DNA from: Hyphomicrobiaceae bacterium
GTDB lineage: Bacteria > Pseudomonadota > Alphaproteobacteria > Rhizobiales > Hyphomicrobiaceae
Direction of reading: 5' to 3'
DNA length: 64,000 bases
NCBI GenBank assembly: GCA_016793635.1
Contig: JAEUMD010000019.1
Span: 1 to 64,000, forward strand
This document shows, in pieces, positions 1 through 64,000 of this stretch. Below the pieces are notes generated by a model that was not told the DNA's origin, searched no databases, and saw nothing but the letters and a program-made list of their open reading frames with translations. The translations under genes were made by a program, and so were the position numbers. Positions within the stretch are counted from its first letter, which is position 1; each line of letters starts with the position of its first letter.

Positions 1-1211
1 AGACGATCCACCCGCTGTGGCCCGACGTCCTCGTGCAGGGCGCGCTCGCGATGATGTTCGAGCTCGAGCAGATGCTCGCCGAGATCAGCGGCATGGACGC
101 GGTGACGCTCACGCCGGCGGCCGGTGCGCAGGGCGAGTTCGTCGGCATCAAGATGGTGCGGGCGTACCACGAGCACAACGGCAACCCGCGCAAGACCGTC
201 CTGATCCCGGCGAGCGCGCACGGCACCAACCCGGCGAGCTCGGTGCTGTGCGGCTACCGCTGCGTGGAAGTCCCGGTCGGGCGCGACGGCTGCATGCACC
301 TCGAGGACGTGGCGGCGCGCCTCGACCACGACGTCGCGGCGGTGATGGTGACCAACCCGAGCACGCTCGGCCTCTTCGAGCGCGACATCCGCCGCATCGC
401 CGACGCCGTCCACGCGGTCGGCGCGCTGGTCTACATCGACGGCGCCAACATGAACGCGCTGTGCGGTGTGAGCCGGCCGGGCGACATCGGCGCCGACGTG
501 CTGCACATCAACCTGCACAAGACGTTCTCGACGCCGCACGGCGGCGGCGGCCCGGGTGCCGGTCCCGTCGTGCTCTCGCATCGACTCGCGAAATACGCGC
601 CGCTACCATACGTGCTGGTCGAGGATGGCCAAGCGCGGCTGATCGAGACGGAGAGCGAAGCGCGCGCGAAGGGAGCCGAGCCGTTCGGCCGCCTCACTGC
701 GTTCCACGGCCAGATGGGCATGTTCGTGCGGGCACTCTCCTACATGCTTTCGCATGGCGTGGACGGCATGCAGACTGCGAGCGAGGACGCGGTGCTCAAC
801 GCCAATTACATCCGCGCAGGTCTGCGTGACGTGATGAGCCAGCCGTTCGGCGATCAGGCGTGCATGCACGAGGTTCTGTTCGACGACAAGTTCCTCAAAG
901 ATACCGGCGTTACCACGCTCGACTTTGCGAAGGCCATGATCGACGAGGGCTACCACCCGATGACAATGTACTTCCCGCTCGTCGTGCACGGCGCCATGCT
1001 GATCGAGCCGACCGAAAGCGAGAGTAAGGCGAGCCTCGACGGCTTCATCGCCGTGATGCGCGCACTGGTTGGCGCCGCGAAGGCCGGCGATGTCGACCGC
1101 TTCACGCAAGCGCCTCGCTACACGCCGCGCCGCCGCCTCGATGAGACGAAGGCGGCGCGCGAACCGCGCCTCAGGTGGACACCGCCCGCACCCAAAGCCG
1201 CTGCCGAATGA
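1..1211 (+). CDS. gcvPB: Glycine dehydrogenase (decarboxylating) subunit 2, 3' part
   Basis: C-terminal part of the P-protein beta subunit of the glycine cleavage system, a PLP enzyme that decarboxylates glycine and passes the aminomethyl group to the lipoyl H-protein. The reading frame is open from base 3, so the gene starts before the window. The PLP-lysine region is visible as HINLHKTFSTPHGGGGPG. The PASAHGTNPASS and YIDGANMNAL segments are typical of the family. About 400 residues are present, close to the usual C-terminal four fifths of this roughly 500-residue subunit. The split P-protein (PA and PB) is usual in some bacterial lineages. The gene is convergent with the gcvR-like gene. 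Identification is secure from sequence similarity I recognise. Confidence 0.95.
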   Translation, partial: TIHPLWPDVLVQGALAMMFELEQMLAEISGMDAVTLTPAAGAQGEFVGIKMVRAYHEHNGNPRKTVLIPASAHGTNPASSVLCGYRCVEVPVGRDGCMHLEDVAARLDHDVAAVMVTNPSTLGLFERDIRRIADAVHAVGALVYIDGANMNALCGVSRPGDIGADVLHINLHKTFSTPHGGGGPGAGPVVLSHRLAKYAPLPYVLVEDGQARLIETESEARAKGAEPFGRLTAFHGQMGMFVRALSYMLSHGVDGMQTASEDAVLNANYIRAGLRDVMSQPFGDQACMHEVLFDDKFLKDTGVTTLDFAKAMIDEGYHPMTMYFPLVVHGAMLIEPTESESKASLDGFIAVMRALVGAAKAGDVDRFTQAPRYTPRRRLDETKAAREPRLRWTPPAPKAAAE

Positions 1212-1268
1212 CCAGGTGGGGCAGGGCCGTCTTCCCGGTCCTGCTCCCAGCCCTCCGCGACCGAGCCA

Positions 1269-1823
1269 TCACGCCTTGCGGAAGCTCGCCTCTTTGCGTT
1301 CGCCCGGCAGCTCGACGTCGATCTCGACCATCAGGTCGTCGGCAAGGTCCTCGAGCTTTTCGCGCACTTCGCCTTCATCCAATCCGTCGGGCAGGATGAC
1401 GTCTGCGTTCGCCTCGAACATCGCCGTGCCGGACATGGAACCGGCGAAGACGCGCGTCGTCAGCTCGTCGATGCTGGCGCCGAGACGCGCGATCTCGCCG
1501 GAGATCTCCGCGACGATACCCGGATGATCAGCGCCTGTGAGCTCGATGAAGACGCGGCGCCCCTTCGGCGGCTCGGCACCCACGACGGACCGCCGCGCGG
1601 TGACGCTGATACCGCTGTCGGCGAGGCTGGCGAGTGCCGCCTCGAGCGCGGCGACATTGCCCGCGGGAAGCGCGACCTGAAGAATGCCCGCGAACTCGCC
1701 ACCGAGCCGAGCCATCGAGCTGTCGACCCAGTTACCGCCGTGCTCGGCGACCGCTGCCGCGAGCGCCCGAATGATGCCCGGCCTGTCGTGTGCAACAACG
1801 GTGAGTACGAGTTGCTCGGTCAT
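1269..1823 (-). CDS. Two-ACT-domain protein, GcvR-like
   Basis: A 184-residue cytoplasmic protein made of two ACT domains, the small-ligand-binding fold. Repeat one begins at LVLTVVAHDRPGIIRALAAA and repeat two at VFIELTGADHPGIVAEISGE. The DRPGI/DHPGI turns are the family hallmark. The architecture matches GcvR, which in enterobacteria antagonises the gcv activator. Its position tail to tail with gcvPB supports a link to glycine metabolism, though regulation here is inferred. I chose the ATG at 1823 because a GGGGAGG lies 10 bases upstream. An upstream ATG at 1832 is too close to that site, and the 1865 start adds only a non-conserved leader. It could be another ACT-type sensor. Confidence 0.75.
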   Translation of the reverse strand: MTEQLVLTVVAHDRPGIIRALAAAVAEHGGNWVDSSMARLGGEFAGILQVALPAGNVAALEAALASLADSGISVTARRSVVGAEPPKGRRVFIELTGADHPGIVAEISGEIARLGASIDELTTRVFAGSMSGTAMFEANADVILPDGLDEGEVREKLEDLADDLMVEIDVELPGERKEASFRKA

Positions 1824-1943
1824 ATTCTGCATGCCTCCCCTTCCATCGCAGGTCGTCAAGAACATCGTCCGCCCGCACGGAGTCGCGGTGGCGACGAGCG
1901 GTCGGTTTCAATTACTCTAGAATCCTGGAGCTAGAGAGCTTTC

Positions 1944-1984
1944 ATCCGATTAGGGGAACCGCAGGCGGTTCCGTCCGATCGGAT
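1944..1984. other. Long imperfect stem-loop between SGNH hydrolase and gcvR-like genes
   Basis: An outer 7-bp arm (ATCCGAT at 1944-1950 with ATCGGAT at 1978-1984) encloses an inner perfect 8-bp arm (GGAACCGC at 1955-1962 with GCGGTTCC at 1965-1972). No T-run follows on either strand, so it is a poor intrinsic terminator. It lies downstream of the SGNH hydrolase stop and about 120 bases upstream of the gcvR-like start. A smaller palindrome, CTCTAG...CTAGAG, is next to it (about 1915-1937). Confidence 0.4.
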
Positions 1985-2098
1985 AGCGCTCTAGGCGCGC
2001 CCTGCGGATCGGTCGCCAAAGTGACGCTTCTGCTGCGCGCGCGCAAGCTCGGCACGTCAACGTCGAGTGGATCGTGGCGGCGGCGGGTCTATCGCACG

Positions 2099-4237
2099 TC
2101 AACGCGGCTGCGCTACGAGGTCGGACTGGCTCGTGCGCCCTTGCCCGTGGATCGAGAGCACCTTGCGCGCCTGTTCGACCACGGCATCGGCGATAGCTGC
2201 GTGCCCCTCGGCGGTCGGATGGAACGCACCGGAGTAGGTGGCGGCAAGGACGAGCTGGAACCACGACAGGCTCTCGAGCTTCAGCGCCTTCTGCAGCAAT
2301 GACTGCGAGACGTGGAAGTTGCCCGTCAGGAACGCATCGTTCGGCGTCCGGAACCAACGCTGGCGCGACGCATAGGGCGGATAATCGGCCGGGTTGAAAG
2401 GAACCCAGGTGCCGTTGATCTTGCGCGGCAGGCGCAGGTCGTCGGCAATGGACAGGGCATTGTCATTGTAACCCGCACAGATGCCGCGATCGAAGAACGC
2501 GCGGCGATGGGATTCGACCAGCGTCCAACCGTGCGTCTTCGCACTGGTCTGCATGATGCGGTGGAGCTTGTCGGAGATCCACACGCCCTCGCGGACCTTC
2601 CCCGAGTTGAGGCTGAAGTCGCTGACGACATCCATGCCGGCCGCCCCATCGGGGCAGACGGCGCTGCCGTCCCCCAGCAAGGCGAGACCGGGATAACCCG
2701 TCAGCAGCACGCGATCGCTTTCGTTCCACGCGAGATGCAGCACATTGTGCAGCGCGCGGTTGAGAGACTTGTAGCGGCGGTCGAGGACATCCATCAGCGC
2801 GGCGGCGGCCGTCTGGCCGTGGACCTGCCCCATCCAGCCGCCGAGCTTACGCAGTAGCGACTGATCGGTGAGGATCGCGTTGGCGAGGATGCGTGCGAAA
2901 CCGACGTCGTTGCCACCGATCGAAAGGAAGATGAGGTCGATCTTGCGCGCCCTCTCCACCGGGCACTTGTACAGCACGAGGCCGCCCTGGAGCTGCGGCA
3001 CGGCGCCATTCATGTGATACGCCTCGGGCAGATCCTGTGGCTCGGCGCGGTTCTTGCCGCACTGCGCCGCGGCGGCGGCCGAAATCTGCGACAACTCGGG
3101 AGGGTTGGGAACCCACTCGTTGCCCTTGTAGCGCAGGAATAACCCCTCGGTCACTTCCGCCCCCGAGCACGCGAGCCCGACATAGGTCACCGAGCGATGC
3201 GGATCCTCGACGGCGAGCTGCAAGGCCGCGCGGAGCTGGTGCGAATAAAGCGAGCGATGGCATGCCTGATCGAGCCAGCGCGCGTTCTCCTTGATGAAAT
3301 CCTTGTCGCCGATCCTCGACCAGCTGCCGACTCGCGCCGGGTATCCGACCACGGCCGACGGCTCCGCCTTGCCGCCGCCGTACGTCGCGGCGCGCTCGCG
3401 TGAGAAGCGAACAGGAGCATCGGGGTTGCCTTCTCCGGATGCGAAGCTGTCGCCCATGCCGACGACGAGGAGATCGCGCACGGCGATCTTCTGGCGCGCA
3501 ACCTCGACACCGCCGATGGACAGTGCCACGTCGCTGCCAGCCGGAAAGGGAACATCAACGGTCAGGCCGCGGTCGCACTGTTGCAGCATCGTCGTCGGCG
3601 CGATTGCGGTATCGCCATGCGGCTCGACCGACCAGTGGCAGGCTATCGACGCGGGATCGGCGATGCCGCTGACGGTGACGCGAACCTGATGCGCCGTCGG
3701 ATTGATATAGTCCTCATACGCGTTGCACTTGTGACGGTTGAGCTCGTCGTTCCAACACGTCTTGGCGAACACCTTGTCCGCCCACCCGTCGGGATGGCGC
3801 GTGGCAAGGGCGCGCTCGGCGGAAAGGACAGGCGTGCGCAACTCGTCGGTGGAAAGCGCGGCAAACGTCGCGCGGTGCATCTCGGTGTCGGCGGGATCTG
3901 TGAAGAAGCGGAATGGATTGACCACCCTCCACGCGACCTGTGGCCCGCGCGAAGGATCGCGCGCTACGGGCCGCTCGACGGCCTCATGCGGCGTCGCCTC
4001 GATGATGCGTCCGATCTCGCCCGCCTCGAGCGCCGGCAGAGGCTCGCGCGCCTGCTTATCCTCCGGCTGTGGCACGACCGGCGGGAGGTCGCCTTCCGGC
4101 ACGATGATACGCGGACCCGAAGGCGCATAGCTGTCCGTCGCGGCGGCGGGCGGCGGCGATGCAACGGCGAAGAGCGCGGTCAAGAGTGCGAGCGCCACGG
4201 CGCAAGCCGCTTGTCCAAATTTCAGCGGTATCGTCAT
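2099..4237 (-). CDS. Secreted SGNH/GDSL hydrolase, 712 aa
   Basis: Predicted exported esterase or lipase of the SGNH fold. A signal peptide covers about residues 1-31 (hydrophobic CAVALALLTALFAVA, then AAAT). About 230 residues of unrecognised sequence follow. The SGNH blocks are visible: block I GMGDSFASGEGNPDAP near residue 260, block III SIGGNDVGFA near 439, block V HPTAEGH near 672. The nucleophile is the Ser of GDS, with the Asp/His pair in the last block. GDSFASGEG resembles large actinobacterial GDSL lipases more than the short proteobacterial TesA type. Start: the ATG at 4237 opens the signal peptide and follows a GGGGG stretch; 86 further codons upstream look non-coding. The gene stands alone; substrate unknown. 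Confidence 0.85.
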   Translation of the reverse strand: MTIPLKFGQAACAVALALLTALFAVASPPPAAATDSYAPSGPRIIVPEGDLPPVVPQPEDKQAREPLPALEAGEIGRIIEATPHEAVERPVARDPSRGPQVAWRVVNPFRFFTDPADTEMHRATFAALSTDELRTPVLSAERALATRHPDGWADKVFAKTCWNDELNRHKCNAYEDYINPTAHQVRVTVSGIADPASIACHWSVEPHGDTAIAPTTMLQQCDRGLTVDVPFPAGSDVALSIGGVEVARQKIAVRDLLVVGMGDSFASGEGNPDAPVRFSRERAATYGGGKAEPSAVVGYPARVGSWSRIGDKDFIKENARWLDQACHRSLYSHQLRAALQLAVEDPHRSVTYVGLACSGAEVTEGLFLRYKGNEWVPNPPELSQISAAAAAQCGKNRAEPQDLPEAYHMNGAVPQLQGGLVLYKCPVERARKIDLIFLSIGGNDVGFARILANAILTDQSLLRKLGGWMGQVHGQTAAAALMDVLDRRYKSLNRALHNVLHLAWNESDRVLLTGYPGLALLGDGSAVCPDGAAGMDVVSDFSLNSGKVREGVWISDKLHRIMQTSAKTHGWTLVESHRRAFFDRGICAGYNDNALSIADDLRLPRKINGTWVPFNPADYPPYASRQRWFRTPNDAFLTGNFHVSQSLLQKALKLESLSWFQLVLAATYSGAFHPTAEGHAAIADAVVEQARKVLSIHGQGRTSQSDLVAQPR

Positions 4238-4268
4238 GCATTCGCCCCCGTGGGCCGGCGCCGCAACG

Positions 4269-5096
4269 CTACATTCTGCCGAGACGCGCGAGTCGCCACA
4301 GCCGCCAGACACGCGACAATGGCAGGATCGGTCGCGGACCATTGCCGGTCGATGGATCATACCCCTCCCAAACGTGTAATTGGGGCTCCACGAGGGCGAG
4401 CGGAAGGGCAGATCGACGCGTCGCAGAAGTTTGAACGGAAATGACTTCTCGCGCGGCGAGAAGTTGCCGGCGCGCCTCATCGACAAGCCACGCACCCGCT
4501 CGTTGCGAAGGCATCTGCCGAGGAATCACGCAACGCCGTTCGAGGTCGGATACGAGGCGCACAGCCGGCGGATGGCCGAGCACACTCTGGTAGGCGAGGC
4601 GAGCAAGTGCGACGGCCCGTCCCGCTGGCTCGAGGAAAGCATTCTCCGCGCGCATCGGCGCGCGCCCCAGCAGCACACGGGCCGCGCGCGCCAGAGCGGC
4701 GCCGTCGGCCATGTCGAGATAGGCAAAGAACGCCGGCAGGCTCGTGACTTCACCCGGATCGAGCTCAGCCGAGCGCGCGTCGATGCTCGCGCGCAAACCC
4801 TCCCGCGATATCCGATGACGAACGACGACGTCGCGTAGCGCATCTGCGATTGGGTTACCGCTCGAAGCTGCATCCGATCGCTCTTCGATCAGATCGCGCC
4901 ACCATTGCAGGCGGAACTCCCCATGAATGGCCTCGCTGACCGCTACCGCTACTCGGTTCAACTCACCCTCGAACGCGGCGAGCGCAATCAGGTCCGCGCG
5001 TTTGTCGCGAGGCGCGAGGAGAGCCGAGAGATAGAGTTCGTGCGCATTCTCACGCGCCGCCGACGTGACAACGACGCTTTGGGCCGAATCGTTCAT
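4269..5096 (-). CDS. Squalene/phytoene synthase-like protein (NDUFAF6 family)
   Basis: A 275-residue protein with the all-helical squalene/phytoene synthase fold; the segment AHELYLSALLAPRDKR and the FRLQWWRDLIEE helix are recognisable. The Asp-rich DxxxD substrate-binding motifs of true prenyl synthases are not visible, as in NDUFAF6, the mitochondrial complex I assembly factor of this family. A non-enzymatic assembly role is therefore the better guess (inference). Its neighbours in the same direction are a membrane protein, an Mth938/NDUFAF3 homologue and secFD. Start choice is open: ATG at 5096 has no clear ribosome site, while GTG at 5114 has GAGG about 8 bases upstream. Confidence 0.75.
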   Translation of the reverse strand: MNDSAQSVVVTSAARENAHELYLSALLAPRDKRADLIALAAFEGELNRVAVAVSEAIHGEFRLQWWRDLIEERSDAASSGNPIADALRDVVVRHRISREGLRASIDARSAELDPGEVTSLPAFFAYLDMADGAALARAARVLLGRAPMRAENAFLEPAGRAVALARLAYQSVLGHPPAVRLVSDLERRCVIPRQMPSQRAGAWLVDEARRQLLAAREVISVQTSATRRSALPLALVEPQLHVWEGYDPSTGNGPRPILPLSRVWRLWRLARLGRM

Positions 5097-5172
5097 CGGA
5101 GATAAGCCTGCCACGCACGTGTCCTCGGACAGAGCTGTGCCTCACATCTGACTGCGGCCCCAGCTACGGCCT

Positions 5173-5730
5173 TCAAGCTCCGAAATGACCGGCCGCAAGC
5201 ATCGCCATCGTCACCGGTAGCAACAGCGTGAGGTTGACCCGCGCCCACAGCGCGATCGCGACTCTTGCCGCCGCCTTCTCGGCATCCGTCGCAGCGATCC
5301 GGCCGGTGACGCGTGCCACATTCGGCTTCAACGCAAAGCGGACGATTGCCCACATGGCGATACCGCCGACGATGCCCGCGAGCAGCACGGGACGCGAGGC
5401 GAGCGAAGCGTGCAGCGGCCACGTCATCAGCAAGCCCGTCGCGAGGGTGGCATCGGCGGCGATGGCGAAGACGCGCGCGGTGCGCGGTACGATCTCACGC
5501 ACAATGACGGGACGGTCCCCATCGCTGGCCGCCGCCAACGCCGCGAGCTGCACCAGATTGACGAAGACGATGAAGCCCCCCCACACCATCGCCGCCGCGA
5601 CGTGGAGAAAACGGACGGCGAGTGGGCCCGCCCCGTAAAGCCCACCGCCCGATGCCACGAGCGCAACCACCAGCGCGACGGCCATACCGGCGACCAGTGC
5701 GATCGTGGGACTTCTCGAAAAAGCGGACAT
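5173..5730 (-). CDS. Small integral membrane protein, 4-5 TM
   Basis: A 185-residue hydrophobic protein with about five membrane helices: near residues 10-30 (IALVAGMAVALVVALVASGG), 38-65 (including FLHVAAAMVWGGFIVFV), 90-108, 115-133 and 160-182. The HVAAAMVWGG motif recalls membrane proteins with a haem- or copper-ligating helix such as CopD or the membrane part of PuuD, but I cannot assign a family. Start: ATG at 5730 has GGAG 8 bases upstream. The gene lies between the squalene-synthase-like gene and the Mth938 gene on the same strand with short gaps (76 and 17 bases), so co-transcription is likely. Function unknown. Confidence 0.75.
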   Translation of the reverse strand: MSAFSRSPTIALVAGMAVALVVALVASGGGLYGAGPLAVRFLHVAAAMVWGGFIVFVNLVQLAALAAASDGDRPVIVREIVPRTARVFAIAADATLATGLLMTWPLHASLASRPVLLAGIVGGIAMWAIVRFALKPNVARVTGRIAATDAEKAAARVAIALWARVNLTLLLPVTMAMLAAGHFGA

Positions 5731-5747
5731 CGGTCGCTCCACTGCTG

Positions 5748-6146
5748 CTACGCCACCGCGATCAGCGCGGCGGCCACGCGGCGGCGCTCACCCAGCAGAA
5801 TATTGTAGGTGCGCGCCGCGGCGCCCGTGCTCATCGGTTCGAAGCCGATGCCCGCCGCCTGCAACGCCGCGCGGATCTCCGGAGAAGGCATCACGAGGCT
5901 TTGACCCGTGCCGAGCAGCAGCAGCTCGATATTCTGCGCTTCAACAATCACGGCGGCCAGATCGCCGGCCGCCACAACGCTCGCATCCGTCGGTGCCCAG
6001 GCGTGAATGCCGCTCGGCAGACAGAGGATCGAGCCGCGGTGGCTCATGCCGGCGAAACGGAATCCGCCGTTACCGTAGGTATCGATCGGCGCCGGATACG
6101 GATAGCGCGCGGGGCCCGGATGATCGTCGAACACTGGCGCCGTCAT
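5748..6146 (-). CDS. Mth938/DUF498 domain protein (NDUFAF3 homologue)
   Basis: A 132-residue single-domain protein of the Mth938-like family. The core is visible: IDTYGNGGFRFAGMSHRGSI at the start, and the LLLLGTGQSLVMPSPEIRAA segment characteristic of the fold. Human NDUFAF3, a complex I assembly factor, belongs to this family, and linkage of its bacterial homologues to secDF in alphaproteobacteria is established as far as I recall. Here it sits 51 bases downstream of secF, in the same direction. Start: ATG at 6146 with AGGCAGG upstream. A role in respiratory complex I assembly or membrane insertion is inferred from the human homologue. Confidence 0.85.
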   Translation of the reverse strand: MTAPVFDDHPGPARYPYPAPIDTYGNGGFRFAGMSHRGSILCLPSGIHAWAPTDASVVAAGDLAAVIVEAQNIELLLLGTGQSLVMPSPEIRAALQAAGIGFEPMSTGAAARTYNILLGERRRVAAALIAVA

Positions 6147-6197
6147 CACTTACCTGCCTTCGCGGCCCACCTGCTTCCGCGTCGCCGCTCGCTGCCG

Positions 6198-7166
6198 TCA
6201 CGCCTTGCCGGCAGCGGCCTTGTCGCCCTTGCCTGCCGCGGCCTCCGTCGACCAGTCGCGCTTCACACCGAGATAGCCGAGCAACGGAGCGGCGATGAAG
6301 ATCGACGAATAGGTGCCGATGAGAACGCCGAACAGCATGGCGAACGTGAAGTTGCGGATCACCTCACCACCGAAGATGTAGAGCGCGACGAGCACGGCGA
6401 TGGTCGTGGCGCCTGTCAGGATCGTCCGCGACAGTGTCTCGTTGATCGAGAGGTTCAGCAGCTCGGTCAGATCGGTCTTCTTGAATTTGCGCAGGTTCTC
6501 GCGGATTCGGTCCGATACGACCACGGTATCGTTCACCGAGTAGCCGAGAATGGTCAGCAACGCGGCGACGATGGAAAGATCGAACTCCATCTGAAACAGC
6601 GAGAAGATGCCGACCGTCACAAGCACGTCGTGGGCGAGCGCGACCACGGTACCCAATGCGAACTGCCATTCGAAGCGGAACCAGACGTAGACGATGATCG
6701 CGAGAATGGAGCAGAGGACGGCAATCGCACCTGTCATGCGCAACTCGCTCGAGACGGCGGGGCCGACGACTTCCACCCGGCGCTGTTTGTAGTCTTCACC
6801 CAGCGCCGCCAGCACCTTGTTCAGCGTCTCCTGCTGCGCTTTCTCGCCGCCCGGCTGCTGCTCGACGCGGATCAGCACATCGCTCGGGGCACCGAAGCTC
6901 TGGATTTGGACGTCGCCAAGCCCGAGACCACCCACCTTCTGGCGGATCGAGGAAAGATCGGCCGCGCCCGACTTCGACTGCACTTCGATCAGCGAGCCGC
7001 CTTTGAAATCGACGCCGTAGTTCAGCCCGTTGAACAGGAACAACGCGACCGAGAGCACCATCATCAGGATCGAAAGACCGAACGCCGGCCCCTTGACGCG
7101 CATGAAGTCGATGTGCGTGCCGTGCGGGAAGAAATCGAAACCCTTGAAGTCGGGGACCAGGAACAT
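6198..7166 (-). CDS. secF: Protein translocase subunit SecF
   Basis: Inner-membrane partner of SecD that uses the proton gradient to finish translocation through SecYEG. The 322 residues match the family. The first membrane helix ends in the diagnostic NGLNYGVDFKGGSLIEV, a periplasmic P1 domain follows, then five clustered helices with LTILGYSVNDTVVVSDRIRE, the conserved D/R pair of the RND-like fold. The C-terminal tail is Lys/Ala-rich. Start: ATG at 7166 has GAGG 6 bases upstream and gives MFLVPDFKGFDF; a longer in-frame reading up to 7265 would overlap secD and is rejected. It lies 58 bases after secD and is probably transcribed with yajC-secD. Confidence 0.96.
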   Translation of the reverse strand: MFLVPDFKGFDFFPHGTHIDFMRVKGPAFGLSILMMVLSVALFLFNGLNYGVDFKGGSLIEVQSKSGAADLSSIRQKVGGLGLGDVQIQSFGAPSDVLIRVEQQPGGEKAQQETLNKVLAALGEDYKQRRVEVVGPAVSSELRMTGAIAVLCSILAIIVYVWFRFEWQFALGTVVALAHDVLVTVGIFSLFQMEFDLSIVAALLTILGYSVNDTVVVSDRIRENLRKFKKTDLTELLNLSINETLSRTILTGATTIAVLVALYIFGGEVIRNFTFAMLFGVLIGTYSSIFIAAPLLGYLGVKRDWSTEAAAGKGDKAAAGKA

Positions 7167-7224
7167 CGCTTGCCTCGTCGGCCTGCGGCGCCATGCGGCG
7201 CCGGTTCGTTGATGGGGATGGTGG

Positions 7225-8844
7225 TCAAACCGGAACGGAGATCTTGGCCTTGCCCGACTTCGCATTGCGCAGCCAAAGCGCGATCAGCAAGCGCGTCACA
7301 GTGACAGCCGTGAACACCGACGTGAAGATGCCGATGGTTAGCGTCACGGCGAAGCCGCGGATCGGGCCCGAGCCGAGCCAGAACATGATGAACGCAGCAA
7401 CCAGCGTGGTTAGCTGGCTATCAGCGATCGTAACCATGGCGCGCGTGAAGCCGGCGTCGATCGACGCGATCGCACTCTTGCCCGCACGCAGCTCTTCGCG
7501 GATGCGTTCGAAGATGAGCACGTTGGCGTCGACGGCCATGCCGATCGTCAGCACAAGACCCGCGATGCCAGGCAACGTCAGCGTCGAGCCGACCGCGGTC
7601 ATAAGGCCGACGATCAGGAAGCCATTGAGGATCAGGCCGATCACCGCGTAGACGCCGAAGGTGCCGTAGACGGTGATCGTCATGATGAGCGTGGCGAGAC
7701 CGCCGATGATACCGGCGCGGACGCCGGCGGTGATCGAGTCGGCGCCGAGTGACGGGCCGACGGTCCGTTCCTCGATGACTGTGAGTGGCGTGGGCAGCGC
7801 GCCCGAGCGAAGCTGGATCGCGAGCTGGTTGGCGGTCTCGACGGTGAACGAGCCGGAGATTTGACCAGAGCCGCCGAGAATGGCCTCGCGAATGACCGGC
7901 GCCGACAGCACCTTGTTGTCGAGCACGATGGCGAACGGCCGGCCGACGTTGTCCTTGGTAAAGGTTCCGAACTTACGCGCGCCTGCCTGGTTGAAGCGGA
8001 ACGAGATGATCGGCTCGTTGGTGCGGTGGTCGAAGCCCGGCTGCGCATCGACGAGATCGTCACCGGGGACCACCGGCACCTCGCGCAGCACCAACGCCGA
8101 CTCGCCCGGCGTGTCGGAGGGGTAGATCTTGTAGCCGAGCGGTACGCGCGTTGCCTGCGCCTCATCGGCACGGATCTGCGGGTGCACATCGTGGAAGGTG
8201 AGCTTCGCGGTCTTGCCGATCAGCTCCTTGAGCGACTTGGTATCGTCGAAGCCGGGAACCTGCACGAGGATGCGGTCGGCACCCTGCCGCACAATGTTCG
8301 GCTCCGTCGTGCCGAGCGCGTTCACGCGCCGGTTGACCGTCTCGACGGCGGCGCCTGCCGCACTCGACAAGCGCTCGTTGAACGCCTGCTCTGTCGGCGT
8401 GACAATGATCTGCCCGGGCGTCGTGCCAGTTTCGACTTTCAGCGTCGTTCCGCTGCTGCCGAGAATGGCGTTGCCGATAGGCTGGATCAACTTTTTCAGT
8501 TCGGTTTCGGCTTTGTCCGTCTCCTCCGGCTTCAGCAGCGTCACCTGTATTCCGGTGCCGGTCACGCCGATGGCGGTGAAGCCGATCTTCGCGTCACGAA
8601 GTTGCTTTCGGACGTCCTCGCGGATGTTCTGCAGCCAATCCTTGCGCAGCTCGTTCGCGTCCATCGCCAGCAGCAAGTGCGCGCCGCCCTTGAGATCGAG
8701 GCCGAGGCTCAACTGCTTTTTCGGCAGCCAAGAGGGCCAAGACGCGACCGTCTCCTTCGCGAAGAAATTCGGGATAGAGAAGGCGATGCCGGCAAGGCAC
8801 GTCAGCACGATCGCAAGGATCTTCCATCGGCTGAATAGCAGCAT
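7225..8844 (-). CDS. secD: Protein translocase subunit SecD
   Basis: 539-residue inner-membrane translocase accessory protein. It has an N-terminal helix, the LGLDLKGGAHLLLAMD signature, a large periplasmic P1 head with the FNERLSSAAGAAVETVNRRV segment, then five helices with IAGLVLTIGMAVDANVLIFE, the conserved Asp used in proton-driven movement. Length is usual for alphaproteobacterial SecD and shorter than the 615 residues of E. coli. Start: ATG at 8844. Upstream yajC and downstream secF run in the same direction, the standard yajC-secD-secF operon. Confidence 0.97.
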   Translation of the reverse strand: MLLFSRWKILAIVLTCLAGIAFSIPNFFAKETVASWPSWLPKKQLSLGLDLKGGAHLLLAMDANELRKDWLQNIREDVRKQLRDAKIGFTAIGVTGTGIQVTLLKPEETDKAETELKKLIQPIGNAILGSSGTTLKVETGTTPGQIIVTPTEQAFNERLSSAAGAAVETVNRRVNALGTTEPNIVRQGADRILVQVPGFDDTKSLKELIGKTAKLTFHDVHPQIRADEAQATRVPLGYKIYPSDTPGESALVLREVPVVPGDDLVDAQPGFDHRTNEPIISFRFNQAGARKFGTFTKDNVGRPFAIVLDNKVLSAPVIREAILGGSGQISGSFTVETANQLAIQLRSGALPTPLTVIEERTVGPSLGADSITAGVRAGIIGGLATLIMTITVYGTFGVYAVIGLILNGFLIVGLMTAVGSTLTLPGIAGLVLTIGMAVDANVLIFERIREELRAGKSAIASIDAGFTRAMVTIADSQLTTLVAAFIMFWLGSGPIRGFAVTLTIGIFTSVFTAVTVTRLLIALWLRNAKSGKAKISVPV

Positions 8845-8998
8845 GTAGAAGCGGCCTCTGTTGTCCGGCGGAACCGGAAAGAATGGTGCGGCACGGCCCT
8901 CGGGCTTGTGCGGGGCTCCGCCGCACGGGCAGCAGGGTCGAGTGGCCCAGGCGCGGACGGCGAACGAGTACGGCTGGCCGGAACGTGGCCTGTCCGGG

Positions 8999-9337
8999 CT
9001 ATTCTTTGACCGGATCGCCCTTCGAGCGGACGTCCATCAGTGTGCTCTTGAGCACGCGCACGCGCAGGGCTTCGGAAAGCTCCACCTCGATCTCGTCGGA
9101 AGCGTCGGTCACCTTCAGCACCTTGCCGACGAAGCCGCCGGAGGTGATGACGGTGTCGCCGCGCCGAACCTTGTCGATCATCTCGCGATGCTGCTTGGCG
9201 CGGTTCTGCTGCGGGCGGATGATGAGGAAGTAAAAGATCGCGATCATCAGCGCCATCGGGATGATGAGGCTGGTGATGGCGTCGCCGCCGGCAGGTGCGC
9301 CGCCCTGGGCAAAGGCGGGAGAGATGATGAAGTTCAT
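8999..9337 (-). CDS. yajC: Preprotein translocase subunit YajC
   Basis: 112-residue single-span inner-membrane protein that associates with SecDF. One helix (IPMALMIAIFYFLIIRPQQ) is followed by the conserved QNRAKQHREMIDKVRRGDTV and ITSGGFVGKV segments. The N-terminus MNFIISPAFAQGGAP is typical of alphaproteobacterial YajC. Start: ATG at 9337 with AAGGA 7 bases upstream; the reading frame extends a further 51 codons but without conservation. First gene of the yajC-secD-secF group, divergent from the DUF815 gene, with a 245-base shared upstream region. Confidence 0.95.
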   Translation of the reverse strand: MNFIISPAFAQGGAPAGGDAITSLIIPMALMIAIFYFLIIRPQQNRAKQHREMIDKVRRGDTVITSGGFVGKVLKVTDASDEIEVELSEALRVRVLKSTLMDVRSKGDPVKE

Positions 9338-9582
9338 CGATATATCCTTGACTGTCGCGGTGGGCATGTAGACCCGCGCCGCCGCCACTGCAAGGTGGCG
9401 GCAGGGCGAGCCCGGCCGAGTTTCGGCGCGACTATAGTGCCGCGTGGCCCCAATGCAACCGCCCCAACGGCCGCTCACGGAAAGGCGCAACCGGTTTCGC
9501 TCGCCAAGCTTGGGCGGCAGGCGGTAAAACGCGCGGACACCTGCCCACCGACCAAGTCAGCGAACCCAAGCGAATCAGAACC

Positions 9583-10524
9583 ATGGCCAAGAAAGAGCCC
9601 ATCTCCGGCGTGCCGCCGATCGCCGCCAGCACAGACTCGGCCCAGGCCCGCGACCTCGCCCGGATCGCCGATGCCCTCGAGCGGCTGGCCCCTCCGCCCC
9701 CGGTCGCACCCGATTTCGACGCCGCGGACGGATTTGTCTGGCAGGCGACACCGGAAGCCTTCCTCCCGGTCAGGCGCATCAACCGCGTGCCCCTGGAACT
9801 GCTCAAGGGCATCGATCACACGGCGCGGCTGCTGCTCGACAATACCGACCGTTTCGCCCGCGGATTGCCGGCCAACAACGCCCTGCTGTGGGGGGCGCGC
9901 GGCATGGGCAAGTCGTCGCTCGTCAAATCGGCCCATGCCACGGTCGCGGCCAAGCTCGCGGCCGGCGGCGCCGGCAAGAGCGGCAAACTCAAGGGCGGGC
10001 TCAAGCTGGTCGAGATCCACCGCGAGGACATCGCCACCTTGCCACGCTGCCTTACCCACCTGAAGGCAAGCCGGCACCGCACCATCGTGTTCTGCGACGA
10101 TCTCTCGTTCGACAAGGACGACACGTCCTACAAGTCACTGAAAGCGGTGCTCGAGGGCGGCATCGAGGGCCGGCCCGAGAACGTGATCTTCTATGCCACG
10201 TCGAACCGCCGTCATCTGATGCCGCGCGACATGGTGGAGAACGAGCGCTCGACGGCGATCAACCCTTCGGAAGCGGTGGAGGAGAAGGTGTCCTTGTCGG
10301 ACCGCTTCGGCCTCTGGCTCGGCTTCCATAACTCGAGCCAGGATCAGTATCTCGACATGATCGCCGGATACGTCGCCCACCATGGCCTCGAGATCGAACC
10401 AGAGCGCCTGCGGGCCGAAGCGCTGGAGTGGTCCGTCACGCGCGGCGCCCGCTCGGGCCGCGTCGCTTGGCAGTTCATTCAGGATCTCGCCGGCCGCCTC
10501 GGCCAGCCACTCAAGTCCGAATAG
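9583..10524 (+). CDS. DUF815 family AAA ATPase
   Basis: 313-residue soluble P-loop ATPase of the DUF815 family. Walker A is LWGARGMGKSSLVKS near residue 105 and Walker B is TIVFCDDLSF near 170. The segment FYATSNRRHLMPRDM with a following sensor region is typical. Function is not established; family members are often annotated as AAA+ ATP-binding proteins. The gene is divergent from yajC and convergent with the LysM/M23 gene, a position I know from related genomes. The ATG at 9583 has no strong ribosome site. A shared hairpin terminator follows the stop directly. Confidence 0.88.
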   Translation: MAKKEPISGVPPIAASTDSAQARDLARIADALERLAPPPPVAPDFDAADGFVWQATPEAFLPVRRINRVPLELLKGIDHTARLLLDNTDRFARGLPANNALLWGARGMGKSSLVKSAHATVAAKLAAGGAGKSGKLKGGLKLVEIHREDIATLPRCLTHLKASRHRTIVFCDDLSFDKDDTSYKSLKAVLEGGIEGRPENVIFYATSNRRHLMPRDMVENERSTAINPSEAVEEKVSLSDRFGLWLGFHNSSQDQYLDMIAGYVAHHGLEIEPERLRAEALEWSVTRGARSGRVAWQFIQDLAGRLGQPLKSE

Positions 10525-10525
10525 A

Positions 10526-10555
10526 GAAAAAGGCCCGGCCAAACCGGCCGGGCCT
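10526..10555 (-). terminator. Intrinsic terminator between convergent DUF815 and LysM/M23 genes
   Basis: A perfect 10-bp GC-rich stem (AGGCCCGGCC at 10531-10540 and GGCCGGGCCT at 10546-10555) with a 5-base loop. On the minus strand it is followed by TTTTTCTC, so it terminates the LysM/M23 gene well. On the plus strand there is no T-run but the stem may still help to stop the DUF815 transcript. Confidence 0.85.
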
Positions 10556-10599
10556 CGTCCCTCACGTGTCACGCTTGGTCACCCGTCCGCGGATGTGCG

Positions 10600-12048
10600 T
10601 CACAGGCGCTCGAGATAGGGGAGCGGATCGATGGGCTTGGAGCCCTGGCGCAGTTCGAAGTGTAGCTGCGGCTGGTCCACCTGACCTGTGCGCCCGGCCT
10701 TCGCGACCACATCGCCACGCTTCACCTTGTCGCCGCGCTTCACCAGCAGCGTATCGTTGTGCGCGTAGGCCGTCACCCAGCCGTTGTCGTGGCGGATCAG
10801 CACGAGGTTGCCATAGCCCTTGAGCTCGGAGCCGGCGTAAGCGATCTCGCCTTCCTCGGCCGCGTGAACTTCCGCACCTTGCGGCACCGCGATGTTGATG
10901 CCGTCGTTGTGAGTGCCGTCCGTGCGCTGGCCGAAGCCTGAAAGCACCTTGCCCCTCGCCGGCCAGCGCAGCTTGAGATCGCTGACGGCCGCCGGTCCAA
11001 CCGCGACGGTCTGCACGCCCTTGTTGGCGGCTTCCGGTGCGCGGTCGACCGCATCGCTCACCTGTCCGCGATCGATGGCCGCGACCTGCCGGCCGTTGAT
11101 CATCGTCGGCTGCGTCGTCGACGGTATGTTGCGCGGAGCGCTCTCCACGGGATCACGCGGAGCCGCCGCTGCGAGCGAGCGCGCAGGCGTATCGGGCGCC
11201 GCGCCTGCCCCACCAATGCCCGGCACGTGTAGCGTCATGCCCGGCTTGAGCTGGCGCGGATTGGAGATGCCATTGGCGCGCTGAAGATCGGAAACGCGGA
11301 CCTTGTACTGACGCGCGAGGCCATAGAGGCTGTCACCCGTTTGCACGGTATGGCTGCCGTTCCAATCCGTCGGCGGACTCGCGGCAGCCGTCGTCACCGG
11401 AGCGCTACGCTCGGGACGCGATGCGACCGCGGACGCAGGCTCGGCTCCGCCGGGCAGCCGGAGCTGCTGTCCGGGCTTCAGGTTGGCGCTCGACAGGCCG
11501 TTGGCCGACATCAACGCGTTGACCGTCACACCGTGGCGGCGCGCAATGCCGTAGAGCGTGTCGCCGCGCTGCACTTCGATGGTTCCGCCAGTGGCAGACG
11601 CGCGGTCAGCCTGGACCACGCTCTGCGCCGGCTGAGGCGGAGTACGATCGGGAGCCGAATAGCCCGCGGAACCCCGGCTCGAAGAAGAATAAGACGGCTT
11701 GTTGTCGGTGTAGGGCTCGGCGCGCGCCGGCTCCGGCAAAGCCGCGACTTCCACGCCCTTGGATGGCCGCGACGCGCGCGGCGGCGTGTAGGTGCCGCCG
11801 CCATAGTTCGAGCGGCCACCGTCACCCTCGGGCTCGGCCTGGGCGTAGCTGCCGCCGCGGACGGGCTCGGGCGGAATGGGTGCGCTCGAGGCGTCCCTGG
11901 CATTGAGGTTGGAGCTCGGGAAGTCGAAGCGGCCGAGGTCGGCGCTGCAACCGCCGAGGGCCAAGACTGCCGAAACGAGGAGAGCCCGAGCACCAGGGTG
12001 GCTCAGGCTGGCGACGTCGGCGCCGGAATTCTGGAAACGCTTGGTCAT
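10600..12048 (-). CDS. LysM/M23 lipoprotein, NlpD-like amidase activator
   Basis: 482-residue predicted outer-membrane lipoprotein. The lipobox is ALGGCSAD near residues 30-37. Two LysM peptidoglycan-binding repeats follow (VQRGDTLYGIARRHG near 158 and VQTGDSLYGLARQYK near 234), then a C-terminal M23 domain from about 354. The zinc site is degenerate: the usual HxGxD reads HNDGIN (Asp to Asn) and the usual HxHFE reads QLHFE (first His to Gln), while YAH is kept. E. coli NlpD shows a similar loss and activates AmiC instead of cutting murein itself, so an activator role in cell separation is inferred. Start: ATG at 12048 with GAGG 6 bases upstream. The surE neighbour matches the classical surE-nlpD link. 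A CtrA-type box lies upstream. Confidence 0.9.
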   Translation of the reverse strand: MTKRFQNSGADVASLSHPGARALLVSAVLALGGCSADLGRFDFPSSNLNARDASSAPIPPEPVRGGSYAQAEPEGDGGRSNYGGGTYTPPRASRPSKGVEVAALPEPARAEPYTDNKPSYSSSSRGSAGYSAPDRTPPQPAQSVVQADRASATGGTIEVQRGDTLYGIARRHGVTVNALMSANGLSSANLKPGQQLRLPGGAEPASAVASRPERSAPVTTAAASPPTDWNGSHTVQTGDSLYGLARQYKVRVSDLQRANGISNPRQLKPGMTLHVPGIGGAGAAPDTPARSLAAAAPRDPVESAPRNIPSTTQPTMINGRQVAAIDRGQVSDAVDRAPEAANKGVQTVAVGPAAVSDLKLRWPARGKVLSGFGQRTDGTHNDGINIAVPQGAEVHAAEEGEIAYAGSELKGYGNLVLIRHDNGWVTAYAHNDTLLVKRGDKVKRGDVVAKAGRTGQVDQPQLHFELRQGSKPIDPLPYLERL

Positions 12049-12086
12049 AACGCACCTCACACTCCCTCCTTGACTAACCCTTAACT

Positions 12087-12103
12087 GGTTAATCGACCCT
12101 TAA
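12087..12103 (-). promoter_or_regulatory. Candidate CtrA-binding box upstream of the NlpD-like gene
   Basis: On the minus strand the sequence reads TTAA, seven bases (GGGTCGA), then TTAACC, an exact fit to the CtrA consensus TTAA-N7-TTAAC. It ends about 39 bases before the ATG at 12048. A third TTAA at 12081-12084 forms a TTAACCAGTTAA palindrome with the inner half site. CtrA is the cell-cycle master regulator of alphaproteobacteria; binding here is a prediction. Confidence 0.55.
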
Positions 12104-12347
12104 GGGTGCGGAGGAAGTCCCTCTGTTTCGTACGCGAAACGAGTCTTGCCGACGCGATGCGGTCGCGGCTCCGGCTTGCTGTCCCCGGAGGCGGCGATCT
12201 GCGAAGGCGATTTGCCACGCTGTCACCAGTAGACCCCGATTGTGCGAGGACTACGGCGCAGTTGCGTCAAAGCATGGGCATTGTCGGCGTGGTTAAGGAA
12301 AGCTATCCGCACAAGTCACGGGCAGACGCGCACCGGTATCGCTCTGC

Positions 12348-13118
12348 TCAACGCTCGCCCGCGAACAGAGCCGCAAGCGCATCCATCTCGGCGAGGTGCG
12401 TGAGGTTCGGCACCAGCGGCGTAATCGAGATCAGCCCTTTGTAAATCGCCCAAAGATCGGTGCCTTCGAGCGGATTGGATTTACGCCGCTCGAATCCGAA
12501 CCAGTAATAGGGCGTGCCCCAGGTGTCGAAGCGCTCGTCGATGTGCAGCAGGTTTTGGTCGCGCTTGCCCTGCACCGTCACCATGGTTCCAGCGATGGCC
12601 TCGGGCGCGAGATCGGGAAAGTTCACGTTCATGAGGACGGCCGGATTCCAGTCCGACGCGAGCAGCCGCTCGATGATCCCGGGACCCAACGCCAGCGGCG
12701 TCTCCCAGTGAATCGTGCCGGACCCATCGAAGCCGAACGCGAGGCTCATGGCGATCGAGCGGACTCCGAGCTGCGAACCCTCGATCGCACCTGCGATGGT
12801 GCCCGAGTAGGTGACGTCCTCGGCGAGATTGGCACCCTTGTTGACGCCCGAGAGCACGAGGTCCGGCGGGTGGTCCAGCATCAGGTGACGAACACCCATG
12901 ATGACGCAATCGGTCGGCGTGCCCGATACGGCGTAGCGCTTCTCCGCCACCGGCTCGCAGCGCAGCGGCTCGTGCAGCGTGAGCGAGTGCGATGCGCCAG
13001 ACTGGTTGGTATCGGGCGCGACCACCCACACATCGTCGGTGAACGCGCGTGCGATATCCGTCAGCACCTTGAGGCCCGGCGCGTTGATGCCGTCGTCGTT
13101 GGTCACGAGAATGCGCAT
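12348..13118 (-). CDS. surE: 5'/3'-nucleotidase SurE
   Basis: 256-residue metal-dependent nucleotidase that removes phosphate from nucleoside monophosphates. The N-terminus MRILVTNDDGINAPG carries the two metal-binding aspartates, NQSGASHSLT carries the conserved Ser, and LVLSGVNKGANLAEDVTYSG the conserved Asn. Length is normal. In related genomes surE follows serS directly; here a four-helix-bundle gene lies between them. The common pcm partner is not found between surE and the LysM/M23 gene. Start ATG at 13118; the ribosome site is weak. Confidence 0.96.
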   Translation of the reverse strand: MRILVTNDDGINAPGLKVLTDIARAFTDDVWVVAPDTNQSGASHSLTLHEPLRCEPVAEKRYAVSGTPTDCVIMGVRHLMLDHPPDLVLSGVNKGANLAEDVTYSGTIAGAIEGSQLGVRSIAMSLAFGFDGSGTIHWETPLALGPGIIERLLASDWNPAVLMNVNFPDLAPEAIAGTMVTVQGKRDQNLLHIDERFDTWGTPYYWFGFERRKSNPLEGTDLWAIYKGLISITPLVPNLTHLAEMDALAALFAGER

Positions 13119-13128
13119 TGCAGGGAGC

Positions 13129-13157
13129 TTCTAAGCTATAGGGGTTAGGTTCTAGGG
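13129..13157 (+). repeat. Inverted-repeat copy A flanking the four-helix-bundle gene
   Basis: The plus strand reads CTATAGGGGTTAGGTTCTAGGG (core 13136-13157). Its complement, CCCTAGAACCTAACCCCTATA, matches copy B at 13558-13577 in inverted orientation (CCCTAGAACCT is identical, then two changed bases and a shared C.CCTATA). The same motif, as CCCTAAAACCTGATCCCC, recurs upstream of truB at about 47174-47191. Confidence 0.55.
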
Positions 13158-13540
13158 ACTGGGTTTTGGTGTGGATCGTCACGCAATCGGGAATGCAGGG
13201 ACAACAGCATTCGACTGACCTCGTTACAGAGCGCTTCGGCGGCAGCGACATCCCCAGGCATCAGCAGCCCCACTTGCGCTGCCAACATCAAGAAGGTCTC
13301 GGTTTCGGCAAGCGACCCGCGCGAAATGCTGACGAATTTCGCATAGTCCTTTCGTGTTCCCCTTGCATGACCTTCGGCAATGTTGGCCGGCACGGAGGCC
13401 GCCGCGCGCAACAGTTGGCTGGTCAAGCGATACTGTTCGTCCTTCGGAAGCAATCGAGCAATGCGATAAACCTCCACGGCCAGAGCCATCGACTTCTGCC
13501 ACACGACGAGATCGCGATAGGACTGGATCGCTCCGGACAT
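13145..13540 (-). CDS. Four helix bundle protein (23S rRNA intervening-sequence protein family)
   Basis: 131-residue all-helical protein of the four-helix-bundle/IVS family (TIGR02436 type). The signature is clear: YRDLVVWQKSMALAVEVYRI at the N-terminus, then SQLLRAAASVPANIAEGHAR and KDYAKFVSISRGSLAETETF. Relatives are encoded in 23S rRNA intervening sequences, in many free-standing loci and, as the Avd accessory protein, in diversity-generating retroelements; no reverse transcriptase is near here. The gene lies between serS and surE, which are normally adjacent, and is flanked by inverted copies of CCCTAGAACCT. This suggests an inserted unit. The stop codon lies inside copy A. Function unknown; family members are thought to bind nucleic acid. 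Confidence 0.88.
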   Translation of the reverse strand: MSGAIQSYRDLVVWQKSMALAVEVYRIARLLPKDEQYRLTSQLLRAAASVPANIAEGHARGTRKDYAKFVSISRGSLAETETFLMLAAQVGLLMPGDVAAAEALCNEVSRMLLSLHSRLRDDPHQNPVPRT

Positions 13541-13557
13541 CCCGTGAAGGCCACTCC

Positions 13558-13579
13558 CCCTAGAACCTGTCTCCTATAA
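13558..13579 (+). repeat. Inverted-repeat copy B flanking the four-helix-bundle gene
   Basis: CCCTAGAACCTGTCTCCTATA begins at 13558. It is the inverted partner of copy A across the four-helix-bundle gene and ends just before the serS stop codon at 13581. Confidence 0.55.
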
Positions 13580-13580
13580 C

Positions 13581-14936
<1,356 letters not shown>

Positions 14937-15047
14937 TCAAACAGACCGCGGTCAGCCACTGCTGCACTCTCGCTGCTACGCCTGGGACGTGGCAGCCGGG
15001 TTGTTTGCACGGCAGTTGAATGGAGCCAGCAGTCGCGCGGGACGGGA

Positions 15048-15839
15048 TCAGTCGGGCTTCGGCACGCGCTTTTCGACGTGGCGTACAGCTATGATCGATG
15101 CCTCGTAGAGCGCCCACGTCGGCAGTCCCATGATGATCATCGAGATCGCGTCGGGCGGCGTCAGGATCGCGGCGGCCGTAAAAATGCCGAGCACCGCATA
15201 GCGGCGGGCATTGACCAGCCCGTCCGACGTTACGACGCCGGCGCGAGCGAGCAGCGTCAGCACGACGGGCAACTGGAAGCAGAAGCCGAAGCCGAGGATC
15301 AGCGTCATGATGAGCGAAAGATACTCATCGACTTTCGGCAGCAGCGAAATTTCCGCCTGCCCCGGTACGCCAGTCTGCTCGAAGCCGACCGAAAACCGCA
15401 CCAGCAACGGCATGGCGATGAAGTAGACGATCGCGGCACCGAGCATGAACAGCAGCGGCGTGGCGACGAGATAGGGGCGGAAGGCAGCGCGCTCGTTCTT
15501 GTAGAGTCCGGGTGCCACGAACTTGTAGATCTGTACGGCGACCACCGGAAACGCCAGGAATGCTGCGCCGAACATCGCTACCTTGATGTCGACGAAGAAC
15601 TTTTCGAGCAAGTGGGTGTAGATCGTCTTCGCGTTCTCGACGCCGACGACACCCACGAACGGTTGCAGCAGGATATTGTAGATGTGCTTTGCGAAGGCAA
15701 AGCACACGAGGAACATCAGGAAGAACGCCACCACGGAATAGATCAGCCTCTGACGTAGCTCGATCAGATGATCCATCAGCGGCGCTTTCGAGGCGTCGAT
15801 GTCCTGCTGTCCCTCGCGCGGGCCCGTCACGTCGCTCAC
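15048..15839 (-). CDS. tatC: Sec-independent protein translocase TatC
   Basis: 263-residue inner-membrane receptor subunit of the twin-arginine pathway, which moves folded proteins. Six membrane helices are visible. The cytoplasmic N-terminus has the conserved HLIELRQRLIYS and the first periplasmic loop the LLEKFFVDIKVAMF region. FLAFPVVAVQIYKFVAPGLY is typical. The GTG start at 15839 lies only three bases after the tatB stop, so translation is probably coupled. It is followed by serS after 189 bases. Confidence 0.96.
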   Translation of the reverse strand: MSDVTGPREGQQDIDASKAPLMDHLIELRQRLIYSVVAFFLMFLVCFAFAKHIYNILLQPFVGVVGVENAKTIYTHLLEKFFVDIKVAMFGAAFLAFPVVAVQIYKFVAPGLYKNERAAFRPYLVATPLLFMLGAAIVYFIAMPLLVRFSVGFEQTGVPGQAEISLLPKVDEYLSLIMTLILGFGFCFQLPVVLTLLARAGVVTSDGLVNARRYAVLGIFTAAAILTPPDAISMIIMGLPTWALYEASIIAVRHVEKRVPKPD

Positions 15840-15842
15840 GTT

Positions 15843-16325
15843 CTAGGCTCCGCTCTTCATGGTGTCGGCCGCGGAAGGCTCATGGCGCGACTGCATCTCG
15901 TTCGGCACGGCAGGAGATTCTGCCGCAGCATCGGCTGCTGGCGCGGTGGCAGCGGCCGGCGCGTCCACCGTCGCGCGCGATTTCTGGATCGGCATGCCGT
16001 CGGCGTCATGTGCGTCGGGGTCGTCGAGCTCGGGGATCTCGAGATGGCGCTTGGCGCTGTCGATCTCGTCGGTCAGAGTCTTCGTCGTCGCCTGCACCGT
16101 GCTGGTGATGTCGTCCTTGAAGCTCTGCACGTCCTTCTTGATCTGGTCGAGTTCTGCCTCGCGCATCGCCTGATCGAACTGCGAGCGGAATTCCGACGCC
16201 TGCTTCTTGAGGAAGCCGGTGTAGCGGCCAATGGTGCGTAGAAGGGCCGGCAGCTCCTTGGGGCCGACGACGATCAGGGCGATGACGCCCAGGACCACCA
16301 GCTCGCTCCATCCGATATCGAACAT
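15843..16325 (-). CDS. tatB: Sec-independent protein translocase TatB
   Basis: 160-residue single-span protein. The N-terminus MFDIGWSELVVLGVIALIVV followed by GPKELP is diagnostic: a short periplasmic end, a membrane helix and the conserved GPKELP hinge. An amphipathic helix (LLRTIGRYTGFLKKQASEF) and a charged helix follow, then an Ala/Pro-rich tail. TatB passes Tat substrates from TatC to TatA. The 16325 ATG is chosen because it gives the canonical N-terminus; upstream codons are not conserved. It is separated from tatA by an unusually long 287-base gap. Confidence 0.95.
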   Translation of the reverse strand: MFDIGWSELVVLGVIALIVVGPKELPALLRTIGRYTGFLKKQASEFRSQFDQAMREAELDQIKKDVQSFKDDITSTVQATTKTLTDEIDSAKRHLEIPELDDPDAHDADGMPIQKSRATVDAPAAATAPAADAAAESPAVPNEMQSRHEPSAADTMKSGA

Positions 16326-16612
16326 GTGCCGGGAACCGGGTTTACACTGAGTTGCAGATGCCTTGCAGGCTTCGCGGCAGTACCGCAAGGGCTCTGCCGG
16401 GGCCGGACGTGGCGCATATTGTCACGAGCAGGGTGAAGATTGGCCCAATGAGGCCCGACATCAGCAAGCAGCCGCGGCCGGGACGCCTTTCGGGGGCGAG
16501 GGTCGTCTGCTCCAGGTGGCCACCGAAGGAGCACTGTGGCGCTCCATGCGAGCCTCGCGAGAAAGGCGACGGCCGCGAGAGGCCGCCCGCCCAGCGCCGG
16601 GTGGAACCGGGC

Positions 16613-16837
16613 TCAACCGATCTTCGATTGCTCCGACGACTTGGATGCCTCGACCGAACTGCGATGATCGATCGACCGCTGGCTGTCGCCCGCCGCGTCG
16701 TCCTCCGCCATGCCCTTCTTGAAGCTCTTGATGCCCTTGGCGACGTCGGTCATCACCTCGGAAATCTTTCCGCGGCCGAAGAGCAGCACCACGATCAAAA
16801 GCAGAATGATCCAGTGCCAAATGCTCATTGCGCCCAT
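16613..16837 (-). CDS. tatA: Sec-independent protein translocase TatA
   Basis: 74-residue pore-forming Tat subunit. One membrane helix ([16 protein letters not shown]) is followed by the [20 protein letters not shown] hinge and amphipathic helix; the conserved Phe-Gly is present. The tail is acidic and polar. Start: ATG at 16837 (MGAMSIWHW) has AGGAG about 10 bases upstream. A second ATG three codons later is possible. First gene of tatA-tatB-tatC. Confidence 0.95.
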
Positions 16838-16955
16838 ACGCTTTACTCTCCTCGCCGTTTCGGCGTGCTGTCTCGTCCCGCCGCACTATTGCAGAAACGC
16901 CGGGGGGCGGCAAGCAATCCCGGAGCCTCGCGTTGCGTTGGCAACCCTTTGGAAA

Positions 16956-18128
16956 CTACGACTTTTCCGCCGCCTTCTGAGGAAACACGAGAACGTGCTC
17001 AGGGCAGATGGAGACGATGATCTCCTGCCCTTTCGACCAGCCGGAGCCGATCGCCACGCGCGCCCTGAGCGACTTGTCGAAGCCTTGCACCGCGACCTCG
17101 ACCAGCGCCACGTCGCCGAGGAACTTGACGTGCAGCACGCGGCCCGGAAGGGCGACGCCCGGCTTCGGGCCGGTATTGTCCGCCCGGTCGATGCGGATGC
17201 TGCGCTCGCGGATGCAGACGGTCGCGGGCTCGCCGTCGCCGATGCCACGCGCCGGCAGCCGGCCGAGCGGCGTTTCCACCGCGCCCCCCTTTGCGGTCGC
17301 CTCGATCTCGTTGATCTCCGAGAACAGTCGCGCGATGAACAGCTCTGCGGGGTGATGGTAGAGGTGCTCGGCGCTGCCCACCTGAACCGCCTTGCCACGG
17401 CGCATGACGACGATGCGGTCGCCGAGCCGCATCGCTTCCTCCGGGTGGTGCGTCACGATCATGCAGGTGGCGCGTGTCTCGCGCAGCAGCGCCAGCGTCT
17501 CCTCCTGCATGCTGTCGCGCAACTGCACGTCGAGCCCGGAGAATGGCTCGTCCATCAGCATCACCGAGGGGCGAGGCACGATGGCCCGGGCCAGCGCCAC
17601 ACGCTGCTGCTGTCCGCCGGAAAGAACGTGCGGGTAGGCCTGCGCATACTGCGCCAAGCCAACGCGCGCCAGCACGCTCATCGCTTCGCGGCTCGCCTCC
17701 TCGCGCGGCAGGCCCTTGAGACCGAATGCCACGTTCTGCAGGATCGTGAGGTGCGGAAAGAGCGCGAAATCCTGAAACATCAGGCCGACGCTGCGCTCCT
17801 CCGGCGGCACGAAGCGCCCAGGTCCCGCCACTTCGCGCTTGTTGATGAGGACGCGCCCCGCGGTCGGCCGCTCGATACCGGAGGCGATGCGGAGCAGGGT
17901 TGTCTTGCCGCAACCCGACGGGCCCAGCAGACACACCACCTCGCCCGGTTCGATGACGAGGTCGAAGCCTGCGAGCGCGACCATGTCGCCGAAGCGGCGC
18001 TCGACACCCTCGAAGGCGAGCCGGGCGGCGAACGTCGCGGCGGCACGGCGACCGGCAACCGGCGGCAGTGCACCGGCACCGGCGGATTCACCACCGCTTC
18101 GCCACGGAAACCAGGATCTCAAATCCAA
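16956..18128 (-). CDS. ABC transporter ATP-binding protein, FbpC/PotA-like
   Basis: ATPase of an importer of the iron(III)/spermidine/sulfate type. Walker A GPSGCGKTT, Q-loop FQDFALFPH, signature LSGGQQQRVALARA, Walker B VMLMDEPFSGLD and the H-loop THHPEEA are all intact. A C-terminal TOBE-like regulatory domain of about 120 residues follows. Iron(III) is the closest match by eye, but the substrate is not proven. No permease or binding-protein gene is near, so its partners must be elsewhere. The N-terminus is uncertain: TTG at 18128 has GGTGG upstream, a further TTG at 18239 has none, and about 40 residues precede the first conserved strand either way. It interrupts the usual scpB-tatA adjacency. 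Confidence 0.8.
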   Translation of the reverse strand: MDLRSWFPWRSGGESAGAGALPPVAGRRAAATFAARLAFEGVERRFGDMVALAGFDLVIEPGEVVCLLGPSGCGKTTLLRIASGIERPTAGRVLINKREVAGPGRFVPPEERSVGLMFQDFALFPHLTILQNVAFGLKGLPREEASREAMSVLARVGLAQYAQAYPHVLSGGQQQRVALARAIVPRPSVMLMDEPFSGLDVQLRDSMQEETLALLRETRATCMIVTHHPEEAMRLGDRIVVMRRGKAVQVGSAEHLYHHPAELFIARLFSEINEIEATAKGGAVETPLGRLPARGIGDGEPATVCIRERSIRIDRADNTGPKPGVALPGRVLHVKFLGDVALVEVAVQGFDKSLRARVAIGSGWSKGQEIIVSICPEHVLVFPQKAAEKS

Positions 18129-18376
18129 GCCGCCACCACCTTGCCGATTCCTGCCGCGCCCCGCTGGTCCCGAGACGGCCGCTGCCCGCCGCGGAACTCT
18201 ACGGCGAGAGTATGGAAATTCCACCGCTTCTGCTGGCAATAGCGGTCGCGACCGGCGAGGGCAAGAGGTTGGACCCGAGTGGGACGATCGGGCGCCCTTC
18301 GTGGGCGAGCGGCAGCTCCTGCTACTCGGCGACGTCGTCGGATCACAAAAGCGAACTCATCGCAGTCGATGGCGCT

Positions 18377-19336
18377 TCAGCGCTCGTCGTCATCGAAAGC
18401 CGTGCCGGCGGGGGCGTCCTCCGTGCTCGGCTCGCCATCGGCGGTTTCCACCGCCTCGTCCGGCGCGAAACCAAGCTCGCCCTGCTGCGCCGCCTCGTCA
18501 TCGTCGGCGGCATCGAGCGGCAGTTCGTCGGGAAGAAGCGCCGCAACATCCGTCGGTTCGGGCACCGTAAAGCCGGGTGGCAACGTCGCATCGAGGAGAC
18601 CAGCGCCTTTGAGCTCCGCGAGGCCCGGCAGGTCCTTGATCGAGGCGAGGCCGAAATGATTGAGAAAGCTCTCCGTCGTGCCGTAGGTCACTGGACGTCC
18701 TGGCGCGCGGCGACGGCCGCGCGGGCGAATCCAGCCCGTTTCGAGCAGCAGGTCGATGGTGCCGGACGACGTCGATACGCCGCGAATTTCCTCGATCTCG
18801 GCGCGCGTCACGGGCTGATGGTAGGCAACGATCGACAGCGTCTCGAGCGCGGCGCGTGACAGGCGGCGCTCCTCGACCGCATAGCGCTGCAAGAGGAATG
18901 AAAGGTCCTCCGCGGTGCGGAACGCCCATTTGCCAGCGACACAGACCAGGTTGATCCCTCGCGGCGCGTAAGCCGCCTGAATCTCGCCGAGAAGGTCCGC
19001 GATGTCGTCGCCTTCGCCGAGGTGCTGCGCGATGCGGGCCACGTCGATCGGCTCGGGGGCGGCAAACAGAACAGCCTCGACGATACGCAGCTTCTGCGCG
19101 CGCTCGGATGCGGCGAGCCGCGCCACGGCATCCTCCGCGCTCGTCGAGGTCATCGGCACGGCGCCACTTGCACGTTCGGCACCAGCGAGTTCCAGACCGG
19201 CACGTTCCGGCTCCGCTGTCTCGCTCTCGTGCAAGCTACCAGAGATGGGCATGGCCTCGGCGCCGTACCCATGCTCGGCATCATCCCCGCTCATAGCACC
19301 CGTCTTCGGCACCAGCGTCAGTCTCGGCGGTCCCAT
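18377..19336 (-). CDS. scpB: SMC-Scp complex subunit ScpB
   Basis: 319-residue kleisin-associated subunit of the bacterial condensin SMC-ScpAB, which organises and helps separate chromosomes. Two winged-helix domains lie about residues 75-240. Recognisable are IVEAVLFAAPEPI, SRAALETLSIVAYHQPVTRA and EIRGVSTSSGTIDLLLETGW. The C-terminal tail is long and acidic. The N-terminus is uncertain: ATG at 19336 gives a poorly conserved 70-residue leader, and ATGs at 19294 and 19153 are alternatives without clear ribosome sites. It lies 87 bases downstream of scpA. Confidence 0.92.
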   Translation of the reverse strand: MGPPRLTLVPKTGAMSGDDAEHGYGAEAMPISGSLHESETAEPERAGLELAGAERASGAVPMTSTSAEDAVARLAASERAQKLRIVEAVLFAAPEPIDVARIAQHLGEGDDIADLLGEIQAAYAPRGINLVCVAGKWAFRTAEDLSFLLQRYAVEERRLSRAALETLSIVAYHQPVTRAEIEEIRGVSTSSGTIDLLLETGWIRPRGRRRAPGRPVTYGTTESFLNHFGLASIKDLPGLAELKGAGLLDATLPPGFTVPEPTDVAALLPDELPLDAADDDEAAQQGELGFAPDEAVETADGEPSTEDAPAGTAFDDDER

Positions 19337-19423
19337 CGTCTTCTTGTCCCGCGAATTGATGTTCCGTCTCCTACGCTACGCCCCGCACACTGAACCACCA
19401 CTCGACACACATATTTCCCGCCC

Positions 19424-20266
19424 CTAGCCGCCGACCGGCTCCCATTCCGCGCCGGGCTCCTTGCGCCGCATGTAGATCGGCGCGAAGGGCGCGTCCTGGC
19501 GAAGCTCCACCAGACCTTCGCGCGCCATTTCCAGCGTCGCGCCGAACGAGCTCGCCCTCACCGTTTTCGCCACCTCTGGCGAAGGAAGGTACTGCCCGAG
19601 GAAGAAGTCGAGCTGGGTCCAACGCCCCATGCTCTCGCCGACCAGTTGCTCGAGGCGGCCACGCGCCTCCTTGATCGACCAGACCTTGCGCGCCTTGACG
19701 ACGTGCGTGACCTTCAGCGTGCGGCGGCGCTGGTCGGCATAAGCCTTGAGGAGATCGTAGATCTCGGCGGTGTAGTGCGTCTCCCGCACCGTCTCGAAGC
19801 GCTCGCGCATGCCGCGGGTGAAAACGTCACGGCCGAGCCGCTTGCGCGTCATGAGCAGAGCAGCCGCATCGCGCATGGCCTCGAGCCGCTGCAACCGGAA
19901 GGCGAGGCGCAGCGCCGCCTCCTCCGCGCTCACCTGCTCCTCGTCATCGGCTTCGCGCGGCAGCAGTAGCCGCGACTTGAGGAACGCGAGCCACGCAGCC
20001 ATCACCAGATAGTCGGCGGCGATCTCGAGCCGCAAGCGCGATGCTTCGCGGATGAAGGAAAGGTATTGATCGACCAGCTCGAGCAGCGACAGCCGCGAAA
20101 TGTCGATCTTGTGCGTGCGTGCAAGCGCCAGCAGCAGATCGAGCGGTCCCTCGAAGCCCTCGATGTCGACCACCAACGCCTCGCCCGGCAATGGCGCGTC
20201 ATCCGGCGACGGTGCCTGCCAAGTCTCGATGCGTTCGCTCTCGCCAGGTGTTTCGCTGCTCGTCAT
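19424..20266 (-). CDS. scpA: Segregation and condensation protein ScpA
   Basis: 280-residue kleisin that bridges the two SMC heads. The hallmark N-terminus is VVDIEGFEGPLDLLLALART then HKIDISRLSLLELVDQYL. The C-terminal winged helix contains VGESMGRWTQLDFFLGQYLP. Start: ATG at 20266 (MTSSETPGESER) was preferred to a GTG at 20338 whose leader is not conserved. It is preceded by nagZ and followed by scpB on the same strand, the standard order in this group. Confidence 0.94.
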   Translation of the reverse strand: MTSSETPGESERIETWQAPSPDDAPLPGEALVVDIEGFEGPLDLLLALARTHKIDISRLSLLELVDQYLSFIREASRLRLEIAADYLVMAAWLAFLKSRLLLPREADDEEQVSAEEAALRLAFRLQRLEAMRDAAALLMTRKRLGRDVFTRGMRERFETVRETHYTAEIYDLLKAYADQRRRTLKVTHVVKARKVWSIKEARGRLEQLVGESMGRWTQLDFFLGQYLPSPEVAKTVRASSFGATLEMAREGLVELRQDAPFAPIYMRRKEPGAEWEPVGG

Positions 20267-20356
20267 GCGCTCTGGTTCGCGGATGGGCCCCACATGCAGC
20301 GGGACATTGCGACAACCCCCTCCCGGCACCGATGGCACCAGGCGGACGCGGCGATC

Positions 20357-21391
20357 CTACACCGATTCAATCCCCGCGGCATGCCGCGCCAGGACATCGG
20401 CCAGCTCAGCCTCCGCTTCCGCCCTGTCGTAGGGCTCCCGCCCCGCACGAACCGCGAGTGCCGATGCGAACCGGCGCATCGCCGCGCCGGCAAGAACGGG
20501 CGTTCCTGCGGCCGCCTGCTCCATTTCTGCCAGTACACCGCTGCAATGCAATGCCACGTCGGAGCCGGCTGCGATCACCGCCTCGGCGCGTGAACGCATG
20601 CCACCCTTGAGCGCTTGCATGCCGAGATCGTCGCTCATCAAAAGGCCATCGAAACCGATGTGCTCGCGGATGATGCGGGAGGTGACGGCGGGCGAGGTGC
20701 TCGCAGGCCGCTCGGCGTCGATCGCGGTGTAGACGACGTGCGCGGTCATGGCGGCGGGCATACCGGCGAGCGCGCGGAATGGCACGAAATCGCTGGCTTC
20801 GAGTTCCGCCGCGGAAGTCCCCACGACCGGCAGCTCGAGATGACTGTCAGCCGTGGCGCGCCCATGCCCCGGTATGTGCTTGATGACCGGGAGCACGCCA
20901 CCGCCCATCAGCCCTTCGCCGACTGCACGGCCAAGCGCCACCACCTGCGCGGGTGATGTGCCGTAGGCACGGTCGCCGATGATCTCATGAGCCCCCGCCA
21001 CCGGCACGTCCAGCACCGGGGCGCAATCGGTATCGATGCCAAGGTCGCGCAGATCGTCGGCGAGCAGACGCGCCGCGAGCCAGGCTGCACGGACCGCGCG
21101 ATCCGGTGCCTCGCGATAGAGCGCGGCATAGGCGGACGCTGGCGGCAGCGCACGTCCGAGCGGCGGCCTCAACCGCTGCACGCGCCCGCCTTCCTGATCG
21201 ATCAGGACCAGCGCGTCGGCGCCGATGGTGTCGCGGGCGGCGCCGACCAGCGCGCGGATCTGCGACGCCGATTCGAGATTGCGTTTGAAGAGGATGATGC
21301 CCGCAGGGCGGGCGTCGGCGAGAAACGACCGCTCCTGTGGAAGCAGCTCTAAGCCTTCGAGACCGACGATGAGGGACGTGCGTTCGCTCAC
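20357..21391 (-). CDS. nagZ: Beta-N-acetylhexosaminidase (GH3)
   Basis: 344-residue cytoplasmic glycosidase of family GH3 that releases GlcNAc from recycled anhydromuropeptides. VLIDQEGGRVQRL and the His/Asp catalytic loop KHIPGHGRATADSHLELP are diagnostic; FDGLLMSDDLGMQAL carries the nucleophile Asp. Starts with GTG at 21391; the ribosome site is weak. The gene lies between the SPOR gene and scpA in the same direction. Murein recycling beside a septal SPOR protein fits envelope upkeep. Confidence 0.95.
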   Translation of the reverse strand: MSERTSLIVGLEGLELLPQERSFLADARPAGIILFKRNLESASQIRALVGAARDTIGADALVLIDQEGGRVQRLRPPLGRALPPASAYAALYREAPDRAVRAAWLAARLLADDLRDLGIDTDCAPVLDVPVAGAHEIIGDRAYGTSPAQVVALGRAVGEGLMGGGVLPVIKHIPGHGRATADSHLELPVVGTSAAELEASDFVPFRALAGMPAAMTAHVVYTAIDAERPASTSPAVTSRIIREHIGFDGLLMSDDLGMQALKGGMRSRAEAVIAAGSDVALHCSGVLAEMEQAAAGTPVLAGAAMRRFASALAVRAGREPYDRAEAEAELADVLARHAAGIESV

Positions 21392-21493
21392 TCGTGGGAG
21401 ACCGCTCTGTCGCAGCCGGGGACGGGGGTCCGCAGGCCGTGGTTCATGGGAAAGGCGCCGGCGGGGGATTGCGGCGCGAACAGCCGTCGCGGC

Positions 21494-23458
21494 TCAGTAC
21501 GCCTTCACCCAGCAGCTCGCATAGCCGACCGACTTCAGCTCGCTGCACAGCGCACTCGCCTGCTGGCGTGAGCCCGGCGGCCCTACGATCAGCCGGTGAA
21601 AGCTGCCCTTGCCGGCAAGATCCGCAGCCTGCACGTCGGGCGTCTTGTTCTGCAACTGAGACGGGTAGCGCTGTTGAAGGTCGGCGAACTGCTTCAGTGC
21701 ATCCATGCGGCTGCTAGAAGAAGCCGGCACAGATGCCAAGACTGCGACATATCCGGCGCCGGCGGTTCCACCGTCGCCGCTGACGCGCGAGGCGTCTCCG
21801 CGAATGGCGTTGATCTTAGCCACCGGGTCCTTCACCGGCGGCCGTGCGGCGGGCTTCGCCGGTGCGACCTGCGCTGGCGGCGGCGGCGACGCGGCCGGCT
21901 CGGCACGCGCAATCACTTGCGGCCGGACCGGTGGAGCCGATGCAGCCGGCGGCGCGGTTGTCGTGACGACTGGCGCCACCGTCGCAGGGCGTGCCGATGC
22001 GCTCGAAGTGCCACTATTCGCGGTGGCGGCCCCAGAACCGACGGGCGCCATGGCGCCCCCACGACCGCCGAACCCGTCGACGATGGTTAGGCCGGGCACG
22101 CCGGTCGATGCCTGTGGCGCAGGACGCGGCGGTGTGACGACGACGGGGCCGGAAGCGGCCGGAGCCTCGGCCTGCGCTGGCGGCGGCGAGCCGTAGACCG
22201 GAACGATCGAGCCATCCCGTCCGACGACCATGGTGGTGACCTTGCGCGGGCCGCCCTCGTCATCGCCTTCACTGGCCGGCGCCGCGCTAGAGCCGTCGTT
22301 CAGGCGGCCGAGGATCTTGGAATCCGTGTGTGCGAACTTCTTGCCGCCCGGGTCCAGCGGCTTGATTTTCGACGGCTGTGTCTCCGATTTCACGACAGGC
22401 GTACCGGTCGAGCCGCCCGAACCGAAAAACGTCGAGTAACCGAACGCCACCGCGCCGCCGATACCGAGCACGCCGACCAGACCGGCGGCGATCATCATCA
22501 TCATCTTGCGGCCACCGCGACCACGCCCCTCGTCCTCGTACTCGACCTCGTCCGGGTCGTACTCGTGCTCGAGGGCCTGTGACTGCACGGCGGCTGGTGG
22601 CGCATAACCTCCAGGTTCGCCCTCGCCATAGCCGTGCGGGGCAAACTGTGGCGGTGCGTAACCGGGGGCTGCGTAGCCGTCAGGATCGGCGAAGCCGGGC
22701 TCGGGATAGCCGCGCTGCTGCGGCGGCGCCGGCGGTTGATAGCCGGACAACTGCCCCTGATCGTAGCCGTTCGTAGACGGCCAATCGGGCTGAGCGCCGA
22801 AGGACGGCTGCGGCGGTGGCTGATAGCCGCCCTGCTGCGCGTAACCGTAGCCCTGGCTCGCGTCGGCCGCAGGCTCCTGTGGATAGAACTCGGGCTCCGC
22901 AGGCCAGTTCGGGTGCTGGTCATAGGCTGGGCCGCGCAGCTCGGGTGCCGGCGCGTACCCACGTTCGGGGCCGACGATGCGCGGCTCACGCGAATGGTGC
23001 ACCGGCGGCTGCGTCGGCGGCTCCGGCTGCGGATAGGGCGCAAACGGAGGTGGCTGCGTCTGAGCGCGGCCGGACGGCGCAGTCGGTGGCGTATAGGGCT
23101 CGAAACGCGGCGCATACGAGGGCGCAGGCGGTTCGCCCCACTGCGGTTGCGCGGGCGGTTGCGAATAGCCATGCTGGCCACCGCTGCCGAGGGTCGGCTG
23201 AGAGTAACTGTCGGCGCCGTAAGCAGAATCCGGGTAGTGGTAGGCGTCCGCGGGCTGCTGCTGACCGTGCTGCGGGTAGCTAGGCTGAGGGGCCGCCGGC
23301 GCATATTGCGGTTGCGCGGGCGCGCCGTAGCCCTGGTTGGCGTAGGTGTTGGGCTGGGGTGGCTGACCATAGACCGGCTGGCCATAGCCCTGCTGCCCCT
23401 GGGCCGCTTCGGTCCAATGGGGTGCGGGAGGCGCTGTTGGTCCGTTGGTCCTTGCCAT
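21494..23458 (-). CDS. SPOR-domain membrane protein with long Q/P/Y/G-rich cytoplasmic tail
   Basis: 654-residue single-span protein. Residues 1-300 are low complexity, rich in Gln, Pro, Tyr and Gly with many GYGQ/YAPP units, then an acidic EHEYDPDEVEYEDE stretch and basic RGRGGRK. One membrane helix (about 319-344, IAAGLVGVLGIGGAVAFGYS) follows. The periplasmic part is Pro/Ala-rich (about 350-560) and ends in a SPOR domain (about 575-654, from GYVAVLASVPASSSS to SVGYASCWVKAY), which binds denuded septal glycan. A role at the division site is inferred. Order argS-SPOR-nagZ is conserved in related genomes, but the length of the tail varies. Confidence 0.9.
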   Translation of the reverse strand: MARTNGPTAPPAPHWTEAAQGQQGYGQPVYGQPPQPNTYANQGYGAPAQPQYAPAAPQPSYPQHGQQQPADAYHYPDSAYGADSYSQPTLGSGGQHGYSQPPAQPQWGEPPAPSYAPRFEPYTPPTAPSGRAQTQPPPFAPYPQPEPPTQPPVHHSREPRIVGPERGYAPAPELRGPAYDQHPNWPAEPEFYPQEPAADASQGYGYAQQGGYQPPPQPSFGAQPDWPSTNGYDQGQLSGYQPPAPPQQRGYPEPGFADPDGYAAPGYAPPQFAPHGYGEGEPGGYAPPAAVQSQALEHEYDPDEVEYEDEGRGRGGRKMMMMIAAGLVGVLGIGGAVAFGYSTFFGSGGSTGTPVVKSETQPSKIKPLDPGGKKFAHTDSKILGRLNDGSSAAPASEGDDEGGPRKVTTMVVGRDGSIVPVYGSPPPAQAEAPAASGPVVVTPPRPAPQASTGVPGLTIVDGFGGRGGAMAPVGSGAATANSGTSSASARPATVAPVVTTTAPPAASAPPVRPQVIARAEPAASPPPPAQVAPAKPAARPPVKDPVAKINAIRGDASRVSGDGGTAGAGYVAVLASVPASSSSRMDALKQFADLQQRYPSQLQNKTPDVQAADLAGKGSFHRLIVGPPGSRQQASALCSELKSVGYASCWVKAY

Positions 23459-23518
23459 AAATCGAAATCCCCGGCCGCTTCGGCCTCAACCCCACAGAAT
23501 CGGATTAGCGCTACAAGT

Positions 23519-25279
23519 CTAGCGCATTGCCAAGGGGGCCTCGACGCCAAGAATTGCCAAACCTGAGGAAATCACCTGCCGGGTTGCGGCAACCAGCGCG
23601 AGTCGAGCGGCTGTGACCGCCCTATCCTCTTGTCGGATAAAGCGCAAATGTGGCGAATCATTGCCTCGCGACCACTGCGAGTGAAGCGCCGAGGCGAGGT
23701 CGTAAAGATAGAAAGCGACACGATGCGGCTCGTGCGCACCCGCCGCGCCGCTGACCAGACGGGGAAACGCAGCGAGCCGTTTCACGAGGTCGAGCTCGCC
23801 CGCGTTGTCGAGCAGCGTGAGATTCGCCTGACGCACCTCCGCACTCGCTTCGGTCAAGCCGGGAAACGCCTCCTCGGCATTGCGGAACAGCGATGCCGCG
23901 CGGGCGTGCGCGTACTGGACGTAAAAGACGGGGTTGTCCTTCGACTGCTCGGTGACCTTGGCGAAATCGAAATCCAGGGGCGCGTCGTTCTTGCGGTACA
24001 GCATCATGAAGCGGACGGGATCGCGGCCCACCTCGTCGACCACGTCGCGCAGCGTGACGAACGTGCCGGCCCGCTTCGACATCTTGAAAGGCTCGCCGTT
24101 CTTGAAGAGCTTCACGAGCTGGCAGATCTTGACGTCGAAATCCGCATCACCTCCCGAGAGCGCCGCGACGGCCGCCTTCATGCGCGGGATGTAGCCGATG
24201 TGGTCGGCGCCGAAGACGTTGATGAGGTGGCGGAATCCACGCTCCAGCTTGTCGAAGTGGTAGGCGATGTCGGCCGCGAAATACGTGTAGCTGCCGTCGC
24301 TCTTCTGTAACGCGCGATCGACATCGTCACCGAACGCCGTCGAGCGGAACAACACCTGATCGCGCTCCTCCCACTCCTCGTCGTCGTGGCCCTTGGGGCG
24401 CGGCAACTGCCCGGAATAGATGAGGCCCTTGCCATCCAGCGCCGCGATCGCCGCCTTCACCTGGTCGCGATCGCCCGACCGCAGCGACGCTTCGGAGAAA
24501 AAGACGTCGTGGCGGATGTTGAGGGCGGCGAGATCCTCGCGGATCATAGCCATCATCATGTCGATGGCTGTCGCGCGGACAGCGCTCAACCACTCGGATT
24601 CATCTTTGCCCAACAGCGACTTGCCATAACGCTGCGCAAGCGCCGCGCCGACCGGCTTCAGGTAATCGCCGGGATAGAGGCCAGCGGGAATTTCGCCGAT
24701 GTCCTCGCCGAGCGCCTCACGGTAGCGCAGGTACGCCGAGCGCCCGAGCACGTCCACCTGTGAGCCGGCGTCGTTGATGTAGTATTCGCGCGTGACGTCG
24801 TAGCCGGCGAACGCCAACAGGTTGGCGAGGGCATCGCCGAATACCGCGCCGCGGCAATGGCCAACATGCATCGGACCGGTCGGGTTGGCGGAAACGTACT
24901 CCACGTTCACGCGCTGGCCGTGACCAATGCCCGAGCGGCCGTAGCGATCTCCCTCGGCGATGATGGCGGCGACGAGCTGCTGCCAGAACGCGGGTTTGAG
25001 CCGCAGGTTGATGAAGCCCGGTCCCGCGACCTCCACGGCATCGAGCACATCGAGCGCCTCGAGCTTGCGCTTGAGAACCTCGGCGATGTCGCGCGGTTTC
25101 ATGCGCGCTGGTTTCGCCAGCACCATCGCCACGTTAGTGGCGAGATCGCCGTGTGTGGGATCGCGCGGCGTCTCGACGTCGACCCGGGAATTGGCGAGCT
25201 CCGCCGGCAGCTTGCCCTCGGCGACGAGTGCCGCCAGCGCTCCGGCGATCAGCGCCTCGACGTGCTCAAAGGCATTCAT
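23519..25279 (-). CDS. argS: Arginine--tRNA ligase
   Basis: 586-residue class I aminoacyl-tRNA synthetase. The N-terminal Add-1 domain is followed by the HIGH motif as HVGH in [21 protein letters not shown] is seen in [22 protein letters not shown]-terminal DALR anticodon-binding domain ends the protein ([18 protein letters not shown]). Length and motifs are standard. The ATG at 25279 gives [11 protein letters not shown]. It lies 61 bases upstream of the SPOR gene and 108 bases after dgt, all on one strand. Confidence 0.97.
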
Positions 25280-25387
25280 GGAATTGATCCTCGGACAATG
25301 TGGGAGTGGCGCTCGGTGGCAGCGGCCGCCTTGACGTCGCGGGCAAGCCTGCGGGCAAGCCTCTGGCCGAACACGGTCGCGGTGCGC

Positions 25388-26626
25388 CTATCGCAATTCC
25401 GGCGTTGCGTCAAACAAGCGGCGGTGCTCGGCCAGTGCATAGCGGTCCGTCATGCCGGCCACGTAGTCGGAGACGAGCCGGGCGCGGTTGCGCGGCGCCA
25501 GAGCTGTCGCCGCCTGCTGCCAGTTCGGCGGCATCGCCGTCGCGTCGGCGAGGCAGCGCCGAAACAGGTCCTGGACGACGCGCTCGGCGTCGCGCATCAC
25601 CCGCATCACGCGCTCGTGCCGGTAGACCGCGGCGAACAGGAACGCCTTGAGGCCGAGGATGTCGCGCGTCATCGCATCCGAGAAGGCGATCATCGCCGTG
25701 CCGGCGTTGCGGATGTCGTCCGGAGAAGCGGGGTCCAGGCGCGCAAGGCGTTCGCGGGAGGCGGCGACCAGATCGGCGATCATCGCCGTGATCATGCGCC
25801 GCGTCGCCTCATAGATGTGGCGCGCGTCGGCGCTCGATCCCGTCGGCCCGGGCAGCCCGCGGACGACGTCGCCCGCGAGGGGGCGCCCCGCAAGGTCGCC
25901 GAGCCGAAGCAACCCGGCGCGCAGGGCATCGTCGATGTCGTGGGTGACGTAGGCGATGTCGTCGGCGAGCGAGGCCACCTGCGCTTCAGCCGAGGCATAC
26001 CCTTCCGGCGCTAGGCTTTTCCACACGCCAATCCGTGCGACGACCTTCGCCACGGCGTTGTCGGCAGCCGTGAGCGGTCCGTTGTGCTTGGCAAGTCCCT
26101 CGAGCGATTCCCAGGTCAGGTTCAGGCCGTCGAACGGAATATATTTGCGTTCGAGCCGGGCGACGATGCGAAGACTCTGGGCATTGTGATCGAAGCCCCC
26201 GTGCGCACTCATCGCCGCGTCCAGTGCCCGTTCGCCGGCGTGCCCGAACGGGGGGTGGCCGAGATCGTGCGCGAGCGCCAGCGTCTCGGCCAGATCCTCG
26301 TCGAGGCGAAGCTGGCGCGCCACCGTTCGGGCGATCTGCGCCACTTCGAGGCTATGCGTCAGCCGCGTCCGGTAATGGTCACCCTCGTGATAGATGAAAA
26401 CCTGTGTCTTGTGGGTCAGGCGGCGAAACGGCGTCGAATGAAGCACGCGGTCGCGGTCGCGCTGGAACGGTGAGCGCGTCGTGCACTCGGGCTCGGCGTG
26501 CATGCGGCCCCGGCTCGCAATCGCGCTCGCGGCATATTCCGCGGGCGAGCGCTCGCCGGGCTTCAAGCTCGCACCATAGTCGGCGGGCCGCGCCGTGTGT
26601 TCGGCCGGCCGAAGATGTATTGCCAT
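25388..26626 (-). CDS. dgt: dGTP triphosphohydrolase-like HD protein
   Basis: 412-residue HD-domain phosphohydrolase that splits dGTP, or dNTPs in general, to nucleoside and triphosphate. The metal site is visible: THKTQVFIYHEGDHYRTRLT with the first His, then LALAHDLGHPPFGHAGE with the HD pair, and YVTHDIDDALRAG with a later Asp. The type matches the dGTPase-like group of alphaproteobacteria. ATG at 26626 gives MAIHLRPAEH. It is divergent from the Fe-S carrier gene across 179 bases and heads the dgt-argS-SPOR run. Confidence 0.93.
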   Translation of the reverse strand: MAIHLRPAEHTARPADYGASLKPGERSPAEYAASAIASRGRMHAEPECTTRSPFQRDRDRVLHSTPFRRLTHKTQVFIYHEGDHYRTRLTHSLEVAQIARTVARQLRLDEDLAETLALAHDLGHPPFGHAGERALDAAMSAHGGFDHNAQSLRIVARLERKYIPFDGLNLTWESLEGLAKHNGPLTAADNAVAKVVARIGVWKSLAPEGYASAEAQVASLADDIAYVTHDIDDALRAGLLRLGDLAGRPLAGDVVRGLPGPTGSSADARHIYEATRRMITAMIADLVAASRERLARLDPASPDDIRNAGTAMIAFSDAMTRDILGLKAFLFAAVYRHERVMRVMRDAERVVQDLFRRCLADATAMPPNWQQAATALAPRNRARLVSDYVAGMTDRYALAEHRRLFDATPELR

Positions 26627-26805
26627 GTCGCGCCACGCCTCCCGTCCAGCACACCCAGCTGCGGTCCCTGACCGCCCGATTTGACTTGGGGCCGCGCCCT
26701 CTTATCTTCCTATCGAGGTTTCATGTCGATCCGCAACGGCGCCCGAAATCGCGCCAGCCTTTCACCATCGGTGCGGGGCGCGGGCCAGCTAAAGGAAGTG
26801 CCCTG

Positions 26806-27144
26806 ATGACTACGGACACCATGCCGGTGAGCCTGACGGAAAGCGCGGCCCGGCGCATCGCCGAGATCGTCGCCGATGAGCCCGTGAACAAGCTGCTTCG
26901 CATCTCGGTCGAGGGCGGCGGCTGCTCCGGCTTCCAGTACAAGTTCGACCTCGTGGCGACGCCGGATTCCGACGACCTCGTCATCGAGCGCTCCGGGGCA
27001 CAGGTACTGATCGATCCCGTATCGCTCAATTTCCTCTCTGGCTCGGAGATCGATTTCATCGACGATCTGATGGGCTCCCAATTCCGCATCAACAACCCCC
27101 ATGCCACCGCCTCCTGCGGTTGCGGGACGAGCTTCGCGGTGTGA
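26806..27144 (+). CDS. erpA: A-type iron-sulfur carrier (ErpA/IscA/HesB family)
   Basis: 112-residue protein that carries Fe-S clusters to apo-targets. The three conserved cysteines are present: EGGGCSGFQYKF near residue 40 and SCGCGTSF at 104 and 106. The fold-defining IDPVSLNFLSGSEIDFIDDL is present. Start: ATG at 26806 with AGGAAG 7 bases upstream; a longer open frame upstream is not coding. ErpA-like by sequence, but the IscA/SufA/ErpA distinction is uncertain. Divergent from dgt; xth follows in the same direction, an association I know from related genomes. Confidence 0.9.
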   Translation: MTTDTMPVSLTESAARRIAEIVADEPVNKLLRISVEGGGCSGFQYKFDLVATPDSDDLVIERSGAQVLIDPVSLNFLSGSEIDFIDDLMGSQFRINNPHATASCGCGTSFAV

Positions 27145-27281
27145 TGCGAAAACCATGATCGAGTGACGGTTCCAGGTTGCATCAGCATCAACCTTGGGAA
27201 CAATCCGCATCAGCACGTCGCACGCTGCACACCCGGCGGCCGCCCCCCAACGGTGCGAGCCACCGGTCCGCGAAGGAAACC

Positions 27282-28064
27282 ATGAAAATCGCCACCTGGA
27301 ATATCAACGGCGTCAAGGCGCGGCTCGAGGCGGCGCTTTCCTGGCTCGGCAGCGCACGGCCGGATGTCGCCTGCCTGCAGGAGATCAAGAGCGTCGACGA
27401 AGGCTTCCCGCGCGGCGCTTTCGAGGATCTCGGCTATCAGGTCGCGACGCACGGGCAGAAGGGTTTCAATGGCGTCGCACTGCTGTCGCGCACTGGTTTC
27501 GACGAGGTTCGCCGCGGCCTCCCCGGCAACGACGCCGACGAGCAAGCGCGCTACATCGAAGCCGATGTTGCCGGCGCACGGGGCCTCATCACCGTCGCCT
27601 CGATCTACCTGCCGAACGGCAACCCGATCGGCACCGACAAGTTCGCCTACAAGCTGGCCTGGATGGAGCGTCTCGAGGCTCACGCTCGCCGCCTGCTGGC
27701 GCTGGAAATGCCGCTGGTGCTCGCCGGCGATTATAACGTCATCCCCGAGCCGATCGATGCCCGCCGCCCCGCCGCCTGGACCGGCGACGCACTGTTCCAG
27801 CCGGAAAGCCGGACCGCATGGCGCAGGCTCGTCGCGCTCGGACTGACTGATGCCATACGCGCCTGCTACCCGGGCGACGATCTCTATACGTTCTGGGACT
27901 ATCAGGCCGGCGCCTGGCAGAAGAACGACGGCATTCGCATCGACCACCTGCTCCTCTCCCCGCAGGCCGCCGACCGCCTCGTCGCGGCCGGCATAGACCG
28001 AGAGGTCCGCGGCGGCGAGAAACCCTCGGACCATGTGCCCGTTTGGGTCGAGCTCGATACTTGA
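27282..28064 (+). CDS. xth: Exodeoxyribonuclease III
   Basis: 260-residue Mg-dependent AP endonuclease and 3' exonuclease of base-excision repair. Motifs: MKIATWNINGVKARL with the metal-binding Asn, ACLQEIKS with Glu, LAGDYNVIPEPID with the catalytic Asp/Asn, GIRIDHLLLS and SDHVPVWVE with the final Asp-His. Start: ATG at 27282 with AAGGAA four bases upstream. It follows the Fe-S carrier gene after 137 bases, and a hairpin terminator follows. Confidence 0.96.
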   Translation: MKIATWNINGVKARLEAALSWLGSARPDVACLQEIKSVDEGFPRGAFEDLGYQVATHGQKGFNGVALLSRTGFDEVRRGLPGNDADEQARYIEADVAGARGLITVASIYLPNGNPIGTDKFAYKLAWMERLEAHARRLLALEMPLVLAGDYNVIPEPIDARRPAAWTGDALFQPESRTAWRRLVALGLTDAIRACYPGDDLYTFWDYQAGAWQKNDGIRIDHLLLSPQAADRLVAAGIDREVRGGEKPSDHVPVWVELDT

Positions 28065-28109
28065 AACTGCGCGCCCGGATTCGCGATAATTCACATTTTA
28101 AATAAATTA

Positions 28110-28143
28110 CGGCGGCGCCTTTCCTCATGAAAGGGCGCCGCCG
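28110..28143. terminator. Hairpin terminator between convergent xth and TadG-like genes
   Basis: A stem of CGGCGGCGCC paired with GGCGCCGCCG, extended by TTTC/GAAA past a one-base bulge, with a short loop. The minus-strand side is followed by an A/T-rich run (TAATTTATTTAAAATG), which suits termination of the minus-strand gene; it may act in both directions. Confidence 0.7.
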
Positions 28144-28172
28144 CTTGCCGTCTTCCGCATTTCATCGCGGAT

Positions 28173-29576
28173 TTATTTCGAAAGGTAGAGATCCGAAATT
28201 TTGAGCGCGATATCGCGGAACGATTGCTTCAACTGCTCGCCGTTCTCGGCCTCGTAGAACTGGCCGGGGTTGCTGGCGCACGACTTCAGCGTGTCGATGG
28301 CCGTCGCGTTGCCGCCAAGTGCGAACCCGACCGTGTAGACGTCGATGCCCTTCGCCTTCATGTTGGTGCAGAGCTTCTTCGCCTGGGCCGCGGCATTTCC
28401 GTTCGGCAGCGTGCAACTCACATAGGACGTGCTCACGCCATTGTCGCAGTACTGGGTGTTGTACTCGCCGTCCGTCATGAGCACGGCGATCTTACGCAGC
28501 TTCGGCATGCCCCGCGAGTTCAGCTCCGTCAGCATCGAATAGGATGCCGGCTTGCTTTCGACAGGAACGCGCTGCTCCCAGTTCGGCGACAGCATGTACC
28601 ACGCCCAGGCCGTACCGATGTGACCAGCGGTGGTGCCGCTCGCCACGTAGCCGTCGATCTCCTCTTTCAGCATCACCTTGTCGCTCGACAGGGGAATGAT
28701 GCTCGCCTGGCTCGGCAGGCACGCGCCATCCGTATCGTAGAAGCGGGGGATCTTGTCCTGGCCGTTCGGCGCGGCATCGGTCAGAGCTTCCGTTCCCTTG
28801 CGCTCGACGAAGCACTGCTCGTCCAAGTAAAACGTGGTCTTGCCCTTGCCGCTACCGACCGTGACGGTTTTCGGTCCGTTGGACGCGATTTCTGCGCCCC
28901 AGTTGCTGTCGATACGAACCGCCTCGGAGAAGGGGACGAGCGCGACGCGCGACGAGTAGACACTCTGGTCTTCCCACACCACGATTTCGATGAGATCCTT
29001 CGCCGCCTCCTTGAGATCCGCGATCTTGGTGCCCTTCATCGAGCCCGTAACGTCGAGCATCAGCGATAGCTCGAGGTTGGTCTCGCTGTTGCCACCGACC
29101 GAGACGACGGCTTCGGCGAACTCACCTTCGGAGACCTTGACCAGCGGCATCTTGTCGATACCGGCGAAACCGAGGAACGGCGTCTTGATCTCGGCCGATC
29201 CCTGCGCCTTCACCGACGTGTCGTCGTTGGCGGTCACGAAGGTGATGGTGTCCTCGACCTGCAAGCGACCGCGGGTATTCGCCGCGTAGAAGCTCTGAGC
29301 CGCCGCGATAGCGGCCTCTGGTTGACCCGGATTCGTCTGCAACGAACGCGCGCCCGCAAGTACCGCGGCATCGACCGCATTCAGCGTGTCAGTCCGCGCG
29401 CTCAGCCATTTGCTCATATCGATGGCCGCACCGATGAACATCATCATGACTACCGCCATGAGACCGAACAATATGGCGATCGCGCCGCGCTCATCGCGAC
29501 GAAACTTGGTCAAAGTGCTTCGAACAATACGTGCGATCACCCCGCCTGCGGGGCCACTCCAATTGACGCGCGGCAT
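28173..29576 (-). CDS. TadG-like pilus-assembly/von Willebrand factor A protein
   Basis: 467-residue protein with a TadE/G-type N-terminus (FRRDERGAIAILFGLMAVVM, a membrane anchor near residues 25-55 with the conserved Glu-Arg-Gly-Ala) and a von Willebrand A domain. The MIDAS motif reads LMLDVTGSMKGTK near 173; the later ALVPFSE and AVLMTDGEYNTQYC segments fit the family. Two or more Cys pairs suggest periplasmic disulfides. TadG proteins belong to Flp-type pilus loci, but no other tad gene is present here. Start: ATG at 29576 with GGAGG 5 bases upstream. Confidence 0.82.
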   Translation of the reverse strand: MPRVNWSGPAGGVIARIVRSTLTKFRRDERGAIAILFGLMAVVMMMFIGAAIDMSKWLSARTDTLNAVDAAVLAGARSLQTNPGQPEAAIAAAQSFYAANTRGRLQVEDTITFVTANDDTSVKAQGSAEIKTPFLGFAGIDKMPLVKVSEGEFAEAVVSVGGNSETNLELSLMLDVTGSMKGTKIADLKEAAKDLIEIVVWEDQSVYSSRVALVPFSEAVRIDSNWGAEIASNGPKTVTVGSGKGKTTFYLDEQCFVERKGTEALTDAAPNGQDKIPRFYDTDGACLPSQASIIPLSSDKVMLKEEIDGYVASGTTAGHIGTAWAWYMLSPNWEQRVPVESKPASYSMLTELNSRGMPKLRKIAVLMTDGEYNTQYCDNGVSTSYVSCTLPNGNAAAQAKKLCTNMKAKGIDVYTVGFALGGNATAIDTLKSCASNPGQFYEAENGEQLKQSFRDIALKISDLYLSK

Positions 29577-30158
29577 ATCAGCCTCCGACGATCACGAATG
29601 AAACTGGGAACCGGTCTAATCCGCGCGTCGTTGCGCAATCATGAAAACCGCCGAGTTCCGCAAAAGTCGGGAAATGCCATCTATATTGAGTGACCTTGTT
29701 TTTCGAGTATTGGAGCGATGTTCCGTTAACCCCTCCGGCGTTTCCTTCAGGCTTTTTAAAGCATGACCCGGGACCTCGTCCGCCACCATACCGCTCCAAG
29801 GGGCTAACGCACGCTTCGAGCGCTGAAAGCTTCGCGAGGGGGGAGGTGTTGTCGATAGCGCGTCGCAGCCGAGCGTTGGGCGCTCTCCCGCAGGACGCGG
29901 AGGGGCCTGCCGCAATGACAGTCGTCACTTGTCCGGTTAGATCAGCGAGATGCCGCGACCGGGTGACCATGCAGCCGGCCCGGGGGCGCCCACCGCGGGA
30001 ACGCACCACGCAACCTGCTTTGCTCAGCGCATTCGGTCAAAAATTGCGACCGTGAGTTCCGGCTAAGGCATCAGCGGTTGAGCCGGACGCGCTCCACGCT
30101 ACACGCGCAGGCGTCGATCGCACCCAAACTCTCAAGATTGGAGTAAGTCACGCGCTTC
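29577..30158. other. Non-coding gap between TadG-like and ExoR-like genes
   Basis: 582 bases with no convincing gene, tRNA or repeat. The stretch 29660-29760 is less GC-rich and contains a TTAACC at about 29721 without a second half site. It must hold the TadG-like promoter, which I cannot place. Confidence 0.5.
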
Positions 30159-31244
30159 TCACCGGACGCTGCTGTCACCGGCATCGCGCAGGCCGAGCCC
30201 CGATGGCGGGGCGGAGCGCGACCCGAACGGACCCGAACCGCCGAGGACGCCGGCCCCCATGATCCCGAGGCTCGTGCCGGAACCGGTCGGCGGCGTCACG
30301 TGCGTGGGCGAGGGCTCGGCAATCAACGGCGTCGCCGCCGGCTTCTGGGCTCCATTGCCGAAATCGAGCGGGACCAGTTCGCCATTCTCACAGGTCCTCG
30401 TCGCGCGCTGATCGAGCGCGGCAAGACTATTACGATCGTCGCTCTGCGGGCGGCGACCGTAACGGCTATCCCATTCCGCCACCATGCCTCCCACCTGCTT
30501 GCGCACGCCCTGGGGAGCACCGCAGTAGATGTTCTGGTAGATGTCCTCGATCCACACGCGCTCGGCCGTCGGCGCATTCTTCACCGCGACCGAGATGAGC
30601 GCCAGCGCACGCACCGGGTCCTTCTGCATGTGCATGCCGCGCCAGTAGAGATCAGCGAGGAACGCCTGCGCGCCCGCGTGTCCCTTCTGGGACAGGATCG
30701 AAAGCCAGTGCTTGCCCTGCGCGACGTCGCTCGGCACGCCCTCGCCCTTCAACTGGAGCTTGGCGAGTTCGAACTGCGCATCCTCGTCGTTGAAGAAGAT
30801 GGCGGCGTGGTGGAGATAGTCGGCGGCGCGCTCGGCGTTCGGCTCGAGGCCGATTTCCGGCAGGCCGCGACGCACGTATCCCGCAAGCGCCGTCAGCGCC
30901 CGCGCCACGAACGGCGCCCGGCGATCGTCATCCGGATCGACGTCAGCGAAGTCGTTCGCGATCCGCTGGAAGATCATGTACGCCTTGGGATGGTCCGTAT
31001 GCGACCCCTGGTTGTCGGAATAGATACGGGCCAGATAATACTGGGCAAAAAACAGGTTTTCGGCAGCCGCGACTTCGAGGGCTGGGATCGCCATCTCGTA
31101 ATAGCCGCCGCTGTAGGCGCCGATACCCTGCTGAAGTGCTTCCTCGGCCGAGCGGAACTTACCGGCCGCGGCACCGGTAGAAACCGGTGCCGCGGCCAGA
31201 AGCGCAGCGAGCGCCAAGCCGAAAGCCTGCCTAGATGTCCGCAT
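30159..31244 (-). CDS. ExoR-like Sel1-repeat periplasmic protein
   Basis: 361-residue exported protein. A signal peptide covers about residues 1-27 ([21 protein letters not shown]). Sel1-like repeats follow between about 30 and 235: [60 protein letters not shown] and [20 protein letters not shown]. Repeat order and wording closely resemble ExoR of Sinorhizobium and Agrobacterium, the periplasmic inhibitor of the ExoS/ChvG-ChvI two-component system. The protein is longer, with a Gly/Pro/Ser-rich tail of about 80 residues. The ATG at 31244 lies inside the end of ilvD (14-base overlap), so translation may be coupled. ExoR identity is probable, not proven. Confidence 0.75.
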
Positions 31245-32970
31245 AGCAGCTAATTTCAACCTTTCCACCGGCGTGGGTGACGGCGCCAAAGCGGGCCGGG
31301 CCGACTTGCTCGGCATATTTCCGCAGCACGCCGCTTCGATAGGGATTATCCGGTGCCTTCCAGACCTTTTTGCGGCGAGCGAGCTCATCGGGGTCAACTT
31401 CCAGATCCAGCGTGCCTTTTTCGGCATCGATGGAGATGATGTCGCCGTTCTGGACGAGAGCGATGGGCCCCCCGACTGCCGCTTCCGGGCCGACATGGCC
31501 GATACAGAAGCCGCGAGTCGCGCCGGAGAAGCGTCCGTCCGTGATCAGAGCGACCTTATCGCCTGCGCCCTGTCCGTAGAGGGCGGCAGTTGTCGAAAGC
31601 ATTTCGCGCATGCCGGGGCCACCCTTCGGACCCTCGTAGCGGATCACGATGATGTCGCCATCCTTGTACTGGCGGGCCTCGACGGCGGCGAAAGCGTCCT
31701 CCTCGCAATCGAAGCAGAGCGCCGGGCCGCGGAACTGCAGCTTCTTCATGCCGGCCACCTTGACGATCCCGCCATCGGGCGCGAGCGAGCCCTTGAGGCC
31801 AACCACGCCGCCGGTCGGCGTGATCGGGTTGGAAACGGGATAAACCACCTTCTGATCGGCATTGAACTTCACCGGGCGGAGGTTCTCCTCCATGGTCTTG
31901 CCAGTCACGGTGAGGCAGTCGCCGTGCAGGTAGCCGCCCTCGAGCAGCGCCTTCAGGATCTGCGGAATACCGCCGATGTCATAGACATCCTTGGCGACGA
32001 ACTGGCCGCCGGGCTTCAGGTCGGCGATATAGGGCGTGCGTTTGAAGATCGCCGCGACGTCGAACAGATCGAAGTCGAGGCCCATCTCGTGCGCCATCGC
32101 CGGCAGATGCAGCGCGGCGTTGGTCGAGCCGCCGGTCGCGGCGACGATGGTGGCGGCGTTCTCGAACGCCTTACGCGAGCAGATCTCACGCGGGCGGAGG
32201 CCGTCGGCGACGAGCTGCATCACCGCGCGACCGCTCTCGAGACCGTAGTGGTCGCGGCTCTCGTAGGGAGCGGGCGCACCGGCAGAGCCCGGCAGCGCAA
32301 GGCCGATCGCCTCGGATACCATGGCCATCGTGTTGGCCGTGAACTGGCCGCCGCACGAGCCCGCGGACGGACATGCGACGCACTCGAGCTCGTGCAGATC
32401 CTCGTCCGACATACGTCCGGCGGAGTGCATGCCGACGCCCTCGAACACGTCGACGACCGTCACGTCGCGCCCCTTGAAACGGCCCGGCAGGATCGAGCCG
32501 CCGTACATGAACACGCTCGGCACGTTGAGCCGGATCATCGACATCATGATGCCCGGCAGCGACTTGTCGCAGCCCGCGATGCCGACGATGGCGTCGTAGC
32601 AATGGCCGCGCATGGTGAGCTCGATCGAATCCGCGATCACCTCGCGGCTCACCAGCGACGACTTCATACCCTGATGGCCCATCGCGATGCCGTCGGTGAC
32701 GGTGATGGTGCAGAACTCGCGCGGCGTGCCACCCGCCTCGTCGACGCCCTTCTTCACCGACTGCGCCTGGCGCATCAGGGCGATGTTGCACGGCGCGGCC
32801 TCGTTCCAGCACGACACGACGCCGACGAACGGCCGGTTGATCTGTTCCTCGGTCAAGCCCATCGCGTAGTAGTAGGAGCGGTGCGGCGAACGGGCGGGTC
32901 CCACCGTGACGTGGCGGCTCGGCAGCTTCGATTTGTCGAAGGGTTTACGGGGCTTCGAAGGGGCATTCAT
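31231..32970 (-). CDS. ilvD: Dihydroxy-acid dehydratase
   Basis: 579-residue Fe-S dehydratase of valine, isoleucine, leucine and pantothenate synthesis. Cluster-binding cysteines are visible in [24 protein letters not shown] and [20 protein letters not shown]. The C-terminal swivelling domain has [20 protein letters not shown]. Length fits the family. Start: ATG at 32970 with AAAGGA about 8 bases upstream. The downstream ExoR-like gene overlaps its end. Confidence 0.96.
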
Positions 32971-33557
32971 CGTGGTGTTCCTTTCGGCTGCGTCGAGCTC
33001 ATGATCTCCCGCCGCGCGGACTTTCGGCGCCCGGACGGCGTGCCCGCGCGCGGTGCGAGCCTTCGATCCGGTCGCCCGTTCCGGGGCTGACGGGGCCGCA
33101 CTCTATGTTGCAGCGGCGCTTCACTCAACGAGCCTTGCACGACAACGACCGATCCAGGCATTTTCGACCGCTGCCCCCCCTGCACTCGAACCCGGCGGGG
33201 CCAGTACGAGGGCGGTCGAATCGGCGCCGCGTTCGGTGTGACGCGGGGGAAGGTCATGCGGGTTTGTGTCCCAAACGTGGCAACCCATGACCAGTTTGTT
33301 GCCCATGAGATACAGGTTAACAGCGGCCGAAACGATTAGCTGACCAATGTCGCTGTTCCGTAGGGAATAGCCGTCAACTTCGGCCGAGGTTTGAAGTGGA
33401 CGGGGCGATGGCGCGGCGAGCGATGGACCAAATCGCGCGCCTGCGTGCTACAAGCTCGGGCTCGGCTGGACAACTGCAACTGCCCTGCTTGCCGGCCGAG
33501 GCGGCTCGTCCGCGCCATGCGCTCGTCACGTTGCAACGCGAGGCCCGGGTTACCGCC
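32971..33557. other. Divergent intergenic region ilvD / DUF898 gene
   Basis: 587 bases upstream of two diverging genes. I see no conserved gene, tRNA, riboswitch or attenuator peptide rich in branched-chain residues. The block 33236-33330 has lower GC and may carry promoters. A reading frame continues upstream of the DUF898 start but its composition does not look coding. Confidence 0.5.
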
Positions 33558-34856
33558 ATGGACCGATTTCATTCCGTTCCGATCACCACAGGCGCTAACC
33601 CTGGGCGGGAGGCGCTCGCCATCTCATGGCTGAAGCCGTTCGGTATGCTCGGATTGTCGCTCTACAATTTCGTGATGCGCATCCTGACGCTCGGGATCTA
33701 TCATTTCTGGGGCAAGACGGAGGTGCGCAGGCGGGTCTGGTCGGCCATCCGCGTCAACGGCGAACCGCTCGAATATACCGGCACGGGCCGCGAGTTATTC
33801 CTCGGCTTTCTGCTCATTCTCTGGGGCGTCCTCGTGCCGGTGATGCTGCTGTCGCTGGGCATGGCACTTCTGCTCGGACCGGGCACGACGGCATTCGGCG
33901 CGTTCCAGGTGCTGCTCTACGCGGGCTTCATGCTGCTGACCGGCATCGCGATCCATCGCGCCCAACGCTTCCGCTTGTCTCGCACCCGCTGGCGCGGCAT
34001 TCGCGCCGGCCTCGACGGCAGCTCGTGGACCTACGGCTGGACATATTTCTGGACGCTGCTGACGCTGCCGCTGACGCTTGGCTGGTCGGCACCGTGGCGC
34101 TCGACCAAGCTGCAACGGCTGATGACCCGCGACATGCGCTTCGGCACGCAGCACTTCACCTTCTCGGCGTCGAGCAAGCCGCTCTACAAGCCTTTCGCGC
34201 TCTACTGGGTGGCAATGGCCGCTGCCGCCATCGGATTTCTCGCGATCGTCGCCGGGTCGGGTGCAGCCTATTCGACATTGATGCAGGCGAAGATCGACGA
34301 GAACGGCGGAAACCCGGTCGACCTTGACACCGCCGAGATCGCCGGACTGGTGCTGACGATCTATCTCGCACTGTTCGTCGGCGGCCTGCTGTACGTGGTG
34401 CTCAGCGCCTGGTATCGCGCAGCGACCATGCGCCACTTCGCCCGCCACACCCACCTTGAAGGCGCCGGCTTCGAGAGCACCGTCTCCGCCCGCGGGCTGC
34501 TCTGGATCGCGCTCACGAACTACGCCATCCTGATCTTCGGCGCGACGCTGGTGACGCTCGTCGCAGGCGGTGCAGCTTACGCGGCTCTGCCGCTGCTCGC
34601 CGATCCCGCGATGGCGGGCCTCGACGAAGAGAACTTCGGACGCGCGGCTTCCGCGATAAGCGTGATCCTCGGGTTCGTCCTCGTGCTGTCTCTCGGCATG
34701 CTGCTGCCGATCACGCAGGCGCGGTCCACAGGCTATCTCATTCGAAATCTATCGGTCATCGGCAGTCTCGACATGGCCTCTATTGCGGCCGGTGCGGAGC
34801 CCACATCGAAGCGCGGAGAGGGGTTGGCGCAAGCCTTCGACATCGATGCCCTATGA
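33558..34856 (+). CDS. DUF898 (YjgN-type) membrane protein
   Basis: 432-residue inner-membrane protein of the DUF898 family. The family start FGMLGLSLYNFVMRILTLGI followed by YHFWGKTEVRRRVW is present, and a second copy of the pattern appears in the middle (TYGWTYFWTLLTLPLTLGWS with the following basic loop). About eight to ten membrane helices in two halves. Function is not known. The ATG at 33558 begins MDRFHSVPITTG; the ribosome site is weak. The stop overlaps the M48 peptidase start by 11 bases, so the two are probably made together. Confidence 0.85.
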   Translation: MDRFHSVPITTGANPGREALAISWLKPFGMLGLSLYNFVMRILTLGIYHFWGKTEVRRRVWSAIRVNGEPLEYTGTGRELFLGFLLILWGVLVPVMLLSLGMALLLGPGTTAFGAFQVLLYAGFMLLTGIAIHRAQRFRLSRTRWRGIRAGLDGSSWTYGWTYFWTLLTLPLTLGWSAPWRSTKLQRLMTRDMRFGTQHFTFSASSKPLYKPFALYWVAMAAAAIGFLAIVAGSGAAYSTLMQAKIDENGGNPVDLDTAEIAGLVLTIYLALFVGGLLYVVLSAWYRAATMRHFARHTHLEGAGFESTVSARGLLWIALTNYAILIFGATLVTLVAGGAAYAALPLLADPAMAGLDEENFGRAASAISVILGFVLVLSLGMLLPITQARSTGYLIRNLSVIGSLDMASIAAGAEPTSKRGEGLAQAFDIDAL

Positions 34857-35955
34857 CACCGAAGGACCGCGCTTCGATGGCCGATTCAGCGACGGCCAGA
34901 CCGCTGCAGCACACAACGTCCGCGTCGCCTTCCATGAGCGCGGACTTGTCATTTTGCGGGATGGAGAGGAGCAGCTGATCTGGCCTTACGGCGCACTCGC
35001 GACCGCCGAGCCGCTCTCCACACACGCCGTCGATGCGCTCGTCAGTTACCGCTACCAGCCTGGCGCCAGCCTGTTCGTACCGAGCGGCGGGTTCGCGCGC
35101 CGCCTCGCCGAGCTCGCCCCGCACCTCACAACCTCCGCCGCGCGCCGCCGCGCCGCCACGCCCTGGCTGTGGGCTGCCGCCGGTGTCGTCGTGATCGGAA
35201 TCGCGATCTCGGCAATGCAGTTGAGCCCCGCGCGCACGATCGCCTCCATGATGCCCGATAACGTGCGCAACGCGCTCGGCGAGCGCACCATTCGCGCCAT
35301 GACGGAGGGCCGCAAGGTTTGCGAGACGCCGGCCGGTCTCCGCGCCGTCGACACCTTGAGCCACAGGCTCACGGGCGCCGTGCCCACCGGCAATCGGTTC
35401 CAGATCACCGTGGTGGATTGGGGGCTGGTCAACGCATTCGCCACGCCCGGCAACCGCATCGTGCTGACGCGCGGCCTGATCGCCAAGGCTGGCGGACCGG
35501 ACGAGGTTGCTGGCGTGCTGGCGCACGAGATGGGGCACGGCATCGAACTGCATCCCGAAACGGGCATCGTGCGTTCCATCGGCCTCGCGGCGGCCGTCGA
35601 ACTGATGCTCGGCGGCGGCGGCACGGTCGGCAATCTCGGTGCGATGCTGCTCCAGCTCAGCTACTCGCGCCAGGCCGAACGGGAGGCCGACGAGCGGGCG
35701 CTCGATATGTTGCGCGGCGCCGGCATATCGGCCAACGGCATCGCCGATTTCTTCCGCCGCATCGAGGGGTTGTCGGCGGGTAGCAACGAGGGCGATGGTG
35801 GCGGTGGTGTCACCGGCATGCTCAGCACACACCCCGCGACGGCCGATCGCTTGCGCCGCATCGCCGCTGCGCCGCGATACCCTTCGACACCAGCGCTTTC
35901 ACCGGCCGACTGGCAGGCGATGAAGACCATGTGTGGCACACCCGCCGGAGAATAG
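34846..35955 (+). CDS. M48 family metallopeptidase with N-terminal accessory domain
   Basis: 369-residue zinc peptidase. An N-terminal domain of about 95 residues is followed by one membrane helix (WLWAAAGVVVIGIAISAMQL) and the M48 domain. VAGVLAHEMGHGIELHPETG supplies HEXXH, and QAEREADERALDMLRGAG the third zinc-ligand Glu; STHPATADRLRRIA is the usual distal motif. Active-site residues are complete. The start overlaps the DUF898 gene. The pair recurs in proteobacteria, which suggests a shared envelope function, possibly membrane-protein quality control (inference). Confidence 0.88.
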   Translation: MPYDTEGPRFDGRFSDGQTAAAHNVRVAFHERGLVILRDGEEQLIWPYGALATAEPLSTHAVDALVSYRYQPGASLFVPSGGFARRLAELAPHLTTSAARRRAATPWLWAAAGVVVIGIAISAMQLSPARTIASMMPDNVRNALGERTIRAMTEGRKVCETPAGLRAVDTLSHRLTGAVPTGNRFQITVVDWGLVNAFATPGNRIVLTRGLIAKAGGPDEVAGVLAHEMGHGIELHPETGIVRSIGLAAAVELMLGGGGTVGNLGAMLLQLSYSRQAEREADERALDMLRGAGISANGIADFFRRIEGLSAGSNEGDGGGGVTGMLSTHPATADRLRRIAAAPRYPSTPALSPADWQAMKTMCGTPAGE

Positions 35956-36175
35956 GACGCGCCGCGCAAGCCGGTTGGTGGCCGTGCCGCGCTACCCACC
36001 CCTCCGGGCAAGTGCTTCGCCGCGGGTGGACGCGTGAAGCATCCAAACGCCGCAAGCGCGCCCGTCGCTGGCCGCAATTGCCGGACATTCTCTTGAATTG
36101 CCGATTCGTGCGCGCATCTATCGGTTGTATCGCCAAAAGTGCGCTGTCGCCCATCATGTTCGAGCTTCATCAGGC

Positions 36176-36949
36176 ATGACCCGACCGATCACGAACGACA
36201 TCGCCCGCCCCCGCCCGATGGGCACGCCCGTGGAGCAGGATCGTACGCTGCCCGCGCCGCGTCGCCGCGTGCGGCGTCTTGCGATTACCATTCCGCTCCT
36301 GCTGTTTCTTGCCCTCGCCGGCAGCTATGCCGCCTCGCCGCTGGCGACCGCGTGGTCCATTCGCGAGGCCGTGCGCAACGGCAACTCCGATTACCTGCGC
36401 ACCGCCGTCGACTGGCCGCGCATCAAGGAAACGCTGAAGCACTCGATGTTCCGCTATGCCATCCGCCCTGCTGGCGACCTACCGTCCGACAGCTCGGCCA
36501 GTGGCGGTAGCGAGACGGCGAGCGTGGCGGCGCCACCGCCCGGCCTTTGGCAGCGGATCAAGGAATCCTATGGCCGCAGTGTTGTCGAGGGCATGGTCGA
36601 AAACTACGTCACGCCCGAGGGGCTGCCGAAGCTCTTCGCCTATCGCACGAGCTACAACCGCACCCTGGGCCGCGCGCCATTGGTGGCCGAAGACGCGCCG
36701 CTGCTGGACCGCGTGCGAAACGAGTGGTCACGGTTGAGGACCGCCCGCTTCCTGTCCCCGACGCGCTTCGCCATCGAGATCGACGATCGCTACGAGGAAG
36801 GGCGACGGATCGCCGGAGTTCTCGAGCTCGGCATGTGGAACGCGGAACTCGGCTGGAGGCTCGTCAGCCTCGAGGTGAAAGGCGAGCGCAAGACATCGCG
36901 CAGCACTCCGGGTTCGTCCGCGCCGTCACGCCTCGCGGCGCTGCCCTGA
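36176..36949 (+). CDS. DUF2939 domain protein
   Basis: 257-residue protein with one N-terminal membrane helix (about 37-55, LAITIPLLLFLALAGSYAAS) and a periplasmic DUF2939 domain. The opening YAASPLATAWSIREAVRNGN then VDWPRIKETLK is the recognisable family motif. The rest has a long Ser/Gly linker (about 105-120) and a mixed alpha/beta C-terminal half. Function is unknown. The start is uncertain: ATG at 36176 is chosen, ATG at 36218 is possible. It lies 220 bases after the M48 gene. Confidence 0.72.
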   Translation: MTRPITNDIARPRPMGTPVEQDRTLPAPRRRVRRLAITIPLLLFLALAGSYAASPLATAWSIREAVRNGNSDYLRTAVDWPRIKETLKHSMFRYAIRPAGDLPSDSSASGGSETASVAAPPPGLWQRIKESYGRSVVEGMVENYVTPEGLPKLFAYRTSYNRTLGRAPLVAEDAPLLDRVRNEWSRLRTARFLSPTRFAIEIDDRYEEGRRIAGVLELGMWNAELGWRLVSLEVKGERKTSRSTPGSSAPSRLAALP

Positions 36950-37021
36950 GGCGAGCCTCCCTGACGCGTGGCCGCGGCGTGGCTTTCAACCCGCGAATTC
37001 GGGTCGGCTACGAGAAATTGA

Positions 37022-37056
37022 AAGCGCCCGTTTCGCGAGCTGCGAAACGGGCGCTT
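37022..37056. terminator. Bidirectional hairpin terminator between DUF2939 gene and valS
   Basis: Perfect 15-bp inverted repeat (AAGCGCCCGTTTCGC and its complement) with a 5-base loop, between two convergent genes. The T-runs are short in both directions, but the position and perfect stem argue for a shared terminator. Confidence 0.8.
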
Positions 37057-37105
37057 GTCATTCGAACGGCAAACGTCCTACCGGACCAACCGGCGCCGCG
37101 CCGTC

Positions 37106-39964
37106 TCAGGATTCGAGGCGTTTGAGCGCCGCGCCGAAGCGCTTCACGAGTCCGCTCAGCTCCGCTTTTCGCTCTTTCGCCTCGTCGATGGCTTCGGGCT
37201 TGGCCCGCTCCATGAAGCTCGGGTTCGAGAGCTTGGCATCCATCTTCGCGATGTCGGCTTCCGCCTTCTCGATCTCGCGTGCCAGCCGCTTGCGTTCGGC
37301 ATCCATATCGATGATGCCGGCGAGTGGCAGCGCCGCCGTGGTGTCACCCGCGACGACGATGGCCGAACCCTTCGGCGCAGACTTGACGAGCGAAATGTCG
37401 TCGATGCGCGCGAGCCGCTTGAGCGTATCCTCGTGCGTTGCGACGCGATCCCGCAGCACCTTGCCGCCATCGACGAGAGCGAGCGGAATTTTCGCGCCCG
37501 CGGGCACGTTCATCTCGCTGCGCACAGAGCGGATCTCCGAGACGAGGTCGACGAGCCAGCCGATCTCCGCATCGGCCGCCGCAGACTGCAGACCGCCGAG
37601 GTTCGGCCATTGCGAGAGCGTCAACATATTCACCCGCTTCTCGCCGTACTCGACCATGTGCGCCCAAAGCTCCTCCGTGATGAAGGGCATGAACGGGTGG
37701 AGAAGCTTCAGGATCTGATCGAGCACCCAGGCGGTCATGGCGCGCGTCTCGGCCTTCGCGGCGCTTTCATCCCCCATCAGCACCGGCTTGATGAGCTCGA
37801 GATACCAGTCGCAGAACACGCCCCAGACAAACTCGTAGGCGGCGCCCGCGGCCTCGTTGAACTTCAACGCCTCGAGTGCTTCGGTCACGGCCTTCGCCGT
37901 GCGCTCCGTCTCACCCGCGATCCAGCGGTTGACGGTCTCTTTCGCGGTGGCCGGATCGTAGTCGCGCTGGCGCACGCACTCGTTCATCTCGGCGAAGCGG
38001 GCGGCGTTCCACAGCTTGGTCGCGAAGTTGCGGTAACCCTCGACGCGATCGATCGAGAGTTTCACATCGGAGCCCTGCGCCGCCATGGCCGCCATGGTGA
38101 AGCGCAATGCGTCCGTGCCGTAGGCCTTGATGCCCTCGGGGAAGTCCTTCTTCACCTCACGCTCGACGCGGTTCGCCGTCTCCTTGTCGAGGCCGGCGAT
38201 TCGCTTGGCGACGAGCTTGTCGAGCGCGATGCCATCGATGATGTCGAGCGGATCGATGACATTGCCGCGCGTCTTCGACATCTTGTTGCCCTGGCCGTCG
38301 CGGACGAGGCCGTGGATGTAGACTTCGTGGAACGGCACGTCCTTCATGAAGTGCACGCCCATCATCATCATGCGCGCGACCCAGAAGAAGATGATGTCGA
38401 AGCCGGTGACGAGCACGCTGGTCGGATAGTAGCGCGCGAGCTCCGGCGTCTTCTCCGGCCAACCGAGCGTCGAGAACGGCCACAGCGCAGACGAGAACCA
38501 CGTGTCGAGCACGTCCTCGTCGCGCTTCAACTCATGCGACTTCCCGTATTCCTTCTTGGCGAGCTTGGCCGCCTCCTGCTCGTCGTGGGCGACGAACACC
38601 TTGCCATCGGGCCCATACCACGCCGGAATCTGGTGGCCCCACCAGAGCTGGCGCGAGATGCACCACGGCTGGATGTTCTCGAGCCAGCGGAAATAATCCG
38701 CCGCATAGCGCTCCGGCACGAACTTCGTCTTGCCCTTGCGCACCGCTTCGAGCGCCGGCTTCGCCAGCTCCGCCGCGTTCACGTACCATTGGTCGGTGAG
38801 CCACGGCTCGATGGCCACGCCCGAACGGTCGCCGTGCGGAACGGTGTGCGTCGTCGGCTCGATCTTGGCGAGCAAGCCGAGTGCCGCGAGATCGGAAACG
38901 ATCTTCACTCGCGCGACGAAGCGGTCCAGACCGCGATAAGCTTCCGGTGCCTCGTCGTTGATGCGTCCGTGCGCGTCGAGCACGTTGATCTGCTCGAGAC
39001 CATGCCGCTTGCCGACCTCGAAGTCGTTGAAGTCGTGCGCGGGCGTGATCTTCACCGCGCCCGTCCCCTTCTCGGGATCGGAGTATTCGTCCGCGACGAT
39101 CGGTATCTCGCGCCCCACCAGCGGCAGCCGTACGCGTTTGCCGACGAGGTCCTTGTAGCGCTCGTCCTCGGGATGCACCGCGACTCCGCTATCGCCGAGC
39201 ATCGTCTCGGGCCGGGTCGTCGCCACGACGATGAAACGCGACGGGTCGTCGGCAAGCGGATAGCGGAAATGATACATGTGGCCGCTCGCGTCCTTCGCGA
39301 GCGCCTTCGAAAGCGCGGCCGCGTCGAACGGCTTTTCGGGATCACCGTCCTCCCACTTGAACGAGCCCTTTTTCTCGACCTGCACCACCTCGAGGTCGGA
39401 GATCGCCGTCTGGAACTTCGGGTCCCAGTTGACGAGGCGCTTGTCCTTGTAGATGAGGCCGGCGCGATAGAGTTCGACGAACACCTTGCGGACGGCAGCC
39501 GACAAGCCCTCGTCCATGGTGAAGCGCTCGCGCGACCAGTCACACGAGGCACCGAGGCGCTTCAACTGATTGACGATGGTGCCGCCCGACTCTTCCTTCC
39601 AGGACCAGACTTCCTTGAGGAACGCCTCGCGCCCCATGGAGCGCCGGTCGGTCTTGTTCTCGGCCGCGAGCTTCCTCTCGACCACCATCTGCGTGGCGAT
39701 GCCCGCGTGATCCGTGCCCGGCTGCCACAGCACGTCCTTGCCGCGCATGCGCTCGAAGCGGCACAACACGTCCTGCAGCGTGTTGTTGAGGGCATGGCCC
39801 ATGTGCAGCGAGCCGGTGACGTTCGGCGGCGGAATGACGATGCAGAAGGTTTCCGCGTTCGCTGCGACCCTGTCCGGCCGGCCCGCCTTGAAGGCCTCGG
39901 CCTTGGTCCATTCGGCGTCGACGCGCGGCTCGATGGCAGCCGGCTGATAGGTTTTTTCGAGCAT
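37106..39964 (-). CDS. valS: Valine--tRNA ligase
   Basis: 952-residue class I synthetase that charges tRNA-Val and edits mischarged threonine. HIGH appears as HMGHA in [21 protein letters not shown] as [18 protein letters not shown]1 editing domain lies between, with [21 protein letters not shown]-terminal coiled-coil arm (about 885-950) ends the protein. Start: ATG at 39964 (MLEKTYQP); the frame continues to a TTG further up without support. It follows the two popZ-like genes, the usual position in related genomes. Confidence 0.97.
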
Positions 39965-40080
39965 ATCTCTCGGCGCCGGAACCGGCGCCTCCAATGAACA
40001 GATCAGGTGGGCGGTGGTAGGGCCCGTCCGGGGGGCCTGTCAACCTGCGTGGGCGACGGGCAGCCTCACCGGAAACGCGA

Positions 40081-40107
40081 CAGCCCGGGTCTCGCGATCC
40101 CGGGCTG
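40081..40107 (-). terminator. Probable terminator after the first PopZ-family gene
   Basis: A 9-bp stem (CAGCCCGGG / CCCGGGCTG) with a 9-base loop, 27 bases downstream of the stop at 40134 and upstream of valS. The run after it is only partly T-rich (TCGCGTTTCC), so termination may be partial. Confidence 0.5.
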
Positions 40108-40133
40108 CGTCTCGGCGCGATGCACGGCGCACA

Positions 40134-41702
40134 CTACTTGTCGGCAACTTTGCGCGGCTCGTGGTTGACCGTCTTCAGCCCCTCGGCGAGTTCGATGCGC
40201 AGGGCCTTCTCGACCATCCGCGGCATGTTCTCGGCCAGCCATTCCCGCAGCATCGGGCGCAGCAGCTCCGCAACCATGTCCTCGATGGTGCGAACACCGA
40301 CGACCGGCGGCAGAGTTGCCGGCACCTGTGCCCCGACGGCCGGGGGAGCGCTGGCGGCGGGCGCCGCAACCGGCGCGACTGCCGGCGCGGCAGGCGGCGT
40401 TGCGGCGGGCGGAGGCACGGCCGTTGCCGCCGAAGGGGCGGCCGCGAAAGGCAGGCTCGGCGCGGCCGACGAAACGACCGGACGCGACGGCGCCGGGTTT
40501 GCCGCAGCCGCAGGTGCCACCGGCAGCGGCGGTTCGGGTAGCTTGGTGGCTTCGGGAACACGCGGCTCGGGCGCCGCAGTGGCGGACGACGCATCAGCCT
40601 GCGCCCGCTCGGCGGGGACCGTCGGCGCCGCCTGAGCGAGCCCCGCGGCCAGCATGTCGAGAGCGCTTGCGGCATCCTCGCCCGGGTTGGCGATTTCATC
40701 CTCGGCAGCGACGTCCAGCTCGGAAACGGCCGGATCGGGCATCGAAGCGATCACGACCGGACCAGACGGCTCCGGCGGCGGGGCCGGGTGCTTGACGCTC
40801 GCGCTCGCGATTCGCGCGGAGAGCATCTTGTCCATGGCGCGGGACTGCGCCGACGACCGCGAACCGGCACCCGTGGCCACGGGCTCTGCAGGAGTTTCGA
40901 CTGGCGTTTCGCCGACGATCGCGGCATCGGCCACGGGCTCGTCGCGCCCCGGCACGATGGCGCCGAGATCGACGGTACGGCGGGCGATCGTGCGCGGCGC
41001 GGCCGCATCGCGGCGCATCGCGTCGGCGGGCGGGGCGATGACGTCCGGCGGCATCGCGAAGACCGGCGCGGGCGCAGCAGCCACCTCGGCGGAAACCGGA
41101 GACGTTGGCGACGGGGGCGGCGGGGCGACGTCGTCCAGCAGATCGCTCAAATCATCGACGGCACCCCGCATGGCCGGGAACGGAGCAGCCGGAGATGGGG
41201 ACGGAGACGGCTTGGCTTCCACGACATCGGGCGCGGTCCTGGCAAGCGGCGGCAGAGAAACTTCCGGGCGCGTCTCCGGCACGGCGCGGCGATTGCCGCC
41301 CAGCGCGTCGGCGAGGCGGCCGAAAGCGGAATCGAGCGGGGCTGGGGCAGCAGGTCCGCGCGCTACCGGCGCGCCGCCCAAGGAGAGTTCGGGCATCGGC
41401 GGCTCATCGAGCCGGGGTTGGCGAGCCGAAACGTCGGGAGCGGTGGGGCGCTGCGCCGGGGCAGCGGCCGTCTGCGGCGCCGGGGCAGCGCCAGGTCTCA
41501 GGGAGCTGAGCTGCGATCCGAACTCGTCACCGGCGGTCTGCGGGCGCGCGCCGGCACGCTGCGGCTCGGCCGAAAGTGATGGCGACTTCGGCTTGGTCAC
41601 GGGCAGCGGACGTGCGCCGCTCGGCTCCTCCGCAATGATACGCCGGATGGAGGCCAGGATTTCGTCCAGTGTCGCATCCGAAGCCTTTTCCGCTCGCGTC
41701 AT
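40134..41702 (-). CDS. PopZ-family (DUF2497) polar organising protein, copy 1
   Basis: 522-residue protein with the two-ended PopZ layout. The N-terminal interaction helix reads LDEILASIRRIIAEEPSG (about residues 12-30). About 400 residues of disordered Pro/Ala/Ser-rich linker with scattered acidic stretches follow. The C-terminal oligomerisation helices begin VAELLRPMLREWLAENMPRM (about 475-515). PopZ forms a pole-bound condensate that anchors ParB-parS and cell-cycle kinases in Caulobacter; here that role is inferred. The linker is far longer than in Caulobacter PopZ (177 residues in all). Start: ATG at 41702 with AGGAG 8 bases upstream. A second, shorter copy lies 356 bases upstream. Confidence 0.85.
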   Translation of the reverse strand: MTRAEKASDATLDEILASIRRIIAEEPSGARPLPVTKPKSPSLSAEPQRAGARPQTAGDEFGSQLSSLRPGAAPAPQTAAAPAQRPTAPDVSARQPRLDEPPMPELSLGGAPVARGPAAPAPLDSAFGRLADALGGNRRAVPETRPEVSLPPLARTAPDVVEAKPSPSPSPAAPFPAMRGAVDDLSDLLDDVAPPPPSPTSPVSAEVAAAPAPVFAMPPDVIAPPADAMRRDAAAPRTIARRTVDLGAIVPGRDEPVADAAIVGETPVETPAEPVATGAGSRSSAQSRAMDKMLSARIASASVKHPAPPPEPSGPVVIASMPDPAVSELDVAAEDEIANPGEDAASALDMLAAGLAQAAPTVPAERAQADASSATAAPEPRVPEATKLPEPPLPVAPAAAANPAPSRPVVSSAAPSLPFAAAPSAATAVPPPAATPPAAPAVAPVAAPAASAPPAVGAQVPATLPPVVGVRTIEDMVAELLRPMLREWLAENMPRMVEKALRIELAEGLKTVNHEPRKVADK

Positions 41703-42058
41703 AAATCTTACTCCTCGCCCGCCCTCGCTCCGTGCACGCCGGCCAAGGTCCGCGGAGCTCGCCGAGCCTCGTTCGGCACGTCCGGCTGCTCACGCTCACC
41801 TCCGCTCGCCGCCGTCTCGATACCGCCAGCCACGGCACAAGCCCCGCCTTGACATCCGCCAAAACAGCGCGGTGCACGAGCTTAGCTCGTACACCGTCAA
41901 ATGCCGGGCATCAATGCGACCGGAGCCCTGATTTGCGTTTCCGCTGTGGTTGACTGCGGATTCGCGGCCCGTGGTACGTGCTCGGCGCGCACGCGGCCCG
42001 TTTTCGCCCTCACGCGAACAAGACCGCGAGCCGACGCTCTTCCGCGAAACGCGCGATT
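41703..42058. other. Gap between the two PopZ-family genes
   Basis: 356 bases with no recognised gene. The centre (about 41860-41960) carries AGCTCGTACACCGTCAAATG and is less GC-rich, so it could hold a promoter for copy 1. I see no CtrA-type box. Confidence 0.45.
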
Positions 42059-43006
42059 CTATGGCGTCGGCATCTCGGATCGCGGGTTGTATCGCGCACC
42101 ATTCAGCCCGTCGGCGACCTCCATGTGCAGCGCCGATTCGACGATGCGGGGCATGTTCTCCGCGATCCACTGGCGAATCATCGGGCGAAGCAGTTCGGCG
42201 GCGCTATCCTGAGCCGCTGCGTGGCGCGCCGCCCGCTCGTCCTCGGCGCGGCGTGGCGTCCGCCCGCCCGAACCCGTCATGATGCGCATACGGCGCCGGT
42301 TGAGATCGACCTCGAGCGCACTGGCGAGGGCAACCGCATCGTTGACCAGCGCTTCACCAGCTTCGACGGTGATACGCGCTTCGGCGTCCGTGGAACTCTC
42401 GACGGCACTCTCCTGATGAGGACGAAGCCCACCATCATTCCGCGCCCCGCGGCGCGACCGGATGTCGATATAGGCGCGGTCCCCGTGCATCGTGGCCGCC
42501 GGCAGTTGCACGCCTCGAGATCGGGACGCGGGAGATACCCGTTGTGCTTCGGCGTTTTCGGCGGGGGCTCTCGATGCGGCGGGCAAGTGCGGCGCGGCAT
42601 CGGCGAGCAGACCGGCACTGCGCAAGGCATCGGTCAGGCGCTGGCTAGACGAGGGCCGCAACGGGCGAACATCCGCGCTCTGCCGGGGTTTTAGGATCGC
42701 GGGAAGGTCGAAGATGTCGGCCGCGGCCGAATCTGCTGTTGGCTCGTCGTGGGAAGAGGCAGTGTTAGCGACTCCCTCGAACTCTGAAGGCGGATCGAAA
42801 TCGCTCCCCGCCTCGGAATCTTCGAGATCGCGGGCGGCCCCCATTGCAGTGTTCGCCGGGGTAACGTCGAAGACCGGCTGGCTGCGGCTCGCCGCCCCTT
42901 CACCAGCGCCCGGCATGGCGACAGAGGTCCGCTCGGCCGCGGTGCGGCGGATCTCGGCGAGGATCTCCTCCATCGAGCAGGCGGCGCTGTTGTGATCGTC
43001 AGTCAT
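42059..43006 (-). CDS. PopZ-family (DUF2497) protein, copy 2
   Basis: 315-residue paralogue of the downstream PopZ-like protein. The N-terminal helix SMEEILAEIRRTAAERTSV and the C-terminal AELLRPMIRQWIAENMPRIV match copy 1 (VAELLRPMLREWLAENMPRM) closely. The linker is different: shorter, more acidic (about 40-110) and with an Arg-rich middle. Ends conserved and linkers diverged fits an old duplication. Start: ATG at 43006 with GAGG 8 bases upstream. It may form mixed scaffolds with copy 1 or mark a different pole; this is inference. Confidence 0.8.
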   Translation of the reverse strand: MTDDHNSAACSMEEILAEIRRTAAERTSVAMPGAGEGAASRSQPVFDVTPANTAMGAARDLEDSEAGSDFDPPSEFEGVANTASSHDEPTADSAAADIFDLPAILKPRQSADVRPLRPSSSQRLTDALRSAGLLADAAPHLPAASRAPAENAEAQRVSPASRSRGVQLPAATMHGDRAYIDIRSRRGARNDGGLRPHQESAVESSTDAEARITVEAGEALVNDAVALASALEVDLNRRRMRIMTGSGGRTPRRAEDERAARHAAAQDSAAELLRPMIRQWIAENMPRIVESALHMEVADGLNGARYNPRSEMPTP

Positions 43007-43368
43007 GTGGGCAACCTCGCTTTACGCAGCCGGGCACCTGTCACCCCGCGCTACCCCGCGCCAGTTGGCGCAGTGGAGCCGGAACGACTCGCAGTCAGAA
43101 CTCCCTATCCGAGATTCCCGCGATGGCGCTTGCGACCGGTTGGTGCCTGAGCAGCGCGCCGTCGCGCGGCCCATAGGCCCAAGCGTCACGTGACGCTCAC
43201 GAAATTCCCCCACACACCCTGCAATGCATAGGGTTCATCCGCGGCGAACTTGCGGCCGATGTTGGGCGATTGTGCGCGCAAGTGGGCGAGACGCCTGAAG
43301 CGCTTGAACTATCGGGTTGCCTGAAGATACGGCACCGCGCAGCTTCCGTGGATGCGCGGAGGCGGCAT
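43007..43368. other. Gap between tolC and the second PopZ-family gene
   Basis: 362 bases without a recognised gene. A 7-bp hairpin (CCGCGCA at 43335, TGCGCGG at 43353) just after the tolC stop could be a weak terminator. Confidence 0.4.
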
Positions 43369-44886
43369 TTACTTCATGGGCGGGGCTTCGCGGCGGTCAC
43401 CCGGCCAGAGATCGACGCGCTCGTTGCGGCCATCCTCGTGCGTGATCGAGAGGCCCCACCACTTGCGGCGAACCTCCTCGTAATGGATCTCGGGGTTGTA
43501 GACCTCGGACGCCGCGCCGATACGGTTCGCCTCGAGCCGGCCGACCGCGGCGAGCACGGCATAGCCCGTCACGACGAGGTTGCGCTGATCGGTGACGAGC
43601 TGAACCTGAGCGTTGAGCTGCTCCTGCTCGGCATTGAGCACGTCGAGAAGCGTGCGCTGACCGACCTTCTCCTCCTCGCGCACGCCGAGCAGCGCGGTCT
43701 GGGCCGCATTCACCTGCGTGCGGTCGGACTGAACCTGCGCCTTCGCAGCCTGATACTGCGCCCAGGCAGCGATGACGCCCTCGCGCACCTGCGTGCGAAC
43801 GAGCTCGACCTGCTGGAGGCGGGCGACATGAAGCTGCTTGGCCTGACGAACGCGCGCGTAAACCTGACCGCCCTCGTAGATCGGAACCGTGACGCGGCCA
43901 GCTACGACACCGGATTCCGCCTGCTCGACATTGGGCGAAGGATCGTAGCGCTGCGCCCATGAAGCCTCGAGCTGAGCGGAGGGCAGCAGCTCGCCGCGGA
44001 TCTGATCGACGTTGTGGCGCGCGGCCTCTTCCAGGTAGAGCGCGGAAATGATCTGCGCGTTCTCCTGCTCGCCAGCTGCGAGCGCCGCCTCGAGCGAACG
44101 GGGCAGCAGGTTGTCCGGGGGACCGGGATCGGCGAGGTTACTCGGCGGGTTGCCGACGACGCGCTCGTAAGTGGCGCGACTACTCTTGAGGTTCGCCTTG
44201 GCGAGATCGAGGGCCGACACCGAGCCGGCGCGACGCGCCTGCGCCTGCGCCACATCCGTGCGCGTCACCTCGCCGACCGCGAAGCGATCCTGCGTGGCCT
44301 TGAGCTCGCGGCTCAGAACATTGACGTTGTTTTCCTGAAGCCGCACGACCGCCTGGTCTCGCACGACGTCCATATAGGCCGTCACCGCGTTGAGAAGCAC
44401 CGTGCGCTCGACATCGCGCAAGTCCTCTCGGCCCGAGCGGACATTGGCTTCCGCGACCTTCACTCCGTAGGTGGTGCGAAAGCCGGTGAACAGGGGCTGA
44501 GTGAGGTTGATCGAGTAGCCGCGATTGTTGACCGTGCCGTTGCTGGTCGAGGACGGCCGCGTCTCGGCGTAGTCGAGGCTGGTATCGGCGCTGGCGGTGA
44601 TGTTGGGGCGATAACCGGAATTCGCTATTGCAACGCTCTCGTCGGTCGCGCGGAGTTGAGCGCGCTGCGCATCGAGCTGCGGATTGTAGCGATAGGCGCT
44701 GGCGAGCGCCTGCGATAGTGACTCCGCACTCGCGGGCCCGCCGCCGAACAGCAGCGCCAGCGCAATCACGGATGCGCCGGACCGGAGAGCCGCAAACGCG
44801 CGCGCCTGGCCACGCCCATCCGGGGCCTGCGCATTTATTTCAGCATCGGCATTCCGGTGCGTCGAGGCATTTCCTGGCATCGCCAT
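43369..44886 (-). CDS. tolC: TolC-family outer-membrane channel
   Basis: 505-residue outer-membrane efflux and type I secretion duct. The export signal sits behind a long polar leader of about 35 residues (ASVIALALLFGGGPASA near 40-55). The mature protein begins ESLSQALASAYRYNPQLDAQ, typical of the family. Two repeated halves of long coiled-coil helices follow; TYGVKVAEANVRSGREDLRD and QVREGVIAAWAQYQAAKAQV mark them. Start: ATG at 44886; the long leader means a later start cannot be excluded. Order PIMT-tolC-popZ-valS is conserved in Hyphomicrobiales. Confidence 0.93.
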   Translation of the reverse strand: MAMPGNASTHRNADAEINAQAPDGRGQARAFAALRSGASVIALALLFGGGPASAESLSQALASAYRYNPQLDAQRAQLRATDESVAIANSGYRPNITASADTSLDYAETRPSSTSNGTVNNRGYSINLTQPLFTGFRTTYGVKVAEANVRSGREDLRDVERTVLLNAVTAYMDVVRDQAVVRLQENNVNVLSRELKATQDRFAVGEVTRTDVAQAQARRAGSVSALDLAKANLKSSRATYERVVGNPPSNLADPGPPDNLLPRSLEAALAAGEQENAQIISALYLEEAARHNVDQIRGELLPSAQLEASWAQRYDPSPNVEQAESGVVAGRVTVPIYEGGQVYARVRQAKQLHVARLQQVELVRTQVREGVIAAWAQYQAAKAQVQSDRTQVNAAQTALLGVREEEKVGQRTLLDVLNAEQEQLNAQVQLVTDQRNLVVTGYAVLAAVGRLEANRIGAASEVYNPEIHYEEVRRKWWGLSITHEDGRNERVDLWPGDRREAPPMK

Positions 44887-45336
44887 CACTCGTCAGCCCT
44901 GATCCTGTTGCGGGGCGACACAGCACCCGCACGCCGCCGCGCGGCGTCCCCTTTCCGACTCGCTCGTGCAAGACGTTAGATCAGTTCGGCACCGGCCAGG
45001 AAGTTGATTAGACCCGGCACTTGCGTCAGCCTGTGCGCGCGTTGCTCAACGAACACAGCCGCAAAATATCGTGCGCATGACATGTATCGGCAACGCGCGC
45101 CTATTGACTGTTCTGGAGGCCGTTTCCGCCGGATGAACAGGGCGGGCGCCGCCGGCCACGCGCGGTGGCACGGCGCCGATCACGGCACGAATCGCTTCGT
45201 AGGCGCGGGCGATCGCAGAGGGTCCAGAAAAAAGTTTACCGGCCAAACGCCATTCGCGCACTCGATCCTCGCGGATCGCAAGCCCGAACGGACTGTGGTC
45301 GATTCGGTGGGACGGCTCGTGCGGTGGTGGAGTGGC
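44887..45336. other. Gap between PIMT-like gene and tolC
   Basis: 450 bases with no convincing gene. An A/T-rich patch at about 45220-45240 (AAAAAAGTTTACC) lies 95-115 bases past the PIMT-like stop. The tolC promoter is presumably here but no clear -35/-10 pair was seen. Confidence 0.45.
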
Positions 45337-46011
45337 TCAGAAGACGAACTCGCGCTTCACCTCGAAGCCCGGGACCGCCGGGGCCGAAGCTTCGAATGCT
45401 GCGCGCTTGTCGTAGTGGCGGCCGATTCGCCGCCAGACCGTCGCACGGCCCGGCACGCCCGCGATCACCGCAACCAGACGACCGCCGTCCTTGAGCTGAT
45501 CGAGCAGGACCGGCGGGATTTCCTCGACAGCGCCCGCAACGACGATGGCGTCATAAGGCCCTTCGGAAGCGTAGCCCGCGTCATGACTGCCGGTAACGAC
45601 CGCGACGTTGTCAAAACCGAGGCTCTCGAGCGTCTTTGTCGCCGTCTCGGCAAGAACCGCATCCGCCTCAAGCGCGACGACGGTCTGGGCGAGCTTGGCG
45701 ATAACGGCGGTCGAGTAACCGGTGGCGCACCCGACGTCGAGAACGACGCTGTCACTCGACAGATCGGCGAGCTGCACCAGCTTGGCGAACGCGCGTGGTG
45801 CCATCAGACCGCGCGCCGGGGAAGCGCCTTCGGCCTTCGCCAGCATCAAAGTGTCGTCCATGTAGGCGAGCGTCTTAAGCGCGGTCGGCACAAAGGCCTC
45901 GCGCGGCACCTCGAGCATTGCGCGGATGATGCGCCGATCGGTCACGTCGCTCGGACGCACCTGGGATTCGACCATGTTCATGCGCTGTGTCGCCGCGTCG
46001 ATCTTCGCCAC
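45337..46011 (-). CDS. Protein-L-isoaspartate O-methyltransferase family protein
   Basis: 224-residue SAM-dependent methyltransferase. Motif I reads VLDVGCATGYSTAVIAKLA, preceded by the PIMT-type segment RGLMAPRAFAKLVQLADLSS; post I is VVALEADAV. The usual PIMT substrate-loop ISQPY is replaced by RGLMAPR, so isoaspartate repair is not certain; this tolC-linked variant is common in Hyphomicrobiales. Start: GTG at 46011 with AGGG 8 bases upstream; an ATG ten codons later is possible. Downstream is tolC on the same strand. Confidence 0.82.
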   Translation of the reverse strand: MAKIDAATQRMNMVESQVRPSDVTDRRIIRAMLEVPREAFVPTALKTLAYMDDTLMLAKAEGASPARGLMAPRAFAKLVQLADLSSDSVVLDVGCATGYSTAVIAKLAQTVVALEADAVLAETATKTLESLGFDNVAVVTGSHDAGYASEGPYDAIVVAGAVEEIPPVLLDQLKDGGRLVAVIAGVPGRATVWRRIGRHYDKRAAFEASAPAVPGFEVKREFVF

Positions 46012-46206
46012 CGCTCAACCCTTTTGCTCGTTCAAGACGTGCGGCCCCGGCGACCCGGGGCTATCGGCGGCGCCAAAATAGCCAATGTCGGGTTCTGCGG
46101 CCATACCGCTCTTTAGTAGTGCGCTCGCAATCGGTGTCCGGTGCAACGGATCGCCTAGTGACCGAAGCACCGGCCGTTCGCTTTGCCAGCCGACGCGAAT
46201 CCTTGC

Positions 46207-46229
46207 GGCCCGGCCCCATACGCCGGGCC
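46207..46229 (-). terminator. Possible terminator after truB
   Basis: A perfect 8-bp stem (GGCCCGGC / GCCGGGCC) with a 7-base loop, 16-38 bases past the truB stop. No T-run follows, so strength is doubtful. Confidence 0.4.
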
Positions 46230-46244
46230 TGCCGCGGGCAACAA

Positions 46245-47165
46245 TCAGGCGAGATTGAACACACGGGTCGGGTGAAGGGCGCCCTTTTCGACCTCGCCCA
46301 GCGCGACGATGCGGCCCTTGCAGGTGGCGAACATCGGCCCTGACAGTATCGGCGCGTCGCGGCCTCGGATCAGCACCGAACGGCCCATGGCGAGATTCGC
46401 GGCATCCTGCTGCGACACCGCGATCTCCGGCACGTCGTCGAGGGCGGCTTCGACCGGCAGAAGGAACTGACCGATGTCGCCGCCATTCTCCGGCAGCGCC
46501 GCCTCCCTGAGCTCGTCGAGCCCCACCGCGTCGTCCTCGCTGAACGGGCCAACGCGGGTGCGGCGCAATGCGATCACGTGTCCACGGCAGCCGAGCGCCC
46601 GGCCGAGGTCGCGGGCGATGGCGCGCACGTAGGTGCCCTTTCCGCATTCCGCCTCGAACACGGTCGTCGCCTCGTCGGGCATGTCGACGATGCGCAGATC
46701 GTCGATGACGACGACTCGCGGCTCGAGCTCCACCACTTCACCCTCGCGGGCGAGGTCGTAAGCGCGGTTGCCGTCGATCTTGATCGCCGAGAATGCCGGC
46801 GGGGTCTGGCTGATCTCGCCCATGAACTCCGGCAGCAGAGCCGTGATTTCGGCGCGCGTCGGACGGAGTTCACTGGCCGCAATCACCTCGCCCTCCGCGT
46901 CGTCGGTGTTCGTTTCCTCGCCCCAGCGCACGGTGAAGCGGTAGGCCTTCTCGCCATCTACCGCAAACGAGACCGTCTTCGTCGCCTCGCCGAACGCGAT
47001 CGGCAGGATGCCCGTCGCGAGCGGATCGAGCGTGCCGGCGTGCCCCGCTTTCTGCGCGTCGTAGATGCGCTTCACCGCGCCGAGCGCCTGCGTCGAGGTT
47101 GCGCCGAGTGGCTTGTCGAGGATCAGCCAGCCGTGAACGGGCGAGCCCTTCTTGCGTCGTGCCAT
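46245..47165 (-). CDS. truB: tRNA pseudouridine(55) synthase TruB
   Basis: 306-residue enzyme that makes pseudouridine 55 in the T-loop of tRNAs. The catalytic region KAGHAGTLDPLATGILPIAF holds the nucleophile Asp. GWLILDKPLGATSTQALGAV is the conserved N-terminus, and GTYVRAIARDLGRALGCRGH is motif III. A C-terminal PUA-like domain ends the protein. Start: ATG at 47165. It follows rbfA, the usual order, but rpsO, the usual next gene, is absent and a PIMT-like gene follows instead. Confidence 0.95.
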   Translation of the reverse strand: MARRKKGSPVHGWLILDKPLGATSTQALGAVKRIYDAQKAGHAGTLDPLATGILPIAFGEATKTVSFAVDGEKAYRFTVRWGEETNTDDAEGEVIAASELRPTRAEITALLPEFMGEISQTPPAFSAIKIDGNRAYDLAREGEVVELEPRVVVIDDLRIVDMPDEATTVFEAECGKGTYVRAIARDLGRALGCRGHVIALRRTRVGPFSEDDAVGLDELREAALPENGGDIGQFLLPVEAALDDVPEIAVSQQDAANLAMGRSVLIRGRDAPILSGPMFATCKGRIVALGEVEKGALHPTRVFNLA

Positions 47166-47173
47166 GTCAATCC

Positions 47174-47207
47174 GGGGATCAGGTTTTAGGGATTAGGGAT
47201 TAGGGAT
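47174..47207 (+). repeat. TAGGGAT tandem repeat with CCCTAAAACCT motif upstream of truB
   Basis: The plus strand holds three tandem copies of TTAGGGA (about 47186-47206) following AGGTTTTAGGG. On the minus strand the left end reads CCCTAAAACCTGATCCCC, close to the inverted-repeat motif (CCCTAGAACCTAACCCCT) that flanks the four-helix-bundle gene at 13.1-13.6 kb. It lies 9-42 bases upstream of the truB start. Confidence 0.6.
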
Positions 47208-47287
47208 GATGTCGCGTAGAGCATCGGGCTCAGTTTGGATAGAAATCGGGAAAATGCGATTCTTCGCTGCCCCCCGACCTCTCGTCC

Positions 47288-47734
47288 CTACCGCTCGCCG
47301 TCCGCACCTGCGTCGTCGTCCGGGTCACTCCGCTTCTCGATGTCCTGGCGGACCTTCGGCGAATGCAGCAGACGCTCGATACGCATCGCCTCTTCGAAGG
47401 TATCGTCCTCGCGGAAGCGAATGTCGGGCGCGAACTTGAGGTTCACCGCACCTGCGACGACCGAGCGGAAATGCTTCTTGTTGCGGTTGAGCGCTTCGAG
47501 CACCGGTTTCAGGTCGACGCCGCCGAGCGGCATGACATACGCGGTGGCGAGTTTCAGGTCCGGCGACATGCGAACCTCCGTCACGGTGATGACGTGGCTG
47601 GCGATGGTGTCGTCGTGGACCTCGCCGCGCACCAGCAATTCAGAAACCGCGTGCTTGACGAGCTCGCCGACGCGAAGCTGGCGCTGCGAAGGCCCGGGCT
47701 GCCCGCCCGGCCCTCTCGATTTGTGTCGTGACAT
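47288..47734 (-). CDS. rbfA: 30S ribosome-binding factor RbfA
   Basis: 148-residue KH-like protein needed for late maturation of the 30S subunit and the 5' end of 16S rRNA. Family segments: [40 protein letters not shown] and [20 protein letters not shown]. Start: ATG at 47734 with GGAGAAGGA directly upstream; 22 further codons upstream are rejected. A charged C-terminal tail ([14 protein letters not shown]) is present. It belongs to the nusA-infB-rbfA-truB group. Confidence 0.94.
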
Positions 47735-47925
47735 TCCTTCTCCGTGCCGGGATTGGACCGGTCGCGGCCTCTTGTTTCGAACGGAGCGCGTGGCTAGCAC
47801 GCTACCGCTGTCAATTCAATGGCCGCAGCATCGCAGGACGAGCGAACGGATACGTCTCCGGCAAACTGCGTCGCAAGGACGGATCGCACGGTTCCGAGCG
47901 ATGTTGCGCACGTCGCTGGAGATCC

Positions 47926-48219
47926 TCAACCGATCGCTACGGTGAATAGCTCCTGCCCGCTCGCCCGCTGCAATCGCTCGACGAGACCACCGATGATGGC
48001 GCGTTGCAGACCATCATGAATTGGCGCGCCTTCGAACCAGACTTTAACGCCCGGCATCTCGTCGTCGATCACCGCGATGGCCCCGGTCGGAACGTGCTTG
48101 AGCCGCAGGATTCCCCATCCCTCTTCCTTGACCATTTCGGCCGTGGCGAGTGCGTCGAGTGTCTCGGCCGTGGTGCGCAGGAAATGCCCGTCCTCGCGCT
48201 TGATCAGGAATTCGGCCAT
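47926..48219 (-). CDS. Small protein of unknown function between infB and rbfA
   Basis: 97-residue soluble protein that I do not recognise. It begins MAEFLIKREDGHFLRTTAET and is predicted alpha/beta with a hydrophobic stretch GLQRAIIGGLVERLQRASGQ near the C-terminus. The start is well supported by AGGAGG 8 bases before the ATG at 48219. It lies between infB and rbfA, genes normally adjacent, and a strong hairpin separates it from infB, so it may need its own promoter. No membrane helix, no Cys cluster. It could be an orphan gene of the lineage. Confidence 0.7.
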   Translation of the reverse strand: MAEFLIKREDGHFLRTTAETLDALATAEMVKEEGWGILRLKHVPTGAIAVIDDEMPGVKVWFEGAPIHDGLQRAIIGGLVERLQRASGQELFTVAIG

Positions 48220-48286
48220 ATCGCGTTCCTCCTCGGTTTGCGGTGTCCGGCTGTCGCGACTTCGATCATGCACCGCCGGAAACTAT

Positions 48287-48317
48287 AACGGCGGCGGCAT
48301 CGACTGCCGCCGCCGTT
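48287..48317 (-). terminator. Hairpin between infB and the small orphan gene
   Basis: A perfect 13-bp stem (AACGGCGGCGGCA and its complement) with a 5-base loop, 26 bases past the infB stop. The minus-strand tail is ATAGTTTCC, the plus-strand tail TTGAG. It would reduce read-through from infB into the orphan gene, rbfA and truB. Confidence 0.65.
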
Positions 48318-48342
48318 TGAGATTGCCGAACGTCCCGCCCGC

Positions 48343-51302
<2,960 letters not shown>

Positions 51303-51306
<4 letters not shown>

Positions 51307-52007
51307 TCTGTTTCCGTTTCAAGCGTCGAAATTGGCGGGATCTGATCAATTGCGGAACGCCCCAGGCCCGACCGGTAGCGCTGCAGGCGCCCAGCCTCGA
51401 CCATAAAGCGTTCCGTCGCTCCGCCCTTGATGAGGGCAGCATGTACCACATTTGACCGACCGATGGCCAAGCTCATTTGCTCTATCTTCAAGAGCGTAAT
51501 GATACGTTCTGCCGCATCCGGATGAGCGGAAACGGCGAGGAATTTCCGGTCGAGCTTGTCGCGGCCGCCTTCTGCGGCATCGCTGCCATGCACCAGCGCG
51601 TAGACGCTACCGGAGGCGAGCTTTCGGTCGATTTTCTCAAATCCGGTCAGCACGAGACCGGCCTTGTTGGCGAGCGCGAGCGCGTCCGAGAGCCGCCGCT
51701 CCATCAGGCGGTCCACCTGCTCGGGCAGGTCCGCCGGCACCGCGACCGGTCCCTTCAGGCTTCGCGCGAACGCCTTGGCACGAACCGCGAGGCCGATGCT
51801 CTCCCTGTCGGCACCGACCCAGACGCCGCGCCCCGGCAGCCGCCGCGCCAAGTCGGGCACAATGCCACCATCGGGACTCGCGACGAAACGGATCAGCTCG
51901 TCGGGAGTACGCGAGACGCGCGTCGCCGCACAGAGCCGGAGGCTGCCCTCCAACTCCGCCGCGACCGCTCGAGCGGTCGAACGATCTGCCGATCGTTGGC
52001 GTGCCAC
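51303..52007 (-). CDS. YlxR (DUF448)-L7Ae fusion RNA-binding protein
   Basis: 234-residue fusion of two small RNA-binding folds that are separate genes (ylxR and ylxQ) in Firmicutes. Residues about 20-95 are DUF448 ([35 protein letters not shown]). Residues about 110-205 resemble L7Ae ([19 protein letters not shown]). The last part is a basic tail. It lies between nusA and infB, where ylxRQ also lie, and its stop overlaps the infB start as ATGA. Start GTG at 52007 with AGGAG upstream. Roles in rRNA or RNase P regulation have been suggested for the family. Confidence 0.9.
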
Positions 52008-52039
52008 GCGCTTTGTCTCTCCTGGCCCATATCCGGGCC

Positions 52040-53722
<1,683 letters not shown>

Positions 53723-53728
53723 GTTCGT

Positions 53729-54361
53729 CTATTCCTCCACCGGGTCCAGATCGGCGCCGTCGTGGGCGGCCGAGCCGGGTTTCGCTAGTTTTTTCGCGCG
53801 GCTCAAAGCCTCGCGGATCAATTGGTCCGTCAGAACCAAGCGGGCGTCCGAGATGAGCTCGACCGGGAACCCGACAACCGTCTTACCCACACCTTCGAGG
53901 TCGACGACGATCCGCGCCTCGCCGGCCTCGTAACCTTCGACGATGCCGCGGTAGCGCTTGCGTCCGCTGACCGGCTGGCGCAGCTCGATCTTGGCCTCGT
54001 TACCGGCCCAGGCCTCGAAATCCGATGGCCGCACCAGCGGACGGTCGATGCCGGGCGAGGACACCTCGAGCCGGTAGCTACCAGACACGACGTCGTTGAC
54101 GTCGAGCAGCGCCGAGACTTGGCGCGAGATCGCCTCGCAGTCGTCGATATTGATCGTACCGTCGGGACGCTCGGCCATGATCTGGACGGTCTTGCCGTCG
54201 CGTCCGGAAATCTGAACGCGCACGAGCCGGAATCCGAGATCGATGAGCGCCGGCTCGACGATGCGAGCGACTTCCGCATCCAATCCAGATTCTGTCAAAA
54301 ACCGAGGCTCGTCAGCGCCTTCGCTGCCTGTCTGCATGCGCACATCAGGGGGCTGCAACAT
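53729..54361 (-). CDS. rimP: Ribosome maturation factor RimP
   Basis: 210-residue factor for 30S assembly. The first domain contains [20 protein letters not shown] and [20 protein letters not shown]; the family motif [20 protein letters not shown] follows. The C-terminal SH3-like domain contains [19 protein letters not shown]. Start: ATG at 54361; an ATG eight codons later is possible and neither has a clear ribosome site. The distance to an upstream hairpin is only about 35 bases, which suggests leader regulation. First gene of the rimP-nusA-infB operon. Confidence 0.94.
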
Positions 54362-54384
54362 CGTTTCGTGGGATGCGCCGATTT

Positions 54385-54420
54385 CAAAACAAAAAGAGCG
54401 GATCTTGTGGATCCACTCTC
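54385..54420 (-). terminator. Intrinsic terminator or attenuator between trmB and rimP
   Basis: On the minus strand GAGTGGATC pairs with GATCCGCTC (one G-U pair) around a 5-base loop and is followed at once by TTTTTGTTTTG. It is the best intrinsic terminator of the window. It ends about 24 bases before the rimP start, so it either closes the trmB transcript or acts as an attenuator in the rimP-nusA-infB leader. Confidence 0.85.
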
Positions 54421-54447
54421 AGAGTTGAGATGATCATGAGCAAGTTG

Positions 54448-54476
54448 AAGATACGTTATGACAACGCTCGTTGCAA
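54448..54476 (-). promoter_or_regulatory. Candidate sigma-70-type promoter for rimP-nusA-infB
   Basis: On the minus strand TTGCAA (54476-54471) and TATCTT (54453-54448) are spaced by 17 bases, each matching four of six consensus positions. It lies between the trmB stop at 54499 and the hairpin at 54420. If used, the transcript would start near 54441 and meet the hairpin within about 20 bases. This is prediction only. Confidence 0.35.
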
Positions 54477-54498
54477 GCGAGATCTGTCCATTTTCCGC

Positions 54499-55266
54499 TC
54501 ATTTTGCCCGCGTGAAACGCAGGAAATAGCAGCATCGCCCTTCCCGGATCGCCTTGGCCTCGTATCGGGTGCCTGGCCAGTCACTGGGACGCACACGCCA
54601 ATCCTGCGGGCCCGCGGCCTGCCAGACGAAGTCCGGCGACGATGTGAGGGCGAGCAGCGCGGTGCGGGCATAGTCGCCGATGTCGGTACCGACCCGCAGC
54701 TCGGCGCCCGGTTTCATCACCCGCGCGAGCAACTCGACGAGGGGCGGCTGCACGAGACGGCGCTTGGCGTGGCGCCGCTTCGGCCAGGGGTCGGGAAAGA
54801 GAATGAACACGCGATCGAGGGAGGCCTGCGGCAGCGCGCGCAGCAGCGGCCGGACATCGTCGGCGAGAAGTCGCACGTTGGCGAGCTTGCGATCGCCGGT
54901 CTGGCGATCGGCATCGATCTCGGAGAGCACCTTGACAACGCCGTCCTCGAATGGTTCCGCGCCGATCAGCCCGACATCCGAATTAGCGCGCGCCTGCCAG
55001 ACGAGATGCTCGCCGCCGCCGAAGCCGATTTCGAGCCACGTCTCGCGCACGGGCTCGCCGAACAGCCTGTCGATTGCTCCCTGGGCATCGTTCGAGAACG
55101 TCGGTGCGCCGACCGCTACTTCCGGAAGCAGCGTCTCGAGCAGCATGCGTTGACGCTCGGTCGCCTTGCGGCCGCGACGCCGGCCGAACGAGCGAAGATC
55201 CCCTGCCCCGTCCGCAGCGAGTTCGCGATCGCTCTCGTGATCCGCTGATGTCTTTTCGTCCGCCAT
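54499..55266 (-). CDS. trmB: tRNA (guanine(46)-N7)-methyltransferase
   Basis: 255-residue SAM-dependent enzyme that makes m7G46 in tRNAs. Motif I is visible as WLEIGFGGGEHLVWQARAN and the family signature as RVFILFPDPWPKRRHAKRRL. The C-terminal TRYEAKAIREGRCCYFLRF completes the domain. Start: ATG at 55266 (MADEKTSADHES) with GAGG 8 bases upstream; a longer open frame of 72 codons upstream does not look coding. In related genomes it follows metK directly; here the rtcB-prfH pair lies between, on the other strand. Confidence 0.95.
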   Translation of the reverse strand: MADEKTSADHESDRELAADGAGDLRSFGRRRGRKATERQRMLLETLLPEVAVGAPTFSNDAQGAIDRLFGEPVRETWLEIGFGGGEHLVWQARANSDVGLIGAEPFEDGVVKVLSEIDADRQTGDRKLANVRLLADDVRPLLRALPQASLDRVFILFPDPWPKRRHAKRRLVQPPLVELLARVMKPGAELRVGTDIGDYARTALLALTSSPDFVWQAAGPQDWRVRPSDWPGTRYEAKAIREGRCCYFLRFTRAK

Positions 55267-55508
55267 CCCGTCAACCTCGACACGTCGGGCTCGAGCAGCA
55301 GGGTGCTGCGCCGAGCGCGGGCTCCAAGCGCCACCGACTGATATGCGAGCGCGGAGCGCGTCACGTCTCATCACAAGCGATGACAACCTCGCGCGCTGTG
55401 CTCGGTGAGCCCGCCAAGCGCGGCCCGGTATAGGATCTGGAGCTTTACTCCGCCACAATTTTGAATTAGCCACCCCACCCATTCGAGGACCGGACGAGGA
55501 GACGAGCC

Positions 55509-55631
55509 ATGACAGCCAACGCAGCGACGCTTTGCCAAGCCGTCCGCGGTGGCGTCATCGCGGGCAACACCTGCCTCTCTTCCCTGGGTTCACATGGGCA
55601 ATTCCACCTCGGTGCCGCCAACGGCGCCTGA
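55509..55631 (+). CDS. Possible 40-residue leader peptide overlapping rtcB
   Basis: A small reading frame beginning MTANAATLCQAVRGGVIAGN and ending inside rtcB at 55631. Its ATG has AGGAG 8 bases upstream, far better than the rtcB start at 55594, which lies inside this frame in another register. Translation of the leader could open or block the rtcB start, a common way to couple expression. I recognise no family. It could also be chance, or the rtcB N-terminus could be misread by a frameshift; the frames differ by one base. Confidence 0.4.
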   Translation: MTANAATLCQAVRGGVIAGNTCLSSLGSHGQFHLGAANGA

Positions 55632-56796
55632 TACCACCTCGAGCGATGGCTGCGCATCGCACGCGCCGGCCGTCCAACTCTTCACCTCCGACAAATCCTG
55701 GATCGAGGGTGCTGCCCTGGAGCAGCTCCGCTGCACCGCGCGTCTCGACGGCATGGTGCACGCGGCCGGGTTCCCCGATCTGCATCCCGGCAAGGGGATC
55801 GCGGTCGGCGCCGCATTCGTATCGCGTGGCCGGTTCTATCCGGCGCTCGCCGGCAACGACATCGGCTGCGGCATGAGCTTCTGGGAAACCGATCTCGCGG
55901 CGCGCAAGCTGAAGCTCGACCGCTGGGAAAAGCGCATCTCCGGCCTCGAGCTGCCGTGGGACGGCGACCTCGCACCCTGGCGCGCGCGGTATGATATCCC
56001 TGTATCCGCGTCGGACGCAGGCCTCGGCACGATCGGTGGCGGCAACCACTTCGCCGAGCTGCAAGTGGTCGACGAAGTTCGTGATCCGAAGGCCTTCGCC
56101 GCACTCGGCCTCGATCGCTCGCGCGCCGCACTGCTGATCCACTCTGGCAGCCGCGGCCTCGGACAGGCTGTGTTCAAGGAGCTGATCGACCGCCATGCCG
56201 GCCAGCCGCTCGAAGAGGGCAGCGACGACGCGGCGCACTACCTCGCCCGCCACGATCATGCCATGCGCTTCGCGCGCGCCAACCGCGCCCTGATCGCGTG
56301 GCGGTTCGCGGCGGAGCTCGGCGCCGAGGCGCGACTCGTCTCGGATGTCGGCCACAACATGGTGACGCGCGAGGACTTCGCGGACGCGCCGGCGTGGTTC
56401 CACCGCAAGGGCGCGGCTTCGACGCGCGAAGCGCTCTCGGCCGGCGCCGTCATGATCCCAGGCTCCCGCGGCACGCCGAGTTTCCTGGTCGCCCCGTTGC
56501 CAGGAGACGCGGAGCGTGCCGCGTGGTCACTTGCACACGGTGCCGGGCGCAGGTGGCAACGCGGCTACGCCAAGTCACGCCTCTCAAACAAATACAGCGT
56601 CGGCGATCTGGCTCGCACCGAGCTCGGCGGCCGGGTGATCTGCGAGGATCGCGAGCTGCTCTATGACGAGGCACCGCAGGCCTACAAGGACATCGTGCAA
56701 GTGGTCGCCGACCTCGAACAGGCTGGCCTCGTGAGCACCATCGCCGTCTACCGGCCCGTCCTCACCTATAAGGCACGGAGGCCGAGCGATGACTGA
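55594..56796 (+). CDS. rtcB: RtcB-family RNA ligase (RtcB2 type)
   Basis: 400-residue Mn/GTP-dependent RNA ligase that joins 2',3'-cyclic phosphate or 3'-phosphate ends to 5'-OH ends. Metal and nucleotide residues are visible: GFPDLHPGKGIAVGAAF, LAGNDIGCGMSF with Cys, IGGGNHFAELQ, IHSGSRGLGQ, SDVGHNMVTRE, and the guanylylated His in SLAHGAGRRW. The protein appears complete and active. It overlaps prfH by 8 bases; the RtcB2-PrfH pair repairs and rescues ribosomes with cleaved rRNA in E. coli strains (published work). Start: ATG at 55594 (MGNSTSVPPT), a GTG at 55549 is possible; neither has a good ribosome site, but a leader frame upstream does. Confidence 0.92.
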   Translation: MGNSTSVPPTAPDTTSSDGCASHAPAVQLFTSDKSWIEGAALEQLRCTARLDGMVHAAGFPDLHPGKGIAVGAAFVSRGRFYPALAGNDIGCGMSFWETDLAARKLKLDRWEKRISGLELPWDGDLAPWRARYDIPVSASDAGLGTIGGGNHFAELQVVDEVRDPKAFAALGLDRSRAALLIHSGSRGLGQAVFKELIDRHAGQPLEEGSDDAAHYLARHDHAMRFARANRALIAWRFAAELGAEARLVSDVGHNMVTREDFADAPAWFHRKGAASTREALSAGAVMIPGSRGTPSFLVAPLPGDAERAAWSLAHGAGRRWQRGYAKSRLSNKYSVGDLARTELGGRVICEDRELLYDEAPQAYKDIVQVVADLEQAGLVSTIAVYRPVLTYKARRPSDD

Positions 56797-57469
56797 GCGG
56801 ACCACGGTCCCCAACGCAGCAGCGGACGGCGCGGAACGCATCTGGTTGCAGGTCACATCCGGTCGCGGACCGGCCGAGTGCCAGATCGCCGTGGCGAACC
56901 TGGCGGCAGTTCTGTTGCGCGAGGCGGAAGCAGAAGGTCTCTCGGCCGAGCTGATCGACGCAGTCCACGGCGCAGCGCGTGGCAGCCTGCTCTCCGCGTT
57001 ACTCGCCGTTTCGGGCAAGGATGCCCGCCGCTTCGCCCAGCGCAACGTCGGCAGCGTTCAATGGGTATGCGCCTCCCCCTTGCGCCCTGGACACAAGCGA
57101 AAGAATTGGTTCGTCGCCGTCGATGGCCTCGCACCACCCGCGCGCGAGACGGGAGATGCGATCCGTCTCGCCGACGTCACATTCGAGGCGATGCGCGCAT
57201 CCGGCCCCGGCGGCCAGCACGTCAACAAGACGGAGAGCGCGGTGCGCGCAACGCACAGGCCCTCGGGCCTCGTCGCCACAGCGCGGGAGGAGCGCTCGCA
57301 GGCGATGAACAAGCGCCTGGCGCTTGCACGGCTCGCGGCGATGCTCGCCGCCGGCGTGACCAGCGCGATGGCCGAGGCGGAGCGCGAGCGATGGACGCGC
57401 CACGACCAGCTCGAGCGCGGCAGGCCGGTGCGCGTGTTCAAGGGGGCGGAGTTCAGAGAGTCCACTTGA
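56789..57469 (+). CDS. prfH: Peptide chain release factor H
   Basis: 226-residue release-factor homologue with the GGQ loop RASGPGGQHVNKTESAVRAT that triggers peptidyl-tRNA hydrolysis. The N-terminal part (LQVTSGRGPAECQIAVANLA) differs from RF1/RF2, and the codon-recognition PxT/SPF domain is missing, as in PrfH. PrfH releases peptides from ribosomes with a damaged decoding centre, and its partner RtcB religates the rRNA. The overlap with rtcB (8 bases) supports coupled synthesis. The basic C-terminal tail RGRPVRVFKGAEFREST is normal. Start ATG at 56789. Confidence 0.93.
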   Translation: MTERTTVPNAAADGAERIWLQVTSGRGPAECQIAVANLAAVLLREAEAEGLSAELIDAVHGAARGSLLSALLAVSGKDARRFAQRNVGSVQWVCASPLRPGHKRKNWFVAVDGLAPPARETGDAIRLADVTFEAMRASGPGGQHVNKTESAVRATHRPSGLVATAREERSQAMNKRLALARLAAMLAAGVTSAMAEAERERWTRHDQLERGRPVRVFKGAEFREST

Positions 57470-57547
57470 AGTGCGGGGCGCTACCATCACCAAAGATCGC
57501 ACCGGGGCGTTCGTTGCGGCCCTCGTTCGCGCGAGACACCAATGGAA

Positions 57548-57577
57548 AACGCCCGCGCTCGGAAAAGCGCGGGCGTT
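57548..57577. terminator. Terminator between convergent prfH and metK
   Basis: A perfect 12-bp stem (AACGCCCGCGCT / AGCGCGGGCGTT) with a 6-base loop. The minus-strand exit reads TTTTCCATTG, suited to metK termination; on the plus strand there is no T-run. Confidence 0.8.
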
Positions 57578-57601
57578 CGCATGGCTTCAATTTTCGCGTG
57601 C

Positions 57602-58810
57602 TCAGGCGATCGCCGCCTTGAGCTTGTCCGCAACGTCGGTCTTTTCCCACGAGAAGCCGCCGTCCTTGTCCGGCTCGCGACCGAAGTGGCCGTATGCAGC
57701 AGTGCGCGCGTAGACCGGCTTGTTGAGCTCGAGGTGACTGCGGATGCCGCGCGGCGTCAGGTCCATGACCTTCGGAATAGCGGCCTCGATCGCAGCTTCG
57801 TCGACCTTGCCGGTGCCGTGCGTGTCGACATAGATCGACAGCGGCCGCGCGACACCGATGGCATACGAGAGCTGGATGGTGCAGCGCTCGGCGAGACCCG
57901 CGGCGACGACGTTCTTGGCGAGGTAGCGCGAGGCATAGGCGGCCGAGCGGTCCACCTTCGTCGGGTCTTTGCCGGAGAAGGCGCCGCCGCCATGCGGGGC
58001 CGCTCCACCGTAGGTGTCGACGATGATCTTGCGGCCCGTCAGACCGCAATCGCCGTCCGGTCCGCCGATGTAGAAGGCGCCGGTCGGGTTGATGTGCCAG
58101 ACGGTGTCGTTGGTGATCCAGCCCTCGGGCAGCGCATTGCGCACGAACGGCTCGACGATGTCGCGCACCTGACGCGACGAGAGATCTTTCACGATATGCT
58201 GGTGCGAGACGACGATCGCGGTGACGCCGACCGGCTTGCCGTTCTCGTAGCGCACGGTCACCTGGCTCTTGGAGTCGGGGCCGAGCTTGGCGGCGTCTCC
58301 CTTGCCCGACTTACGCGCGACCGCAAGATCGGCGAGAATGCGATGCGAGTAGTAGATCGGCGCCGGCATCAGAACCGGTGTCTCGGTGCAGGCGTAACCG
58401 AACATGATGCCCTGGTCGCCCGCGCCTTCCTCCTTGTTGGTCGGCTGCTTGGCATCGACGCCCGCGGCGATGTCGGCCGACTGGCCGTGCAGAAGCACCT
58501 CGATGTTGGCGTTGGCCCAGTGGAAGCCTTCCTGCTCGTAGCCGATGTCGCGGATCGCCTTGCGCGCGATCTCCTGGATCATCTGCACCGTGATGCTCGG
58601 CGCGGTGTTCGAGTATTCGCCGGCGATGATAACGCGTTGCGTCGTCGCCATCGTCTCGCAGGCCGCGCGGATGGCCCACGGATCGAGATTGGCGGCAAGG
58701 CTCTCGCGATAGAACAGGTCCACCACCTCGTCCGAGATGCGGTCGCAAACCTTGTCGGGATGCCCTTCGGACACGGACTCACTGGTGAAGAGATAGGACT
58801 TGCGTGCCAC
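57602..58810 (-). CDS. metK: S-adenosylmethionine synthase
   Basis: 402-residue enzyme that makes SAM from methionine and ATP. The N-terminus [20 protein letters not shown] holds the ATP-binding His. The signatures [16 protein letters not shown] and [19 protein letters not shown] are intact. Length is usual for alphaproteobacteria. Start: GTG at 58810 ([11 protein letters not shown]) with GAGGGGG upstream; a longer frame to 58864 is rejected because conservation begins at ARKSYLF. Upstream is the XRE regulator, the conserved order. I did not find a convincing SAM riboswitch in the 165 bases before it. Confidence 0.97.
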
Positions 58811-58975
58811 GACGGGCCCCCTCGGGTCAGATCTGAACTGCTGATTTCGGCAGCCTTGTTGCAAGCTTTCGTGGAGGGGTCAAGCCGCGCGCGCGCCTCA
58901 TCCCGGAGCCGCGCGCGCCATGTACGCCATGTCGCAGGCACCCCGCCCGGCACGAGCCTCTCGGCGGGTCGCGCC

Positions 58976-59446
58976 TCAGTTCCCTTCGGCCTCGCCGGCG
59001 AGCGACCTGACCAGCTCGACGATGGCTCGGCGGACGCGCGGGTCCGTGATGCGGGAAAACGCCTTGTTGAGTTCGACGCCATCGCGCGATGACATCACCT
59101 CGGCGACGTAGGGCTCAGCGCCGCGCTCGGCGAAACCGCCTGCCGCCGCCATCTGCTCGGTCATGGCCGCGGGGACTTCGTCGTAGAAGTATTGGATCGG
59201 AACCCCGAGGACGTGTGAGAGATCGAATAGTCGGCTCGCGCCGATGCGGTTGACGCCCTTCTCGTACTTCTGGACCTGCTGGAACGTGAGGCCCAGCATC
59301 TCGCCGAGCTTTTCCTGGCTGAGGCCGAGCAGCATACGCCGCATCCTGACACGCGTACCGACATGCGCATCCATCGGATTGGGACGGCGCGCGTTTCTTT
59401 CCTCGGCATACGAGCCGGACTGAGCTTCTTCTTCTTCTTTTGCCAT
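58976..59446 (-). CDS. XRE-family regulator (PraR/PhrR-like)
   Basis: 156-residue transcriptional regulator. The helix-turn-helix covers about residues 27-85: HVGTRVRMRRMLLGLSQEKL, GEMLGLTFQQVQKYEKGVNR and IGASRLFDLSHVLGVPIQYF. This closely matches a group conserved in Hyphomicrobiales that includes PhrR and PraR, involved in stress response and biofilm or symbiosis control. An acidic N-terminal leader and a helical C-terminal domain complete it. The neighbours lnt and metK are the usual ones. Two direct repeats upstream may be its operator. ATG at 59446. Confidence 0.88.
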   Translation of the reverse strand: MAKEEEEAQSGSYAEERNARRPNPMDAHVGTRVRMRRMLLGLSQEKLGEMLGLTFQQVQKYEKGVNRIGASRLFDLSHVLGVPIQYFYDEVPAAMTEQMAAAGGFAERGAEPYVAEVMSSRDGVELNKAFSRITDPRVRRAIVELVRSLAGEAEGN

Positions 59447-59780
59447 GATCGTAACCGAGTGCCGACTCTCTAATGTCAGGGGGCCGATGTCAGGGGGAAT
59501 GAGATTTGGTCATGTCTAGAAGTCGGATAATCGCGCGTCAACATCACCACATGCCGCAAGATTGCGAAAACACTCGTCGATCCGCGCCTCCCGGAGTACC
59601 GCAACCGGGTTCACTGTAGCGGATTGCGCATGCTTTCTGAACGACGCTTTTGAAACGCGATTTCGCACTTGCCGTTTTCGATAGATGTACCAGCGATGCG
59701 ATTGCAGAAAAACAAGTAGAAAAAACGTATACCCTTTGCCGATCATCCGTGGGGAGCCGCAACGCGGATTTGAACCTTCG
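59447..59780. other. Gap between lnt and the XRE regulator
   Basis: 334 bases, clearly less GC-rich than the rest. It holds the direct repeats at 59473-59497 and two T-runs on the minus strand about 65-80 bases past the lnt stop that may mark factor-independent or Rho-type termination. No protein gene is credible here. Confidence 0.5.
59473..59497. promoter_or_regulatory. Direct repeat upstream of the XRE gene (candidate operator)
   Basis: ATGTCAGGGGG occurs twice, at 59473-59483 and 59487-59497, start to start 14 bases apart, 27-51 bases before the regulator's ATG at 59446. XRE regulators often autoregulate at such sites; the link is inferred. Confidence 0.45.
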
Positions 59781-61559
59781 TCAGGCGTCGCTCTGTCGTG
59801 ACACCGCGAGTCCGGCGGCGAGGATCGTGAGCAGCGCGAGGAAGACGAAGTCACCCGCTATCGCATAGAGAGGGGGCTCGATGTGGCGCGGCAGCTCCGT
59901 GTCGATGACGCCCCGCACGTCGAGATCGAGCGTCGGGCCTACTCGTCCAAAGGCATCGATGACCGCCGAGACACCGTTATTGGCGGCGCGGATGATCGGG
60001 ACGCCCTCCTCCACCGCGCGTACACGCGACATGTGGAAGTGCTGATACGGGCCGGTCGTCTGGCCGAACCAGCCGTCGTTGGTGACGTTCACGATGACCG
60101 CTGGGCGATCCTCCGTTTGCACCACCTCGGCCGGGAAGATCGCCTCGTAGCAGACGAGGGCGAGGAGGGGCGGCGCTCCCGGCACGTCGATGATCGGCCG
60201 AGGCGAGCGCCCGACTTCAAAACCACCCCTCACCCGCGTCAGCTGCTCGAGACCGATGCTCTCCAGCAGCGCTTGCATCGGCAGGTACTCGCCGAACGGT
60301 ACGAGATGGATCTTGTCGTAGACGGCGGCGAGGCCACCCTCGGCATTGAAAACCATCAGCGAGTTGAAGACGCGGGTGCGCGGCGGCGGTACGGCCTCGG
60401 CTTGATCGACCGCCTGCTCGGGCCTTTCGGCGCGCAGCGCACCCGTCAGAAGGTGCGTACCGTCCGGCAATAGTTCGGCGATCTCGGAGAGTGCCTGCGG
60501 GCTCTCGAGCGGCAAGAACGGCATCGCCGCCTCGGGCCAGACGAGATGCGTGACCCCGGCCATGTCGTCGACGAGGCCCTCGGCGTTGCGACGCGACAGA
60601 TCGAGATGGAGATCGAAGATCTCGCGCTGCTTTTCCCGCTGCCATTTCTCGCGTTGCGGCACGCTCGGCTGCACGATGCGCAGCTTGACGCCGTCGACGG
60701 TTTCGTCGCTCGCTTCGCCGAGTCGCCACGCGCCGTATCCGAACAGGGGCGCGAACAACGCCACTGCGACGAGAGCCCCCGCACCTGCGCGCACCACGAG
60801 CTTATCGCTCGGCGCCTCCGCCGCGTCCGAAAGCGACACGAGCGGCGCGGCAAGCGCAATTACGGCGACGAGGGTGAGACCGTAGACACCGAGAACGGCC
60901 GCGCCCTGAATAGCCGCGCCCGGTGCGGTCAGCGCATAGCCGAGGACGTTCCACGGCAGGCCCGTGAGGATGTGCCCGCGAAGCCATTCGACGATGGCGA
61001 GCGCCAGGGCCAGGACCACGACGCGACCCAGCCCGGGACGCCATACTGCGCGCGCACCGGCCGCGGCGGCGGCGAAGAACATCGCCAGAAAGGCAGGCAG
61101 CAACGTCACCGCGGCTGGCAGCAGCCAAGCGAACTTCTCGGCCTCGACGAGGAATGCTTCGCCGATCCAGAACAGGCCGCTGACGAAATAGCCAAAGCCG
61201 AAGAACCACCCTGCGAAAGCCGCGCGCCGCAGCACATCTCGCCGCGAAGGAACGCTGGCCTGCAATTCTCCCGGCGGTATGCGGGGCGCATCGGCGGTGT
61301 CGATCAGCCAAACGAGCAGCGGCAGCGTCAATGCCATGACCGGCGCGAGGAAGAACGGCGCCATGGCGAGCACCGACAGCGCACCAGCGACGAACGCGAT
61401 GGAACCGCGAACCCAGAAGGAGGCCGATCCCAGCCGGTCGGCAATGCCGCGCGTGCCGGCCGCAAGGCCACGCACGATGCCTTCGATCGGTCCGTCGCTG
61501 CCCGTCCTGGGCTGCCGAACCGCCTCAGAGCCGCCTGCCTCGTTGTCCCCCGATTGCAA
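59781..61559 (-). CDS. lnt: Apolipoprotein N-acyltransferase
   Basis: 592-residue inner-membrane enzyme that adds the third acyl chain to lipoproteins. Six to eight membrane helices fill the N-terminal 260 residues. The periplasmic nitrilase domain has the triad: Glu in HLVWPEAAMPFLP, Lys in YDKIHLVPFGEYLP and Cys in LALVCYEAIFP; VIVNVTNDGWFGQTTGPYQH is also typical. Slightly longer than the usual 510-540 residues, with an acidic N-terminal leader. The only start is TTG at 61559, two bases past the corC stop, so coupling is likely. Confidence 0.95.
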   Translation of the reverse strand: MQSGDNEAGGSEAVRQPRTGSDGPIEGIVRGLAAGTRGIADRLGSASFWVRGSIAFVAGALSVLAMAPFFLAPVMALTLPLLVWLIDTADAPRIPPGELQASVPSRRDVLRRAAFAGWFFGFGYFVSGLFWIGEAFLVEAEKFAWLLPAAVTLLPAFLAMFFAAAAAGARAVWRPGLGRVVVLALALAIVEWLRGHILTGLPWNVLGYALTAPGAAIQGAAVLGVYGLTLVAVIALAAPLVSLSDAAEAPSDKLVVRAGAGALVAVALFAPLFGYGAWRLGEASDETVDGVKLRIVQPSVPQREKWQREKQREIFDLHLDLSRRNAEGLVDDMAGVTHLVWPEAAMPFLPLESPQALSEIAELLPDGTHLLTGALRAERPEQAVDQAEAVPPPRTRVFNSLMVFNAEGGLAAVYDKIHLVPFGEYLPMQALLESIGLEQLTRVRGGFEVGRSPRPIIDVPGAPPLLALVCYEAIFPAEVVQTEDRPAVIVNVTNDGWFGQTTGPYQHFHMSRVRAVEEGVPIIRAANNGVSAVIDAFGRVGPTLDLDVRGVIDTELPRHIEPPLYAIAGDFVFLALLTILAAGLAVSRQSDA

Positions 61560-61561
61560 GG

Positions 61562-62614
61562 TCAGCCGTCCGCGCTCGCGCCTTCGAGCGGCACCGGCCG
61601 GTGCACCCTCACTTTTTTCACGCGGCGCGGATCGGCATCGAGAACCTCGAACTCCAGCCCCGTCGCATGGCGGACGATCTCACCCCGCACGGGCACGCGC
61701 CCAAGCATGTGGAACACCAGACCGCCGAGGGTGTCGATCTGCTCTTCCTCCTCCGGCGTCAGCAGCTTGATGCCGAGATGGCGCTCGAGCTCGCTTACCG
61801 GCGTGCGCGCAGCAGCGACCAGCCCGAGCTTCGGGTCCATCAGGATGTTGCCGACCTCCTCCTCGTCGTGCTCGTCCTCGATATCGCCGACCACCTGCTC
61901 GACGAGATCCTCGATGGTGACGAGACCGTCCGTCCCGCCATACTCGTCGACGACCAACGCCATGTGAATGCGGGTCGATTGCATGCGGATGAGCAGGTTC
62001 ATCGCGGGCATCGAAGGCGGCACGAAAAGCACCGGACGACGGATCTTGGTCGATGCGATCGACTGCGACAGATCGAGATCGGAGAAATCGAGCGGCAGCC
62101 GTACCGGAGCTTCGCTGCCACCACTGGCATTCGCGCCGCTCTCCGCTGCCGCCGTGCCGGGTTCCGGCACCCGGCGCGACGCCGTCTGGCGCCCGTGCTC
62201 GACGATCCAGCCGAACAGGTCTTTGACGTGAACCATGCCGCGAGGATCGTCGAGCGTGTCGTGGAACACGGGAATGCGCGAAACGCCCGCCTCCTCGAAC
62301 TGCGCCAGCAGCTCGTACAATGGCTCGCTCTCGTCCAGCGAGATGATGTCGGCGCGCGGCACCATGATGTCTGCGACGCGGCTGGCACCAAAGCGCAGCA
62401 GACGCAGCAACATGCGGCGCTCCTCGTCGGAGAAGGCGGCGGCCGTGCCGGTTGGCCCCTCCTTGAGCGCGTGCTCGAGTGTGTCGCGCAACGTCTGTGA
62501 GCCTTGCAGGCCAAGACGGACGGGAAGTGATGAAAGCCAGCCCAAAAGCCCGCTGCGCGCCTCTTCCGCGCTCTGCTGGGCCTCGTTGCCGGTCGTGGGG
62601 CTATCGATGGTCAT
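61562..62614 (-). CDS. corC: CorC/HlyC-type CBS-domain protein
   Basis: 350-residue protein with two CBS domains and a C-terminal transporter-associated (CorC_HlyC) domain. RVADIMVPRADIISLDESEP opens the CBS pair. VDEYGGTDGLVTIEDLVEQV then VGDIEDEHDEEE marks the second CBS and linker. An insertion of about 40 residues (REPEPGTAA... region, about 150-190) lies between the CBS repeats. Members act with CorA in Mg/Co efflux or as membrane-linked regulators; the role here is unproven. Start: ATG at 62614. The order ybeY-corC-lnt is conserved. Confidence 0.93.
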   Translation of the reverse strand: MTIDSPTTGNEAQQSAEEARSGLLGWLSSLPVRLGLQGSQTLRDTLEHALKEGPTGTAAAFSDEERRMLLRLLRFGASRVADIMVPRADIISLDESEPLYELLAQFEEAGVSRIPVFHDTLDDPRGMVHVKDLFGWIVEHGRQTASRRVPEPGTAAAESGANASGGSEAPVRLPLDFSDLDLSQSIASTKIRRPVLFVPPSMPAMNLLIRMQSTRIHMALVVDEYGGTDGLVTIEDLVEQVVGDIEDEHDEEEVGNILMDPKLGLVAAARTPVSELERHLGIKLLTPEEEEQIDTLGGLVFHMLGRVPVRGEIVRHATGLEFEVLDADPRRVKKVRVHRPVPLEGASADG

Positions 62615-62657
62615 TGTCCGTGGTGTTTGCAAAATTTCGCTGCGTAGGGAATGGCGG

Positions 62658-63260
62658 CTAGTGCGCCGCCTTCTCGGGATCGGAGCCGGCATACGGATCG
62701 TCGATGCCGAGACCAGCCAGCACCTCGATCTCGATGGCCTCCATGGCCTCGGCCTCCGGATCGGTCATGTGATCGTAGCCGACGAGATGCAGCACGGCAT
62801 GTACGACAAGATGCTGGAGATGATGCGCGGGGCTGGTGCCGCTTTCTTCCGCCTCGGCACGGACGGTCTCGGCGGCGAGCACGATGTCGCCGAGCGAAGT
62901 GCCCTGCTCCAGCGTAGCGGCGGGCGAGCCTGATGGTGCTGGAAACGAAAGCACGTTGGTCGGTTTCGGCTTGCCACGATATTGGCCGTTGAGACGCGCG
63001 ACCGCCGCATCGGACGAGAGCGCAACAACGATCTCGACGGCTCCGCGCGGAAGGCGCGATGCAACCGCGGAATGGCGGGCCGCAGCCGCAGCCGCGCGTG
63101 AAATCAAGGCATCAATGTCGTCGAACAGAGACCAGTCGCCATCGTCCTCGACGAGGTCGATGGCGATGCTCGATCGTGGCTCTGGGTCGGCGGCCTCGGG
63201 TACGCCGGCAGCCTGAGGTGAGGACGGCGTGGCGGCACGCGCTTGCGGCTTGGCGCTCAT
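62658..63260 (-). CDS. ybeY: Endoribonuclease YbeY
   Basis: 200-residue zinc RNase for 16S rRNA 3' maturation and ribosome quality control. The metal site [20 protein letters not shown] contains the three conserved His residues. Upstream [18 protein letters not shown] is also diagnostic. An N-terminal extension of about 30 residues is Pro/Ala-rich. Start: ATG at 63260 overlaps the phoH stop (ATGA). Partners are phoH upstream and corC downstream. Confidence 0.95.
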
Positions 63261-64000
63261 GACACCTGCCCCGGCGTGGGATCTGTAGCCACCCTGGCAT
63301 TGGCATTCGCCTGCCCCGGCCGCTCGTAGGCGTCGACGATACGCGCCACCAGATCGCGGCGCACGACGTCAGCGGTGGCGAAGCGCACGGCCTCGATGCC
63401 TTCGACGCCACGCAGCAGTCGCACGGCTTCCTCGAGGCCGGATGTCATGCCGGGCGGCAGGTCGATCTGGCTCGGATCGCCAGTCACCACCATCTTGGCG
63501 TTCTCGCCGAGACGGGTGAGGAACATCTTCATCTGCATGCTGGTGGTATTCTGCGCCTCGTCGAGAATGACGAACGCATTGGCGAGCGTGCGGCCTCGCA
63601 TGAAGGCGAGCGGCGCGATCTCGATGACGCCGGTCTCGATGTCGCGCTCCACCTTCTCAGGCGGCAGCACGTCGTAGAGGGCGTCGTAGAGCGGGCGAAG
63701 ATAGGGATCGACCTTCTCGCGCATGTCGCCCGGCAGGAACCCAAGGCGTTCGCCGGCCTCGACCGCGGGCCGCGAGAGAATGATGCGCTCGACGATACCG
63801 CGCTCGAGGAAATGGGCGGCGAAGGCGACGGCCAGATAGGTTTTGCCGGTGCCCGCGGGACCGATGCCGAAAACGAGGTCGGTCGATTGGATCGCGCGCA
63901 TGTAGGTGCTCTGGGTGCGCGTGCGGGCCTTGATGACACGACGGCGCGTCGCGATCTGCGCCTGGGCGCCGACATCGCCGGGGCTCGCCTCCTGGCGAAC
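63257..64000 (-). CDS. phoH: PhoH-family ATPase, C-terminal part
   Basis: C-terminal 247 residues of a PhoH-like P-loop ATPase; the gene continues past the window end, and the frame is open to base 64000. The segment [20 protein letters not shown] leads to Walker [15 protein letters not shown]. Also visible are [20 protein letters not shown] and [20 protein letters not shown] with Walker B. The family is paired with YbeY and thought to act on RNA. The stop overlaps ybeY. Confidence 0.95.

Follow-up and report, generated by a model that had tools for sequence, protein, structure and literature searches.

The RFH operon of Baranov et al. 2006 (PMC1586002) combines an upstream rtcB-like gene, close coupling of its two genes and a patchy distribution, as set out in the abstract and the available part of the text, and the accessible portion of a second paper gives its distribution as sporadic and horizontally spread (PMC6514570). 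In P. aeruginosa, PA5471 (ArmZ) belongs to family PRK09588 and is followed by a release factor gene (PA5470), according to the available text of PMC3516279. The same partial sources describe the PA5471.1 leader of this operon as 13 residues long and as monitoring translation, or sensing ribosome impairment (PMC3516279, PMC12057347), with 13 codons, CUUUGCAG and transcription attenuation (PMC3516279, PMC12057347, PMC13041342). The locus compared with these systems here lies in the window, a stretch of 64,000 nt (positions 1 to 64,000 of contig JAEUMD010000019.1, assembly GCA_016793635.1) from a Hyphomicrobiaceae bacterium. It shares with the RFH operon the gene content, coupling and distribution listed above; with the RtcB2-PrfH operon of E. 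coli ATCC25922 (PMC9223846, available part) both genes, their order, a tight overlap and passage of the family cut-offs; and with PA5471-PA5470 orthologous genes and a short leader ORF before rtcB2. It differs from the E. coli operon in its chromosomal metK-trmB site and in its leader, its RtcB2 standing at 40-58% versus gamma/beta versions; for the RFH operon, no leader is mentioned in the abstract or available part of PMC1586002. Unlike PA5471.1, the window leader has 40 codons, overlaps rtcB2 and has another hairpin, which no T run follows. Both the operon and the fact that it spreads horizontally were already known; the window leader is new as far as our literature search shows, which returned no leader reported for rtcB2-prfH outside P. 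aeruginosa, a mention in Morita 2006, Morita 2009 or Tian et al. being possible.

The pair occupies 55594-57469 on the plus strand. Its first gene, rtcB2 (55594-56796), was identified from its open frame, profile matches and alignments as encoding a 400-aa RNA ligase of the RtcB2/ArmZ type, with a conserved ATG start at 55594 (ATGGGCAAT). The second, prfH (56789-57469), encodes the 226-aa peptide chain release factor H and starts at an ATG within the end of rtcB2 (ATGACTGA), giving an 8-nt overlap of the two open frames. RtcB2 scored 438 bits against TIGR03073 (cut-off 271.8) and 480.7 bits against NF007153/PRK09588 (cut-off 407), and PrfH scored 237.3 bits against TIGR03072 (cut-off 166.65; E 1e-70). 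Since PA5471 belongs to PRK09588, an operon of the window's kind already has a published leader that monitors translation. Residues D89, C92, N151, H152, H183, H254 and H315 were invariant in 13 of 13 aligned RtcB2s, and we take them to be the metal and guanylylation positions, an assignment that alignment to solved RtcBs helps. The GGQ of PrfH (G141, G142, Q143) was invariant across 13 PrfHs, and the protein is without the N-terminal domain 1 of RF1/RF2, its RF2 match beginning at RF2 residue 128. PrfH-specific features given in the available part of Baranov et al. 2006 (PMC1586002) are GP instead of GG and an Arg after the anticodon-like tripeptide; both are present in the window PrfH (G27-P28 and S96-P-L-R99) and invariant in 13 rows except at P97/L98. 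By both family cut-offs, active-site residues, GGQ and these PrfH-specific features the window pair is an RtcB2-PrfH operon, and the initial annotation, which had called a complete pair with its ligase His, GGQ and 8-nt overlap, was borne out by frames, cut-offs and alignments. As judged from sequence, RtcB2 and PrfH appear to keep the positions expected of working enzymes. Elsewhere in this genome, at C5:197252-198376, lies another RtcB, of the ordinary type.

To the left of the pair is trmB (minus strand, 54499 to about 55266), and to its right is metK (minus strand, ORF 57602-58864, its GTG start probably near 58810). Where prfH and metK converge lies an inverted repeat, AACGCCCGCGC and GCGCGGGCGTT separated by 8 nt (57548-57577, assigned to neither strand), which is also present in G001, a sister species, and is a candidate two-way terminator; it was not listed by the terminator scan, since it is without a T run. 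The scan of the window for promoters and terminators found nothing, terminators being below shuffle level. The surroundings of metK were compared in 40 relatives besides G001, drawn from the 97 of 100 searched genomes with a metK match. In 34 of the 40, trmB follows metK on the same strand; two of the six exceptions (G011, G017) are cut by a contig end, and the other four (G016, G023, G050, G093) either are arranged differently or have a trmB beyond the reach of the search. None of the 40 carries the pair in the metK-trmB interval. Among three congeners only G001 has it at this site; G002 has a distant version at another site, and no pair over cut-off was found in G003. PrfH exceeded its cut-off in 13 of 100 relatives, the present genome included, and in 14 of 103 family genomes, and the distribution of the pair in the family is patchy. 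The fetched surroundings of the pair in other carriers held no metK or trmB. Insertion between normally adjacent genes, as had been proposed, agrees with these comparisons, and acquisition of the pair is supported by its patchy distribution, its presence here in G001 only among the congeners and the distant, differently placed version in G002. The opposite outcome, with the pair at this place in all close relatives and trees matching the species tree, was not obtained.

Several observations accompany this distribution. The prfH gene is split over two frames in G066 (L047:7543-8159), and G034 has a short prfH with no rtcB2 nearby (L048:7700-8248). A defence island around the pair was considered and rejected, the neighbours in 14 other loci being mostly unrelated ordinary genes. 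With regard to the initial suggestion that the host may meet rRNA-cutting toxins, a search with PF09000, the colicin-E3-type nuclease domain, gave no match in 103 family genomes, nor in any of 14 control genomes, and so is not informative. Base composition as a sign of foreign origin (GC 0.686/0.696 vs 0.661 for the window) was not informative.

An RtcB2 tree with 88 rows placed the window and G001 inside a Hyphomicrobiales clade with G016, the genus of G040 (Hyphomicrobium, from the matching contig of L120) and others; it placed congener G002 in a distant clade with G014 and G059, with starred support. RtcB2 identities to the window were 92% for G001, 82% for G016, 77% for G040, 69% for G028 and 46% for G002. 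The MetK tree placed the window and G001 with G020, G016 and others, apart from their congeners, and forcing the four MetKs together cost 133.66 log units (AU p 1e-52, for a group picked after identities had been seen). Quick trees of TrmB and Lnt grouped with congeners (SH-aLRT 98 and 99, respectively), as did a NusA+RimP+TrmB tree (bootstrap 100), and a quick tree of the small HTH protein encoded between metK and lnt does not resolve its position. Because MetK stands apart from the congeners and TrmB and Lnt stand with them, the pair and metK may have moved together. In itself this reads as commonplace horizontal transfer of an operon already known. At least metK, probably together with the pair, forms a block whose history differs from that of its surroundings.

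We regard another history as entirely conceivable, in which the pair and metK moved in two unrelated events, or in which the pair is old in the family, has been repeatedly lost and moves within genomes. The MetK tree conflicts with the species in several other genera, and metK is often replaced in the family, so the metK swap may be a separate event; the swapped metK could also be on the congeners' side. In keeping with movement within genomes, clade A pairs occupy the AhpC-HAD interval in five genomes of the Hyphomicrobium genus, and in G016 and G012 they lie close to that HAD gene. Weighing against both versions, metK adjoins the pair, and the same two genomes show the change in each. The genome's own AhpC-HAD interval was examined for a remnant of the pair and none was seen; an ORF resembling a formate/nitrite transporter, named by eye, is there instead (L296:8220-9122). 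The HAD-phosphatase was also considered as a functional partner from its position near the pair in these seven genomes, a reading rejected because the HAD gene occurs in 36 of 60 relatives with or without the pair. Separately, G008, G012, G015, G059, G006, G014 and G017 have a MetK of a type very unlike that of other relatives.

The initial annotation made no mention of a leader 5' of rtcB2. On the plus strand, a Shine-Dalgarno sequence, GAGGAGA (55496-55502), precedes a leader ORF of 40 codons (55509-55631) that overlaps the start of rtcB2 by 38 nt in the +1 frame. Within the ORF is a potential 10-bp hairpin, GUCCGCGGUG / CAUCGCGGGC, with a 4-nt loop (55542-55565), and between it and rtcB2 is UCUCUUC (55576-55582), complementary to the leader Shine-Dalgarno; sequence and a duplex test make these two short stretches the proposed 5' and 3' arms of an outer stem. 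Positions 55504-55601 are identical to G001 over 98 nt, the longest identical run in a compared region that is about 89% identical overall. The hairpin pattern GCCGTCCGCGGTGGNNNCATCGCGGGC (55539-55565) occurred with 0 mismatches in 8 of 103 family genomes (G000, G001, G016, G040 and G134-G137), once per genome and always 28-31 nt 5' of the rtcB2 start; no matches had 1 or 2 mismatches, and 3 mismatches gave 8 matches vs 4 for a reversed control pattern. These eight operons lie in the metK-trmB interval (two), in the AhpC-HAD interval (five, of the Hyphomicrobium genus) and on the far side of the HAD gene (G016), and the presence of one leader at three kinds of site indicates that it moves with the operon. 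Hyphomicrobium LHD-15, a laboratory strain, has this leader as well. A diverged form is found in G012, and in G028 and the Afifella locus L125, of the same RtcB2 clade, the hairpin pattern was not seen by eye.

The leader ORF was present in 9 of 9 aligned relatives, with 39-44 codons and the +1 frame offset in every case. Across the nine sequences the leader ATG and the hairpin are 34 or 37 nt apart, the rtcB2 start lies 28 or 31 nt past the hairpin and the leader stop 32-44 nt inside rtcB2, the leader spacing varying only by 3 nt. Over seven non-duplicate sequences, identity is 100% in the stem arms, compared with 58% in the loop and 56-64% in flanking DNA. The invariant stem covers synonymous codon positions and so points to RNA, and the constant frame with its 3-nt spacing changes points to translation.

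The isolated 37-nt hairpin folded with z -2.70; the window's 146-nt leader context gave z -0.69, no better than shuffles, and a lowest-energy structure without the hairpin. RNAalifold predicts the 10-bp hairpin, which is without two-sided changes; only G012 varies, keeping two pairs by one-sided changes and losing one. For pairing of the leader Shine-Dalgarno with the stretch before rtcB2, 1 of 5000 shuffles was as good (4 of 5000 when G012 was left out), in a test of eight sequences of which five are from one genus. RNAalifold omits this proposed outer stem and instead pairs the leader start (CCAUG) with the rtcB2 start region. Leader model R1 matched in only 2 of 297 order genomes, both matches being rtcB2 leaders and both training rows. 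Rfam at its gathering score gave no match in window positions 54000-60000, and on 16 other loci gave tRNA and RtT only, none over a leader.

The explanation that best fits the whole, and that we hold with moderate confidence from these sequence comparisons, is a transferred repair operon whose expression may be controlled by a travelling leader switched on by failing ribosomes. Transfer, with a probable source within Hyphomicrobiaceae, would have brought the pair into the ancestor shared by this species and G001, where it would have inserted between metK and trmB; metK may have been swapped in the same exchange. By family membership, and as is in print for E. coli, when a ribosome has been cut in its decoding center PrfH would hydrolyze the peptidyl-tRNA and RtcB2 would re-seal the 16S rRNA. 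The putative control element would comprise the 40-codon ORF with its good Shine-Dalgarno, the internal hairpin and the stretch before rtcB2 able to pair with that Shine-Dalgarno. Healthy ribosomes would translate the leader and pass over the rtcB2 start, which would then see little use; a ribosome that had stalled at the leader start or close to it would cover the Shine-Dalgarno, block the outer stem and keep the rtcB2 start accessible to other ribosomes. Failing ribosomes would thereby induce the operon, as they do for the P. aeruginosa orthologue through the published PA5471.1 leader.

Another possibility, to our minds unlikely, is translational coupling with no sensing, in which ribosomes reach the leader stop, 38 nt into rtcB2, and then initiate again at the rtcB2 ATG, so that the leader simply drives RtcB2 synthesis. 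The leader has a Shine-Dalgarno and rtcB2 no clear one of its own, the overlap and frame are fixed in 9 of 9 sequences and rtcB2 and prfH overlap in like manner, all as coupling would predict; a stop 32-44 nt past the rtcB2 start is nevertheless a long way back, and coupling would work without an invariant hairpin and without any pairing between the Shine-Dalgarno and the rtcB2 start region. Less probable still, the hairpin could serve in the mRNA for protein binding or RNase processing, for example in RtcB2 autoregulation, with the leader ORF as a side effect. The RtcB2 family binds RNA, and stem arms that are invariant around a free loop suit such a site; the kept ORF, Shine-Dalgarno and frame would be left unexplained. 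We consider it very improbable that the leader is an alternative N-terminus reached by a +1 shift into rtcB2, an idea raised by the offset constant in 9 of 9 sequences and by an rtcB2 frame open upstream as far as a GTG at 55549, because the ATGGGCAAT start is kept also in distant clade B, without this leader, and no recognized slippery site was noticed.

The proposed ribosome-responsive leader was set beside those of other rtcB2-prfH operons in a survey of 85 loci (L120-L205) with an RtcB2 match and two plasmid loci, using a search that required the CUUUGCAG motif. A short ORF with CUUUGCAG or a near form at +19, +21 or +25 was present in 27 surveyed loci, with 13 codons in 24 of the 27; the 27 comprise 24 of the 26 gamma/beta RtcB2-clade rows, one viral contig, an E. 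coli plasmid and a Klebsiella plasmid. E. coli plasmid pCP127 carries the CUUUGCAG leader. The motif is read in different frames among loci and pairs with GGCCUGC before rtcB2 (stem 1), a stem that RNAalifold recovered from 22 sequences, with two-sided changes at two pairs; CCAAUCC after CUUUGCAG can pair with GGAUUGG beside the rtcB2 start (stem 2). Shuffles of 15 sequences were as good in 13 of 2000 cases for stem 1 and 0 of 2000 for stem 2. A model, R2, built from 22 gamma/beta leaders matched in 6 of 398 phylum genomes, each time directly 5' of rtcB2-prfH, two of the six (G436 and G514) being close to training rows. Of these 398 genomes, 14 had prfH over cut-off, and the R2 matches fell in 6 of the 14 carriers vs 0 of the 384 others. 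The P. aeruginosa PA7 leader (L188, MIQFSTLCRLRLA) fits PA5471.1 as printed in the available parts of PMC3516279 and PMC13041342 (13 residues, Q3, F4), so the surveyed leader is an element known in one species, found here in a wider range of operons.

The window leader is not homologous to PA5471.1 in sequence or structure. Homology had been considered and was ruled out by R2, which gave no match up to E 1 in the window and none in the organism's own genome; CUUUGCAG is absent at +19 to +25 in the window, where the leader has 40 codons and not about 13. By analogy, the window leader may do a job similar to that of PA5471.1 with another structure.

Other leaders and contexts were seen in passing. 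Clade B operons (G002, G014, G059) have an apparent third leader, recognized by eye, in the form of a short ORF, conserved ahead of rtcB2, that contains GTCTCGCCGCCC in differing reading frames (L042:6400-6694, L043, L044), and a Methylosinus plasmid has a short ORF with a hairpin GCTCC-CTAA-GGAGC 5' of rtcB2 (L321, before 1495). An rtcB2-prfH pair adjoins sul1 on a conjugative IncC Klebsiella plasmid (L320). Among IMG/VR putative viral contigs, L201 and L203 carry rtcB2, prfH and a gamma-type leader; L202, L206 and L207 (217, 376 and 200 kb) carry PrfH with no RtcB2 in the examined stretch, the PrfHs of L202 and L206 being over cut-off. A Verrucomicrobiota-type RtcB2 clade (L138, L139, L146, L160, L167, L170, L174, L193) has no prfH in the examined DNA, in contrast to the statement that the two genes always occur together; the two members tested, L160 and L167, were well over the TIGR03073 cut-off.

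Taken more broadly, and only tentatively, leaders that read ribosome function may be a general and repeatedly reinvented part of rtcB2-prfH operons. PA5471.1 would then be a sensor primarily for ribosome repair that became known through an efflux-pump side effect, and Hyphomicrobiaceae would have evolved a sensor of their own, unrelated in structure, which exposes rtcB2 when a ribosome is held at the start of the leader. The window sequence offers clear, testable pairings. If the leader does act in the proposed way, the ribosome itself would be the cell's detector of ribosome damage, and the repair kit would bring its own switch along when it moves between hosts and loci. This would further account for the response of a P. 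aeruginosa RtcB-type ligase gene to ribosome-targeting drugs; such control would be ancestral to ribosome repair and no peculiarity of the efflux pump.
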